In this document: piece by piece, positions 1 through 53,416 of the stretch | How the letters are laid out: every line of letters begins with the position of its first letter | How positions within the stretch are numbered: position 1 is the stretch's first letter | Assembly (NCBI GenBank): GCA_002705085.1 | Contig: PAHO01000048.1 | Location: 1 to 53,416 of the forward strand | Direction of reading: 5' to 3' | From: Phycisphaerae bacterium | GTDB taxonomy: Bacteria > Planctomycetota > Phycisphaerae > Phycisphaerales > SM1A02 | DNA: 53,416 bases | The notes under the pieces: model-generated | The model's input: only the letters and a program-made list of their open reading frames with translations | The model's database searches: none | What the model was told of the DNA's origin: nothing | Program-made: the position numbers and the translations under genes

Positions 1-140
1 TGCTGGTGCGTGGTGGCCGGGTTCGTGACCTTCCTGGTGTGCGATACCACGTGGTTCGCGGAGCACTCGACACCTTGGGTGTCGACGCCCGACGCAATGG
101 CCGCTCCAAGTACGGCGCAAAGAAGCCAAAGGCCAAGTAA
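1..140 (+). CDS. rpsL: 30S ribosomal protein S12, C-terminal part
   Basis: The window opens inside this gene. The frame starting at base 3 reads [20 protein letters not shown] and ends in a lysine-rich tail ([10 protein letters not shown]) before TAA. This is the conserved C-terminus of ribosomal protein S12, the decoding-site protein of the small subunit. rpsG follows 99 nt downstream in the same direction, the normal start of the str operon. The N-terminal two thirds, including the streptomycin-resistance lysines, lie outside the window. Confidence 0.95.
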
Positions 141-239
141 TCAACCCATTCTTTTTCATTTCCCTTCAAACAAAAAATTGGGCCAGTAATCGCCACATGC
201 GGCGGTGAACGACTTTGAAAGCAGGCCCGGAGGACTCCA

Positions 240-734
240 ATGGCTGGACGTATTACCAAAAGTGAAGATCAACTTCGTCCCGACCCACGCTACGGCGACA
301 AGGTCGTTTCGAAATTCGTGAACTGCATCATGCTCGGCGGACGCAAGACCGCCGCCGAAGGTTGCCTCTACGGCGCTTTTGACATGATCGATGGTCGGCT
401 GCAAAAAGAACGCCCGGAAGGCCTCCCCGCGGATGCCATCGGCGTCTTCCACCAAGCTCTGGAAAATGTGAAGCCCAACGTTGAGGTCCGATCCAAGCGA
501 GTCGGCGGTGCGAACTATCAAGTTCCCGTCCCCGTGACCCAACGCCGTCGCCAATCTTTGGCATTCCGCTGGATCATCCAAGCGGCCCGCTCAGAGAAGG
601 GACGCCCCATGTCACAACGGCTCGCCAAAGAGTTTTGGGATGCCGCCCGCAACGAAGGCAAAGCCGTCAGCGTGCGTGAGCAAACCCACCGTATGGCTGA
701 AGCCAACCGGGCGTTTGCCCACTTCGCCCGCTAA
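240..734 (+). CDS. rpsG: 30S ribosomal protein S7
   Basis: A 164-aa protein that nucleates assembly of the 16S 3' domain and lines the E site. The sequence shows the S7 blocks: DPRYGDKVVSKFVNCIM near residue 15, ALENVKPNVEVRSKRVGGANYQVP in the centre, and an RMAEANRAFAHFAR C-terminus. It is slightly longer than the usual ~156 aa. The ATG at 240 has a perfect GGAGG at 229-233 with a 6-nt spacer. It is the last gene of its transcription unit: a strong hairpin follows, and fusA and tuf do not. Confidence 0.97.
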   Translation: MAGRITKSEDQLRPDPRYGDKVVSKFVNCIMLGGRKTAAEGCLYGAFDMIDGRLQKERPEGLPADAIGVFHQALENVKPNVEVRSKRVGGANYQVPVPVTQRRRQSLAFRWIIQAARSEKGRPMSQRLAKEFWDAARNEGKAVSVREQTHRMAEANRAFAHFAR

Positions 735-773
735 GCGGGGAAGTGCTCGCCGCAGCCGCATTTTTGAACTCGT

Positions 774-805
774 CCCGGGACGCCTCAGGCGTCCCGGGCT
801 TTGTT
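774..805 (+). terminator. Rho-independent terminator of the rpsL-rpsG unit
   Basis: A perfect 11-bp GC-rich stem (774-784 with 788-798) has a TCA loop and is followed by CTTTGTTT. It lies 40 nt after the rpsG stop codon and before the promoter-like TAGGCT of the next gene. Confidence 0.9.
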
Positions 806-820
806 TCATCCTCCATCGCC

Positions 821-826
821 TAGGCT
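821..826 (+). promoter_or_regulatory. -10 element (TAGGCT) of the ThiF-like gene
   Basis: TAGGCT ends 7 nt before the ATG at 834, so transcription would begin at about the start codon. No -35 consensus is evident. Confidence 0.45.
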
Positions 827-833
827 CATGCCC

Positions 834-1925
834 ATGACCGTGCATCGGTATCACCGCCAAACCCTCCTCGAGGGTATCGGAAAAGAAGGCCAAGAACGAC
901 TTCGGTCGGCTTCGGTACTGGTGGCCGGCGTGGGCGCTCTTGGCTGCGCGGTGGCCGACCATTTGGTCCGTGCGGGCATTGGACATCTCCGACTGATTGA
1001 TCGCGATCTTGTGGAGCCAACGAACCTGCAACGACAATGCTTGTTTGCTGAAGATGATCTTGGATCACCCAAAGCAATCGCCGCCGCGAATCGACTCCAG
1101 GCCATCAACCATGATGTGCAACTGGAGGCCGTGGTGGATGACCTTCGTCCAGCGGTAGCCCATGACATGGTTGACCGATGCGACGCCATTGCCGATGGAC
1201 TGGACAACTTCGCCACACGATTCCTGTTGAACGATCTGTCGGTGAAGTTTGGCTTGCCATACGCCTACGGCGGCGCTGTTGGGTACGAAGGCACTTCCGC
1301 ATTTCTGAGACCATCACCCCTCCACCGCCAACGCTTGGTGACTCGCGAAATCTCGGAAGCAGAATCTGGCCCCTGCCTGCGTTGCCTGGTGCCCGCAACG
1401 CCTCCGGCCCACTTGACCCCGACCTGCGACACGGCTGGTGTGTTGTCCCCAGTTATCGCGGTGATCGCTGGCTTGCAGGCCGCAGCCTTGATTCAGTATC
1501 TCGCGCAAAGCGCAGAACCCCTACCCCATGTCCTCACTCGCTTTGATGCCCGAGCGATGAGAATGCATCAACTCGACATCAGCCAGTCCCAACGCGAAGA
1601 CTGCTCCACCTGCAACAAAGGACGGTTTGCCGCGCTCGAAAGCGACCATGGGAGCCAAGCAACAACCATTTGCGGACGAGACTTGATCCAGTTGCTTCCC
1701 CCCGAGCCCCAACCAACCGATCTGGATGCGCTGCACAAACGCCTTTCGGCTCACGGTTCTTTTGAACGGCTTCCGTTTTTGCTCCGCGGGACCCTTCAGG
1801 ATGAACTGGACCAAGCGAAGCAACCTGTCGGCCTGACGGTATTCCCGGACGGACGGGTATTCGTGCACGGAACACTGGACGCGACCCGCGCACGGGCCAT
1901 CGAGAGCCGCTGGTTGGGCGGCTAG
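834..1925 (+). CDS. ThiF/MoeB/HesA-family E1-like adenylyltransferase
   Basis: About 363 aa. Enzymes of this family adenylate the C-terminal glycine of a ubiquitin-like sulfur carrier (MoaD/ThiS type). The nucleotide-binding GVGALGC motif is near residue 33, followed by the DRDLVEPTNLQRQ segment. Two zinc-binding CxxC pairs are visible (CLRC and CSTC), and PTCDTAGVLSP matches the block that carries the catalytic cysteine. The last ~90 residues form a small extra domain I do not recognise; it lacks a rhodanese active-site cysteine. I chose ATG 834 because an upstream TTG (801) lies in the terminator T-tract and a -10 sits 7 nt upstream. ATG 828 is an alternative. No sulfur carrier gene is nearby, so the pathway is open. 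Confidence 0.85.
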   Translation: MTVHRYHRQTLLEGIGKEGQERLRSASVLVAGVGALGCAVADHLVRAGIGHLRLIDRDLVEPTNLQRQCLFAEDDLGSPKAIAAANRLQAINHDVQLEAVVDDLRPAVAHDMVDRCDAIADGLDNFATRFLLNDLSVKFGLPYAYGGAVGYEGTSAFLRPSPLHRQRLVTREISEAESGPCLRCLVPATPPAHLTPTCDTAGVLSPVIAVIAGLQAAALIQYLAQSAEPLPHVLTRFDARAMRMHQLDISQSQREDCSTCNKGRFAALESDHGSQATTICGRDLIQLLPPEPQPTDLDALHKRLSAHGSFERLPFLLRGTLQDELDQAKQPVGLTVFPDGRVFVHGTLDATRARAIESRWLGG

Positions 1926-1939
1926 AAATCGCAAAAAGG

Positions 1940-1974
1940 GGGGAGAGAAACGACTGAAATCAGATGTTCAGTCG
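1940..1974 (-). terminator. Terminator-like hairpin for the 45-aa membrane protein gene
   Basis: On the minus strand CGACTGAA pairs with TTCAGTCG (8 bp, 8-nt loop, 1951-1958 with 1967-1974), followed by TTTCTCT. The stop codon of the small ORF lies inside the stem. On the plus strand no T-tract follows. Confidence 0.5.
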
Positions 1975-2105
1975 CCGGAAGCCGCAAACCCGAAGTATGC
2001 GGCCGCGCCGATGCCAAGCCAAATCAGCCCCTTGACCAAAAAAAATACGAAGCCTGCGGCCATAAGGCGGCGGAACAGGGACGGTTGGACTGGGCAACGG
2101 GACAT
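1968..2105 (-). CDS. Small membrane protein (45 aa), uncharacterised
   Basis: ATG at 2105 gives a 45-aa protein. A short basic N-terminus (MSRCPVQPSLFRR) is followed by one or two hydrophobic stretches: AAGFVFFLVKGLIWLGIGAA then AYFGFAAS. The K-G-L-I-W-L pattern resembles short membrane proteins found in many bacteria, but I assign no function. Support for a real gene is contextual. A TAATAT hexamer ends 8 nt before the ATG, there is a T-tailed hairpin at the stop codon, and the gene diverges from the secreted protein at 2185. An in-frame extension back to 2279 would run antisense into that gene and is unlikely. Confidence 0.55.
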   Translation of the reverse strand: MSRCPVQPSLFRRLMAAGFVFFLVKGLIWLGIGAAAYFGFAASGD

Positions 2106-2113
2106 CGTGCCAA

Positions 2114-2119
2114 ATATTA
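2114..2119 (-). promoter_or_regulatory. -10 element (TAATAT) of the 45-aa gene
   Basis: On the minus strand TAATAT ends 8 nt before the ATG at 2105, the same geometry as other starts in this window. Confidence 0.45.
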
Positions 2120-2184
2120 GCGGATTGGACGATCTCCCCCCCTTTGGTCTCGTAGGATTGAACGTCTTCGAGGAGGAATCGTCC

Positions 2185-4629
2185 ATGCGACACCAGATCA
2201 CCGCCATTCTTTTCAGCCTGCTCGCGCTCTCGGGGGCACACGGCCAAGCCACTTTTGGCACCGCTTCGGACCCCATCACCGGTGCGATGCTGGAGCGGTG
2301 GTTCTCCGAGTTGGACCTCAGTCAACCCCAACGCCAAGCGGTCGACCAACTGCACGCGGGATACCTGGAAGAATTCGCGGACGTGCGGGGCGATGAAATC
2401 GAAGATGTGGCCGGAAAGGGAGGCATTTTCGGAGCCATCTTCGGCGGTGGCGATGTCAACGCCATGTTCCGTGAAATCGACCAACTTCGAGAAGAGATCG
2501 AAGATGTCGATGAAAACTTCATCGAGCAAATTCGTCCACTGCTCTCCGCCAATCAGGTGCCGACCCTCGATCGAGTCGCCGCCCGACGTGACCGAGTGCG
2601 TCGCGCTGGTGGCCCATTGGCTTTGCTGCGGTTTGCCAATCCAGCAGGCTTGGCCGACCTCTCCGCGCTGGTCCCCGTTTCACGCTTGTCCGATCCAACC
2701 GTCGGCCCGATCTTGAATGAATACGAGACCGAACTGGCCGACCGATTCGAGCGGCTCGAGCGTGCGGCAAAAACAGCGTTCAACACATTCGCGGACACCA
2801 TGGCCGATCTTCGTGAATCCACCGACGATCGTCGAGCGGTGTTCCAAGAAATGCAGACGGTCATGGCGGACGCCTCGCGACCTGTGGTTCGGGAGGCAAC
2901 CTCCATCTCCAGCCTGCACCGCGAAACGCTTCCCGAACTGGAACTCGCCCTTGGGCAAGATGCCGGAGACGAGCTCCGAGCCGGCTGGCTTGATGCTTGC
3001 TACCAAGAGGTCGCACGTGAAGAGAACCGCGTCCGCCGTCGATTCTTGTCCGCTTTGCAACTCTCAGATCTTGATGGCGAGACTCGAAGCTTGGTGGAAG
3101 CCACGTGGATCGATTGGCGAGAGCAACTCCGCAGCGCCGCGAAGCCCATGCTTGACGCCGTGGATGCCACTCGTGCCGAAGCCTCTTTGATGAGCTTCGG
3201 CCGAGGTCGAGGCGGTGGCGGCATTCCCGACACGCTCGAAGAACGACAAGAGGACATCGCCGAGCGAGCCATCGAAGAACTGACCATGCTCATTGGTGAA
3301 TCCAGATACGAAAAACTCAACGATCGGAACCAACGAGCAGATCGGCGACGCGGCGGGCCGCGTATGGAAGCACCTAAGCCCAAAGCAACTCTGAAAGTCA
3401 AACCCGGCCCAACGCCCATGACCGTGCTGTTTGATGTGGCCATCCCCGCCGAAGGGCCCGACGGATTCCTGTCCGGACCCATCGGACTCTCCGCTCTGAT
3501 GGACGGCATCCGGTTTGTACGGCCCACTGCTGATGAAGACACGTTCAGCACTGTTCGCACTTTTCACGAGTCCTATCAACTGGACTGGAACGCGGAAGTC
3601 ACCGAAGCGCTGAAAGAGATCGTTGAAACCCGAGCCACCCAGTGGAACTGGGACCGAGAGCGTGGACTTGAAGGGCCAAGCACTTCGGAGATTGGTGAGC
3701 TCTCGGATGCCCGCCGAACTTTGGCCGATGTCCAACGCCAGCTCGACAACGACTTGTTCGATCTTCTGAATGCGGTGGTGGTGGAAATCGACGAGGAACG
3801 GTCTCGCTTTGCCGTACTCCGCGGCATCCGGAATCGACAACGGTTGTCGGCTCGCGGCCTGGCGGCATCGGGATCTGACCGCATTTTGTCCGGCCTGGAT
3901 CTTCCCAAAGCCAACCCTTCGGATGCCATCGCCATGCTGATGGTTCGACAACCTGAATCGGCGGCGATGGCCGAAGCCACTTTTGGTGAAGAACTCACCA
4001 ACACCTTCCAAATGCGCTGGGAATCCAAACTCGAAGCGGTGGATGCCGGACAACGGGCCATCGCCAACGTCCTGAATGAAGTTGGCGATCCTGCTGATCG
4101 CCGAGTGTGGGAATCCATCGGCTCTGCTCTCAGTGAGGTCTCTCGCACCAAAGTCAGCGACCTGCGGGAATACGACGAAACCGTTCGCGACCAAAACGAG
4201 GACATCATTCGATCGGTCACCAAATCCATGGCCCCGGAGGCCGCCGAAAGTTTGCGGCGTGATTTGGCCAAACTCACCCGGCCCGCAGTCTGGATTGACA
4301 AAGAATCCCCTGAGGCAGCACTGCTTCGAGCTTCTTCTTTGACAGATCTTTCTCCCGGCGTTCGTGAGCAAGTGGCCGACCTCCTTGAAACTTGGCGAAA
4401 CGTGTGGAGTCCAACATCTTTGGAGATGTCCGAAGCGATAGACCGCCATGAATCAGAAGAACCTGCCGAAGGCCGGTCCGGCTGGGTGCGGCGAATGGAA
4501 CAACAGCGGGAACTGGACACCATCCGGTTCCGCCGCACCGAGGCCAACCAGCGGGCCCTTCGCGGGCTGCGTGATTTGCTGACCCCGATGCAACTCTCAG
4601 AAGTTGGAGTCTTGGTGACGGAGGGCTAA
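2185..4629 (+). CDS. Large secreted helical protein, uncharacterised
   Basis: An 814-aa protein starting at ATG 2185, preceded by a strong AGGAGG (2171-2176, 8-nt spacer). The longer in-frame ORF from 2011 is rejected on that basis. Residues 1-20 form a signal peptide (ITAILFSLLALSGAHGQA), so it is exported. The rest is highly charged and predicted helical, rich in Glu, Arg and Ala, with recurring segments such as LDLSQPQRQAVDQL, LQLSDLDGETRSLV, LTDLSPGVREQVADLL and LLTPMQLSEV. These resemble the LTxxQ-type helical motifs of Spy/CpxP-like periplasmic proteins, spaced over the whole length. There is no enzyme motif. A smaller protein with similar motifs is encoded at 49242-50069. A structural or chaperone-like envelope role is only a guess. 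Confidence 0.8.
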   Translation: MRHQITAILFSLLALSGAHGQATFGTASDPITGAMLERWFSELDLSQPQRQAVDQLHAGYLEEFADVRGDEIEDVAGKGGIFGAIFGGGDVNAMFREIDQLREEIEDVDENFIEQIRPLLSANQVPTLDRVAARRDRVRRAGGPLALLRFANPAGLADLSALVPVSRLSDPTVGPILNEYETELADRFERLERAAKTAFNTFADTMADLRESTDDRRAVFQEMQTVMADASRPVVREATSISSLHRETLPELELALGQDAGDELRAGWLDACYQEVAREENRVRRRFLSALQLSDLDGETRSLVEATWIDWREQLRSAAKPMLDAVDATRAEASLMSFGRGRGGGGIPDTLEERQEDIAERAIEELTMLIGESRYEKLNDRNQRADRRRGGPRMEAPKPKATLKVKPGPTPMTVLFDVAIPAEGPDGFLSGPIGLSALMDGIRFVRPTADEDTFSTVRTFHESYQLDWNAEVTEALKEIVETRATQWNWDRERGLEGPSTSEIGELSDARRTLADVQRQLDNDLFDLLNAVVVEIDEERSRFAVLRGIRNRQRLSARGLAASGSDRILSGLDLPKANPSDAIAMLMVRQPESAAMAEATFGEELTNTFQMRWESKLEAVDAGQRAIANVLNEVGDPADRRVWESIGSALSEVSRTKVSDLREYDETVRDQNEDIIRSVTKSMAPEAAESLRRDLAKLTRPAVWIDKESPEAALLRASSLTDLSPGVREQVADLLETWRNVWSPTSLEMSEAIDRHESEEPAEGRSGWVRRMEQQRELDTIRFRRTEANQRALRGLRDLLTPMQLSEVGVLVTEG

Positions 4630-4640
4630 GCGTTCCCCCG

Positions 4641-4646
4641 TACGAT
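4641..4646 (+). promoter_or_regulatory. -10 element (TACGAT) of panB
   Basis: TACGAT ends 6 nt before the ATG at 4653, and no Shine-Dalgarno is present. It lies just after the stop codon of the preceding gene. Confidence 0.45.
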
Positions 4647-4652
4647 GAGCGT

Positions 4653-5480
4653 ATGAGTACGGCCGAACAAGCTTCTCGTCCCAGCCTTCGCAGTTTCCGC
4701 AGGCGACAGCCAGACGAAGCGCCATTTGCCTGTTTGACGGCATATGACGCTTTGACGGCGGGTCATCTCGCGTCATCGGGCATCCCACTGTTGTTGGTGG
4801 GAGATTCGTTGGCCCAAGTGGCCTTGGGCTACCCCGACACCACCCATGTCCCACTGGACATCATGGTGGCCCTGACCGCGGCCGTCAGGCGTGGCGCCCC
4901 CCAGGTTTTTGTCATGGCGGACCTTCCATTTTTGGCCGCCCTGACTGAAGAGGACGCGTTGCGAGCGGCAGCACGATTCGTCACCGAGGGTGGCGCCGAT
5001 GCGGTCAAGATCGAAATGGATGACAGCCGAACCGGTTGGATCAAAACCATGGCCGATGCCGGCATTGCCACCGTGCCCCACTTGGGGTGTCGCCCCCAAC
5101 ATGTCAAACGTGCCGGGGGATACCGCGTGGCCGGAAAGACCGCCGCCGACCGACAGCAGCTGGCCAATACGGCCAAGAACATGGAAGACGCCGGGGCCGT
5201 CATGCTTCTTCTCGAAGCGGCCACCCCTGAGGCCGCGCAAGCCATACGAGACAACACAACCCTTCCATTGATTGGTTGTGGCGCGGGACCAGACTGCGAC
5301 GGACAAATTGTTGTCACCGCTGACCTGCTTGGACTCACACCAAAGCAGCCCAGCTTTGCCCCCCCGATGGTGGATGGCGTCTCACCTCTGGTGAACATGG
5401 CCAAATCATGGATCCAAACCGTGGCCGACCGACAGGCGGGTGGGTCCTACCAAGCCAGTGATGGTGGGCACTCAAGATGA
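4653..5480 (+). CDS. panB: 3-methyl-2-oxobutanoate hydroxymethyltransferase
   Basis: A 275-aa protein of the usual PanB length. It transfers a one-carbon unit from 5,10-methylene-tetrahydrofolate to alpha-ketoisovalerate, the first step of pantothenate synthesis. Signature residues are present: the LTAYDA motif at 28-33, VGDS with metal-binding Asp51, DLPF with Asp90, KIE with Lys119 and Glu121, and catalytic Glu188. The IGCGAGPDCDGQ motif is also intact. The stop codon overlaps the start of the downstream protease by 4 nt. panC and panD are not in the window. Confidence 0.95.
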   Translation: MSTAEQASRPSLRSFRRRQPDEAPFACLTAYDALTAGHLASSGIPLLLVGDSLAQVALGYPDTTHVPLDIMVALTAAVRRGAPQVFVMADLPFLAALTEEDALRAAARFVTEGGADAVKIEMDDSRTGWIKTMADAGIATVPHLGCRPQHVKRAGGYRVAGKTAADRQQLANTAKNMEDAGAVMLLLEAATPEAAQAIRDNTTLPLIGCGAGPDCDGQIVVTADLLGLTPKQPSFAPPMVDGVSPLVNMAKSWIQTVADRQAGGSYQASDGGHSR

Positions 5481-6613
5481 GTGGCACCCTCCGCGTCCGA
5501 CCGGCGTATCTCACACTCGGGATCACCGGATTGGTGCTTTGGCTGGGTCCAGATTTTGCCGCCAAAGTCGAATACGCACGGACCAAAGCACGAGTGGAAG
5601 CACTTCGTGATGGGCCGGCAGATACGCCGCTCAAAATGGCCAGTGACGCAGGCGTGTTGCTCACCCAGCAAGTGTCACCTTCGGTGGTGCATATCACGTC
5701 GATCGTCGAAGTGCCATTTGTTGATGGTCGAGGACGCGCTGGTCGACGAGAAGAAATTTCCAATGGGTCTGGCTGGGTTTGGGACGAAGACGGGCACATC
5801 GTCACCAACGAGCATGTCATTCGAGGGGCCAAATCAATTGAGGTCCAACTGGAGACCGGCGACATCCGAAGAGCCACGGTCCAAGGTGCTGACCCAGCCA
5901 CCGACATTGCGGTGTTGTCTTTGGACGGCAGTCGCCTGCTTCCAGCCGAACGAGCCTCCAAAGCGCCCCCGGCAGGAACAACGATTTTTGCGTTCGGCTC
6001 ACCGCTGGAACTGAAGTTCAGCGTCTCCAGTGGCATTGTGAGCGGGCTGGGGCGGACGGCTGGCATCGGAAGAGGTGCGGGCCCAACGTTCGAAGACTTC
6101 CTTCAGATCGATGCCCCAATCAACCCCGGCAACTCCGGCGGACCCGTGACCGACACATTGGGCCGGGTGGTCGGCATGAGCACCGCGGTGGCAGATGAGA
6201 ACGCCGGGCCGGGCGTGGGCCTGGCCATTCCCATCGAGTTGATTGATCGGATCGTCCCTGATCTCATCGCCTACGGACAGACGGTGCACGCCATGTTGGG
6301 AGTCCAATTCCCCCGCCGGGTGCGATCTGACCAAGCGGCATTCTTGGAACAAGTCGGCCTGGATCGACCAGCCGCACTGTTGCAATGGGTCATTCCAGAT
6401 GGACCTGCCGATCAGGCCGGAATTCGTCCGGGCGACTTGATCCTCTCCCTCGATGGCCGAGTGACTCAAAATGGCAGCGAAGTCAAAGGGCGGCTGGGAT
6501 CCGCCAAACCGGGCGAAACGATCACCGTCGAAATTTTCCGGCCCAGCAGCCAAGAAACGCTTCTTCTGGAGGTGGTGCTCGGCGACGCGAGGCGTTTGAC
6601 GACACGCCCCTGA
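5477..6613 (+). CDS. HtrA/DegP-family serine protease with one PDZ domain
   Basis: A 378-aa S1C protease for envelope quality control. A short hydrophobic N-terminal segment (residues ~10-28, [14 protein letters not shown]) acts as a signal anchor. The trypsin-like domain carries a complete triad: His113 (TNEHV), Asp143 (ATDIAVL) and Ser220 (NPGNSGGPV). A single PDZ domain follows from about residue 290 ([20 protein letters not shown]). The architecture is DegS-like or short-HtrA-like. It is translationally coupled to panB (ATGA overlap) and thyA starts 20 nt after its stop. Confidence 0.93.
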
Positions 6614-6633
6614 GCGAGGACACTCCTCGGTCG

Positions 6634-7428
6634 ATGGATGCCTATCTGAACTTGCTGCAAGAAGTCTTGGATCACGGCGCGATCCGTGAGGACCGAACTG
6701 GGGTTGGTACCCGTGGGGTCTTCGGACGCCAGATTCGATTCGACCTGTCCGAAGGCTTCCCGCTGGTGACCACCAAGAAGATTCACCTCAAATCTGTGAT
6801 TGTGGAGCTGCTCTGGTTCCTCCGTGGGGACACCAACGTGAAATGGCTCCAAGAACGTGGGGTCCGCATCTGGAATGAATGGGCCGATGAGGATGGCAAC
6901 CTTGGCCCGGTGTATGGCCAGCAGTGGCGGGCTTTCCCAAATCCAAATGGGGGGACTGTCGACCAAATTGCTCAGCTGGTGAAGAATTTGAAGGAGGCGC
7001 CGCATTCCCGGCGTCACGTGGTTTGTGCCTGGAACCCAGGTCAAGTGGAAGACATGGCCCTCCCACCATGCCACGCCTTGTTTCAATTCCATGTGCAAGA
7101 CGATCGATTGTCATGCCAGCTGTACCAGCGGTCGGCCGATTTGTTCTTGGGCGTGCCCTTCAATATTGCGTCCTATGCCCTTCTGACCATGATGCTGGCC
7201 CAAGTCGCGGGGCTCAAAGCAGGAGATTTTGTGCACACCTTTGGCGACGCCCACTTGTACGAAAACCACCTCGAACAGGCCAAAGAACAACTCTCCCGAT
7301 CGCCCCGCCCGCTGCCCACCATGCACCTCAACCCCGAAATCACCCGCCTTGAGGACTTCACAGAGGCTGATTTTGAGCTTGAGGGCTACGATCCGCACCC
7401 CCACATCAAAGCGCCGGTTGCGGTCTAG
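6634..7428 (+). CDS. thyA: Thymidylate synthase
   Basis: 264 aa from ATG 6634, exactly the length of E. coli ThyA. It converts dUMP to dTMP with 5,10-methylene-tetrahydrofolate. The nucleophilic cysteine is Cys146 in [10 protein letters not shown], and [19 protein letters not shown] and the start [15 protein letters not shown] match the family. The ORF extends upstream to 6385, but that part overlaps the protease gene and is not coding in this frame. It sits in a likely operon with panB and htrA. Both PanB and ThyA draw on the same folate one-carbon donor. Confidence 0.96.
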
Positions 7429-7482
7429 TTTCGGCTTCAGGCGGGTCCAAGATGGGCCGATATGGGGATCGAAGGAACCACC

Positions 7483-8103
7483 ATGGAATTCGAACCCAAG
7501 ATGCCCCCAGTTGCCCTCGTGGAGCCCCAAGCTTCCGTGGACTACCGCCGTACCCGCGAAATGACCATTGATGAGATCCTGCTCGAAAACCGGGTGGTCT
7601 TCCTCACCGGTGAGATCAATTACGCGTCGGCCACCCGAGTCATGATGCAAATGCTCTATCTGGAAGACCAGAAAAAGGGCCAACCCATCAACTTCTACAT
7701 CAACTGCTTTGGTGGCGCGGTCGACGACACGCTGGCCATCTACGACACCATGCGGTTCATCTCGTCCGAAGTGGCCACCTACTGCATTGGCCGAGCGTAT
7801 TCCGGTGCGGCCGTGTTGTTGGCCGCGGGCGATGCGGGCAAGCGCTACATCTTGCCTCATGCCAAAGTGATGATTCACCAGCCCCATGGCGGTGTCACCG
7901 GACAAACCACCGATATTCAAATTCAAGCCGAACAAATCTTGAAATCCAAGCGGGTGCTGAACGAGATTCTCGCCAAGCACACTGGTCAAGATGTTGAGAC
8001 GGTTGCATCTGATGGAGAACGCGACAAGTTCTTCAGCGCCGATGAAGCAAAGGCCTATGGCCTGGTTGATGAAGTCTTCCAAGTCCCGGAGAAGAAGAAG
8101 TGA
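7483..8103 (+). CDS. clpP: ATP-dependent Clp protease proteolytic subunit (first copy, full triad)
   Basis: 206 aa from ATG 7483, which has GAAGGA about 7 nt upstream. An in-frame ATG at 7462 would add seven residues. ClpP forms the barrel that degrades substrates unfolded by ClpX or ClpA/C. The triad is complete: Ser107 (GRAYSGAA), His132 (MIHQPHGG) and Asp181 ([12 protein letters not shown]). The substrate-strand motif is divergent, with INCFGG where classical ClpP has NSPGG, and the Ser motif reads AYSGA rather than ASMGA. The stop overlaps the start of a second clpP by 4 nt, so the two are probably co-translated and may form mixed rings. Confidence 0.93.
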
Positions 8104-8720
8104 GCGCCAACAACTCCCTGGTTCCCATCGTGGTCGAGTCTTCCGGTCGGGGCGAACGCGCCTACGACATCTACTCGCGCCTTCTGAAAGACCGAATCGT
8201 CTTTGTGGGCGAAGGCGTTGGCGATCAAATGGCCAACCTCATCGTGGCCCAACTCTTGTTTCTGGCCAACGAAGACCCTGAAGCCGACATCCACTTGTAT
8301 GTGAACTCCCCTGGGGGTTCAGTGACCGCCGGCCTGGGCATCATTGACACGATGAAGTTTGTGCCCAACGACGTGTGCACGTACATCATTGGTCAGGCGG
8401 CCTCCATGGGCTCCTTGATCGCCTGCTCAGGAACCAAAGGCAAGCGCTTCACCCTGCAGCATTCACGCAACCTGATGCACCAGCCTCTGCTGATGGGCGT
8501 CATGGAAGGTCAAGCCACCGATTTGGAGATTGAAGCTCGTGAGATGCTTCGGATGCGTGAAGCCTTGTACGGCATCTATTCCGAGGCCTCCGGCAAGACC
8601 GTCGACGAAATCGCAGCGACCTGCGAGCGCAACACCTGGCTCGATGCGGGTGAGATGTTGGACTACGGCATCGTGGACCGCGTCCTCGACAGCATGCCCA
8701 TCCCTGGAGCCGACGCCTGA
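8100..8720 (+). CDS. clpP: Clp protease proteolytic subunit paralogue with Asn in place of catalytic Asp
   Basis: 206 aa starting with GTG at 8100 inside the stop codon of the first clpP (GTGA). Classical features are present: NSPGG at 69-73, Ser102 in QAASMGS and His127 in LMHQPL. The third triad residue is different: the usual ERDxF reads CERNTWLD, so position 178 is Asn. A D-to-N ClpP1 that is activated inside a mixed ClpP1P2 complex is known from Listeria, which suggests the same relationship here. It is not a simple duplication, because the two copies differ throughout. Its 3' end nearly touches the convergent rib gene. Confidence 0.92.
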
Positions 8721-8721
8721 T

Positions 8722-9927
8722 TCAGGCTTCTGATTCGTCGTCCGCAAACGGGACCGTGCCCGTGATGGTGAGGCCAAAGGCTTGAAGCCCCGGGAGATCT
8801 GGGGTGCTGCTGGCCAGCAGGCGCAGTTGGGTCAGACCCATCGCGCGCAAGATTTGTCCTCCGATTCCGAAATCCCGCTGGGCCGGTGGCTGAGCTCTCG
8901 CCCCCACTCCGTCGGTCCGAGTGAGGTCCGGCGCGTTCGGATCATCGTCCACTTCGCGCTGGATGCCATGCAACAGGTCACCAATGCCCCCTCCCATGGA
9001 CTCAGGGCGGAGGTAGACCAGAGCGCCACGCCCTTCCTCACGAATCGCACGGAGCGCTGAGCGAACCGCATCCTGTCCAGGACGTCCGGTCGCCCCAAAG
9101 ACGTCACCCAACACGTCTCGACGATGCATTCTGACCAAGATCGGTTCATCAATTTGCGGAATGATGCCATTGGCATCGGGCAAACCAACGCCACCCAAGG
9201 TGAGGGCCAAATGGGGCAGCGGGTCAATCGCACTTCGGAATGCGACCAAATCGAAAGGGCCCTCGGGCGTGTCGACCACTGTGCCGGTGAGTTCGGGAAT
9301 CGTGGAGACCAATGTTTCTCGACCGAGCCGGTATTCGATGATCTGTTCGACCGAACACATACGGATGCCATGGGCGTCCGCCAACTTGCGTAAATCTGGC
9401 ATGCGTGCCATGGATCCGTCTTCATTGACGATCTCGATGATGGCGGCCGCAGGACGAAGCCCAGCCAATCGGCACAAATCCACCGAGCCCTCGGTCTGTC
9501 CCGTGCGAACCAGAACGCCACCTTCGCGCGCTCGCAAAGGATTGATGTGTCCCGGTCGAACAAAGTCCTCAGCGGATGCGGACGGATCGGCCAACAGTTT
9601 GATGGTCTGGGATCGATCCGTGGAGCTGACACCGGTTCCCACGCCGTGACGAGGATGCCCATCAACCGAAACCGTGAAGGGCGTTCCCCAAACACTGGTG
9701 TTGCGTTTGGCCTGATCGGTCAAATCCAAGCGGTCGCAATCTTCGGGGCGCATGGCCACACAGAGATAGCCCGCACCGATCCGCATCAGGAAGTTGACGA
9801 TCTCAGGCGTCATTTTCTCGGCCGCGCAGACGAAATCGCCTTCATTTTCTCGGTCCTCATCGTCGACCAAGATGATGATCTTGCCATTGCGAAGATCTTC
9901 CAGAATGTCCGGTATGGCGTCCAACAC
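8722..9927 (-). CDS. ribB: 3,4-dihydroxy-2-butanone 4-phosphate synthase with degenerate GTP cyclohydrolase II-like domain
   Basis: 401 aa. Residues 1-~205 are a well-conserved RibB domain (DDEDRENEGDFV near residue 22, HGVGTGVSSTDRS, GHINPLRAREGGVLVRTGQTEGSVDL). It makes the four-carbon precursor of riboflavin from ribulose 5-phosphate. The C-terminal half aligns with RibA, but the zinc site is gone. The family motif HSEC...LRCDCG reads HRRD...TGRPGQ around residue 266, so all three cysteine ligands are missing. Similar fusions with an inactive RibA-like domain are known (RibBX). The start is GTG at 9927, since no in-frame ATG is available upstream. A functional RibA must be elsewhere. Confidence 0.9.
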   Translation of the reverse strand: MLDAIPDILEDLRNGKIIILVDDEDRENEGDFVCAAEKMTPEIVNFLMRIGAGYLCVAMRPEDCDRLDLTDQAKRNTSVWGTPFTVSVDGHPRHGVGTGVSSTDRSQTIKLLADPSASAEDFVRPGHINPLRAREGGVLVRTGQTEGSVDLCRLAGLRPAAAIIEIVNEDGSMARMPDLRKLADAHGIRMCSVEQIIEYRLGRETLVSTIPELTGTVVDTPEGPFDLVAFRSAIDPLPHLALTLGGVGLPDANGIIPQIDEPILVRMHRRDVLGDVFGATGRPGQDAVRSALRAIREEGRGALVYLRPESMGGGIGDLLHGIQREVDDDPNAPDLTRTDGVGARAQPPAQRDFGIGGQILRAMGLTQLRLLASSTPDLPGLQAFGLTITGTVPFADDESEA

Positions 9928-9936
9928 GTCGCGCCC

Positions 9937-9942
9937 ATGCTA
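9937..9942 (-). promoter_or_regulatory. -10 element (TAGCAT) of the ribB-like gene
   Basis: On the minus strand TAGCAT ends 9 nt before the GTG start at 9927. It lies in the divergent spacer shared with the gene at 10014. Confidence 0.35.
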
Positions 9943-10001
9943 CGCACGAACCGAAGACGGTGCCGTCATCAGAATTCAATGGACCGACCTCGACCCCGGA
10001 G

Positions 10002-10007
10002 TAGGTT
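10002..10007 (+). promoter_or_regulatory. -10 element (TAGGTT) of the 199-aa gene
   Basis: TAGGTT ends 6 nt before the ATG at 10014, and no Shine-Dalgarno is present. Confidence 0.45.
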
Positions 10008-10013
10008 GCATGC

Positions 10014-10613
10014 ATGATTCGCCTCGGGCCTGCTCACGCCGATTCGCTTGCCGAAGCCGCCCTTGATCACCTCGCGCACGCCCACTTGGCGGTGGTCGCT
10101 GGCAGTGCCAAAGCTCGAACGCAGTTTGGTTCCGCGTTGCTTCGCCGCCTCGAGGGCTTTGAATCATGCCGTTCCATTCGCGTGGCGCCTTCTCGGGACC
10201 ACCGACCAGAAGCCGTCTTGATGAGATTGAAACACAGTTTGTCCAGACAAGCGCAAGTCGATCCAAACGATGAATGCGAACTGGCCAACGAGCGCTTGAC
10301 CCTGGGCAGCGAATACAGCGCAATCATGCAGAGCATTCACCGGCATCTTCGATCCGTGGATGATTGTCGCTGGCAAGTGGTGCTTTGGCCGGATGCAGGG
10401 TTGATGGCCGAGCGATGGCCTGAAGTCTTTGACCAAGTGATCGAGGTGGTGCAACATGCGGTAGGCCTTCGGGAATTCCAAGATGAAGAACCCCCCACCT
10501 TGCACCGGTGGATCCTGTTGGGTTCTTCCGCACTCGAAGAGCGAGTGGAACGCCCACTGGGACCACTCCGAAGAAGCGATGGCCTCCCCGGTTTGCTGCT
10601 AAAGCTCACCTGA
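10014..10613 (+). CDS. Uncharacterised protein, possibly a degenerate ExeA-like ATPase fold
   Basis: A 199-aa soluble protein that I do not recognise. The layout loosely follows GspA/ExeA-type AAA ATPases. A beta strand, loop and helix (LAVVAGSAKARTQFGSALL, residues ~25-43) sits where a Walker A would be. VVLWPDAGLM (~122-131) sits at a Walker B position, and a late RWILLGSSALEERVERPLGPL (~165-185) resembles the sensor strand. Neither a GxxxxGK[ST] nor a hydrophobic-DE motif is intact, so ATPase activity is unlikely if the homology is real. It is divergent from ribB and upstream of a DNA methyltransferase with a 28-nt gap. Confidence 0.6.
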   Translation: MIRLGPAHADSLAEAALDHLAHAHLAVVAGSAKARTQFGSALLRRLEGFESCRSIRVAPSRDHRPEAVLMRLKHSLSRQAQVDPNDECELANERLTLGSEYSAIMQSIHRHLRSVDDCRWQVVLWPDAGLMAERWPEVFDQVIEVVQHAVGLREFQDEEPPTLHRWILLGSSALEERVERPLGPLRRSDGLPGLLLKLT

Positions 10614-10626
10614 AGCCCACAGGCGC

Positions 10627-10632
10627 TACACT
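10627..10632 (+). promoter_or_regulatory. -10 element (TACACT) of the DNA methyltransferase gene
   Basis: TACACT ends 9 nt before the ATG at 10642. The same hexamer occurs in front of the kamA leader. Confidence 0.35.
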
Positions 10633-10641
10633 CTGCAACCG

Positions 10642-11643
10642 ATGTCCTCTCCCACGGAGCCAGACCGCCCCGGCGGATATGCCCTTCCCACCGGAGCATT
10701 GCAAGCCCAGCGCCGTGCGAAGCGCGAACTGGAGGATGCCGACATCCATCTGCTGGGCGACACCGCCAAACCACATGAACCCAACACGGGTCGTCTAAAA
10801 GCTGCCCACTCCGCCCGGAACCCCAACACCCGGGTCTATGTGGGGGACTGCCGTGACGTGTTGGCCAAACTCCCTGAACGTGGGGAAGTGGATCTTATTT
10901 TTGCCGATCCCCCATTCAACTGGGATGTGCCCTATGAATCGTGGCGTGACGGAATGAGTCGGGCCGAGTACGAACGTTTTACGTTTGATTGGCTCGATGG
11001 TTGTATTGACGCCCTCTCCCCTACCGGTTCACTGTGGGTCAACATCCCAGATGACACCGCCGCGGAAATCGTGTTGCACCTCAAACGTCGCGGACTCACC
11101 ATGATCAACTGGTGCGTTTGGCACTTTCGGTTCGGCCAAAACCGAGACTCCTCGTTCATCATGAGCAAAGTTCACGCCCTGTATTTCGCCAAAGATCCTG
11201 ACCAGCGAATTTGGAATCCTGAACACATCATGGAACTTTCGGATCGCGCGAGTGTGTATGCCGATCCCAGAACGATGGCCAAAGATCAGAACAAGGGCCT
11301 TCGGCTCCCCATGGACGTCTGGTACGGGAAGTACTGGGGACGCATCCAAGGGAACAACAAGGAGCGCCGGCACCAGCATCACAACCAAATTCCTGAGGTC
11401 TATTTGGAACGCGTCATCTTGGCCTGCTCCAACGAGGGCGACCTTGTTCTGGACCCGTTCTTGGGCAGTGGGGGAACCTGCACCGTAGCCAAAGCCTGGG
11501 GGAGACGCTCCATTGGCATTGAACATTCTGCCGTCAACGCCAAGAGCGCTTGGGAGCGCATTCAAAATGGCATGGTGCGTAAAGGGGCCGCGGCAACTCC
11601 AACGGAAGAAGCTTCGCTCAATCGCCGTCGTCGGTCCGATTGA
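10642..11643 (+). CDS. Site-specific DNA methyltransferase (N6_N4 MTase family, beta order)
   Basis: A 333-aa protein. The amino-methyltransferase catalytic motif IV is FADPPFNW at residues ~87-94. The SAM-binding motif I, DPFLGSGGT, lies near the C-terminus (~residue 274). This order (IV before I) is that of beta-class adenine/cytosine-N4 methylases. The middle is a family-specific insert with a basic HQHHNQIP segment. There is no restriction endonuclease or specificity gene beside it, so it looks like a solitary methylase. Its last 26 nt overlap the 3' end of the convergent epimerase gene. The recognition sequence cannot be read from this. Confidence 0.88.
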   Translation: MSSPTEPDRPGGYALPTGALQAQRRAKRELEDADIHLLGDTAKPHEPNTGRLKAAHSARNPNTRVYVGDCRDVLAKLPERGEVDLIFADPPFNWDVPYESWRDGMSRAEYERFTFDWLDGCIDALSPTGSLWVNIPDDTAAEIVLHLKRRGLTMINWCVWHFRFGQNRDSSFIMSKVHALYFAKDPDQRIWNPEHIMELSDRASVYADPRTMAKDQNKGLRLPMDVWYGKYWGRIQGNNKERRHQHHNQIPEVYLERVILACSNEGDLVLDPFLGSGGTCTVAKAWGRRSIGIEHSAVNAKSAWERIQNGMVRKGAAATPTEEASLNRRRRSD

Positions 11644-12811
11644 AGTCGCCGAAGGCTTCGTCCCCAAGAGGAATCACAGCCTTCTTTAAAAGTGTGTTCC
11701 GATCCGGGAGATCCGCAAGAATCTTGGCCATCTGCAGAGCGGCGGTGCCATCCCCATAGGGGCTCTTCGCTTCCTTTGACAACGATCTGAAGGCATCTGA
11801 CTGGGCTTTCAACAAAGCCGCGCGAATGGCCGAGGGCTCCGCAGGAACAGACAAGACGTTCGCCCCACGCTCTCGACCCTCCTGTCGGTTGCCAACGTCG
11901 ATGGCGGGAAGCCCAGCCGTCGTGCTTTCCATAACCCCACTGCTGGAGTTCCCCACCAACACTGAAGCACGGCGCAGGCACCCCCACCAGGTTCTTGGAG
12001 GCAGGTTGATGACTTGGGTGGCGTTGGAACGTTCCGCACAAAACGAAGCCCCGATTTCACGCAAGGCACGTCCACCTGCGTCCGCATTGGGGAAGCACAC
12101 CACCATCGGAGCATCGATGTTCTCCAGCGCTGAGAACACCGCACGACCCTGTGCGGTGGGATCCTCGTCCAAAGTGACCGGATGCACCGCCACCAAGATG
12201 GTCGACGCATCAATGGGTTGACCCACCGCTCGTGTTACGGCCTCATCTCCGACGTCTGGATCCTGCACAAACGTATCCAAAGAAGCAGCGCCCACTTGAT
12301 GCACTCGCCAAGACTCTTCGCCCATCCGTCGCAGTCGGTGGGCCGCTTCGTTTGTGGTGACCAGGTGGATCGAAGCAAGCTGAGTCAACGCATTGCGAAT
12401 CGCGTGATCGATCACCCCAAGACTGGCCTCACCGCCTTCAACGTGAACAATGGGTATACGCATGGTCATGGCCGCAATCGCGGGCGCGAGCATCTCAAAA
12501 CGATCGGCGGTGACGAAGGCGAGGTCGGGGCGAAGTTCGGCGAAGCATTGGGCAAAGCCCAGTTGGGCTCGCCCTCCCGAAGCCGCCATGTCCACATCGC
12601 GGTCGCCACCCAAACAGGGGATTCGATGCGGCACCTCGTAGCCCTCTGCTTCAACTTCAGCAATGGCGGCGCCGTAGTCATCTTCCACCATGGCCGCAGT
12701 AGCCACCAAGATGGGATCCAGTTTGGGATGATCATGAAATGCGGCGATGGGGCGACGGAGGTGGCTCCAATCTGCCCGAGAAGAAGTCACAACAGCCACA
12801 CGAAGGGTCAT
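11618..12811 (-). CDS. neuC: UDP-N-acetylglucosamine 2-epimerase (hydrolysing type, NeuC-like)
   Basis: 397 aa from ATG 12811 (MTLRVAVVTSSRADW). The family releases ManNAc-type sugars from UDP-HexNAc and feeds nonulosonic acid synthesis. The NeuC/WecB glycosyltransferase-B-fold blocks are clear: TADRFEMLAP, IVHVEGGEASLGVIDHAIR around residue 120 and VGNSSSGVMES near residue 300. The ORF extends upstream to 12916 but then overlaps the divergent gene. A TATCGT -10 lies 8 nt before this ATG. No neuB or neuA is nearby, so the pathway is not shown. It could act on a di-N-acetylated sugar (LegG-type) instead. Confidence 0.87.
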   Translation of the reverse strand: MTLRVAVVTSSRADWSHLRRPIAAFHDHPKLDPILVATAAMVEDDYGAAIAEVEAEGYEVPHRIPCLGGDRDVDMAASGGRAQLGFAQCFAELRPDLAFVTADRFEMLAPAIAAMTMRIPIVHVEGGEASLGVIDHAIRNALTQLASIHLVTTNEAAHRLRRMGEESWRVHQVGAASLDTFVQDPDVGDEAVTRAVGQPIDASTILVAVHPVTLDEDPTAQGRAVFSALENIDAPMVVCFPNADAGGRALREIGASFCAERSNATQVINLPPRTWWGCLRRASVLVGNSSSGVMESTTAGLPAIDVGNRQEGRERGANVLSVPAEPSAIRAALLKAQSDAFRSLSKEAKSPYGDGTAALQMAKILADLPDRNTLLKKAVIPLGDEAFGDFNRTDDGD

Positions 12812-12819
12812 GACCTGCG

Positions 12820-12825
12820 ACGATA
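12820..12825 (-). promoter_or_regulatory. -10 element (TATCGT) of the NeuC-like gene
   Basis: On the minus strand TATCGT ends 8 nt before the ATG at 12811. On the other strand its TA is shared with TACTCT, just upstream of the divergent gene. Confidence 0.4.
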
Positions 12826-12830
12826 CTCTC

Positions 12831-13541
12831 ATGAGCGACCAACTGTCTGCGCATGCCAAATGGGCCGGGTTGTCCGACGGTTTGTATCTGGCCAAAGGGA
12901 GATGCCCGTCAACCATCGCCAGACACTTGGATGACTGCCTTGGTCAACCCGAGCAGGTTTTGGACGCAGGTTGTGGCACTGGAGCGGTCCTTGCGTCCTG
13001 GCCGCGCGACATCGAACGATGCGGCTTTGATCATGACCCCGGCCTGGTGCAGTATGCCGCCCAACGAACGGAGCCGAAGCTTCGATTCGAGATCGGCACG
13101 TTCAACCAACCTCCCGCCGGATCATTCCAATCGGTCCTGGCCCTTTTTGCCGCACTTCAATACGTCCTCGATGATGAAGCGCGACAACGAGCGGTCTTGG
13201 CTCTGCAATCTCGTGTGGCCCACGGAGGCGCCCTGGCCATCGAGCTTGGACCGGATCCGGACACCATGCATCCCCCGGCCGCGACATGGACGCGTTGGCG
13301 AGCCGCAGATGGCCAATGGTGGCTGCGACGCGCCATGGCCTCCACCGAAGACCAAACTCTGGTCATCGATTTTGAATTTCACCGCGGCGGCCCGGCAAGC
13401 CCGGTGGTGCATCGCGATACGCATCGGATTCAGCCCGTGACGCGGAGGTGGTGGATCGCCCTCTTTCCTGAACCCTCCTGGGCGGTCCGTTTTGACCACA
13501 TTCCCGGTGGTGGCCCCCTTTTGATCGCCACAAGGACATGA
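12831..13541 (+). CDS. Class I SAM-dependent methyltransferase
   Basis: About 236 aa from ATG 12831. The Rossmann-fold motif I is VLDAGCGTGAVLASW (residues ~42-56), followed by CGFDHDPGLVQYAAQR, which supplies the acidic SAM-binding residue. FQSVLALFAALQYVLDDEARQRAVLAL is the post-motif region typical of small-molecule methyltransferases that follow a methylated-intermediate scheme. The substrate is unknown. Only 19 nt separate its start from that of the divergent epimerase. Co-regulation, and possibly a shared sugar pathway, is an inference from position only. Confidence 0.85.
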   Translation: MSDQLSAHAKWAGLSDGLYLAKGRCPSTIARHLDDCLGQPEQVLDAGCGTGAVLASWPRDIERCGFDHDPGLVQYAAQRTEPKLRFEIGTFNQPPAGSFQSVLALFAALQYVLDDEARQRAVLALQSRVAHGGALAIELGPDPDTMHPPAATWTRWRAADGQWWLRRAMASTEDQTLVIDFEFHRGGPASPVVHRDTHRIQPVTRRWWIALFPEPSWAVRFDHIPGGGPLLIATRT

Positions 13542-13581
13542 TTTTCAGCCCTCAAAGCAGAGCAATTGTCCCGGGGAGTGG

Positions 13582-13587
13582 TATTCT
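13582..13587 (+). promoter_or_regulatory. -10 element (TATTCT) of the HTH-membrane protein gene
   Basis: TATTCT lies 36 nt before the ATG at 13624. It leaves a short leader that contains an AGGAG ribosome-binding site (13610-13614). Confidence 0.4.
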
Positions 13588-13623
13588 GTTCCATTCGAAC
13601 GGCACCGTCAGGAGATTTTCACC

Positions 13624-14493
13624 ATGGCCGACATGTTCTACAGCCTCCAAGAAGCCTGCTCCAAACTCGGCAAGACCGAGGATGAAGTGAAAGCACTCGT
13701 CGCTTCCGGACAACTGGAAGAAATCCGGGACGGTGAAGACCTCAAATTTGCCGCTGCGGATATCGATGTCTTGGCTGGAAGCAACGAAAGTGTCGGCGAT
13801 CTTGATGACGCCCTTGGCGGTCTTGGCCTTGACGACACATCGGGTCAATCAGGCTTTGGCCTGGGACTGGCCGACACCGGTACGGGGCTCGGACTGACCG
13901 ATACTTCGGAGGGCACAGGCGTGTCGATGTTCGATACCGCCGCCCCCGCAGGTGGCACCGCCGGCGGAACTGGCGCGAGTCTGGAAGACTGGGTTGATGA
14001 CGACCCTGAGGCGACCCAAATCGGAGATGCGATTGGCGATGACCTTTCGCTCGAAGCCGTTGGATCGGGTTCGGGCCTTCTGGACCTGACCGCCGACTCG
14101 GACGACACCGCCCTCGGGGCAGAATTGCTCGACGAAGCGTTCAACGACGACAACGATGCCGACATGCCGGCCGGGGCGACTGGCCTGTTTGATGCGGCAA
14201 GTTCCGTGGCTCCAGTCGCGGCCGCGGCACCAATGGCAACGCCTCTTGCCTCGGCCGAGCCTGAAGTTCAAGATGGAGGCGGCTCCGGACTCGCCATTGG
14301 CATTTCCGTAGTCGTGCTGCTGGCCTTGGGCGTGGTGCTCTGGATTGCCGTCGCATCGGTCACTGGAATCACTCCTGGCCTGGTGACTTCGATCGCCGAA
14401 GCAGGCGGCGTGGTTGTGGCGGGTGGAATCGCTGGCGGAGCGTTGGTCGTCGGAGCCATCGGCTTCTTCTTCGGCCGAATTGCTCTGGACTGA
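13624..14493 (+). CDS. Membrane-anchored protein with N-terminal excisionase/MerR-like HTH
   Basis: 289 aa. Residues 1-~55 read as a winged-helix excisionase-type domain (MFYSLQEACSKLGKTEDEVKALVASGQLEEIRDGEDLKF). Residues ~60-215 are an acidic, low-complexity Gly/Asp/Thr-rich linker. Two hydrophobic segments follow: GLAIGISVVVLLALGVVLW from ~222, and a glycine-rich one from ~258 to 285. This combination of a DNA-binding-like head, long linker and membrane tail is known from planctomycetes, where the head may bind protein rather than DNA. A good AGGAG precedes the ATG with a 9-nt spacer. Confidence 0.8.
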   Translation: MADMFYSLQEACSKLGKTEDEVKALVASGQLEEIRDGEDLKFAAADIDVLAGSNESVGDLDDALGGLGLDDTSGQSGFGLGLADTGTGLGLTDTSEGTGVSMFDTAAPAGGTAGGTGASLEDWVDDDPEATQIGDAIGDDLSLEAVGSGSGLLDLTADSDDTALGAELLDEAFNDDNDADMPAGATGLFDAASSVAPVAAAAPMATPLASAEPEVQDGGGSGLAIGISVVVLLALGVVLWIAVASVTGITPGLVTSIAEAGGVVVAGGIAGGALVVGAIGFFFGRIALD

Positions 14494-14553
14494 TCTCGGC
14501 CCAACCCAGTGCCAAACCATTGACTTGACACGGCCTTGGGCATCTCCAGGATG

Positions 14554-14588
14554 GCCAACTCTGTCGCATTGTTGATTTAAGAGTTGGC
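14554..14588. repeat. Inverted repeat upstream of the prepilin-like gene
   Basis: GCCAACTCT (14554-14562) and AGAGTTGGC (14580-14588) are perfect 9-nt inverted arms around a 17-nt spacer. No T-tract follows on either strand. It could be an operator or a leader hairpin; its position 51 nt before the ATG fits either. Confidence 0.35.
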
Positions 14589-14639
14589 AAATACCCGGGG
14601 CATCCCTACGGTGAGGCGGTCAATCAAGAGGAGGATGGC

Positions 14640-15785
14640 ATGTCCCGAAAACGTGGGTTCACCATTGTTGAGTTGCTGGTGGTGATTGCCATCATTGCCC
14701 TTTTGGTTTCCATTTTGCTCCCGGCGATTGGCAAGGCCAGGGATCAAGCCAAACTCACCCAGTCTTTGACCAACCTGTCTCAGTTGGGGAAAGCCCATGC
14801 CGCATATGCCGCGGAGTGGAACGATCGCCAGCTCACCTACATCGATGACAACCTGTCGCAGTATGGCAACAACGTGGCCGCCGCCATCGTGGGGTACTAC
14901 CAAGCCCACGGTTCACTGCCCGGCGGGCGAGATTCTCCGAGCAACCACCCACCCGTGACCCTCGGGTTTGGATACGAACGCAACAGCGATGGCAGTTTGA
15001 ACGGCACCTACCGAATGTTCCGGTACTTCCAAGAACCCAACAGCCAATTCGGTGGCAACTACGCCATGATCCAACCCATCTGCTTCGGGTACCCAATCCC
15101 ATACTTTGGAGCTTGGCGGATCTCCAACTGCAACCTCTTTGCGCAGTACGTCGGTGGAAAATTCTACGACCCCACCTTTTACGCGCCCAAAGACACGGTG
15201 GTACTGGACATCATTGAAGGCACCGGCTGCTTCAAAGACCCAGGGGAATACTGCCAGAACCCCCCAATCCCCCCATACGGAGCGATCCCCTACTGGACGA
15301 GTTATGTCATGAGTCCAGCAGCAATGTTCGCGCCAAACGTCTTCCCCAAAGATGGATCATGGCGCGACCCCTGGACCACCGGAGGCCCGGGCGCTTTCCG
15401 CTCACCTTCATTGGGTCAAGCCAAGTATCCCGCGTTGAAAACGCACATGCTGGAGCACCACTGGCTCCAAGCCCGACGGGCTGAATGCAACCCGAGCTAC
15501 ACCAGTGGCACCTATGGGGGATGCGAGCCGTACTACTTCAATCACTGCTGGGAATCGAATCCCGCAACCGTGTTCTACGACGGCCACACGGAAACCGTTG
15601 GCACCCGAAAAGCCGAAAGGGCTGATGGCCGGGTTCAAGCCCAGAGTGGGGTTGGCCTTTGGTGCCGATCCACCCCCTGGGGACTTGATGGCTACAACAT
15701 CGGGGCCGGCTATGACTTCGCCGACACCAGCTTCCATGTACTGACCACCCAGGGCATCAAGGGTCGAGACATTCTGGCGGACTGA
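14640..15785 (+). CDS. Prepilin-type N-terminal cleavage/methylation protein (DUF1559-like)
   Basis: 381 aa. The N-terminus [20 protein letters not shown] is a textbook type II pseudopilin signal. Cleavage is after Gly6, Glu11 (fifth residue of the mature protein) is conserved, and the following hydrophobic helix polymerises or anchors. The remainder is rich in Tyr, Asn, Pro and Gly with several cysteines, and ends with [10 protein letters not shown], which resembles the DG-containing C-terminal block of the abundant planctomycete DUF1559 family. The start is fixed by AGAGGAGG at 14627-14634. No pilus assembly genes are adjacent, so it may be an isolated surface protein. Confidence 0.9.
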
Positions 15786-15797
15786 TTTGCCGTCTCA

Positions 15798-16589
15798 TCA
15801 GCGCCGCGCATCATCAATTTGCTTCTTCATGATGAAGAGGTAATTGAAGCCGCGCAGGAAGTAGTTCCCTTCTTCGGCGGATTTGTGCCAGTTGCCTCGT
15901 CCCAGCTTTCGGTTGCCCCGAGCGACGGCAATGATGTCCACTGGTTTGAAAAACCGGGTCATGATGGCGAACAACTCAAAACCGATGGGCATGAATGTGC
16001 CATTGCCGCCCCCTTTGGCACCTTTGCGCTTCCGCCACGAATCGCTGACATACAACGCCATGTAGCGTCGGTTTCGAAGAATGCGATCAATCTCGGAAAT
16101 GACCTGAGTCATGGAGTCGTAATACGCCTCGCCCCCATCATCACCAGCGGCATCCAAAGTCCCAATGCACTCTGGCTGTTCCGTGTAACGAATATGTGTG
16201 GAATACGGGGGATCCACAAACACAAAGTCAGCCGACGCATCGGGCATTGGCAGTCGGCGGGCGTCGGCCGCGGTGATATCAGGGCGCGTTGGGCCCAGAT
16301 CAAAACCAACACCTTCTCGATCCAAATCGTGACACACGTCAAGCGTGGTTCCGCCTCCGCACATGGGATCGACCACCACATCGCCGCTTCGGGTGTAACG
16401 CTGTAGCAATTGCCAAATCACCCAGCTGGGCGTTGCACCTTCATACTCCTTGTCGCCCTGCTCATCACGTCGCCCGTGATACCCCGGCTTTTCGGCCAAG
16501 TAATGCTGAGAGGGATACTCCCAAAGCGTGGTGGTTTGGATGCGCTGAGGCGGCTTGCTGCGCCGGAACGGGACGCTGTCATCGTTCAC
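15798..16589 (-). CDS. DNA methyltransferase (motif I before DPPY)
   Basis: 263 aa. SAM-binding motif I is VVDPMCGGGTT at residues ~72-82 and the catalytic motif IV is FVDPPYSTHIRY at ~124-135. This is the order of alpha/gamma amino-methyltransferases, opposite to the other methylase of this window. No target-recognition domain or endonuclease is adjacent. TRM11-like RNA methylases share this layout, so an RNA target cannot be excluded. The start overlaps the stop of the upstream esterase by 4 nt. The 3' end faces the prepilin gene with a 12-nt gap. Confidence 0.82.
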   Translation of the reverse strand: MNDDSVPFRRSKPPQRIQTTTLWEYPSQHYLAEKPGYHGRRDEQGDKEYEGATPSWVIWQLLQRYTRSGDVVVDPMCGGGTTLDVCHDLDREGVGFDLGPTRPDITAADARRLPMPDASADFVFVDPPYSTHIRYTEQPECIGTLDAAGDDGGEAYYDSMTQVISEIDRILRNRRYMALYVSDSWRKRKGAKGGGNGTFMPIGFELFAIMTRFFKPVDIIAVARGNRKLGRGNWHKSAEEGNYFLRGFNYLFIMKKQIDDARR

Positions 16590-17815
16590 GGCTGACCCAC
16601 CTTGATCAAGGTCTCAGCGATGGTGCGGACGACCAGGGCCGTTCCGGATTCGGTCAGAACACCACCGTTGACAATATCGACTCCGAGGTGGGACCACACT
16701 GGGAGCGCGCTGGCGCATGCCGAACGAATATCCGCCAAGGGAAGGGCCTGCATTCGTGCGTGGTGACGGATCGCCCAGGATCGGCGCTCGGCATTCGGAG
16801 GTTCCCCCGCATGATGGGGTTCCGTGAGCAACACAAGGTGCACTCTTTGTTTTGCAAGAACCTGACGAAGTTTCGCAATCTCACTGAGGTCGCCGCGGGG
16901 TGATATCAAGATGACATCCCCCGCAACAGGATCTCGATCAACGACTGTAACTTCGGGAAGCGCGGCCAGCGCCTCAATGGCAGGCTGGAGCACTGCATCT
17001 GCTTTCACATGCACAGACACTGGACCGTCTGCAAATGTTGAACGCAGCATCGCACGCGCCCCCTTTGCTGAATCACTGGGGTTCAGTCGCTGGGTAAACA
17101 TCCAATCAACCAACTGGCCGTCAGCGTGTGCATTCCGCCACGAGTTGTGTTTGACTGATGGCAACCTGGATTCTTTTGGCTCGCCTCCCAGTCGGCGAAT
17201 CGCTTGCAAAATGTGATCCGACAAGGCGACTGAAACAACCTCATCCGCCGCGCCATGCCAATTCCAAATGGACCGGCCCACGTAGCGAGGAGCATGAACC
17301 TTGTTGGCCCCACCGCAAATCGGTCCCGCTGCCGCAAACCACTCTGGGCGGCGGCTCAAGAGATCCCAAGTGCCAAACCCCCCCATCGAGAGTCCGCAGA
17401 GGTAAATCCGAGATGCATCAACATTTTCTGTGGCCAAAATATCCAAGATGCCCTGCTCAACTGCGGCCATGGGCGGCTCGGGGAACTCACCAAAAGGCGC
17501 TGCTGACACCTGCGTTCGACTGATGACACTCCAAGTTTCATTGGGTGGACATTGGGGCACAAACACATAGCAAGGGAAGTCTTTCCTGCGTTTGGGTGTG
17601 CCCATCAGTTTGGGCAAAAATTTCAACGCTGTGGTGCTGTCAACGCCACGCTCTCCCATTCCGTGCAAAATCACGAGAAGAGGTTGCGGCTCCGAGGTAT
17701 CACTCGGACGAAGAAGTCGCGAAGCAATGGGCCGGCCCCCCGGTGAGGCTGAAATGGGCAGCGCGTCCCAATCCGAGAAGTCAGGCATGCACATCAGAGC
17801 GAGAAGAAGAAGCAT
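16586..17815 (-). CDS. Exported alpha/beta-hydrolase (esterase) with extra C-terminal domain
   Basis: 409 aa. A very short hydrophobic N-terminus (MLLLLALMC) may be a signal peptide. Residues ~40-270 are an esterase of the PHB-depolymerase/feruloyl-esterase type: VILHGMGERG gives the oxyanion region, LCGLSMGGFGTW carries the nucleophile Ser, and NWHGAADEVV and SVKHNSW give Asp and His. The last ~140 residues look like a degraded SGNH-hydrolase fold. DVILISPRGDL resembles a core strand, and DIVNGGVLTESG occupies the usual DxxH block but has Asn in place of His. The substrate is unknown. It is the first gene of an operon with the DNA methylase, with a TAGCAT -10 lying 6 nt upstream. Confidence 0.8.
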   Translation of the reverse strand: MLLLLALMCMPDFSDWDALPISASPGGRPIASRLLRPSDTSEPQPLLVILHGMGERGVDSTTALKFLPKLMGTPKRRKDFPCYVFVPQCPPNETWSVISRTQVSAAPFGEFPEPPMAAVEQGILDILATENVDASRIYLCGLSMGGFGTWDLLSRRPEWFAAAGPICGGANKVHAPRYVGRSIWNWHGAADEVVSVALSDHILQAIRRLGGEPKESRLPSVKHNSWRNAHADGQLVDWMFTQRLNPSDSAKGARAMLRSTFADGPVSVHVKADAVLQPAIEALAALPEVTVVDRDPVAGDVILISPRGDLSEIAKLRQVLAKQRVHLVLLTEPHHAGEPPNAERRSWAIRHHARMQALPLADIRSACASALPVWSHLGVDIVNGGVLTESGTALVVRTIAETLIKVGQP

Positions 17816-17821
17816 GAGCCC

Positions 17822-17827
17822 ATGCTA
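17822..17827 (-). promoter_or_regulatory. -10 element (TAGCAT) of the esterase gene
   Basis: On the minus strand TAGCAT ends 6 nt before the ATG at 17815. It overlaps the stop codon of the upstream gene. Confidence 0.4.
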
Positions 17828-18805
17828 ACCGTTGGCACCATGCTCACCGATTGATTTCAGGATTCGATGCCCCCAACGAATCCTTGACTCTTCACGTCCC
17901 AATAGATCTGGAATCATCGACTGATCGACCCGTGCCGCAGGCCAGAAACTGACGTGGGCAAATCTTTTCGCTCGGGGCTCCAGACACCAAGCGCCGGCAC
18001 TGATCGTCTTGACCGATCGCTTGCTCTCAACTCGGTTCAGTTCATTGAGAATTCGGGCCGCCATCGCCGCTTTTTCATGGTGCACGGGCACCGTCGTCAC
18101 GACCAAGATGCCGGGGCCAGCCAAAGGATGGGTGACATGAACCGCCAACCGCAAAGTGGCCACGTCAGGTGTGACCACCAAACCATTCAGGTTCGTGCCC
18201 TCCGATTGCGAAAAATGCGGAAAAGGGAATTCCGCGCAAAGACCATGCTGGGACTGTGACAGAGAAAGTGAATGCAATTCCTCTGAATACGATCGAAGGG
18301 TCTTTGGGGTCGGCTCCCACGGCGCAGTGGCCAACATCGTGGCCAACTCGGGCAATGTCCCCGTTGGGTCATAAGGGGTCGATGGCAGACCCCCCGCATC
18401 CTGGGCAACGGTCGCCCCTTCCGTCGCCGCCTCACGCGCCATCAGCGTCGCGGCGGTGGCGGCCAAGGGCACAGACCACGACAAGTCACGATGGGAAGGC
18501 ACCGGTACCGACGCACGAAGCACAATGGTTTGACGCTGGTTGAGGTACACCCAACGGGTCAGTGCGGTCGACATGTTGCGGAGAGCACACGCCCGAAGCG
18601 CTTGATCCTGATGGAGCGCCTCGCGGGCAATGGCACATTCCAACAGCAATTTTCCGGGGCGGCCCTTTTCGGCTTCAGACATGTTGATCCGAAGACGAGC
18701 CGATCCCACTGGAAGCAACATCTCACCGCGGGGCGGAGGGCCTTTGACACCAAGGGCCCGAGCCAGGCGGTAGAACCCTTCCGTCACTGGAGGAAGCAAA
18801 CTCAC
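17825..18805 (-). CDS. Uncharacterised protein (326 aa)
   Basis: I do not recognise a family. It starts with GTG at 18805 (MSLLPPVTEGFYRLARALG). Composition is mixed alpha/beta with no signal peptide or membrane segment. Residues ~75-130 are helical and Ala-rich (ACALRNMSTALTRW, AATAATLMAREAA). Residues ~210-260 alternate hydrophobic strands (NGLVVTPDVATLRLAVHVTH, GILVVTTVPVHHEKAA). No catalytic motif is evident. It lies 41 nt downstream of the sialate O-acetylesterase on the same strand and is probably co-transcribed with it. Confidence 0.65.
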   Translation of the reverse strand: MSLLPPVTEGFYRLARALGVKGPPPRGEMLLPVGSARLRINMSEAEKGRPGKLLLECAIAREALHQDQALRACALRNMSTALTRWVYLNQRQTIVLRASVPVPSHRDLSWSVPLAATAATLMAREAATEGATVAQDAGGLPSTPYDPTGTLPELATMLATAPWEPTPKTLRSYSEELHSLSLSQSQHGLCAEFPFPHFSQSEGTNLNGLVVTPDVATLRLAVHVTHPLAGPGILVVTTVPVHHEKAAMAARILNELNRVESKRSVKTISAGAWCLEPRAKRFAHVSFWPAARVDQSMIPDLLGREESRIRWGHRILKSIGEHGANG

Positions 18806-18846
18806 AACCCAATGATCGTCAAATTTCGTCTATCACGTGGATGATT

Positions 18847-20184
18847 TCACCATTCAAATTTGGTCCACCGAAATGGTGCCATCGGCAAACCATCTGCATT
18901 CACGACGTTGGCGCCGGCGGGCACATCCGACCAGGCGTACCTCACCGCACGAATGTTGTCTCCAGCAATGGCGATCTGATTGCCAACAATGGTGGCCTCG
19001 GCCCTCTTCCAAGAGACCTTGTCCATTGACACTTCAAATTCGCCTGGAGTGGTACCGTCGGCGGTGGACAAGCCGACCGCATGGTCCAGTTGCACCACAC
19101 AAGAAGAGTCGGTGAATGTGACCGACCTCACCTTGGGGCCACTGGGCAAGATGTTGCGCCCATACGTCTCCGCCAGCGCCCAGCGACCCAGACGTTGCCC
19201 CACGGTTTGCTTATCGGCGGGATGAATATCTGTCGGGTTGCCGACATCAAGAAGTACGACCAGTCCCGCGTTCCCCGCAGCTTGGGCACCAAGGTCCTGC
19301 GCTTCACGCAGTTCTGCCCAGCGACCGTTCGACTCAAAAGGCGCCAACTGCACCACCCCAAAAGGAAAGTCGCCCTGACCCCAAGCTTCCCGCCACGATC
19401 GAATCATCAGTGGCAGCAACTCACGGTAGCGCTCGGGCTCGCCTGCGTTCGATTCACCTTGGTACCACACCGCGCCACGCATCCCATAGGGAACCAATGG
19501 ATGCACCATGGCATCAAACAAAGCACCCGGAGCTTGAGGTTCCGCCCGCCGCGATTCGACGAGTTTTGCGAATGCAGTTTTCTCAGCGAGCGCGATTGGA
19601 TCACACCACGGCTCAATTCGTGTTCCCCCCCAAGTGGTGTTGATCAAGCCAACCGGGACCCCCAACTCCGCCCGCAACTTGCGCCCGAAGTGCGTGCCTA
19701 CGGCGGTCCAATGACCAGCGACTTCCGGAGAAGATGGTTGCCATGCGCCTTCAAAGGTGAACTGGCCCTCAGTCGCCGTGGCCCGGTTCACTTTGATATG
19801 CCGCAACAATGGATCCTCCGCGGTTTCAATTTCAAGTTGGGCATCCTTGGATTGCAAGATGCTCCATTCCATGTTGGACTGGCCCGAACAAACCCAAACT
19901 TCACCCACCAAGACGTCTTCGAAAGTCTGCACCGAACGTCCTTCGATTCGGAGAACACGCGGCGTTGTGGACGCCGGTTCTGAGGGCAAATCAACCCGCC
20001 ACGAGCCATTGAGGTCGGCACGGTCCTGGCGTGCTGGAGACCCTTCAAGCCGCACGGTGACCACTTCCCCCGGAGCTGCTTTTCCCCAAACCGGGATGGC
20101 TTGATCACGCTGCAACACCATGTGATCGCTGAATATGGCGGGGAGTTCGAGAGTGGCCAATGCTGCAAAAAGGAATGAAATCAT
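18847..20184 (-). CDS. Sialate O-acetylesterase family protein
   Basis: 445 aa with an N-terminal signal-like segment (MISFLFAALATLELPAIF). It belongs to the SGNH-type SASA family, which removes acetyl groups from sialic acids or, in planctomycetes, more probably from algal polysaccharides. Key features are FSDHMVLQRDQAIPVWG, a beta-sandwich from ~30 to 85, the nucleophile motif CSGQSNMEW (Ser103), INTTWGGTRIEPW and AVWYQGESNA. The length is near the lower end for the family. A CATAAT -10 ends 6 nt before the ATG. It diverges from msrBA. Confidence 0.9.
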   Translation of the reverse strand: MISFLFAALATLELPAIFSDHMVLQRDQAIPVWGKAAPGEVVTVRLEGSPARQDRADLNGSWRVDLPSEPASTTPRVLRIEGRSVQTFEDVLVGEVWVCSGQSNMEWSILQSKDAQLEIETAEDPLLRHIKVNRATATEGQFTFEGAWQPSSPEVAGHWTAVGTHFGRKLRAELGVPVGLINTTWGGTRIEPWCDPIALAEKTAFAKLVESRRAEPQAPGALFDAMVHPLVPYGMRGAVWYQGESNAGEPERYRELLPLMIRSWREAWGQGDFPFGVVQLAPFESNGRWAELREAQDLGAQAAGNAGLVVLLDVGNPTDIHPADKQTVGQRLGRWALAETYGRNILPSGPKVRSVTFTDSSCVVQLDHAVGLSTADGTTPGEFEVSMDKVSWKRAEATIVGNQIAIAGDNIRAVRYAWSDVPAGANVVNADGLPMAPFRWTKFEW

Positions 20185-20190
20185 CTCAGC

Positions 20191-20196
20191 ATTATG
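20191..20196 (-). promoter_or_regulatory. -10 element (CATAAT) of the O-acetylesterase gene
   Basis: On the minus strand CATAAT ends 6 nt before the ATG at 20184. Confidence 0.4.
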
Positions 20197-20222
20197 CCGA
20201 ACGATGGGGCAGGGTTCAGGCG

Positions 20223-20228
20223 TAGACT
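20223..20228 (+). promoter_or_regulatory. -10 element (TAGACT) of msrBA
   Basis: TAGACT ends 6 nt before the ATG at 20235, and no Shine-Dalgarno is present. The two divergent -10 elements are 26 nt apart. Confidence 0.45.
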
Positions 20229-20234
20229 TGTGGC

Positions 20235-21344
20235 ATGAGTTCTATGCCTGTCATTGGCGTTTTCACGGTCGGCACCATCTTGTCGCTGGCCTTGTTCAGT
20301 TTCAACGAGGATCGCCCTGTGAGCACCCCAACCGCCACCATCAACTCTGACGCTGGAGATGCCAAGTATTCCAGTGCAGGGTTTGATCTCACTCCTTGGA
20401 CCAAATCACAAATTGAAGAACGTTGTAAAGACCTGACCGAAGAGCAAATCCGAATCACGCAGGCTTCGGGAACCGAAAGACCCTTCTGCGGAACCCTGCT
20501 CGACAACAAAAAAGACGGCATCTATTGCTGCGTGGTGTGCCGACTCCCTTTGTTTGAATCCACCAGCAAGTTCACCAGTGGCACTGGCTGGCCTTCGTTC
20601 TATCGGGCACTCGCCGAAGGTCACATCGTGGAGATTGAGGACAAATCGCATGGCATGGTGCGTACCGAAATTCGCTGCGGACGCTGTGGGGGCCATCTAG
20701 GACACGTCTTCCCCGACGGCCCCCCACCCACGGGTCGACGGTATTGCCTGAACAGCGAAGCCCTTGAGTTCTACGAAGAAGGTGATGATCTTCCTGAAGG
20801 AGCCAGACCCGATGCCGAGATCGGGTACTTCGCCGGGGGATGCTTCTGGGGCGTAGAGCACGGTTTCTCTTTGCTCCCTGGTGTTCTGGACGTGGTCAGC
20901 GGGTACCAACAAGGCACGGTGGATCGACCCGAATACAAAGCCGTGTGCGCTGGGACCACCGGCCATGCTGAAAGCGTGAAAGTGGTCTTCGATCCAGACG
21001 TGATCGACTTCGGGACTCTCTGCAAATACTTCATGTATCTGCATGACCCAACGCAACTCAACCGACAGGGACCAGACCGAGGCACCCAATACCGCTCCGG
21101 GATTTACACCGTCGGGGAGAAGCAACTCAACACCGCGCGACAGGTGCTCAGCGAGGTGCAAGCGTCAGAGGAGTTCTCCGGCCGGCAAATTGTGACCGAA
21201 CTGGAAGCGGCCAAAACCTTCTGGGCGGCCGAGGATTATCACCAGGATTACATTGCCAAGACGGGCCGCGTTTGCCATGTGAACATCCCCGCGGCGCTGA
21301 AAGCTATTGGTCGAGATCCTGCAGATCTGTCCGCAGGACACTGA
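20235..21344 (+). CDS. msrBA: Bifunctional methionine sulfoxide reductase, MsrB-MsrA fusion with N-terminal anchor
   Basis: 369 aa. Residues 5-22 form a hydrophobic signal or anchor, placing the enzyme outside the cytoplasmic membrane. The MsrB domain (~50-185) has zinc pairs Cys99/Cys102 and Cys148/Cys151 (CGRCGG) and catalytic Cys171 (RRYCLNS). The MsrA domain (~195-350) has catalytic Cys203 (GGCFWG) and the HQDY block. Together they repair both R and S methionine sulfoxides. The order B-A differs from the A-B order of many fusions. No dedicated thioredoxin is fused or adjacent, so the electron donor is unknown. Confidence 0.95.
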
Positions 21345-21348
21345 ACTG

Positions 21349-21792
21349 CTAGATCGTTGGGAGCATGAACGGGAGCAACATGAGGCACCCGAATGCGAGC
21401 AATAGTGGCAGGTTGAGGACCAATCCTAAAATGGAGCTCATCTTCGGCGCATTGGATTGCAGCAAACCGATCACACCGAAGACCGATCCGATCAGCATGA
21501 CGGGGATGGACAAACAAAATGCCAAACCGGAAACCATGACGGCGACCAGACCCTGTGACTCTCCATACTCAGAGAGCATTCTTCGTTTCTCCTCTTCTCC
21601 CAAGACTTCATAATCCTCATATGTGATGCCGTTGGCCATGTTGACCTCCGACACAAAGTTCATCACAGAAATGACCGTGATCAACACCAGAGCAAGGTTG
21701 AGAAGGCCGCAGATCATCGACGTTAAGCCGAAACCATTGGTGCTTCGCCTCATTGGACCGAGATCATGGACAGGGCTTGCTGGTTGTTCCAT
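21349..21792 (-). CDS. Small multi-pass membrane protein (DUF4190-like)
   Basis: 147 aa from ATG 21792. Three hydrophobic regions are visible: residues ~20-46, ~83-112 and ~117-146. They are separated by an acidic segment (YEDYEVLGEEEKRRML). The G-L-I-G-x-x-G-L spacing of the second and third regions resembles DUF4190-type proteins, but this is a weak assignment. A longer ORF reading from 21882 is not supported, because a CATACT -10 ends 6 nt before this ATG. Convergent with msrBA (4-nt gap), and downstream of asnB, whose end lies within its upstream region. Confidence 0.65.
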   Translation of the reverse strand: MEQPASPVHDLGPMRRSTNGFGLTSMICGLLNLALVLITVISVMNFVSEVNMANGITYEDYEVLGEEEKRRMLSEYGESQGLVAVMVSGLAFCLSIPVMLIGSVFGVIGLLQSNAPKMSSILGLVLNLPLLLAFGCLMLLPFMLPTI

Positions 21793-21798
21793 GGCACC

Positions 21799-21804
21799 AG
21801 TATG
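21799..21804 (-). promoter_or_regulatory. -10 element (CATACT) of the small membrane protein gene
   Basis: On the minus strand CATACT ends 6 nt before the ATG at 21792. Confidence 0.35.
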
Positions 21805-21844
21805 CCAGCATTGACTCCGCCCTGACGTGACCGAAAGATCAAAT

Positions 21845-23611
21845 TCAAGACATGGATGGGTGGTGTGAGCGCCACGCAGCAAACGTCACGCACAACCACA
21901 ACTGGGGCAATTTCTGATCATCACCCGACCAGACGGCTTGCAAATACTCGTTGGGATTTCGCAAATGACCAAGGGGCTCCAACGGGAGACTTTGAACCCA
22001 CCCTCGAAGGGGACCTCGAAGCCAGTCACCAAGTGGTGCCGCAAAGCCCTGCTTCCGACGCTCAAAACGGATCCCTGGAAGACGGCCTTTCAAAATCTGA
22101 CGCAACATCGGTTTGCCAGCGCCGCCAAAGGGTGGTTTTCTTTGCCCATCGCGCAAAGACCAGGCGGCGGCGTGAACCGCTTCGGTCAAGAATGGGGTGC
22201 GAACTTCCAAGGCCGAATCCATGGCTGCGCGGTCCATCTTGACCAACAAATCACCAGGCAATGCCAGCCGTGTGTCACGACGCAGTGCGCCCGCCAAGCC
22301 CGCCGCAGCACCGATGGGATTGTCCATTGCATCCACACCAGGCTGCATGCGAACCAACGCTGCCCATGCTTCATGATCGGTGGTCGATCGCAGCGCTTCA
22401 CCCAAGCGACCACCCCACAGGCCGCCCAGAATCTGAAGCGGCCTTGGCAAAGCCGAACGCATCCTTAAAACCGCGTGCCGGCGGTAGCCCCCAAACAATT
22501 CGTCGCCGCCATCACCAGAGATGGCCACCGTGCAATGTTGGGCAACTTCCTTGGTCAACGCAAGGGTGGGCAACGCGGAAGCATCGGCAAATGGCTCGTC
22601 GTACGCAGATCCAAGACGACTCGCCGCTTCTTGGATGCGATCATCGGTCATGCTGATCTTTGTCAGAGGCAAGCCCAATGCATCAGCGACCTTTTGGGCG
22701 TGAACAGACTCATCAAAGCGTTCAGCATCTGGAAAGGTCGCCACAAAAGCTGGCAATGCCGCCTCTCTGACCGCGGGAGATGAAGCGATGAACGATGAAT
22801 CAATCCCACCCGAGAGGAGCAATCCAACCCCCCGCTCAGCTTCAAGTTGTTCGCGAATGCTCGCATCGATGATGGCTTCGAGAGCATCGGCATCAACCGA
22901 CTGGTCGGCAGCCAATTCAACCGCCGCGGGTTCGCTCCACCACATTTCTTGCTCAACATGACCTTGGGCTCGCACGGCCAATCGCTGCCCCGGAAGGACC
23001 GACCGCGCCTGACCCAGGATGGTCATGGGTGGTGGCACCCATCCGAAGCTGGAGAAGAGATCTTTGGCTCGAGGGTCCAGTCGAAGATCGGCACCGGGCA
23101 GCAAGGACCACGCCCGTGCCGTTGAGGCAAACCCAAACCCCTGCGCCGTCGATCCGTAGACCAAGGGCCGAACGCCGAATCGATCTCGAGCGAGGTGCAA
23201 CGTTTCGGTGTACGCGTCCCAAGCCGCCAGAGCAAATTGGCCTTCCAGCAGTGGGAGAGCCTCGGCAAAGCCCATGCGACTGATCAGTGATGCCAGGGTG
23301 GCCGTATCACTGACCGACGCGAAAGATTGATCGGGAAGAAACTTCTTCCGCAAAGCTTGGTGCCCAGCGATGTGCCCATTGAAGACAACATGCCATCGAC
23401 CATCGGGGCTCACCATCGGTTGCTGGGCAGCATCCGACAAATCCGTCACGGCCAAACGTCTCGCCCCCAAGGCCACACCCGCCATCGGATCCATCCAAAC
23501 ACCCTCGTCGTCCGGGCCCCGCGGGGTAAGGGCCTGGAGTGGACGATGCATGGCGGCCGCCAAATCTGGACTGCTTCCAGGACGCGTGATGAAACCAACA
23601 ATGCCGCACAT
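21845..23611 (-). CDS. asnB: Asparagine synthase (glutamine-hydrolysing) family protein
   Basis: 588 aa with both AsnB domains. The N-terminal Ntn glutaminase has nucleophile Cys2 (MCGIVGF). The synthetase domain has the ATP pyrophosphatase loop LLLSGGIDSS (~265) and SGDGGDELFGGY. An oddity lies in the glutamine pocket: the usual NGEIYNH reads NGHIAGH, so the conserved Glu is His80, while Asn78 and Asp102 remain. That Glu contacts the amino group of glutamine in E. coli AsnB, so glutamine use may be altered. Such paralogues often act on sugars or peptides rather than aspartate. The neighbours (transporter, sulfotransferase) do not decide this. Confidence 0.88.
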   Translation of the reverse strand: MCGIVGFITRPGSSPDLAAAMHRPLQALTPRGPDDEGVWMDPMAGVALGARRLAVTDLSDAAQQPMVSPDGRWHVVFNGHIAGHQALRKKFLPDQSFASVSDTATLASLISRMGFAEALPLLEGQFALAAWDAYTETLHLARDRFGVRPLVYGSTAQGFGFASTARAWSLLPGADLRLDPRAKDLFSSFGWVPPPMTILGQARSVLPGQRLAVRAQGHVEQEMWWSEPAAVELAADQSVDADALEAIIDASIREQLEAERGVGLLLSGGIDSSFIASSPAVREAALPAFVATFPDAERFDESVHAQKVADALGLPLTKISMTDDRIQEAASRLGSAYDEPFADASALPTLALTKEVAQHCTVAISGDGGDELFGGYRRHAVLRMRSALPRPLQILGGLWGGRLGEALRSTTDHEAWAALVRMQPGVDAMDNPIGAAAGLAGALRRDTRLALPGDLLVKMDRAAMDSALEVRTPFLTEAVHAAAWSLRDGQRKPPFGGAGKPMLRQILKGRLPGIRFERRKQGFAAPLGDWLRGPLRGWVQSLPLEPLGHLRNPNEYLQAVWSGDDQKLPQLWLCVTFAAWRSHHPSMS

Positions 23612-23619
23612 GGCGGCAG

Positions 23620-23625
23620 AGTCTA
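23620..23625 (-). promoter_or_regulatory. -10 element (TAGACT) of asnB
   Basis: On the minus strand TAGACT ends 8 nt before the ATG at 23611. Confidence 0.45.
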
Positions 23626-23661
23626 CGGGCGGTTAGGGTCCGGCCGTTCTTAGGAGTTTGC

Positions 23662-25023
23662 ATGACCACCAATACCCCAAACGAATCCCAATCTTCCCGC
23701 GGTCAGTGGAGCGGCCGGCTCGGCTTTATTGCCGCGGCCGCAGGCAGTTCCATTGGGCTTGGCAATATTTGGAAATTCCCTTACATCACTGGCGAGAACG
23801 GTGGCGGGGCCTTTGTGCTGGTGTACCTGCTCTGCATCCTTCTCATCGCTGCACCGATTCTGATCGCCGAGATTTTGATTGGTCGAGCCAGTCAGAAGGG
23901 AGCGGTCGGCGCGTTCCCCGCCCTGGCCGGACGTGGCACTGCTTGGAGTTCGGTGGGCATCTTGGGCCTCATTGGCGCCACATTGATGCTTTCATTCTAC
24001 GCCGTTATTGGTGGCTGGACTATCTATTACACCTGGCTGTACATCAGTGGCGGCATGCCTGAGGGCGCGCAAGCAATTACAGCATTGAATGACAATACCT
24101 CTCAAAGCGCCACCACTTCCGGCATGTGGCATAGCGTGTTCATGTTCTGCTGCGTCGCCTTGGTCATTGGTGGTGTCCAAAAAGGCATTGAACGTGCGGC
24201 CAAAGTGCTGATGCCAGTCTTGGCTCTGGTCATGGTCCTGATCATCGGCAACGGCGTCATGCTGGATGGTTTTGGCAAAGCGTTGTCGTTCATTTTTGCG
24301 CCTCGATTCGATGAGCTCACCGCCAGCGGCATGTTGGAAGCACTTGGACATGCTTTTTTTAGCGTGGGGATTGGCATTGGCGTCATGTTGACGTATGGCT
24401 CATACCTGTCGAAAAAAGAAGACGTGGTGGGCACATCCATTTTTATTGCCGGAGCCGACACGTTGATTGCCATCATGGCCTGCTTGATGGTGTTTCCGAT
24501 CACCTTCAGCTTTGGCCTCGATCCGGATGCAGGACCCGGCTTGGTCTTCAAAACTATCCCCATCGCGCTTGAGCAGTTGCCGGGAGGAGGTATTTGGGGC
24601 GTTATGTTCTTTGGCTTGCTGTTCTTTGCGGCCCTGACCAGCGCGATTTCTCTTCTTGAAGTGCCGTGCGCCTTCTTGATTGATGAACTTGGATGGAAGC
24701 GGGTCAGTGCGACCATCGTGGCAGGCCTGTTCATTTTGCTGCTGGGTCTTCCAGCAGCCATCGGGGAAGATCCAACCGTCCACCCTTGGTTCAGAGGTTG
24801 GCTGGGCGATGTGGACTACATCGTGTCCAACTGGATCTTGCCGATCGGCGGTCTTGGCGTCGCCCTGTTTGTCGGGTATCGCCTACGCCGCGACGTGTTG
24901 GATGAAGCGTTCCAAACTGCTCCGTGGCTGTTGGGGCCATTCCGCTTTTTGATCAAGGTGTTGGCACCCGTAGCCATCCTGGCCATCTTCTTGAACAAGA
25001 TCGGCGTCCTGTCGTTCACCTAA
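23662..25023 (+). CDS. Sodium-dependent transporter, neurotransmitter:sodium symporter family
   Basis: 453 aa with about 11-12 membrane segments. The NSS signature of TM1 is clear: GFIAAAAGSSIGLGNIWKFPYITGENGGGAFVLVYL, including the unwound GLGN stretch that binds sodium and substrate. SFYAVIGGWTIYY (TM3) and the TM6 region SVGIGIGVMLTYGSYL also match. Bacterial members import amino acids such as tryptophan, tyrosine or leucine. It has an AGGAG ribosome-binding site ahead of ATG 23662 and a short leader. It ends 4 nt inside the convergent sulfotransferase gene. Confidence 0.93.
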   Translation: MTTNTPNESQSSRGQWSGRLGFIAAAAGSSIGLGNIWKFPYITGENGGGAFVLVYLLCILLIAAPILIAEILIGRASQKGAVGAFPALAGRGTAWSSVGILGLIGATLMLSFYAVIGGWTIYYTWLYISGGMPEGAQAITALNDNTSQSATTSGMWHSVFMFCCVALVIGGVQKGIERAAKVLMPVLALVMVLIIGNGVMLDGFGKALSFIFAPRFDELTASGMLEALGHAFFSVGIGIGVMLTYGSYLSKKEDVVGTSIFIAGADTLIAIMACLMVFPITFSFGLDPDAGPGLVFKTIPIALEQLPGGGIWGVMFFGLLFFAALTSAISLLEVPCAFLIDELGWKRVSATIVAGLFILLLGLPAAIGEDPTVHPWFRGWLGDVDYIVSNWILPIGGLGVALFVGYRLRRDVLDEAFQTAPWLLGPFRFLIKVLAPVAILAIFLNKIGVLSFT

Positions 25024-25871
25024 TCAAAGCAATACCCGAGACGATCCATCAGAGCTTCCATCTGTGGCCGTGCATCCTGGACCACTTTGGGATCCAGTTC
25101 TGATCGCCATCGATCAATTCGAGTGGGATCCGCCTCTTTCACCGCACGATCAATCATGACTTGACCATGGTCGAATCCACAGAAATCAACCAGTGCGCCC
25201 ATGGTTTGCTTGGGAGAAGCCATCATGTCTTCGTAACGAAATTGGAAAACCCGGTCTTGAGAAAAATGCTCAGTGGCATCGAGGGCGGAACGCAGGGTCT
25301 CAGACCACTGCCACCCCAATCGCGCCCCTTTGGACATGTGCATGGCCTCGCGCCAGCCGGCCGGCTTCGGTCCCCACCACGACAATTTGCGTTTGAACAA
25401 CTTCGCACCAAGGGTCTCGACTGCGATTGGGACATATTTGGGCCAATGCCAGGGCGGCACTTCACGCAATCGCGTGATCAAGCGGCGGCGATTGATGCCC
25501 TGCCCTTGCATTTCGTCACTTGATCGCAACACCGAACGTCCATCTCGAACGACCAAGACGAATTTTGCTTCAGGCAGTACACGGGCCACGAATTCGGCCC
25601 GCAGACAATTGCTTGGTGTTTTTTCACAAAACTGCCCCCCCCCAGCGGCTTGGACACGGTGCTGAAATGCCTCGCGGATGGCATCGCAGACTTGAGGCGT
25701 GGCACGATCCGCAGGGATGGCATCATCATCGCGCTTGGGATCGCCTCGCATCCACACCGGCCGGGGTTCTGACCAATACACCGTTCCCGGACAGGCCTCG
25801 AAGAGTCTCCCCAACCAAGAAGTCCCTGAACGATGGGTGCCAAGCAAGACGATGGGAGGCGGATGGAACAT
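25020..25871 (-). CDS. Sulfotransferase family protein
   Basis: 283 aa. Transfers sulfate from PAPS to an acceptor. The 5'-phosphosulfate loop LLGTHRSGTSWLGRLFEACPG is at residues ~9-29, and the 3'-phosphate motif VVRDGRSVLRSSDEM is at ~105-120. The FRYEDMMASPKQTMGALVDFCGF block near residue 215 is typical of bacterial Sulfotransfer_1/3 proteins. The acceptor is unknown: glycan, lipid and small molecule are all possible. A TAATGT hexamer lies 10 nt before the ATG, further than in most starts here. A sulfatase is encoded 7 kb away. Confidence 0.88.
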   Translation of the reverse strand: MFHPPPIVLLGTHRSGTSWLGRLFEACPGTVYWSEPRPVWMRGDPKRDDDAIPADRATPQVCDAIREAFQHRVQAAGGGQFCEKTPSNCLRAEFVARVLPEAKFVLVVRDGRSVLRSSDEMQGQGINRRRLITRLREVPPWHWPKYVPIAVETLGAKLFKRKLSWWGPKPAGWREAMHMSKGARLGWQWSETLRSALDATEHFSQDRVFQFRYEDMMASPKQTMGALVDFCGFDHGQVMIDRAVKEADPTRIDRWRSELDPKVVQDARPQMEALMDRLGYCFD

Positions 25872-25963
25872 CTCGTTTCAGACATTACCGAACCCCCGAG
25901 CCACAAGGCGTGTCGTAAAAGACGAATCCTTGTGTGCTGGGAACCAAAATTCGCCGACTCGAC

Positions 25964-25969
25964 TACACT
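25964..25969 (+). promoter_or_regulatory. -10 element (TACACT) ahead of the kamA leader RNA
   Basis: TACACT in a GACTACACTC context predicts a start near 25976. That is 14 nt before the first stem of the structured leader and about 157 nt before the coding start. Confidence 0.45.
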
Positions 25970-25989
25970 CAGCGACCCAAATGGCCCAG

Positions 25990-26088
25990 CCGCTGAGAGG
26001 TGAGGCCACAGGTTTACTTGGGCCATGACTGGCCTGAGTTGCGTCCAGGGCGGTCCTGTGGTGCACCTTCCAAGATCCAGCTGAGCGG
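25990..26088 (+). ncRNA. Structured leader RNA candidate (possible riboswitch) of the kamA-like gene
   Basis: Four stems nest within 99 nt. P1 is CCGCT/AGCGG (25990-25994 with 26084-26088). P2 is GAGGTG/CACCTT (25997-26002 with 26064-26069, one G-U). P3 is CCACAGG/CCTGTGG (26006-26012 with 26055-26061). P4 is a 10-bp hairpin (26016-26025 with 26030-26039, two G-U pairs, TGAC loop). There is an AGG/TG internal loop between P2 and P3 and a 15-nt unpaired arm after P4. It lies between a -10 element and the coding start, and no convincing ORF covers it. I could not match it to lysine, TPP, SAM, cobalamin, c-di-GMP or SRP consensus sequences. It could also be a protein-binding or attenuation element. 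The fold is hand-derived. Confidence 0.45.
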
Positions 26089-26132
26089 ACCGTGTCCTTC
26101 GCGGCCCCTTTGTGCAGCACGCTCCCACGAAC

Positions 26133-27506
26133 ATGATCCAATCGACCCAAGATCCCGCACCGAAATTCCAAGCCGTCATCCGCTCCAACGTGGAGAAGAC
26201 CCCCCAGTGGGCAAGCTTGGACCCTGAACTTCGTGAAGGCATTGAGGTGCTTTCACTGGTGCTGCCATTCCGAACCAACAAGTACGTGATGGACGAGTTG
26301 ATCGACTGGACCAACGTGCCCAATGACCCCATCTTCAACTTGGTCTTCCCCCGCTCGGGAATGCTGGAAGAAGACGAATTCAACGAAGTGCGCGACTTGG
26401 TCCGCAACGAAGCCGCCAAGCCAGAAATCGATGCGGCGGTCGAACGCATTCGCAACCGGCTCAACCCGCACCCCGCCGGCCAAATGACCCACAACGTGCC
26501 CCATGTCGATGGCGAGCCCATCCCTGGACTGCAGCACAAGTACCGCGAGACCGTTCTCTTCTTCCCCGCGCACGGACAAACCTGCCACGCCTACTGCACC
26601 TTCTGCTTCCGCTGGGCCCAGTTCATCGGCGACGAAGACCTCAAGTTCGCCAACAAGGAAGTGGATCAACTGGTTCGGTACTTGCGACAGCACCCGGAAG
26701 TCAGCGACGTGCTGTTTACGGGTGGCGACCCAATGGTGATGAAGGCCAAGGTCCTTGAGCGGTACATCCGTCCCATTTTGGAAGACCCAGAATTAGAACA
26801 CATTCGAACCATCCGCATTGGCACCAAGAGCGTGGCCTACTGGCCGCAGCGCTATGTCAGTGACGCCGACGCCGAAGATGTGCTGCGTCTCTTTGAAGAT
26901 GTGGTCAAGAGTGGACGCACCCTCGGCATCATGGGCCACTACTCCCACGGCGTGGAACTGAAGACCGACGTCTCGCGTGAAGCCATCCGGCGCATCCGAA
27001 ACACCGGCGCCAACATCCGCATGCAAAGCCCTGTCATTCGGCATGTCAACGACGACGCTGGCATCTGGAAAGACATGTGGCGCGAAGGGGCCGATCAAGG
27101 ACTCATTCCGTACTACATGTTTGTGGAACGAGATACGGGGCCAAAGAAGTGGTTTGAGCTCCCATTGGTGGACGTGTGGAACATCTTCCGAGAGGCCTAC
27201 CGAGATCTCTCGGGGATCTGCCGAACCGTCCGCGGACCATCCATGAGCGCGTTCCCCGGCAAAGTGCATGTCTTGGGCCCAGTGGATCTGGCCGGCGGCA
27301 AAGCACTCGCTTTGGAGTACTTGCAGTGCCGGAACCCAGAAATGGTTCGCAGGCCCTTCTTTGCGAAATACAGCGCCACGGCTTCGTGGTTTGACGAACT
27401 CGAACCTCTCACCGAGGCCGACGCGAAGTTCTGGCCTGGAAATTGGGATGCGGACTCCCTCTCTGAAGAAGGAATTCCCCTCACAGTTGGTAGTTCTGAC
27501 GGATAA
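26133..27506 (+). CDS. Radical SAM enzyme, lysine 2,3-aminomutase (KamA) family
   Basis: 457 aa from ATG 26133; a GTG at 26112 is an in-frame alternative. The iron-sulfur motif Cx3Cx2C is CHAYCTFC (Cys151, 155, 158). It is followed by DVLFTGGDPMVM, the KamA SAM-contact block. The N-terminal DPIFNLVFPRSGML and the HNVPHVDGEPIPGLQHKYRETVLFF region align with aminomutases. The usual PLP-lysine motif PGGGGK is not present; SAFPGKVHVLG sits in its place and retains one Lys. PLP binding, and hence the reaction, is therefore uncertain. It may be a divergent aminomutase or another mutase. It is preceded by the structured leader, which suggests ligand or stress control. Confidence 0.87.
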   Translation: MIQSTQDPAPKFQAVIRSNVEKTPQWASLDPELREGIEVLSLVLPFRTNKYVMDELIDWTNVPNDPIFNLVFPRSGMLEEDEFNEVRDLVRNEAAKPEIDAAVERIRNRLNPHPAGQMTHNVPHVDGEPIPGLQHKYRETVLFFPAHGQTCHAYCTFCFRWAQFIGDEDLKFANKEVDQLVRYLRQHPEVSDVLFTGGDPMVMKAKVLERYIRPILEDPELEHIRTIRIGTKSVAYWPQRYVSDADAEDVLRLFEDVVKSGRTLGIMGHYSHGVELKTDVSREAIRRIRNTGANIRMQSPVIRHVNDDAGIWKDMWREGADQGLIPYYMFVERDTGPKKWFELPLVDVWNIFREAYRDLSGICRTVRGPSMSAFPGKVHVLGPVDLAGGKALALEYLQCRNPEMVRRPFFAKYSATASWFDELEPLTEADAKFWPGNWDADSLSEEGIPLTVGSSDG

Positions 27507-27520
27507 GGCACCTCCACCCG

Positions 27521-27526
27521 TAGAAT
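27521..27526 (+). promoter_or_regulatory. -10 element (TAGAAT) of the MscS gene
   Basis: TAGAAT ends 6 nt before the ATG at 27533 and follows the kamA stop codon by 14 nt. Confidence 0.5.
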
Positions 27527-27532
27527 CTAGGG

Positions 27533-28765
27533 ATGCTAAGCCCCGATCAAACTTCGGACACTCCTGCGCCAGCCGGTGATGACACTTTCTCTTTCTCCTT
27601 CCTTCAGGATTGGTTGAGTTGGCTTCCCGACACCACCTTCTTGAATGTTGCCTCGTGGCAATGGGTCGGACTCGCTTTGATCATCTTCCTAGGCTTGGTT
27701 GGGCAGTTGCTGATCAAAACCGTACTGTGGCGAGTGCTTGGCAAACTGCTTGGGGGTGAAATTGAAATTCAACGAAATCTGATCAGCGCCGTGGGTCTGG
27801 CGGTGGCCGGATTTGTCTGGAGCCGACTCTTGCCGTTCTTGTCTTTTGAGGGGACAGTGCTTGAGGTCTTCGAAGGTGGCGCACGCGTCTTTATGGTCCT
27901 TGCGGGGACGTTGGCCGGGTTCCGAGGCGTAGACGCTCTGGGCGCATGGGCGACGAAAAAGGCTGGGAATACAGAGGGCAGGCTTGATGACATCCTGGTC
28001 CCGCTCGGTCGAAAGACGCTGAAAGTTCTCGTTATCTCCATGGGCGCTGTCAATCTTGCACCCCTTCTCGGTCTGCACATCACTCCATTGCTCGGTGCGC
28101 TTGGTGTTGGTGGTATTGGCTTTGCGTTTGCCGCACAAAACACCATCGAAAATCTCTTTGGATCAGTAACCATCGTCTTGGATCGCCCGTTCTCGGTTGG
28201 CGACTGGGTGGAGGTAGATGGTGTTGATGGCACCGTCGAAGAGGTTGGGCTTCGATCAACCCAAGTTCGGACCTTTTATGACTCGTTGGTGTCGATCCCC
28301 AATGCCAAATTGACCACCGCCATCGTCGACAACTATGGCAGCCGAAAATTCCGACGATTCAAAGCAACGCTCGGTGTTCGGTATGAAACAACTCCCGAAC
28401 AAATCGAAGCTTTTTGTAGCGGCATTAAAACGCTCGTCGCCGAACGTTCAGACACGCGCAAAGATGTTTGCTACGCGGAGCTGAACGGATTTGGTGATTT
28501 CAGCCTGAACATCATGCTGTACATGTTCTTCGAGTGCAAAGATTGGACGGCCGAACTCCGAGGGAGGCACGAATTGATGCTTGACATTATTCGCCTCGCC
28601 CACGAACTTGGCGTGGAGTTTGCCTTCCCAACCCAGGTCGTTCACATTGCCGAGCAAGCTCTTCCGATGGAGCGACCCGATAGCTTCAGTTCGGTCAATG
28701 GCCAAGAATCTGCACTGCAGCTTGGTGCGGCGAAAGCCAAAGAGATCGGTGGTCGAGGCGCATAG
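27533..28765 (+). CDS. Small-conductance mechanosensitive channel (MscS family)
   Basis: 410 aa. Opens under membrane tension to release solutes on osmotic downshock. N-terminal membrane segments lie at ~42-65, ~80-100 and ~113-135. The pore helix region APLLGLHITPLLGALGVGGIGFAFAAQNTIENLFGS (~178-213) has the Gly/Ala pattern of MscS TM3. It is followed by the beta-domain VLDRPFSVGDWVEVDGVDGTVEEVGLRSTQVRTFYDSLVSIPNA. The C-terminal alpha/beta domain is intact. It has one more predicted N-terminal segment and tail than minimal MscS. The leaderless-type promoter suggests it is transcribed independently of kamA. Confidence 0.93.
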   Translation: MLSPDQTSDTPAPAGDDTFSFSFLQDWLSWLPDTTFLNVASWQWVGLALIIFLGLVGQLLIKTVLWRVLGKLLGGEIEIQRNLISAVGLAVAGFVWSRLLPFLSFEGTVLEVFEGGARVFMVLAGTLAGFRGVDALGAWATKKAGNTEGRLDDILVPLGRKTLKVLVISMGAVNLAPLLGLHITPLLGALGVGGIGFAFAAQNTIENLFGSVTIVLDRPFSVGDWVEVDGVDGTVEEVGLRSTQVRTFYDSLVSIPNAKLTTAIVDNYGSRKFRRFKATLGVRYETTPEQIEAFCSGIKTLVAERSDTRKDVCYAELNGFGDFSLNIMLYMFFECKDWTAELRGRHELMLDIIRLAHELGVEFAFPTQVVHIAEQALPMERPDSFSSVNGQESALQLGAAKAKEIGGRGA

Positions 28766-28772
28766 CATCCGG

Positions 28773-28778
28773 TAGGTT
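28773..28778 (+). promoter_or_regulatory. -10 element (TAGGTT) of the phosphoesterase gene
   Basis: TAGGTT ends 6 nt before the ATG at 28785, and no Shine-Dalgarno is present. Confidence 0.45.
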
Positions 28779-28784
28779 GAGTCC

Positions 28785-30458
28785 ATGATCTTCGCGCTTG
28801 GATTGTTGACCCTCTCCCCTGACACAATCGTTGTCTCCCCGTATCTACAAAACGCATCCCCATCCTCCATCGTGGTGGCGTGGGAGACCAAAGGCGGCAG
28901 TACCGAATGCATCGTGGAGTACGGGGGCACCGATGCACTCGGCCTGACCCAACGAGGCACCTCACAAACCACGGTCGAAGGTCACTTGGTCCATCACGTC
29001 AAACTGGAGGGACTGACCCCCGATCGCCGGGTGTGGTACCGGGTCCGGACAGGAGACACAGTCCACGGCGTTCATGTTTTTCGCACCCCCGCCTTGGCCA
29101 AGGATGAAGGACGGCAAAGGTTCGTTGCCTATTCGGATATGCAACTTGACGAGGCCAACCCCCTGAAGCACCAAGAAATGGTCGTGCACGGCATCGTGCC
29201 TTGGTCGACCCAACATGCTGGATCTGAGCTTGATACCGCGCTGGATTTCATCTTGATTCCGGGCGACTTGGTCTCTACCGGAGGCAACCATACCCACTGG
29301 ACACGAGACTTCTTTGGCCAAGGCGCAACGTTGTTCCATTCCGTCCCGTTCTACGCCACCCCCGGGAATCACGAACAAAACCACCCTCTGTACTTCCAAT
29401 ACGTGGATGTGCCTGACAACGGAACCCCAGGATTCGAAGAACACTGGTACTGGACCGACCAAGGCAACTGCCGTGTCATTGGCCTTGACACGAACGATGG
29501 ATACCGTGTTGAAGATCAACTGACTTGGCTTGATGAGGCTCTGAAATCTGCGGCCCAAGCGGAACACATCGATTTCGTATTCGCCCAATTCCACCACCCC
29601 CACCGTTCTGAGTCGTGGACCCCTGGTGAAACGTCATTTTCCACCAAGGTGGTCGAGAAGATGATTGATTTCTCCCGGGATACCGGCAAGCCATCGGTTC
29701 ACTTTTTTGGACACACCCACTCGTATTCGCGTGGGCAAGACCGTGATCACATGCACGGCATGGTGAACGTGGCCAGTGGCATGGGCAATCCGGACTACTG
29801 GTGGGAATACCCCCAAGCGGATTACGAAGAGTTTGAAATCTCTACGCCCGACTGGGGCTTCTGCCATGTCGAGACCACCGCAGGAGCTGACCCCACCATG
29901 ACGCTACGCCGCCTCAGCCGCGGCAACGAGTTTGTGAAAAAAGACAACGAAGAAACAGATCTCTTCATCTTGAAGCGTTTTCCGGTCGCGCCAGAAACAC
30001 CAAAAGGTTTGTCTCCCACCGTTGACAGTGGGGCGGTACCGACCAACGGCGCGGTCTTCCAAGGGAGCCCCTTTGCAGATCCTGATGCCCGGGATGGTCG
30101 CAACTTTGCCCACGAAAGCCATTGGCAAGTGGCCTTCGACAATCAAACTGAAGACTTTCAGAAGCCAATTCAGGAAGCGTGGCGTCGGTACCGGAACCTG
30201 TGGCGCTCACCCGACAAAGAAGCAACGTGGTACAGCGTTGACACCGTCAAAGACGCTGATGTCACACGAACGACTTTCGATCAAGCGCTCCCCCCCAACC
30301 AAAAATTGTTCTGGCGGGTGAGATACCGAGACGAGAACCTGGCATGGTCCAAATGGTCCAAGCCAACGCCGTTCTCTACTGGAAGTGCCTCGAAACCTCC
30401 AAAGCAGACCCGCGCCAGTTTGGCCCCCGTCTTTGCCCGGTGGGGAGCTTCTCTCTGA
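28785..30458 (+). CDS. Purple-acid-phosphatase-like metallophosphoesterase, exported
   Basis: 557 aa. A short hydrophobic N-terminus (MIFALGLLTL) suggests export. Residues ~15-105 form a fibronectin-III-like domain typical of purple acid phosphatases. The metallophosphoesterase core has AYSDMQ (metal Asp), IPGDLVSTGGNHTHW, TPGNHEQN, FAQFHHPH and FGHTHSYSR. The last ~150 residues form a second beta-sandwich-like region (WQVAFDNQTEDF, FWRVRYRDENLAWSKW). Phosphate scavenging from organic esters outside the cell is the likely role. The stop codon lies inside a 10-bp hairpin shared with the start region of the next gene. Confidence 0.88.
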   Translation: MIFALGLLTLSPDTIVVSPYLQNASPSSIVVAWETKGGSTECIVEYGGTDALGLTQRGTSQTTVEGHLVHHVKLEGLTPDRRVWYRVRTGDTVHGVHVFRTPALAKDEGRQRFVAYSDMQLDEANPLKHQEMVVHGIVPWSTQHAGSELDTALDFILIPGDLVSTGGNHTHWTRDFFGQGATLFHSVPFYATPGNHEQNHPLYFQYVDVPDNGTPGFEEHWYWTDQGNCRVIGLDTNDGYRVEDQLTWLDEALKSAAQAEHIDFVFAQFHHPHRSESWTPGETSFSTKVVEKMIDFSRDTGKPSVHFFGHTHSYSRGQDRDHMHGMVNVASGMGNPDYWWEYPQADYEEFEISTPDWGFCHVETTAGADPTMTLRRLSRGNEFVKKDNEETDLFILKRFPVAPETPKGLSPTVDSGAVPTNGAVFQGSPFADPDARDGRNFAHESHWQVAFDNQTEDFQKPIQEAWRRYRNLWRSPDKEATWYSVDTVKDADVTRTTFDQALPPNQKLFWRVRYRDENLAWSKWSKPTPFSTGSASKPPKQTRASLAPVFARWGASL

Positions 30459-31705
30459 AGCTCCCCAGATACGAAATAGAAGGGCCTCGCTGCGCCAAGC
30501 AACGACTTGGGGTCGTGGCAGCGTTGTACCTCGCCCAAGGGATTCCTTGGGGATTCGCCACCATCACGCTCGCCGCCCTCTTGGCAGAGCAAGGCGTGGA
30601 TGCGGGCGCCATCGGAAAATTGCTGGCTGCAGTGGTGTTGCCTTGGAGCTTCAAATTTGTTGGCGGGCCATTGGTGGATGGCATTCGCCTTCCGGGCGGG
30701 CGACGCCGACCTTGGATACTCCTTGCCCAAATGGGCATGGTGGCCACACTCATAGGGCTGTCTCAGGTGGGTCTTGCCTCACCTGATCAACTCAGCGCTT
30801 GGCTGTTGGCCCACAATGTGTTCGCCGCCTTGCAGGATGTGGCCACCGATGCTTTGGCGGTTGACGTCATGCCTGAGCGTGAACGCGGCCGAGCCAACGG
30901 CATCATGTACGGCGCAAAATATGGAGGCACGGCCATCGGGGGCGCGGGGTTGGCCCTGCTCATTCAACACTTTGACTGGTCGGTCGGCACGCTTTTCCAA
31001 GCGGTCGTGGTTGGATCGATCAGCGCAGTGCCCTTGCTTCTTCGTGAGCCCGATCACGATCAGTCGACCAAGTCCTCAACAACACACTGGATCATCTCCC
31101 TCGGCGAGTTGCTGCACAGTCGTCCATTCTGGTGGACGCTCGCGTTGTGCTTGGTGATTGGCCTCCCCAGCGCACTGTTAACGCCACTCGCCAACACCTT
31201 ATTCGTCGAGCAATATGGATGGACCGCCACCAGTTGGGCCGTCCTGAATGGTGGACCAGGAGTCACCGCAGGGTTGATGGGAGCCGTGGGTGGTGGCTTC
31301 TTGGTCAGTCGGTATGGTCCAGGACGAATTGGCATTCTGGCCGCAAGCGCGCATGCGGGCACGATGTTGATTTTTCCCCTGTGCCCAGAACTGTTCCACA
31401 ACAAAGACATTGTCAGCCTGACGCTGGTGGTGCAATCTGCCGCCGCAGGGGCAGTGACGGTCGGAAGCTTCACACTCGCCATGCGCGTCGCTCCGCCAGT
31501 GCTCGCTGCGTCATGCTTCACCGCGCTGATGGCAATGCAAAACCTCTCCACCACGAGCGGCTACTGGGCTGCGAACCAAATGCCTTCAGAGCCAGGAACC
31601 GCTTGGACCATCGTGGCCGTGATTTGGTGTGTGGTTGGCTTGCTTAGTTGGCAGGCGGATCGATCTGCCCAGCGGGGCGAACTTCCGACCCCGTCCGGCC
31701 AGTAA
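30440..31705 (+). CDS. MFS permease, AmpG-like (muropeptide/peptide-acetyl-CoA transporter family)
   Basis: About 421 aa with 12 predicted membrane segments. YLAQGIPWGFATITLAALLAEQGVDAGAIG, VLPWSFKFVGGPLVDGI, GRRRPWILLAQ and ALQDVATDALAVDVMPERERGRANG all match the AmpG/PAT pattern. AmpG imports anhydromuropeptides for cell-wall recycling. The open frame reaches back to 30344, inside the phosphoesterase gene. There is no in-frame ATG after that gene ends, so GTG 30440 (19-nt overlap) is preferred and GTG 30515 is an alternative. The 3' end overlaps the convergent sulfatase by 62 nt. Confidence 0.85.
   Translation: MGSFSLKLPRYEIEGPRCAKQRLGVVAALYLAQGIPWGFATITLAALLAEQGVDAGAIGKLLAAVVLPWSFKFVGGPLVDGIRLPGGRRRPWILLAQMGMVATLIGLSQVGLASPDQLSAWLLAHNVFAALQDVATDALAVDVMPERERGRANGIMYGAKYGGTAIGGAGLALLIQHFDWSVGTLFQAVVVGSISAVPLLLREPDHDQSTKSSTTHWIISLGELLHSRPFWWTLALCLVIGLPSALLTPLANTLFVEQYGWTATSWAVLNGGPGVTAGLMGAVGGGFLVSRYGPGRIGILAASAHAGTMLIFPLCPELFHNKDIVSLTLVVQSAAAGAVTVGSFTLAMRVAPPVLAASCFTALMAMQNLSTTSGYWAANQMPSEPGTAWTIVAVIWCVVGLLSWQADRSAQRGELPTPSGQ
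30442..30466 (+). repeat. Perfect hairpin across the phosphoesterase stop codon
   Basis: GGGGAGCTTC (30442-30451) and GAAGCTCCCC (30457-30466) form a 10-bp stem with a TCTCT loop. No T-tract follows, so it is not a standard intrinsic terminator. It would sequester the initiation region of the AmpG-like gene. Confidence 0.5.
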
Positions 31706-33041
31706 GCGTATCCCCGAGGCGAGCTCGCCAATCTTCAGCGACCTCTCGGAGTTCGCGTACTACATCAGGGTGGGCAATCGCGACGTCATGTCGCTCATAG
31801 GGGTCAGATTCAAGATCAAACAACGCTTCTTCAATCTTTGCATCCCAGCGATACCGGCCGGGCTTTCCGCCTCCCCCTTGAGGCTGGCCCTGCATGGTGC
31901 GGTAGGTATGGGGCAAATGAAGCTTCCATTGTCCTTTTCGCACGGCTTCAAGATGTCCGGTGTGGTAGTAAAACGCTGAAGTGGGTCTGGGAGGGGACGC
32001 ATCCTTTTCGTCAAGAAGAACCGCCGTGGCATCTCGACCATCGATGGGATGATCGGGCAACGGAGCGTCGATCAATGCCGCAACGGTGGGCAACACATCG
32101 ATGGTCATCCAGTGCACCCCGCTCACCCTCCCGGCGGGAATCGTGCCGGGCCACCGGGCAATACACGGCACGCGGATCCCGCCCTCAAAGGTGGTGCCTT
32201 TGCCTTCCCGAAGACCCGCGGTGGTTCCGGCATGATCTCCATAAGAAAGCCAAGGCCCATTGTCACTGGTGAACACCACCAAAGTGTTCTCATCAATCCC
32301 GAGTTCTTTCAACGCATCCAAGATCTGGCCGACGCCGCGATCGATTTCTGCAATGACATCGCCCAAGACACCATCACCACTGAGCCCATCGCCAGATTCA
32401 GAGACAAACAATGGAACATGGGGCATCGGGTGCGCCAAATACGCAAAGAAAGGTTTCTCCGCCGCATGGCTCTGACGAATGAAAGCAATGGTCCGATCCG
32501 TAAATCCCGTGGTAAATGATCGCTGGTCCGGCTGCACTCGAACCACTTCCTCATTTTCGAAGAAAGGGAGCGGTGGATACGTGCCCTTCTTGGCTTCCGG
32601 GTGACTGGGCCACATGTCGTTGGAATATGGAATGCCCGAAAACTCATCAAAGCCATGGCGGGTGGGTAAAAATGGGGGCAGGTGTCCCAAGTGCCACTTG
32701 CCGTGAATGGCCGTGGCGTAGCCACGTGACTTGCACAGTTCAGCCAGCGTGGTCTCTGAGGCAGAAAGCCCATGCTTGGCATGAGGGCCAAGGGCCCCGT
32801 GGATTGACAGTCGGTTGGCGTAACACCCGGTCAACAACGAAGCTCGGGAAGCAGAACACACGGGTTGCGACACGCAAAAGTCGGTGAAGCGAACCCCCTC
32901 GGCGGCCATGGCGTCAAGGTGCGGCGTCCGCCATCGCTGTTCTCCCTGGCACGAGAGGTCCCCGTAGCCCAGATCATCACAAAAGATGATGACCACATTG
33001 GGTGGCGAAGCAATCAACAACGACAACGCAAGAGAAAGCAT
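31644..33041 (-). CDS. Sulfatase (formylglycine-dependent, arylsulfatase type)
   Basis: 465 aa with a short signal peptide (MLSLALSLLIA). It hydrolyses sulfate esters, probably of sulfated polysaccharides, outside the cytoplasm. NVVIIFCDDLGYGDLSC begins the metal site. The formylglycine motif is CSASR with Cys62 and Arg66. The GKWHLGH block and FTSDNGPW follow. The C-terminal subdomain ends with the LYDLxxDPxE-like LFDLESDPYERHDV. The gene starts directly behind the terminator of the lipoprotein operon. Its last 62 nt are antisense to the AmpG-like gene. The anaerobic or FGE maturase is not in the window. Confidence 0.95.
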   Translation of the reverse strand: MLSLALSLLIASPPNVVIIFCDDLGYGDLSCQGEQRWRTPHLDAMAAEGVRFTDFCVSQPVCSASRASLLTGCYANRLSIHGALGPHAKHGLSASETTLAELCKSRGYATAIHGKWHLGHLPPFLPTRHGFDEFSGIPYSNDMWPSHPEAKKGTYPPLPFFENEEVVRVQPDQRSFTTGFTDRTIAFIRQSHAAEKPFFAYLAHPMPHVPLFVSESGDGLSGDGVLGDVIAEIDRGVGQILDALKELGIDENTLVVFTSDNGPWLSYGDHAGTTAGLREGKGTTFEGGIRVPCIARWPGTIPAGRVSGVHWMTIDVLPTVAALIDAPLPDHPIDGRDATAVLLDEKDASPPRPTSAFYYHTGHLEAVRKGQWKLHLPHTYRTMQGQPQGGGGKPGRYRWDAKIEEALFDLESDPYERHDVAIAHPDVVRELREVAEDWRARLGDTLTGRTGSEVRPAGQIDPPAN

Positions 33042-33048
33042 GGCCTAG

Positions 33049-33054
33049 AGCATA
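33049..33054 (-). promoter_or_regulatory. -10 element (TATGCT) of the sulfatase gene
   Basis: On the minus strand TATGCT ends 7 nt before the ATG at 33041. It directly abuts the T-tract of the upstream terminator. Confidence 0.5.
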
Positions 33055-33085
33055 AAAAAACCGCCGCGTCTAGGAGACGCGGCGG
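33055..33085 (-). terminator. Rho-independent terminator of the COG3014-LpoB operon
   Basis: On the minus strand a perfect 11-bp stem (33075-33085 with 33061-33071, 3-nt loop) is followed by a run of at least six T. It lies 21 nt after the LpoB-like stop codon. Confidence 0.93.
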
Positions 33086-33106
33086 CGAGCCAATGACAGG
33101 TGGAAG

Positions 33107-33733
33107 TCACCCGCCAAAAAGTCCTTTTTCAAACTGCTTGGTGAAGACAATCTGGTCTTCCCAAACACTCGCGCCGTCCCGCACGCTCAGAAGTCGCAAG
33201 TTGACCGCGTAGTCGTATTGCGTACGGCGACGTTCCCGGGATTCAATTGAAACAATTTCACCGAACAAGACCCACTCCGGCTTCTTGGCTTGGCCGAGGT
33301 CATCCACGCTGCTTTCGTTCGAGAACTCAGGGTCGTTCCGCGTGTCGTCTTTGATTTGAGCCAAGACGGTGTCAACATCATCGCTTCCCCCGGCACCGAG
33401 CATCGAAACACGAACCAACCCGGTGTTCACCAAAGATTTCCGAATCTCGTTGTACATCACGTCCCGCGCATCGCTGAACTCACGACGCGGGGTCTTGTTC
33501 ACAAAGTTCCCCAGCGTCAAGATGATGGGTTGGTCGTTGTTTTGCCCCACCAACCGATTCACTGATGGCGACATGGAGTCTCGAAGTTGATTGGCAAATG
33601 AAGTCCACTCGGCAGCTTGCAAGGTTTTGGCTTCGTTCATGGAAACCAGCCGATCCCCAGTTCGGGTGGTCGAGCATGCATTGAGCAAAGCAAAGCAACT
33701 GACGAGAAGCAAACAGTGCATTTTGAAATTCAT
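33107..33733 (-). CDS. LpoB-like lipoprotein (penicillin-binding protein activator family)
   Basis: 208 aa. The lipobox LLNAC puts the lipid on Cys20. The body matches the LpoB/FlgO-type alpha-beta fold: QPIILTLGNFVNKTPRREFSDARDVMYNEIRKSLVNTGLVRVS, then WVLFGEIVSIESRERRRTQYDYAVNLRLLSVRDGASVWED. LpoB activates PBP1b in enterobacteria; related lipoproteins occur widely with unknown partners. It is 3 nt downstream of the COG3014-like gene, an arrangement also known from proteobacteria, which strengthens both assignments. A terminator follows. Confidence 0.85.
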   Translation of the reverse strand: MNFKMHCLLLVSCFALLNACSTTRTGDRLVSMNEAKTLQAAEWTSFANQLRDSMSPSVNRLVGQNNDQPIILTLGNFVNKTPRREFSDARDVMYNEIRKSLVNTGLVRVSMLGAGGSDDVDTVLAQIKDDTRNDPEFSNESSVDDLGQAKKPEWVLFGEIVSIESRERRRTQYDYAVNLRLLSVRDGASVWEDQIVFTKQFEKGLFGG

Positions 33734-33736
33734 AAG

Positions 33737-35125
33737 TCATTTCCCTTTTTGGTCTTGATTCATTGGCTCAGTCCGGGCCCCGAAGAGCCCTGATGGAGAC
33801 GTTTGCACCTCGGTCGGTATTCCCGAACGGGTACGAATTCTCACAAAATTTGGCCCCGGGGGCAGATTCACTTGCCGAACCCCCTCTGGAAGTTCCAGTT
33901 CGATGGTGCCTTCGCTCGACTTCTTCACCAATCCAACCCGAATCACCGAAGGTCGGGTGTCCCACGACCTGACATCGGCGTCGACAAGCACGGTTCGAAG
34001 CAAAGATGCGCTCAGGCGAGTCAAACTCCGTGAGACGGTGTCTTCATCACGCACCTGACGCAGCGCCCCGCGAGTGGCCAATTCTTGACTTAACAGGCGT
34101 GTCGCGGTACGAATCAACCTCGCGGGTGCTCTCTCGAACTCCTCAGCCAAGTACAACTCATCCACATTGGTGAGGATTTGAAAGGGCTCCCCAGAACCGC
34201 TGGCAATGGGGCCGGCAGTCTGTTCGGTACGAAGTTGGGGAATAGGCAAGGCCACCCGTGCCACTCCGGTCTCCCAGGTGTGCACGTTGAAGCGAAGCGG
34301 ACGCAGTGTGGGGCACAAGCCATCTTCTTGAATCACCAAGACCGATTGCGCACACGCTTCCTGAGACATGCCCAACAGGCGGCTGGCCACGTCATGCTCT
34401 GGGGCCAGAGCGGCGGCCTCATGCAAGAGTGCCCGACCGGCAGAATCTCCGAGCTGAAGTCGAGTCCAACCTGCAAGTAAAGATGCGACGGCACAACGAG
34501 AATCTTCAGCAGCGCTCTCGTATACCGCGACCGCCTGTCGATACGCGGGTTCGCGGTCAATGTTGTCAACAATGTCCTCTGTACGTTCCCGCTTGCCTTG
34601 TGCGATGGTGGGCGCTGGCATCCCCCGATGTTCTTCAAGCATGGACTGCGCTTGGGCAATGCGAATACTGGAGACCCGCGCCTGGTCAGCGTTCCCTCGG
34701 AGCAGGTCGATCATCAGCGCGACATATTCGTACATCACGCGTTCACCCAAACTCGGCACCCACTCGCGAAGTCGCTCATCGATCAACGCCGAGCCCAAAT
34801 CTTCACCAATTTCGGCACCCGAAAGAACGGCCCGTTCATCGATAACCTCATCGCGTGCTTCGACCCACGACACTGCAGCCGCAGCACGGTCAAACCGATT
34901 GGCATCAAGAGCCACTGTGACTTCCTGCAGCGTCGCCCAGTGTTGATTTTTTTCGATCGACTTCGCTTCAGAAAGCACATCAAGGGCTCTGTGACCCAGC
35001 CCCCGCGCATAGAAGGTTGTGGCATCCATCGCTGTATTGGTCGTGTTGCATCCGGCCAGGCTGAGCCCCAGAGCCGTCAACATCAAGATGGCGAAGCGCT
35101 GTTCCAGGTGTGCCACTCCATTCAT
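33737..35125 (-). CDS. COG3014-like lipoprotein
   Basis: 462 aa. The signal ends with LSLAGC, giving lipidated Cys26. Residues ~30-280 are TPR-like helices (FYARGLGHRALDVLSEA, EPAYRQAVAVYESAAED, WTRLQLGDSAGRALLHEA). The C-terminal third holds short strands (SVIRVGLVKKSSEGTIELELPEGVRQVNLPPGPNFVRIRT). This layout fits COG3014 proteins, which travel with LpoB-like lipoproteins. It probably acts at the inner face of the outer membrane in envelope assembly. The start ATG 35125 is 54 nt after addA; no clear Shine-Dalgarno is seen. Confidence 0.78.
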   Translation of the reverse strand: MNGVAHLEQRFAILMLTALGLSLAGCNTTNTAMDATTFYARGLGHRALDVLSEAKSIEKNQHWATLQEVTVALDANRFDRAAAAVSWVEARDEVIDERAVLSGAEIGEDLGSALIDERLREWVPSLGERVMYEYVALMIDLLRGNADQARVSSIRIAQAQSMLEEHRGMPAPTIAQGKRERTEDIVDNIDREPAYRQAVAVYESAAEDSRCAVASLLAGWTRLQLGDSAGRALLHEAAALAPEHDVASRLLGMSQEACAQSVLVIQEDGLCPTLRPLRFNVHTWETGVARVALPIPQLRTEQTAGPIASGSGEPFQILTNVDELYLAEEFERAPARLIRTATRLLSQELATRGALRQVRDEDTVSRSLTRLSASLLRTVLVDADVRSWDTRPSVIRVGLVKKSSEGTIELELPEGVRQVNLPPGPNFVRIRTRSGIPTEVQTSPSGLFGARTEPMNQDQKGK

Positions 35126-35179
35126 TGGCCCAATGAGATACGAATCGGCCGCTTCTCGTATTCCACAAATCTCTGCTTT

Positions 35180-38100
35180 TTATGAATTTTCGGGCGGTCT
35201 TGAAAGTTCAACGGCTTCCCCTCGCTCAAAGAAAAGCAGGACGCAGTGCACCTTCGACTTGGGCAAGCCCCACCGCTGCTGCACCACTTTGGCGTAGGCC
35301 TCGAGCTGAGGCGCGTAATGCTGGATCCTGTGTTCGAAGCCTGCTGCGTCCAAAGTTGTAGCACCACTCTTGTGATCCATCACCCAGGCTTCAACCACGC
35401 TGTCGCCTTCTCGGCGTAACACCAGGCGGTCCAGCCGGCCTCGAATCACCCGACCCTGTTCATCACGGGTCAAGACGGGGAACTCGTTTCGGACTTCAAG
35501 ATCATCCTTGGTTGAACCATGGGCTTGAGGGACAAACCATTGTTGAATCTGTTCCAATTGCATGGCTTCAGAGAATGCTTCGTTGGCTTGGGCCCATGCC
35601 GCATCAGGAATGGCTCGACCGAGGTCTCGTTCAACGGTTTGACGGGCATGGTTGAGTTGATCTTGGTCCGGCTCGGGCGCATCAACCCAGTGCAACTGTC
35701 GGAAGCGCTCGTGCAATACCGTGCCGCGGTCCAAAATTTCGACAGGTCTGGGCTCGAGAAGGGCCGACCAGTCGGAGGAGTCGTCTTGCTGACTTGCCGA
35801 AGCACCACTGAAGAGTCCACGTCGAGCTGCACGCTCCAACTGGGGCCTAGGCTTCGCACCCACCGCTGATGCTGAAATTTGCGTCTTCAACTGACTGAGT
35901 GTGGACGCCTTGTCTTCTGGAGCATCAGCCGTACGAATGGAGAATTCCCCTTGATCTCCAAGAGCCCACACCACGCCTTGGGCTTCGGATTCTTCAGACC
36001 AAAGACCACCCAACGGTTCGTAAGCACGTGACAACAATCCACCGAGGTTTTTTTGCTCGACTGGCGGCGTCTTGCCACATGGGCCAAAAATACAATGCAC
36101 CGCGGAGACCGCACGCGTCAGTGCCACATAGGCCTCAGACATGCAGTCGATGCAATCTCGCACTCGGTTTTCTGCGGCCGCAACATGAATTGCGGGGAAC
36201 CATCGCTGTCGGATGTCTTTGTTGACTCCAGGGACAACCACCTGCGGACCCTCGGCAACACTTGGGGTGTACCCAACAAAGGTGTCCATGCGGTCTGACT
36301 CTTGCAACGGGAGTTGATCGGCGCCCATCAAAATGACCTCCTCGAATCCAAGGCCCTTGGCACCGTGAATGGTCATCAAGCGGACCCGAGCCGAAGAGGA
36401 TTTTGATAATCGCTGTCGGGTAACCGCCTCAACAAACTGCAACGGACGAGGAAGAGCCAGATCCTTGAAAACACGGGCGAGCTGCACCAAATCGCACAAG
36501 CGCGACCGATCGACCGAAGAGAGGTCGGGATTTTCTGCAAGCAAAGCACGCCGGAGATCCGCCACCAATCCGTCGGCACCACGCTGAACCAACAGAACGC
36601 GGACGGCCGAAGCAATCGAACGTCTTATGTTCGCGCGATCTTGCGGCGGGAGAAGTTCTGGGTCTTTGATATCGAGGTGCGGCAACACCGATCGGATAGC
36701 CTCAGGGAAGGAGCCGCGCGTGATCAGATAGTGGGCAAGGCTATCGCCGGAATAATCAGCCAACCGAAAGAGGGCCAGAATCTGTTGCACATACAGGGCA
36801 TCAAGCAGTGACGATCGGCCCTCCATACTGGCCGAGATACCGTGCTCCTTACACAACAAGTACACCTCGGCCAGCTCGGCATTGGTGCTGGCCAGAACCC
36901 CGATTTCAACATCAGGGCGTTTTGCCCGACGGTCGAGGATGCGTTCCACCACACACTGTGCTTGATCAAGCTTTCGGTCTCCCGTGTCCTCATGAGCAAT
37001 CGAAACCGTCACCAAACCCGGTTTGTCGGCGTGAGCAGATTCATGGTCTTGCTCCCACCCGGCCATCCAACGTTCCGCCGCCCGTGGCACAACCGCTGAT
37101 GCGGCATTCTCCGGCCATGGGGTTCCAGAAAAAGCCTCAGGAAGTTCGTCGACCACTGGCTTGGTGTCGATCACGCCGGCATGTTCCTGCAACACTCGGA
37201 ACGTCTTGTTCACAAAGTCCATCAATACCGGAGCTGAGCGATAACTCGTGGCCAATGATTCACGCTGCAGTTGTGGGAAAGAACGAGCTACCTCATGAAT
37301 CAATTCAGGCGCACCACCTCGCCAACCGTAGATCGATTGCTTCGGGTCGCCAACCAAAAAGAAGTTTCGATGCTCATCCTCTGACTCCTGAAGAATCTCA
37401 GACATAAATCGAAAGAGGAGTCGATATTGAACAAGAGAGGTGTCTTGAAACTCATCAAGGGCAAGATCGTTGATCTGGCAATCGAGACGGTACTGCAGCC
37501 AGTCCCACGATCGACCATGCACCTCTTCCAGGGTGACCAGTCGGTGAACGAGATCCGAGAAGGTGTAGACCCCACGTTCTTCTTGGACATCCCAACAAGC
37601 TTCGTCCAAGTCTTTGAGAAAAGAAGCAATCAACAGCAGGCGTTCACGCTGGTCGAACTCGATCGTCGCCAAAGCGTGATCTTTGGCCACGGTCAATGCT
37701 TCAACCCACTCTGGTGGCGCCACTCTTCGGGAGAACTTTCGATCCGGAATCGGCACATCTGGGTCAGTCAAATTTTGCACGATGGTTTGGGTCAAGAACG
37801 TTGACCAGTCACCCCCGGCAAACAATGCTATTGATTTTGCCTTGGCCTTCTTCCAAGTTCCGTCCTCGGTTGTCTGATCACTCTTGAAAGGGACCTTCAG
37901 TCCCTCGAGCGTTGCGGTCAGCGCGGACAGACCTTGCTCATCAATCGGCTCCCCCACATGGGTGGTGTATGTGCCACCAGACACCCATGCCTTTGGGCCA
38001 AGTCCCAACTGCACCATGCGATATTCAGACAAGATGCTGCTGTCGTTTTGATTCGGGCTGCCCAAAAGAACGCGCTCAAGCTGGCTGAGCACGCTTGACT

Positions 38101-38620
38101 TGGGCATCCCGTCCTGAACCAATTTCTTCATCAGTTGAGGGTCGGTGTGCTCGAGCACCCGGCTGAGCGCCTCCAGCCTGGCCTCTGCCACTTCTCCCGG
38201 CTCTCCGATCCGCCATCCTTCGGGAAAGCCAATATCGCTTCCAAAGGCCCGGACCAGTCGATTGACAAAGCCATCAATGGTCGTGACCTGAAGTCGAGAA
38301 ATGTTTTGGGCAATGTCTCGAATGACGCAGTCAAGATCGTCTTTGTCCGGAGACCCCAGTGCGGCGAATTCCGCTGAGTCCGGGTGCTCTCGCGCCGTGA
38401 CCAACCGGCTGACGATCGCCTCGAGAATTTCTCGCGCTGCTTTTCTTGTGAATGTCAAGGCGAGTATTCGATCAGAACCAACCCGACCGGTCCGAGACAA
38501 ATTCTCCAGGCACCACCGAGCGAACTCGGACGAAAGAGACCATGTCTTGCCGCTTCCAGCGTTGGCGATGATCATTTTCCGTGTGGGAGGCCGGATGGCT
38601 TTCGGGGGAAGGTCCATCAT
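35180..38620 (-). CDS. addA: Helicase-nuclease subunit AddA (UvrD/RecB family)
   Basis: 1146 aa. An SF1 helicase fused to a C-terminal RecB-type nuclease, for processing double-strand ends toward recombination. Walker A is ANAGSGKTWSL at ~19-29. LALTFTRKAAREI is motif Ia, DEFQDTS motif II, and VGDPKQSIYGWRG motif III. MTIHGAKGLGFEEV and AYVALTRA are motifs V and VI. The nuclease near residue 1060 shows GRLDRLVL and WVMDHKSG (the D...DxK core). The start overlaps the addB stop by 4 nt. The ANAGSGKT form resembles the AddA of alphaproteobacteria. Confidence 0.94.
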   Translation of the reverse strand: MMDLPPKAIRPPTRKMIIANAGSGKTWSLSSEFARWCLENLSRTGRVGSDRILALTFTRKAAREILEAIVSRLVTAREHPDSAEFAALGSPDKDDLDCVIRDIAQNISRLQVTTIDGFVNRLVRAFGSDIGFPEGWRIGEPGEVAEARLEALSRVLEHTDPQLMKKLVQDGMPKSSVLSQLERVLLGSPNQNDSSILSEYRMVQLGLGPKAWVSGGTYTTHVGEPIDEQGLSALTATLEGLKVPFKSDQTTEDGTWKKAKAKSIALFAGGDWSTFLTQTIVQNLTDPDVPIPDRKFSRRVAPPEWVEALTVAKDHALATIEFDQRERLLLIASFLKDLDEACWDVQEERGVYTFSDLVHRLVTLEEVHGRSWDWLQYRLDCQINDLALDEFQDTSLVQYRLLFRFMSEILQESEDEHRNFFLVGDPKQSIYGWRGGAPELIHEVARSFPQLQRESLATSYRSAPVLMDFVNKTFRVLQEHAGVIDTKPVVDELPEAFSGTPWPENAASAVVPRAAERWMAGWEQDHESAHADKPGLVTVSIAHEDTGDRKLDQAQCVVERILDRRAKRPDVEIGVLASTNAELAEVYLLCKEHGISASMEGRSSLLDALYVQQILALFRLADYSGDSLAHYLITRGSFPEAIRSVLPHLDIKDPELLPPQDRANIRRSIASAVRVLLVQRGADGLVADLRRALLAENPDLSSVDRSRLCDLVQLARVFKDLALPRPLQFVEAVTRQRLSKSSSARVRLMTIHGAKGLGFEEVILMGADQLPLQESDRMDTFVGYTPSVAEGPQVVVPGVNKDIRQRWFPAIHVAAAENRVRDCIDCMSEAYVALTRAVSAVHCIFGPCGKTPPVEQKNLGGLLSRAYEPLGGLWSEESEAQGVVWALGDQGEFSIRTADAPEDKASTLSQLKTQISASAVGAKPRPQLERAARRGLFSGASASQQDDSSDWSALLEPRPVEILDRGTVLHERFRQLHWVDAPEPDQDQLNHARQTVERDLGRAIPDAAWAQANEAFSEAMQLEQIQQWFVPQAHGSTKDDLEVRNEFPVLTRDEQGRVIRGRLDRLVLRREGDSVVEAWVMDHKSGATTLDAAGFEHRIQHYAPQLEAYAKVVQQRWGLPKSKVHCVLLFFERGEAVELSRPPENS

Positions 38621-41451
38621 CCAAGCTCCTCGTCTTCGAACTCAAGGCCACGCAGACCTTCGCCCCACAGCACACCAAATCGGTCACGGTCGTAAGAACC
38701 TTGATCTTCCAATTCTGAAGCGCACAGTGGGATGGAGTCCAACTGCCCGAGACGCTGCAGAATGTCATCAGCACAATCATTGGCCGAGTCATAATCCGCA
38801 GCCCCCCACTGCAGGAGGTCCACTTTCGTCTTTTTCAAGTGCTGCGGGAGCAAAATGAATCCCACCTCGACATCTCCGGTCCCATCTTCAAGAAGCCTCT
38901 GCCGGTACAACGGGAGCTGCAGATCCAACCATTGAATCTCTCCCTCCTTGCTCACAATGCGGTGTGTCTTCTCGGCAGTCTTGGTCCCATCATTGCCCGT
39001 CTTGTAATCGAACGCTCGGCGTTGACCGTCGCGATGGCGATCTACCCGGTCAATTTTCCCGGTCACAAGAATCTCTGGCGCGACGTTTCGAATAAGTGGA
39101 GCAATGGTTGGACGGACATCAGATTCGGTCGATGGACGGTCGGTGAAATGCAATTCAACCTGCTCCACGTGCCAACCCTGAAGGGCGAGTTCTTGTTGAT
39201 GCACCGACAGTGCCTTCAACCGAGACTGGGCGATATGAATTTGCAGTTGCAGGGCTGGCGGCCGCTTCTTACCAAACATCTCATTCGCATAAGCTTGAAG
39301 ATGGGACTCAAACCCGGCGTAGATTTGAGTGGCACAGGTGGTCGGCCCTGTCGAAATTTCCTCTAAACCCCAACGCTCCAGAGCTCCATGGATCAGGTTT
39401 CCAAAAGCCATGGCATCAAGTTCTGCACGCCACGGCGTAACGGTTTGATCGAGGCGCAGCTTCTTCAATATGAACCGAAGGGGGGAGTCCAGCCACACCC
39501 GAAATTCCGTCACCGAAACCCGATTCACTTCGGGCAATGCAACCGGGACCATGGGGAAATCCATGTTCTGAGGCTCGTCTTTTGCGGACGGTGGGTCGGA
39601 TGCCACCCGCATGGAATCGACCAGCTCTCCACACAACAATCTTGGAAGACGTTCAACCGTCTCTGGCAAGTCCGGGAGCAGCAGCCGGCTAGGCAACAGC
39701 CGGTCACCCTGAGGGGACTCTCGGGCCACCACATAATGAACTTCACTCGAAGATGATCTTGAGGCCTCGAGCAGCCACAACAACCATGCATCACGGGCGG
39801 TCCGACTTCGCTGCCCAGCCAACCCACATTCATCCTTCAACGAGTCTGGAAGCAATGGCTCTGGAGCCGGCATCTGGGGGATCATGGATTCATTCATTCC
39901 CACCACAATTCGAAGTGGTGCGGGATCGAAGGCCGACTCCATCCACCCGACGATTTCAACATCGCTGTCCTCTGGATCAGGGGTGAGGGACTCACTGCTG
40001 AGCGACCGGAGCATCATCCGGAGCAAAGTGGCGGCGTCAACCTCTTGGATCAAATGCGGTGGGGCCGAACGAAAATCTTCCAGACAACGCTGGATGGAAG
40101 CAGCAACCTCTTTGTTCTCCCCACGTGCTCGTTCAGGCAGATTTTGGTCGAGGAGCTGGCACGTCAGTTCCGCAACCGCATCCGCGGCAACGGCTCCCGA
40201 GGCATCACGGAGTGGTTGAAGAATTTGGAAGATCCGAGACCGAAGATCCGAGACCGATCGAGGCGTGTCGACTCGCCCCCCCATCTTTTCATCGTCCAAA
40301 TGAATCCCCACGCACAATCGGCGGCTTTGATCAACTTCTTCAAGCACACGTTCTTCAACTTGAACAAAACTGGCAAACCCTGGCAAGCGAAGGGCACTTT
40401 CAACCTCAGACCATCCTCCGCCAAGGATTCCCAAAATCGCGTGCAGCAATCTTCCCAATGCCCCATCGAGCAACAACCCAGCGTTCGAAACCCGGGCCGG
40501 GACCCCCAGTTCAGGGAGGACCGATTGCAAACTGGCCTCTAAGCTCGCATCGGGGCACACAATCGTGATGTCACTGGTGCGCTGGACACCAGATGCTTGG
40601 ACAATTCCCGCAAGCAATGACCCAACATCCTGTGGCCCATCCGCGACGTGAATATGGGTATCGGACAAGCCCATTTTCGGATCTGACCAGGCTGCCATGC
40701 AGGCCCCTCGCAACGGATCGACCTCCCCCGGCAGATCCCCTTCGGGAACAACACGCTCAATGCTGATACCCAATTGATCCAGTGCTTCAAGAAGCGCAAC
40801 ACGTAATGGTGTTGATTCGCCATCAATCAAAATCACGCGCTGGTGTGGACCGCATGAAACATTTCCCTCAAGGACGGACTGAACGCGATGAGCGTATGGA
40901 CACTGCAAGCCAAGCTCAACCAGCTTCTGCGATCGGGCCTTCTGCCACTTCACAAGGACTTCCCACCGGCCGCGCTCTTCACCGCCGGCAACACCTTCGG
41001 GAATGTTTTTCAAGATGGATGAAAAATCCAATTGTGCTTCGCATGCGTCAGCGTGCAACTGGCCGATTCGACGGAGCAACGCCTCTCGTCCGTTTTCGGT
41101 GATCTTGTCACCTTCAACAGATTCCCTCTCGGAGGGCGCCAAACCCAACCAAACTTGCCGGTCAATCAGTTCTAAAGCGACCTTTGAGGCCGGACAACCG
41201 GTAGGGAGCACGAAGCGGTCAATCATTCTTCCTGGAGTGCTGATTTCCGGGGGAACGACCAAAACCCCTTGCTGCTCGGCGGCGTCGAGCAAAAAGTGCT
41301 CAAAGAGTCGGCGTGCACGCTTTGTGGGCAGCACCACCAACGTTGACTCCAGATCCACTTCCCCCTGGACAGCATCCTGTTCAGTGATCAAATATTCAGC
41401 CAAACCCTTCAGGATCGGGTGTGACTCGATGGTGATCAGACGACTCGGCAT
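38617..41451 (-). CDS. addB: AddB-like nuclease subunit of the AddAB complex
   Basis: 944 aa. It is the first gene of the addBA operon. The N-terminal half is helicase-like but inactive: the Walker A position reads LVVLPTKRARRLFEHF with no GKT. The PD-(D/E)xK nuclease lies at ~794-830 (LVTGKIDRVDRH, RRAFDYKTGND) and is preceded by FGNLIHGALERWG. The Cx2Cx5C cluster that holds the iron-sulfur centre in Bacillus AddB is absent from the C-terminus. That combination is like the AddB of alphaproteobacteria. A TATAAC -10 ends 8 nt before ATG 41451. Confidence 0.9.
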   Translation of the reverse strand: MPSRLITIESHPILKGLAEYLITEQDAVQGEVDLESTLVVLPTKRARRLFEHFLLDAAEQQGVLVVPPEISTPGRMIDRFVLPTGCPASKVALELIDRQVWLGLAPSERESVEGDKITENGREALLRRIGQLHADACEAQLDFSSILKNIPEGVAGGEERGRWEVLVKWQKARSQKLVELGLQCPYAHRVQSVLEGNVSCGPHQRVILIDGESTPLRVALLEALDQLGISIERVVPEGDLPGEVDPLRGACMAAWSDPKMGLSDTHIHVADGPQDVGSLLAGIVQASGVQRTSDITIVCPDASLEASLQSVLPELGVPARVSNAGLLLDGALGRLLHAILGILGGGWSEVESALRLPGFASFVQVEERVLEEVDQSRRLCVGIHLDDEKMGGRVDTPRSVSDLRSRIFQILQPLRDASGAVAADAVAELTCQLLDQNLPERARGENKEVAASIQRCLEDFRSAPPHLIQEVDAATLLRMMLRSLSSESLTPDPEDSDVEIVGWMESAFDPAPLRIVVGMNESMIPQMPAPEPLLPDSLKDECGLAGQRSRTARDAWLLWLLEASRSSSSEVHYVVARESPQGDRLLPSRLLLPDLPETVERLPRLLCGELVDSMRVASDPPSAKDEPQNMDFPMVPVALPEVNRVSVTEFRVWLDSPLRFILKKLRLDQTVTPWRAELDAMAFGNLIHGALERWGLEEISTGPTTCATQIYAGFESHLQAYANEMFGKKRPPALQLQIHIAQSRLKALSVHQQELALQGWHVEQVELHFTDRPSTESDVRPTIAPLIRNVAPEILVTGKIDRVDRHRDGQRRAFDYKTGNDGTKTAEKTHRIVSKEGEIQWLDLQLPLYRQRLLEDGTGDVEVGFILLPQHLKKTKVDLLQWGAADYDSANDCADDILQRLGQLDSIPLCASELEDQGSYDRDRFGVLWGEGLRGLEFEDEELG

Positions 41452-41459
41452 GAGTGTGC

Positions 41460-41465
41460 GTTATA
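41460..41465 (-). promoter_or_regulatory. -10 element (TATAAC) of the addBA operon
   Basis: On the minus strand TATAAC ends 8 nt before the addB ATG at 41451. Confidence 0.4.
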
Positions 41466-41529
41466 CGACTGCTTGAGTGAAGCGTCGAACGAGATGTTCA
41501 AAAATTCGCACGCGATCTGACAGTATGTG

Positions 41530-44373
41530 TCAACAGGGTCCGAAGTTGGACAGAACTTCAAGCAAATCGGCAAAATCAACCGTGCCCTCCCCCGTCAGAT
41601 CTTCGGGACATGCATCGCAGGCCCCCCACTTGGAGAGCACCAAGACGACATCCGCAAAGCCCACATTGCCGTCGCCGTCCAAGTCGGTTGGGCAAGGCAC
41701 CGGCACACTGTTCGGGTCACGAGGATCACTGCCCGCCAACCATTCGTCATGGTTCAGGACGCCATCGCCATCCCGGTCCATCACCAAGCGCACGGCGTGG
41801 CCGGCCGGTGCGAGGGTCACCACCACTGTGGTGCCCTCCGGCCGGTTCAGAAGCTCTGGAACAGTCATGGTCTGCCCCGCGCCATCAAGCAAAACAGTTT
41901 CGCCGGAAAGAACCGCGCCACGGGCCCGGCCATTGATTTCAATGCTGGCCATCAACTCCACCCGCTCCGAGTTCGCTGCCGCAACCGTGAAGGCGTTTAA
42001 CATGTCCAAGGCTTCTGGCGGAGCAACGCCCGACCAAGCCACTTGACGACCAACCCCGGCATGGGTGTCCAAACCAGGATCCACCACGTTGTCGAACGGG
42101 TTGTCCGCGTCCCACCCTGGGAATTCTGATCCCGAAAAGGCAAACATCATGGCCAGCACATCGGAAAGGCGTTGCGCGGTGCCGAGGTCAAACAGTGGTT
42201 CAGCAAAGAACCGAACCAAAGTGTCCACCGATCCATCATGGAGATAACCAAATCCGGAGGTGTTTTCCAAGGTCTCCAAATCAAAGCCGGTCTTCTTGTA
42301 CATGTTGCGCAGCTGCGGCACTTTGAAGTGCCGTTGCGTGGAACCATCCACGCTCACCACCGCATGATGGCGTTCTTGGTTGGGGCCTAAAGGAATGGGG
42401 TCAACGCCGGGAGGCGAAATGCGAATGATTCGGTCGGGCCCCATGCCCGTAGGCAACGCATGGCACGTCACGCAACTGAACGGATCATCGGTGATTTCGG
42501 AGTTGTAAATGTCCAGACCCCGCAAGGCATTCCCATTGGGCATCGGTGATCCCGCTGATGCGTAACGCCCGGTCGCCGGGAAAGGAATCTCCAAATCCGT
42601 AGGCAAGGTGTTGTCAACGTTTCGATACGGATTGGGAGGGAAGCGAACTGTGGACAAGAACGTTCGCATTTCTCCCATATCGATCGGATTCAACGGCTCG
42701 TCCCCACCAAGCAGCTCATGGAACGCGCCATCGAAGGCTTCAATGGACAAGCGGTCACCCCGCCAGTGCAAAGGCTCTTTGCCAATCAGATCCTGCATGG
42801 TCTGTGTTGTCATTGGCCCTTTCATGGGGTGAAAATCTGGACAGTCCGGCCCAAACTGATCCACCCCCATGTTGCAGTTGACTTCAATGGGCTGCATCGA
42901 GCCTCCCGGGTTGCCGAGGTCCCAGGCCAAACGATCCATACGAGAATCAATATGACATGTGGCACAAGAGACTTCACCCCGCGCCGAATGGAGATGGGTG
43001 TCATACATGTGAGCACGACCCTGTTGCACTTCGTCCGGAACCGGATCAAAAAGCGAAACAACCACAGCAACCTCCCGCGTGGACCGATCCACCACGGCCA
43101 GTGACCCTTCAAAATGATTGTGCACGTAGGCAACTTCATCGGTCAACGCCAGCCCGGTTGATCCAAACCCCACAGGGATGGGATCTCCCATTCTTTGCCC
43201 AGATGGATCCACCACCAACACATTGTTGGAGCCTTTGGACGCAATCCACGCTTCTTCGCCATCCGATGAGAAAACAATCGACCGTGGATCGCCAACGGAC
43301 TTGGCCCGCTCGGCCGGAGGGAGCGAATGGACGCCTTCAGTATGGGGGTTCAAATTGACGACCGTCTCTTCGGTGCCCCAGCGCGCCAGACGGACTTCGG
43401 CAAAGACGCCTTCAAGAACAGGCTCAAAGCGAATTTCATTGAAGGACTCGATGCCAATGGCAACCGGATCTCCGGAGTTGGGATGCACGGCAACCCCCGT
43501 AACCAGGGAGAGCGCTCCACCAACGTAGGAAACCGAGTTCTTGTTCAAGGTGTCGACAATGGCAAGATCGTGGTCCAGAAGATCCCAACCAGTTGGCCGG
43601 CCGCTTCGGAATGCCTGAGAACCGCTGACAAATTCTGACCAATCGGTCCCATTGTCATCAACCCAACTGCCGTCGGGGAGTCCTCGAACAATCAATCCAA
43701 CTTTTGGAGGGGTCGGCTGGCCGGCCGGTCGAGAAGGCATGAAACCATCCCCAGCATTGGGGGGAGGATTCTGACCCCCGTACGGCGTGGCCGGGTCAGA
43801 CACGACGTTTGGAGGAGAACTCCCATTGAAGTCTCCGCCACCCGCAAGAACGGTGGTCCGATTCCCAGAACATAGAAAAGCGGCGTAAACAAACTGCCCA
43901 CTGGGATCAACCGCCAACGCCTTCGGCTCCTCACCGAGCAGATCAATTCGTCCCGGATCGGCATTAAGGTTGTTGGGATCAAACACCAGCAAACATTCAT
44001 CGGTGGTGCATGAAACGTATGCCCGCTCTGGACTTCCCGCGAAAACAACATCACCAGGTTCATCCAACACCGACAAGACAGCCGTCGTGACCCGGCGATC
44101 AAGATCGATGACGGACACCGAATCAGACACATGGTTCACCACCCAGGCTTCCCGAGTGCCCGGACGAACCCGGACAGAAACCGGATCCAGACCAACTGGG
44201 ACGGCATCAAGCCAGACGGGCGGAGTGGCCGCTGAGAAGATCTCCAAAGTCGCTTGGGCGACGTTGCACACCAAGACCTCGCCCGCATCCGTGACCGCGA
44301 CCGAGTGAACCGGAGCCGATTCCCAATTGGGGAATGGATCGGTAGCAAGAAGGACCGAAAGGAGAACTGACAT
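41530..44373 (-). CDS. Secreted beta-propeller / di-heme cytochrome protein with EF-hand and dockerin-like tail
   Basis: 947 aa. A short signal (MSVLLSVLLA) precedes YncE-like propeller repeats (~15-430; SVRVRPGTREAWVVNH, SIVFSSDGEEAWIASKG). Two c-type heme sites follow: SCATCH (Cys470, Cys473, His474) and SCVTCH (Cys634, Cys637, His638), as in MauG/cytochrome c peroxidase-like proteins. FKVPQLRNMYKKTGF is the peroxidase-like block. A DRDGDGVLNHDEW calcium loop and two dockerin-like repeats (DLDGDGNVGFADVVLVLSKWG; DLTGEGTVDFADLLEVLSNFG) end the chain. The tail probably anchors it to the cell surface. The fold combination suggests redox chemistry on an external substrate, unknown here. Confidence 0.88.
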   Translation of the reverse strand: MSVLLSVLLATDPFPNWESAPVHSVAVTDAGEVLVCNVAQATLEIFSAATPPVWLDAVPVGLDPVSVRVRPGTREAWVVNHVSDSVSVIDLDRRVTTAVLSVLDEPGDVVFAGSPERAYVSCTTDECLLVFDPNNLNADPGRIDLLGEEPKALAVDPSGQFVYAAFLCSGNRTTVLAGGGDFNGSSPPNVVSDPATPYGGQNPPPNAGDGFMPSRPAGQPTPPKVGLIVRGLPDGSWVDDNGTDWSEFVSGSQAFRSGRPTGWDLLDHDLAIVDTLNKNSVSYVGGALSLVTGVAVHPNSGDPVAIGIESFNEIRFEPVLEGVFAEVRLARWGTEETVVNLNPHTEGVHSLPPAERAKSVGDPRSIVFSSDGEEAWIASKGSNNVLVVDPSGQRMGDPIPVGFGSTGLALTDEVAYVHNHFEGSLAVVDRSTREVAVVVSLFDPVPDEVQQGRAHMYDTHLHSARGEVSCATCHIDSRMDRLAWDLGNPGGSMQPIEVNCNMGVDQFGPDCPDFHPMKGPMTTQTMQDLIGKEPLHWRGDRLSIEAFDGAFHELLGGDEPLNPIDMGEMRTFLSTVRFPPNPYRNVDNTLPTDLEIPFPATGRYASAGSPMPNGNALRGLDIYNSEITDDPFSCVTCHALPTGMGPDRIIRISPPGVDPIPLGPNQERHHAVVSVDGSTQRHFKVPQLRNMYKKTGFDLETLENTSGFGYLHDGSVDTLVRFFAEPLFDLGTAQRLSDVLAMMFAFSGSEFPGWDADNPFDNVVDPGLDTHAGVGRQVAWSGVAPPEALDMLNAFTVAAANSERVELMASIEINGRARGAVLSGETVLLDGAGQTMTVPELLNRPEGTTVVVTLAPAGHAVRLVMDRDGDGVLNHDEWLAGSDPRDPNSVPVPCPTDLDGDGNVGFADVVLVLSKWGACDACPEDLTGEGTVDFADLLEVLSNFGPC

Positions 44374-44380
44374 GGCTCCT

Positions 44381-44386
44381 AATGTA
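44381..44386 (-). promoter_or_regulatory. -10 element (TACATT) of the di-heme protein gene
   Basis: On the minus strand TACATT ends 7 nt before the ATG at 44373. The spacer AGGAGCC contains AGGAG, but it is too close to the start for normal Shine-Dalgarno spacing. Confidence 0.4.
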
Positions 44387-44411
44387 CGTCAGTTCTGGAC
44401 GGAAAATCCCC

Positions 44412-45116
44412 TCATTTTTTACTTGGAAGTTGGGGAACAAGCCAAGAAATAAAGCTTGGACGACTTCGCGAAGACACCAAAACACGACCCCGCCCGCTGA
44501 ACCGCATCACCACACCTTCACCACTCTTCATCGAGCCGCCAAGCTTGGAAAGAATTCCGCCAGATTTTTTCGTGGAGATCGAAGGGGTGTATTCCAGAGT
44601 GTCTTGCCACGCGACCACGTGTCCATTATCCACAATCAATTCGTCTTGACCATTCAATTCGACTTCAGTGATGGCACCAAAGGCCGACACCGCCAATGAG
44701 CCAGTCCCGGTCGCTTTGAGGATGAACAGGCCGCCCGTTCCCCCCAGCAACGCACCACTCAATTTTTGGCGCTTCGTCTCCAAAGTAATTTCGTCATCAC
44801 AAGCCAAGAAGCCTCCGTCGCCCACAAACCAGCAATCGTTGGTCAAGTCGATTACCCGAACCTCACCCGGCACAGATGGAGCCAAGCGAACGGTGCCGTC
44901 CCCCAGCTCTGCAGAAATCTCTTGCATAAAGAAAGACTCCCCCGCAAGCGCTTTCCGCATTAAGCCGCTCAGCATCCCGCCTCGAGCTTTGCCTTTCAGT
45001 TCAAGTGTCGAACTCATGCTGGCCATTGCGCCTGATTCCGCATGAATCATGTCACCTTGAGTGAGGTCAACGCGGAGGAATGGATCAGTGGAACCTTCGA
45101 GGATAAATCTTGCCAT
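44412..45116 (-). CDS. AIM24/TIGR00266 family protein
   Basis: 234 aa from ATG 45116 (MARFILEGSTDPFLRVDL). All-beta fold related to AIM24, with GDMIHAESGAMASMSSTLELKGKARGGM near residue 20, followed by repeated strands (VRLAPSVPGEVRVIDL, FVGDGGFLACDDEITLE, GLFILKATGTGSLAVSAFGAITEVEL). The GDMIHAESGAM signature identifies the family; its biochemical role is not known. The open frame extends upstream to 45200, but a TAGCCT -10 ends 7 nt before this ATG. The di-heme protein gene follows 38 nt after its stop, with its own -10. Confidence 0.88.
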   Translation of the reverse strand: MARFILEGSTDPFLRVDLTQGDMIHAESGAMASMSSTLELKGKARGGMLSGLMRKALAGESFFMQEISAELGDGTVRLAPSVPGEVRVIDLTNDCWFVGDGGFLACDDEITLETKRQKLSGALLGGTGGLFILKATGTGSLAVSAFGAITEVELNGQDELIVDNGHVVAWQDTLEYTPSISTKKSGGILSKLGGSMKSGEGVVMRFSGRGRVLVSSRSRPSFISWLVPQLPSKK

Positions 45117-45123
45117 AAAAAGA

Positions 45124-45129
45124 AGGCTA
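45124..45129 (-). promoter_or_regulatory. -10 element (TAGCCT) of the AIM24 gene
   Basis: On the minus strand TAGCCT ends 7 nt before the ATG at 45116. Confidence 0.45.
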
Positions 45130-45420
45130 TCGACTTTCTCTGCGAAGTTTGGTGGATGCGATTGAGCATTTTTGCCACGTTTGGTGAGGGCACGCACCAC
45201 GCCCTGCAGCCCCGCATCTCCACAGACTGCTTTGCCCCGTTACGGCCCTCGTGCATATGCCCAGCAGCAGCCGTATCTACTCCCCCAAAAGCCGCCAATA
45301 TCAGGGGCGCGAAGGGGATTTTCGAGATCTGTTGATCATTCTTGGGGGCTTATGCCCTGAAACATTGGTGTTCTCCCACCGCCGCGACCCAGAAATCCGG
45401 GCCGCGGGCAGTTTCATTCC
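45130..45420. other. Divergent intergenic region without a supported gene
   Basis: About 290 bp between the outward-facing -10 elements of the AIM24 and M1 peptidase genes. Short open frames cross it on both strands, but they have no start signals or recognisable protein features. I see only a weak 5-bp inverted repeat (CCGCG/CGCGG near 45381-45405). It may hold regulator-binding sites that I cannot identify. Confidence 0.4.
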
Positions 45421-45426
45421 TAATCT
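45421..45426 (+). promoter_or_regulatory. -10 element (TAATCT) of the M1 peptidase gene
   Basis: TAATCT ends 7 nt before the ATG at 45434. Confidence 0.45.
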
Positions 45427-45433
45427 GTACACC

Positions 45434-48076
45434 ATGATTGGATCCATCCTCCTTGCCTTCTTGGCGCTCCACGATCAACACGATGTGGGGTCGTTGCCTC
45501 CCATGCCCGAGGGGCCTTACCTTCGACCAGAGAAGTTTGGAGAGCCCGATCTCTTCCGACAACTCGAGTACGACCTGCCCACGGCCAACACCTACCGCAC
45601 TGCCAGTGGAGCTCCAGGACATTTGTATTGGCAAAACCGCGCCGATCACGTCATTCATGTCAAGCTCGATCCGGCCGTGCACGGTGTAGATGGCACGGAA
45701 GTGATCACGTACCACAATGAAAGTCCAGACGCACTGCGGTACCTGTGGATGCAGTTGGATCAAAATCGACACGCCCCCGACTCTCGCGCGAACCTCTCAC
45801 GTCGAGGACCCGATCTGGATCAACCCCAATCAATCGGCTGGCTTGAGAGTTTTGCTGAAACCCTTGCTCACCCGGGAGGCACCACAATCCATCACGTCCA
45901 AGATGGCGAAGGCCAAGATCTTCCGTTCACCATCGTGGGATCCATGATGCGCATTGATCTTCCCGAAGCATTGACCAGTGGCAAGACGTTCACGTTCGAG
46001 GTGCAATGGTCCCACCGAATTACGCCTGATGCGATCCGCTCTCGAAGCGGGTATGAAATTCTGGATGATGGGACGGGACTCTACGAGCTGGCCCAATGGT
46101 TCCCAAGGATGTGCGCCTACACCGACACCCGCGGATGGCAACACAAAGATTTCATGGGCCGAGGGGAATTCACCTTGGAATTTGGCAACTATGAGTTGCA
46201 TATCACCGTGCCTAAAAATCACGTGGTGGCGGCATCTGGGGTGCTGCAAAATCCTGAAGACGTTTTGACCAGCGCACAACAAGATCGTCTGGAGGCCTCA
46301 CGAACCTCAACGGAACCCATCATGGTGGTGACCGAAGAGGAGGCCGCCGCCAATCGCGCCGCCGACCCAGAGGGTGAACACACCTGGGTGTACCTCGCCG
46401 AAAATGTTCGTGACGTGGCCTGGGCCAGCAGCCCCGCATTTTTGATGGATTCGTGGGGGGTGATCGTGCCTGGAACCATGCGGACCGTCATGTGCCAAAG
46501 TTATTTTCCTGAAGAAGGCGAACCCATCTGGAGTCGGTGGTCGACGCAAGCCATCGCGCACACCATTGAGGTGTATTCCCGGTACTACCCCTACCCCTAT
46601 CCCACCTCGTTGAGTGTGAACGGGCCGGTGGGCGGGATGGAGTACCCCATGATTACCTTCAACGGCCCTCGGCCAGAAGATGACGACACGTACCCAGAGC
46701 GAACCAAATATCGACTGATCGGGGTGGTGATCCATGAGGTCGGACACAACTGGTTCCCGATGATCATCAACTCGGATGAACGGCAATGGACTTGGATGGA
46801 CGAGGGTCTGAATACTTTTGTTCAATCAATCGCCGAGGCTGAATGGTCACGAACCTACCCACCACGGCGCGGAGACCCTGAAAACATTGTGCCGTTTATG
46901 ACCAGTGAAAAACAAGTTCCGATCATGACGAACTCCGAATCCATCCGTCAGTTTGGGAACAATGCTTACGCCAAACCCTGTGCGGCTCTGAACGTGCTAC
47001 GTGAATCAGTCCTCGGACGCGAACTTTTTGACTTTGCGTTTCAAGAATACTGCCACCGTTGGGCGTTCCGACGCCCGGAGCCAGCTGACTTGTTTCGAAG
47101 TTTGGAAGATGCTTCGGGAGTGGACCTTGATTGGTTCTGGCGTGGATGGTTCATGACCACCGATCACGTTGACATCGCCATCGAAAATGTACGACTCTTC
47201 GAACTTGCCAATGCGGTGGGGGACCAAATGGCCGAAGCCCGCCGTCTTGACGCAGAACGCGGCAACTCGGCGGCCCAGCGACGGAACGATGAACTGGATA
47301 TCCCCCGCCGCGTGGATCAACACCCCATGATCGTTGACTTCTATGAGGGCCGGGACCGGTTCATGGTGACACCAGAAGATGAACGGGCATGGGCCAGCAT
47401 GCTCGAACGGATGGACGAGAAGCAGCGAGCCATCTTTTCTCAGGATTGGATTTTCCATGAGATCACACTGCGGAACGTTGGTGGAATACCCATGCCCGTC
47501 CCCTTGCAACTGACATATGACGACGGCACGACAGAACTGCTGCCCCTGCCGGTAGAAATTTGGGCCAGCAACGAGCCGGTCATTACCAAAGTCATCGCCA
47601 GCCCCGCGCCAATCCAACAAATTCGCTTCGATCCCACCCGGGACCTGGCGGATGCCGACCGCGCCAATGATGTCTTCCCCCGAGAAATCGATTCCGGATT
47701 GGTGACCATCACCGTGCCCTACGACCAACGCAATCCAATGCAGGCGGACCGAGATGAACGAGGCCGCCGAGACAGTTTGGCTGGTGTGGAGGCCATCACG
47801 AAGGCTCTGCTCGAGACCTGGGTTCCGGAAGAAGGGGCGGCCCCCAGCGACGATGCCGCGTCATTACTTAACCAAGAAGCCATCACCAGTGCCCTGGATG
47901 CCTTCGGGCAGCCATTCACGGTGGAACTCTCTGGCGAAGCTTGGTCTGAAGACTCAGAAGCGCCAATGGCTTATGTGACATCTGTTGGATTTGACGGCAA
48001 GCCCAGAACCGACGACGACTTGGCCTGGCGCATCGAAGTGGATGGCACCATCACCCCCGTCAACGCCAAGGAGTAA
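45434..48076 (+). CDS. M1-family metallopeptidase (aminopeptidase N-like), exported
   Basis: 880 aa from ATG 45434, which begins a signal peptide (MIGSILLAFLALH) and has a -10 7 nt upstream. The ORF itself opens at 45251 but that part is not supported. The zinc site is HEVGH at 434-438 plus Glu457 in WMDEGLN, the HExxH-x18-E gluzincin pattern. VGGMEYPMITF is the GAMEN-type substrate motif. An N-terminal beta domain (~60-300) and a C-terminal region with helices and strands flank the core. It probably trims peptides outside the cytoplasm. Convergent with a secreted-protein operon, 17-nt gap. Confidence 0.93.
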   Translation: MIGSILLAFLALHDQHDVGSLPPMPEGPYLRPEKFGEPDLFRQLEYDLPTANTYRTASGAPGHLYWQNRADHVIHVKLDPAVHGVDGTEVITYHNESPDALRYLWMQLDQNRHAPDSRANLSRRGPDLDQPQSIGWLESFAETLAHPGGTTIHHVQDGEGQDLPFTIVGSMMRIDLPEALTSGKTFTFEVQWSHRITPDAIRSRSGYEILDDGTGLYELAQWFPRMCAYTDTRGWQHKDFMGRGEFTLEFGNYELHITVPKNHVVAASGVLQNPEDVLTSAQQDRLEASRTSTEPIMVVTEEEAAANRAADPEGEHTWVYLAENVRDVAWASSPAFLMDSWGVIVPGTMRTVMCQSYFPEEGEPIWSRWSTQAIAHTIEVYSRYYPYPYPTSLSVNGPVGGMEYPMITFNGPRPEDDDTYPERTKYRLIGVVIHEVGHNWFPMIINSDERQWTWMDEGLNTFVQSIAEAEWSRTYPPRRGDPENIVPFMTSEKQVPIMTNSESIRQFGNNAYAKPCAALNVLRESVLGRELFDFAFQEYCHRWAFRRPEPADLFRSLEDASGVDLDWFWRGWFMTTDHVDIAIENVRLFELANAVGDQMAEARRLDAERGNSAAQRRNDELDIPRRVDQHPMIVDFYEGRDRFMVTPEDERAWASMLERMDEKQRAIFSQDWIFHEITLRNVGGIPMPVPLQLTYDDGTTELLPLPVEIWASNEPVITKVIASPAPIQQIRFDPTRDLADADRANDVFPREIDSGLVTITVPYDQRNPMQADRDERGRRDSLAGVEAITKALLETWVPEEGAAPSDDAASLLNQEAITSALDAFGQPFTVELSGEAWSEDSEAPMAYVTSVGFDGKPRTDDDLAWRIEVDGTITPVNAKE

Positions 48077-48093
48077 CTCCAACTGAAGACGCT

Positions 48094-49245
48094 TTACTGA
48101 AGTGGTTCAGCCATCCGTCGTTCAAGCCGCTGGAACCGTTCACGGAGCTCCGTCCCCTCAAAACCTCGCAGTGGAGGAAGTTCAAGGGTCATAAGGGCCC
48201 CAAACGCTTCAGATCCGCGGCGAATCAAATCGGCGGTTTCCAAAGAAAGGTCTACCGTTCGCCATGTGTTGGTTGCCAACCGGAGATCCTTTTCCACTTC
48301 GAGGTTGCCCCGCTCGACACCCTCGGCTTGAATTCTGAGGTACTCGATGTATCGAACCGCGGCGGTCTGCGTCAATTCCAGCTGATCAACATTCCGTTGA
48401 AAAGCCTCGGCGCGATCGGGGTCAGCGCTTTTGCCTGCCAATGCTTCTTGACGTTGAGATTCTGCGTCACTCAGAATTGTGTCAAGCTTTGGGATGGCCA
48501 CTTCCCGAACCCACCGAACATAATCGTCTTGGGCAACGTCAACCAAACGAACCAACAACACGTAGAGGCCGTAATACTTCCGAGTCAGTTCGGGCGCTTC
48601 TCCGCTCTCGTCCGCAAGACGGTGCAACTGCTCGGTCACCAGTCGAACGTTGGCGATGGTGATGGCCAAGTCACTGAATCGCTCACCGGCCAACGTCCCC
48701 AGCAACGATCGGGCCGCCTGGTCCTCAATTTTCAAACCCGTTTTGGAGAGCGCCTCAATGAATTGCTCTTCCACTTCAACCAGAGCCACACGCAGATCTT
48801 CTTGTTTGGCTTGGCTGTCCAAAATCATCTGGTCGTACTCTTCTCGGCTGGTCGTAATCAAGTCTTCAGCGGTTCCAAGTGACTCCTGCGCAGGGGCGGT
48901 ATCGCGCTTGCGGCGCATCTCATCCTGATCAAAGTCCGCTTCCCGAATAGCCTTTTGAATTGCCTTGGCTTCCGCACGGAGATCGCCTGCCCCTTCACCA
49001 GCCAGCACCATGGTGACGGCACGGAGCAAGTCTTCGATCGCTTCATTGTTGGAAACCTTCGTCTCCTTGACCCCAATCAAATCCCACCACGGGCTCTTCT
49101 CGGGAAGTCCTTCGTGGGATTCGAATTTTCCCAGCGCTTTCCCAAGGTCACGCTCAACACGATTGAACAATTCTTGCCCAGCCGCAATGGGATCTTCGAC
49201 CTCAATGGCAGCCTGAACCACCGACAACAGAATCATCGAGATCAT
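48094..49245 (-). CDS. Secreted coiled-coil protein, uncharacterised
   Basis: 383 aa, no family recognised. A short signal-like start (MISMILLSVVQAA) precedes an almost wholly helical, acidic sequence with heptad-like stretches (LRAEAKAIQKAIREADFDQDEMRRKRD; YDQMILDSQAKQEDLRVALVEVEEQFIEAL; LELTQTAAVRYIEYLRIQAEGVERGNLEVEKDL). No enzyme motifs are present. It is translationally coupled (4-nt overlap) to the upstream gene at 49242, so the two products probably work together, perhaps in one envelope complex. Confidence 0.7.
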   Translation of the reverse strand: MISMILLSVVQAAIEVEDPIAAGQELFNRVERDLGKALGKFESHEGLPEKSPWWDLIGVKETKVSNNEAIEDLLRAVTMVLAGEGAGDLRAEAKAIQKAIREADFDQDEMRRKRDTAPAQESLGTAEDLITTSREEYDQMILDSQAKQEDLRVALVEVEEQFIEALSKTGLKIEDQAARSLLGTLAGERFSDLAITIANVRLVTEQLHRLADESGEAPELTRKYYGLYVLLVRLVDVAQDDYVRWVREVAIPKLDTILSDAESQRQEALAGKSADPDRAEAFQRNVDQLELTQTAAVRYIEYLRIQAEGVERGNLEVEKDLRLATNTWRTVDLSLETADLIRRGSEAFGALMTLELPPLRGFEGTELRERFQRLERRMAEPLQ

Positions 49246-50069
49246 GGAGTGCTGCCTCCATCGGCACCAGATGCGGGGCTGGCCTTAGGCACTTCTGGTT
49301 TTGGCAGTGGGTTGAGCCGGATCGCCTCAAAGACTTGATCTTCGGTCAGCAACGCAACACAACCCAGAATGGCATCACGCTCTCGCTTGGAGTCACGTTG
49401 GTCCTGTGCCGTCAGCAATGGGACCAGCTGCTGCATCAAACGTTGTTGCTGATTCTGAGTCAGATCCAAGCCTTGCAATGCTTTGGCAAACCTAGGGATG
49501 GTGGGCACACGCCGCAACAGTGATTCACGAAGCCGAACCGATCTGGTGGCCATCGTGGTCCGAATTTTGAGGGCGTGAGATGGCAGATCCACCCCGGCAT
49601 CAGCGGCCACCTCTTCTTCCAAAACCACCCGGTACTTCCGAACCGCATCCAGTGCGATTTTGACTTGTTCAGGACTCAATTGATCCTGCAGCTCGTACAC
49701 CAATGAACTTCTCTTGGCCACAGGGCCCCAGCCATCAATGGCTTGCGCCAATGAAACGCCTTCCCCCTTGCTGGCTTTCAACACCATCTCTTTCAGACGA
49801 TCCAAATGGTCATCAACGTAAAAATCGAACTCTCGATCCCGGATGAAGATCAAGCTTCGAACATGCTGACGCACCGATGGAGAGAGGTTGAGTCTTTGCA
49901 CTGCGACATGTGACGGCTCGGGCCAACGCAGCAGCCGCCCGTTCTCAGAGCGCTGCACCAAATCAACTGGGGGGTTGGCGACCAGCGCCGGTGGAGGCGA
50001 AGGGGGCTCCTTGGTCAACGGTGGGTCCATGAAGACCAATGACAACACGGCAAAAAGATCAAACATCAC
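49242..50069 (-). CDS. Secreted protein with LTxxQ-like helical motifs, uncharacterised
   Basis: 275 aa from GTG 50069, or 274 from ATG 50066. An N-terminal hydrophobic segment (FDLFAVLSLVF) is followed by a Pro-rich linker (PPLTKEPPSPPPA). The body is helical with LNLSPSVRQHV, LSPEQVKIAL, LDLTQNQQQRLMQQL and LLTEDQVFEAI. These resemble the LTxxQ motifs of Spy/CpxP-like periplasmic proteins and the repeats of the 814-aa protein at 2185-4629. The -10 TACACT ends 6 nt before the GTG and shares bases with the -10 of the divergent pseudouridine synthase gene. Confidence 0.7.
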   Translation of the reverse strand: MMFDLFAVLSLVFMDPPLTKEPPSPPPALVANPPVDLVQRSENGRLLRWPEPSHVAVQRLNLSPSVRQHVRSLIFIRDREFDFYVDDHLDRLKEMVLKASKGEGVSLAQAIDGWGPVAKRSSLVYELQDQLSPEQVKIALDAVRKYRVVLEEEVAADAGVDLPSHALKIRTTMATRSVRLRESLLRRVPTIPRFAKALQGLDLTQNQQQRLMQQLVPLLTAQDQRDSKRERDAILGCVALLTEDQVFEAIRLNPLPKPEVPKASPASGADGGSTP

Positions 50070-50075
50070 CAACCA

Positions 50076-50081
50076 AGTGTA
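50076..50081 (-). promoter_or_regulatory. -10 element (TACACT) of the secreted-protein operon
   Basis: On the minus strand TACACT ends 6 nt before GTG 50069. Its first two bases are shared with the plus-strand TACGCT. Confidence 0.45.
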
Positions 50082-50085
50082 CGCT
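50080..50085 (+). promoter_or_regulatory. -10 element (TACGCT) of the pseudouridine synthase gene
   Basis: TACGCT ends 7 nt before the ATG at 50093. It overlaps the opposing -10 by 2 bp. Confidence 0.45.
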
Positions 50086-50092
50086 CAGAGTC

Positions 50093-50788
50093 ATGGGACG
50101 CCTCTTTTCTCCCATCGAAGAGCTCACGATCTTGCACCAGGAAGATGACTTTGTGGTCATTCACAAACCATGGGGTATGCGATCGGCCCCTGGACGTCCG
50201 GAAAATACCCACGACTCGGCCGAACTTCGCCTGCGGCAACTGATTCCCCAGGCCGATGGACCAATGAGTGTCCACCGGTTGGACATCGAGACCAGTGGAC
50301 TCATGGTCTTTGCGCTGAACGCCTCCACCCAATCCAACCTCTCCAAGCAGTTTCAGAAGCGCCTGGTGGGCAAGCGGTACATCGCCTTGGTGGAAAAAGC
50401 GCCGGCCGGAAAGCAGGGGGTCATCGAGGCGCCCCTCATCAAGGACCCCGAGCCCACCCGCTGGCCACGTCAAACAATATGCCACGATTCTGGAAGAGCA
50501 TCTCGCACCTTGTGGCGGCTCCACGAAAGGTCCATCGCAGACCCGTTGCGGAACCAAGGACAAGCCGTGCGCTTGGAGCTTCGGCCAGAAACCGGCCGCA
50601 CCCACCAACTTCGAGTGCACTTGGCTTCACCACCCGAAGAAGGTGGACTCGGCACGCCCATCCTTGGTGACACCCTCTATGGCTCGGAATCGACAGCCCC
50701 CCGACTGTGCCTGCATGCTGAGGCACTGGGATTTTGGCGCCCCAACAGCGATGAATGGCTCAAATTCGAGTCTCCGGCGCCTTTTTGA
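50093..50788 (+). CDS. RluA-family pseudouridine synthase
   Basis: 231 aa from ATG 50093. Isomerises uridine to pseudouridine in rRNA or tRNA. The catalytic block is VHRLDIETSGLMVFALN with Asp64, preceded by FVVIHKPWGMRSAPG and followed by KRYIALVEKAP and LRPETGRTHQLRVHLA. There is no S4 domain, so it resembles short RluA/RluC-like or TruC enzymes; the target site is not deducible. A GC-rich terminator lies ~90 nt downstream. Confidence 0.92.
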   Translation: MGRLFSPIEELTILHQEDDFVVIHKPWGMRSAPGRPENTHDSAELRLRQLIPQADGPMSVHRLDIETSGLMVFALNASTQSNLSKQFQKRLVGKRYIALVEKAPAGKQGVIEAPLIKDPEPTRWPRQTICHDSGRASRTLWRLHERSIADPLRNQGQAVRLELRPETGRTHQLRVHLASPPEEGGLGTPILGDTLYGSESTAPRLCLHAEALGFWRPNSDEWLKFESPAPF

Positions 50789-50878
50789 AGAAATCAAAAG
50801 AATCTGGCGGGTCCCTCAAGACACATACGCCACTTCTGGTGGACCGGGTTGGACACTCGGCTCACCAGCCCGATCCGG

Positions 50879-50913
50879 GCCCCGTCGCGTGTGCGGCGGG
50901 GCTCTTCTGTTTT
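50879..50913 (+). terminator. Rho-independent terminator after the pseudouridine synthase gene
   Basis: GCCCCGTCGC (50879-50888) pairs with GCGGCGGGGC (50893-50902) with one G-U, closed by a GTGT loop. TCTTCTGTTTT follows. Confidence 0.82.
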
Positions 50914-50949
50914 GAGGAGACCGGCGAAGCGGGAATGTCCCACGATCAA

Positions 50950-51035
50950 TAGGCTCGGAGGGACTCGAACCCTCAACGCTCAATTTGAGCCGCGGATTTT
51001 AAGTCCGCTGCGTCTGCCAATTCCGCCACGAGCCC
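50950..51035 (-). tRNA. tRNA-Leu (anticodon TAA)
   Basis: 86 nt on the minus strand. The acceptor stem GGGCTCG pairs with CGAGCCT, with A as discriminator base. The anticodon loop is CTTAAAA on a GCGGA/TCCGC stem (anticodon TAA at 51001-50999, reading UUA). A long class-II variable arm follows, and then a T-arm with GGTTCGAGTCC. CCA is not encoded. It is the only RNA gene of standard type in the window. Confidence 0.96.
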
Positions 51036-51043
51036 AAGGCTTG

Positions 51044-51049
51044 ACTCTA
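51044..51049 (-). promoter_or_regulatory. -10 element (TAGAGT) of the tRNA-Leu gene
   Basis: On the minus strand TAGAGT ends 8 nt before the tRNA 5' end, the same hexamer pattern as the protein genes. Confidence 0.4.
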
Positions 51050-51116
51050 CCAACTCCAGAAGAGAACGCATCCCCCAAGGAGCCCCATATTGGGTCAGGT
51101 GGATTTCAAGTGAGGT

Positions 51117-52142
51117 TCATGATGTGGATCCTTCATCCGGAAGATCGGCGCTGGATCGCAGCGCGTCTTGGATCTGCCGGATCGGCGTCACCCGGTAGTC
51201 CGGAAGGCGGTACAGCCAACGCGGCCAACGGCTCCACTCGGCCTGAATGTTCTGCCCTGTCGCTGGCTCAAAATCCAATCCACACCAAGCACCGGATCCC
51301 TCTCCCTCGCTGAGATCGATGGAAACCGTCAGTTGCCCCTCCTGTGCGATGAAGGTCATGACAACGGTGTCACTGGACCACTGGTGTTGGTCGCGGGGCC
51401 GAACGTCTTCAAGAGTAAGACGGGCCGGCCAGCCTGGAAGATCCGCCTGAGCCAACTGCAGAGCTTTGTCGGACACGGAGTCCAAGTTCTTCGCCGAAAG
51501 CTGCCAGGTTGGCTCGCCACCTTCAAGTGAATCATTCGATCGAGCAAGTTCCATCGGTCCAAAGGTCATTTGAGTGATGCCAGATCGGTCCAGTGTGCAA
51601 AAAGTCGTGTCCAGCCAACCAACAGCATTCAGTTCCACTTCAACGTGGCCCTTGCACTTGTAGGTTTGATCTTCTGTGACCAAGCGTGCAAACGTACTCT
51701 TCGGAGACCACTGTCGCTTCCCCAAAACCACATGGCTCACAAGATCAGAATCGGAGAAGAGTTTGATCTCAATGGCTCGACCATCTTCAACTGAGATATC
51801 CAAATCGACCGCAGCGTGGCGGGCTGGGTCTTGGGTCTTGGCTTCCCAACGCTCAAGCTGATCCAGTTGCACCAACAGTTGTCGAATGCGATCCAGATCG
51901 ACGGGGTAGTCGGCGGCGGAGGCGCATTTCCACTGTCCACCATCGCGCTGAAGCGAGATGGGCACGCCCCCCTGCCGAATCGTGATGCCGTCAATGGCTT
52001 CGGCATTGGTCTTGAGGTCTGGAACCATCGGTGTTCCCAAACCTCCCTTTGTTGTCACTTCGGAATTGGGCCGAATGATCACTGCCAGAAACAAGACCGC
52101 AGTGATCGCGGCCAACGGCATGAGACCCTTTTTCTTGATCAC
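51117..52142 (-). CDS. DUF4340 domain protein
   Basis: 341 aa. One N-terminal membrane segment (LMPLAAITAVLFLAVII, residues ~7-23) is followed by a mainly beta soluble part (IDGITIRQGGVPISLQRDGGQWKC, LDISVEDGRAIEIKLFSDSDLVSHVVLGKR). This matches DUF4340 proteins, which are encoded next to GldG-type ABC-transporter components, as here. It starts inside the stop codon of the gldG-like gene (4-nt overlap). It is probably the periplasm-facing accessory of that complex; the transported substrate is unknown. Confidence 0.85.
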   Translation of the reverse strand: MIKKKGLMPLAAITAVLFLAVIIRPNSEVTTKGGLGTPMVPDLKTNAEAIDGITIRQGGVPISLQRDGGQWKCASAADYPVDLDRIRQLLVQLDQLERWEAKTQDPARHAAVDLDISVEDGRAIEIKLFSDSDLVSHVVLGKRQWSPKSTFARLVTEDQTYKCKGHVEVELNAVGWLDTTFCTLDRSGITQMTFGPMELARSNDSLEGGEPTWQLSAKNLDSVSDKALQLAQADLPGWPARLTLEDVRPRDQHQWSSDTVVMTFIAQEGQLTVSIDLSEGEGSGAWCGLDFEPATGQNIQAEWSRWPRWLYRLPDYRVTPIRQIQDALRSSADLPDEGSTS

Positions 52143-53416
52143 GACACTTTTCTCCGCATCAGGAAGATCAATCCCGACAACACCGCCACGACCAATGGCC
52201 AGACGATGGTGTTGAACAACATCAAATTGGTGCCGAGTTGTTCAATATCCCTGCGAAGGTTGAGCTGCACCAATCGGAGTTGCTTCCGGGCCGCAATGAC
52301 CTTGTCTTGCAACTGGTCCACTTCCGCTTCTTGCTCGGGGGAAAGCAGCAACGTGGCTTGGCTTCCTGCTTGAGCCTGCTGCAGTTGACCAAGGCGACGC
52401 TCGGTTTCTTGGATTTCTGTCTCGAGCCGCTCCTGCTCCGCCAAATACTCGCTTTCCGCCGCTTGACGAAGAGCTTCAACCCGGTCGAAGGGCCGGGTGT
52501 ACTCGCCACGCCCCCGCAGTCCCGCAAGGACAGGATCACCCGCCATGGTCTCAATTGCGTTCAGCATGAAGGAGCCGTTGTCGGCGAAGGTGCGATACCC
52601 CAAACTGATGGAACCCAAACGCTCTTCGCGAATCCAGTTGCTGTCCGACAGAAAGTCAACATCACCCAGAACCAGAATATTGGCCACACCAGTTGGCGCC
52701 TCTGAGGAGCTGTCCAAGATCGCTTCGAGCGCGGGATCGACCTCGGCTTCGGCTTTGACCGGCGGGTACGCACTCTTGATCGGACCGGTGAATCGGGCGG
52801 CGACCGTCTGATGTTCCCCACTGGACGCAAAGTTCTGAATCAACGTGCCGGGGTCAATCTGGAAACCCAATTGAGCCGTCAGCATCCGCTGGCTGTTTTC
52901 ACTCGATCGAACCACCGGCACCAAACGTGTTGGTGCATCCTGCTCGATAGAAAAGGCGCCTGTCGTCGCGAGATTCAGAGTGGTCAGGCCCTTGGTGATG
53001 GGGTCGTCCCCGTTGAGGTTTTCACGCCGAGCATTCCACCACGCAATGAAATCCATGACCTCCATGCCGCGGTCGGTCATCGCTTGGACCCGGAGCGCGA
53101 GGTCACGGTCCGCCACGAAATAGCCTCGACTCCAATTCAAACCCCAAGCCCCCAAGAAAGCATCGAATTGACTTGAGGTGGGTTGTGGCCCCTGCATTCC
53201 AAACGCGGGCTCAGCGGCTTGGGCATCCGCCTCGCACCACGGATCCAAACACAAGAGCAATGGCTTCTCTTGGAGCACGTACGTGTCAATCGCCACCGCC
53301 AATTCGGGGGAAATCGATCTTGGGTGCACGATCCAAAGCAAGTCCAGACCTTCGGGCAGTTCGGTAGCAGACTCGGCAATGGGCACCACATCAAACAACT
53401 GCTCGACCTGGGACAA
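52139..53416 (-). CDS. GldG-family protein (ABC_transp_aux), 5' end outside the window
   Basis: At least 425 aa are visible and the frame is open to the window edge. The visible part holds the ABC_transp_aux domain: LLWIVHPRSISPELAVAIDTYV, PLLLCLDPW, ANILVLGDVDFLSD and FMLNAIETMAGD. A coiled coil (EYLAEQERLETEIQETERRLGQLQQAQ, ~330-360) and a C-terminal membrane helix (IVWPLVVAVLSGLIFLMRRK) follow. In Bacteroidetes GldG belongs to an ABC complex linked to gliding. In planctomycetes it occurs without gliding, with an unknown substrate. The ATPase and GldF-like permease genes should lie beyond the window. Confidence 0.9.
   Translation of the reverse strand: MSQVEQLFDVVPIAESATELPEGLDLLWIVHPRSISPELAVAIDTYVLQEKPLLLCLDPWCEADAQAAEPAFGMQGPQPTSSQFDAFLGAWGLNWSRGYFVADRDLALRVQAMTDRGMEVMDFIAWWNARRENLNGDDPITKGLTTLNLATTGAFSIEQDAPTRLVPVVRSSENSQRMLTAQLGFQIDPGTLIQNFASSGEHQTVAARFTGPIKSAYPPVKAEAEVDPALEAILDSSSEAPTGVANILVLGDVDFLSDSNWIREERLGSISLGYRTFADNGSFMLNAIETMAGDPVLAGLRGRGEYTRPFDRVEALRQAAESEYLAEQERLETEIQETERRLGQLQQAQAGSQATLLLSPEQEAEVDQLQDKVIAARKQLRLVQLNLRRDIEQLGTNLMLFNTIVWPLVVAVLSGLIFLMRRKVS

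Follow-up and report, generated by a model that had tools for sequence, protein, structure and literature searches.

The gene for a KamA-family radical SAM protein in a small, marine Phycisphaerae bacterium (GTDB lineage SM1A02) is preceded by a leader of about 160 nt. Because this leader is near-constant between species and its base pairs are kept, it is probably a new regulatory RNA. The gene was found in a stretch of 53,416 nucleotides from contig PAHO01000048.1, which we refer to as the window. With moderate confidence we favour a lineage-restricted cis-regulatory leader on the KamA-like gene that would act on translation initiation and is possibly tied to osmotic state.

Conservation of the leader within the genus

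Orthologues of the KamA-like gene were identified in three further members of the genus (93-97% protein identity) and in about 12 members of other genera of the family (57-68%). The leader could be aligned end to end in four species of the genus, the window and its congeners L020, L021 and L022, three of which are closely related. Over the last 88 nt the window is 91% and 94% identical to L020 and L021, which share 87.5% with each other, whereas the fourfold sites of the KamA-like gene are only 64-69% identical among these three (66-69% for the window against L020 or L021). The 82 nt 5' of this segment are 45-57% identical among the same species. In the comparisons with L022 the values fall to 62-63% for the last 88 nt and 36-41% for the preceding 82 nt. 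The substitutions do not have the character of coding changes. Among the close species those in the last 48 nt, read in the frame of the gene, are not silent third-position changes, and the sole third-position change alters the residue. A 1-nt indel in L022 breaks the reading frames of the leader, and no small ORF within it is common to all four species.

The window, L020 and L022 have a divergent sulfotransferase gene (25020-25871) that was not found in L021, where an SNF transporter gene precedes the leader. Since the leader is kept in L021 without the sulfotransferase gene, we assign it to the KamA-like gene. The TACACT element is retained in the window, L021 and L022/L005 and altered in L020. 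ACACTC aligns across the window, L021 and, in part, L022, and the sequence 5' of TACACT is poorly conserved in the congeners. The same CTACACTC is found immediately 5' of the start codon at 10642. A promoter scan gave no sigma-70-type site. The leader contains no Shine-Dalgarno sequence and no terminator-like site or terminator hairpin with a U-run before the gene, and so does not qualify as a transcription attenuator.

Table 1. Features of the leader and the KamA-like gene, in window coordinates.
Feature	Position	Strand	Basis
Putative -10 promoter element (TACACT) for the leader	25964..25969	+	inferred; alignment of congeners
Leader RNA (5' UTR) of the KamA-like gene, about 157-163 nt	25976..26132	+	aligned in the window, L020, L021 and L022; 5' end predicted from the -10 element
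Invariant AGG (25998-26000) and GCC (26005-26007)	25998..26007	+	identical in all 4 rows of alignments A1 and A2
Apical hairpin, 26019-26024 paired with 26031-26036	26019..26036	+	6/6 pairs in 4 species; 4 two-sided; local alifold z -6.1
Start-proximal helix, 5' strand GGG.GGU...GUG.UGCAC	26048..26066	+	consensus pairing with 26112-26126
Inner hairpin GAG.GG.CCGUG/CGCGG.CC.CUU	26083..26110	+	97.5% of cells paired; 2 pairs two-sided; enclosed by the start-proximal helix
Start-proximal helix, 3' strand GUGCA.CACGCUCCC	26112..26126	+	consensus structure; ends 6 nt before AUG
KamA-family radical SAM gene, 457 aa from ATG	26133..27506	+	TIGR00238 E 3.3e-37, under all family cut-offs

For 30 start sites of the window, TANNNT was counted in 10-nt bins: the bin spanning -20 to -11 had 11 occurrences, the remaining bins 0-2 each. 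Such -10-like elements lie 12-16 nt before the starts at 4653, 10014, 10642, 20235, 27533 and 28785 on the plus strand and at 25871, 23611, 44373, 33041 and 17815 on the minus strand. This clustering suggests that many transcripts start at or next to the start codon, and that many mRNAs of this genome may be leaderless; a leader of 160 nt is an exception in this setting. We also observed a terminator-like inverted repeat, GCCGCCGCGTCTCCTAGACGCGGCGGTTTTTTT, at about 33042-33086, immediately ahead of the minus-strand gene 31644-33041.

Consensus fold and covariation

The consensus fold obtained with RNAalifold consists of an apical hairpin and a start-proximal domain (Table 1). On the four-species alignment 96.2% of its cells are paired and 7 pairs have changed on both sides. 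Shuffled alignments gave a mean of 2.7 two-sided pairs, with 7 reached in 1 of 500, and slid control folds were 36-50% paired with 0-1 two-sided pairs. When helices kept in all four species were enumerated, the apical hairpin came far ahead of the others. Against column-shuffled controls the alifold z was -4.2 for the whole leader and about -2.9 for the 3' domain, compared with -6.1 for the apical hairpin. Alignment A2 gave a z of -4.5 on the sense strand of the leader, better than the -3.4 of the antisense strand and lower than the minimum of -3.6 in 228 neighbouring-gene windows on both strands; at least 6 two-sided pairs were also seen in 7 of the 228 control gene windows.

The start-proximal domain is less strongly supported by the alignment than the apical hairpin. 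In its helix one pair has changed from C-G to A-U, in L022. The minimum-energy folds predicted for L020 and L022 lack this helix, and its pairing probability there is close to 0. The invariant AGG and GCC triplets possibly form a 3-bp mini-hairpin or pair with GGUCCU at 26052-26057. The leader thus has the conserved predicted structure with compensatory changes expected of a cis-regulatory leader RNA, most strongly in the apical hairpin. The comparison between species shows selection on the leader as an RNA, as judged from conservation well above that of fourfold sites, noncoding substitutions, covariation in the apical hairpin, some double changes in the start-proximal domain, and restriction to one gene and one genus.

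The original prediction had read a different structure from the window sequence, namely four nested stems between the TACACT element and the ATG at 26133. Both elements and the stems, within 25998-26068, are present as claimed. They include a 10-bp hairpin (26016-26025/26030-26039), a 7-bp stem CCACAGG/CCUGUGG (26006-26012/26055-26061) and a 5-bp stem AGGUG/CACCU (25998-26002/26064-26068). As a conserved structure the nest did not hold up. Outside the apical hairpin its stems are broken in at least one relative, and it is kept only partly in L021 and not in L022. All of its two-sided changes fall within the apical hairpin, where compensation is found as predicted; the two outer stems are not kept in related species. 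We rejected the nest as the conserved fold, with 77.4% on the alignment against 96.2% for the alternative. The energy test was similarly divided. The nested core, 25997-26070, folds at -37.0 kcal/mol, compared with -26.6 ± 3.3 kcal/mol in shuffled sequence (z -3.2, 0 of 200), a z that carries the selection of this segment for being nested. The segment 25976-26074 gave a z of -1.25, 25985-26132 a z of 0.02 and the whole leader, 25976-26135, a z of 0.10, which is the level of shuffled sequence and, for the leader as a whole, an outcome that the original prediction had named as refuting it. On one sequence alone the claim for the leader would fail.

Distribution of the leader and context of the enzyme

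That the leader matches no known riboswitch class, as originally predicted, was borne out by Rfam, with no match at the gathering threshold, none at E ≤ 10 in 25800-26300 and none at E ≤ 5 in the congeners. These searches covered the Na+-I, Li+/Na+-II, ydaO, lysine and SAM classes, none of whose covariance-model thresholds it reached. A model built from the genus (R2) gave, with strict filters, one site in each of the four genus members and no others among 181 family genomes. All four sites precede the KamA-like gene, as expected of a leader that regulates this gene in cis. The comparison of species supports the prediction of a cis-regulatory RNA ahead of this gene.

Orthologues in two further genera follow a different leader, which is likewise constrained; in the better-sampled neighbouring genus it is 82-99% identical, against 50-79% at fourfold sites. 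This second leader (in L006-L008, L094-L096 and L107) is about 115-220 nt long, conserved and structured, with hairpins GUUGCCC/GGGUGAC, CCACG/CGUGG and GGGAGC/GCUCCC and, in one genus, an additional 5' helix GGCGAUGGG/CCCGUCGCC. A model of this leader (R3) gave confident matches only before the KamA-like orthologue; its matches in genomes G162 and G209 fall within long ORFs, of 569 aa and 553 aa, and were regarded as chance. Both leaders are long and conserved, follow a CTACAMT-like element and are more constrained than fourfold sites, but their sequences and folds could not be aligned with significance. Local alignments fell within the range of shuffles, with 0.04 as the smallest fraction among 20 comparisons, nhmmer gave an E of 3.3, and R2 and R3 did not cross-match.

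By profile comparison the downstream protein is a distant KamA relative, below every specific family cut-off. It scored 110.6 bits against TIGR03820 (AblA), where the cut-off is 525.4, and so is not a member of AblA; its nearest solved structure is lysine 2,3-aminomutase (2a5h). The same genome has a second, more distant KamA-family gene, L118 (G000:C38:1384-2307). Directly 3' of the KamA-like gene lies an MscS-type channel gene (27533-28765), and the two adjoin in the genus of the window, in Enhygromyxa (L027) and in Marinospirillum and its relatives (L028, L045, L048, L053 and L054). Many relatives come from halophiles, for example Halomonas. As the signal, lysine or SAM finds no specific support. 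Judged by the gene context, osmotic or ionic state is at least as good a candidate as the lysine, SAM or cofactor first suggested. Osmotic state is a reasonable guess, based on the MscS neighbour in several lineages and on Na+-I riboswitches associated with ablA elsewhere.

Possible mechanism and alternatives

We suggest that the KamA-like mRNA begins just 3' of TACACT, carries the leader of ~160 nt and is controlled at translation initiation through alternative pairing. Positions -21 to -7 relative to the AUG, taken up by the 3' strand of the start-proximal helix, would fall within the ribosome footprint. In the species of the window, the stems AGGUG/CACCU and CCACAGG/CCUGUGG of the upstream nest would occupy the 5' strand of the same helix; since nest and helix compete for 26055-26068, the two folds are mutually exclusive. 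For the window the calculated energies lie close together, at -61.7 kcal/mol for the minimum, -59.8 kcal/mol with the nest constrained and -58.9 kcal/mol with the start-proximal domain constrained. The balance might be tipped by a signal, possibly ionic, osmotic or the product of the enzyme, or by a protein. The competing nest is not conserved across species, and the switch itself is what we infer from these pairings.

A further question is whether the leader is a riboswitch. There is a precedent in the Na+-I riboswitches, which, alone or in tandem with a c-di-AMP riboswitch, have been linked to the lysine 2,3-aminomutase gene in its osmolyte role (PMC9337991). The leader might likewise represent a new class that binds a small molecule or ion (Na+, K+, c-di-AMP or a beta-amino acid, for example) and controls an osmolyte enzyme, as Na+-I does with ablA and eam in other bacteria. 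The adjoining MscS-type gene and the halophilic relatives fit such a class. The leader resembles the Na+-I (DUF1646 motif) and tandem Na+/c-di-AMP riboswitches before ablA (PMC9337991) in being structured, in preceding a gene of the lysine-2,3-aminomutase family and in its osmotic context. It differs from Na+-I in having neither an Rfam match nor an intrinsic terminator, and in that its gene is only a distant KamA relative. With the lysine (L-box) riboswitch it shares the position as leader RNA of a lysine-related gene, but the architecture differs and no match was found at E ≤ 10. Known riboswitch cores usually persist across genera, whereas this leader was confined to its genus and the neighbouring leader could not be aligned to it, and we consider a new riboswitch class possible but doubtful. 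The fuller version, a lineage-restricted class that reads osmotic state through an ion or beta-amino-acid osmolyte and gates translation of the KamA-family enzyme in a genome with many leaderless-looking genes, seems to us unlikely.

Constraint on the DNA, from operator sites or a second promoter, could also leave hairpins as by-products of palindromic protein sites, and the window does contain the palindromes GGTGCACC (26060-26067) and GGACCGTGTCC (26087-26097). Both are lost in L022 while the long-range pairs are retained there, the compensatory changes connect positions about 50 nt apart, and the last 45 nt contain no TANNNT element, which makes this reading decidedly improbable. It is more improbable still that the constraint comes from a small upstream ORF or an extended N-terminus, through attenuation or translational coupling. 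In the window, L020 and L021 a GTG at 26092 does begin a frame of 14 codons that ends in a TGA overlapping the ATG, but the 1-nt insertion in L022 joins it to the reading frame of the gene, and the few changes among the window, L020 and L021 fall at first or second positions of the GTG frame. For an extension, the window has a TGA at 26082 in the main frame, where the changes, as noted above, are not the silent ones of a coding sequence. A cis-regulatory leader RNA that would act on translation initiation is the reading we favour.

To our knowledge, from a small literature search and general familiarity with the field, few cis-regulatory RNAs of Planctomycetes seem to have experimental support. 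For the leader described here there are defined coordinates, a fold open to testing, one well supported hairpin and a hypothesis of alternative pairing, and it precedes a candidate enzyme. Its signal, if found, would also point to the function of the KamA-like enzyme.
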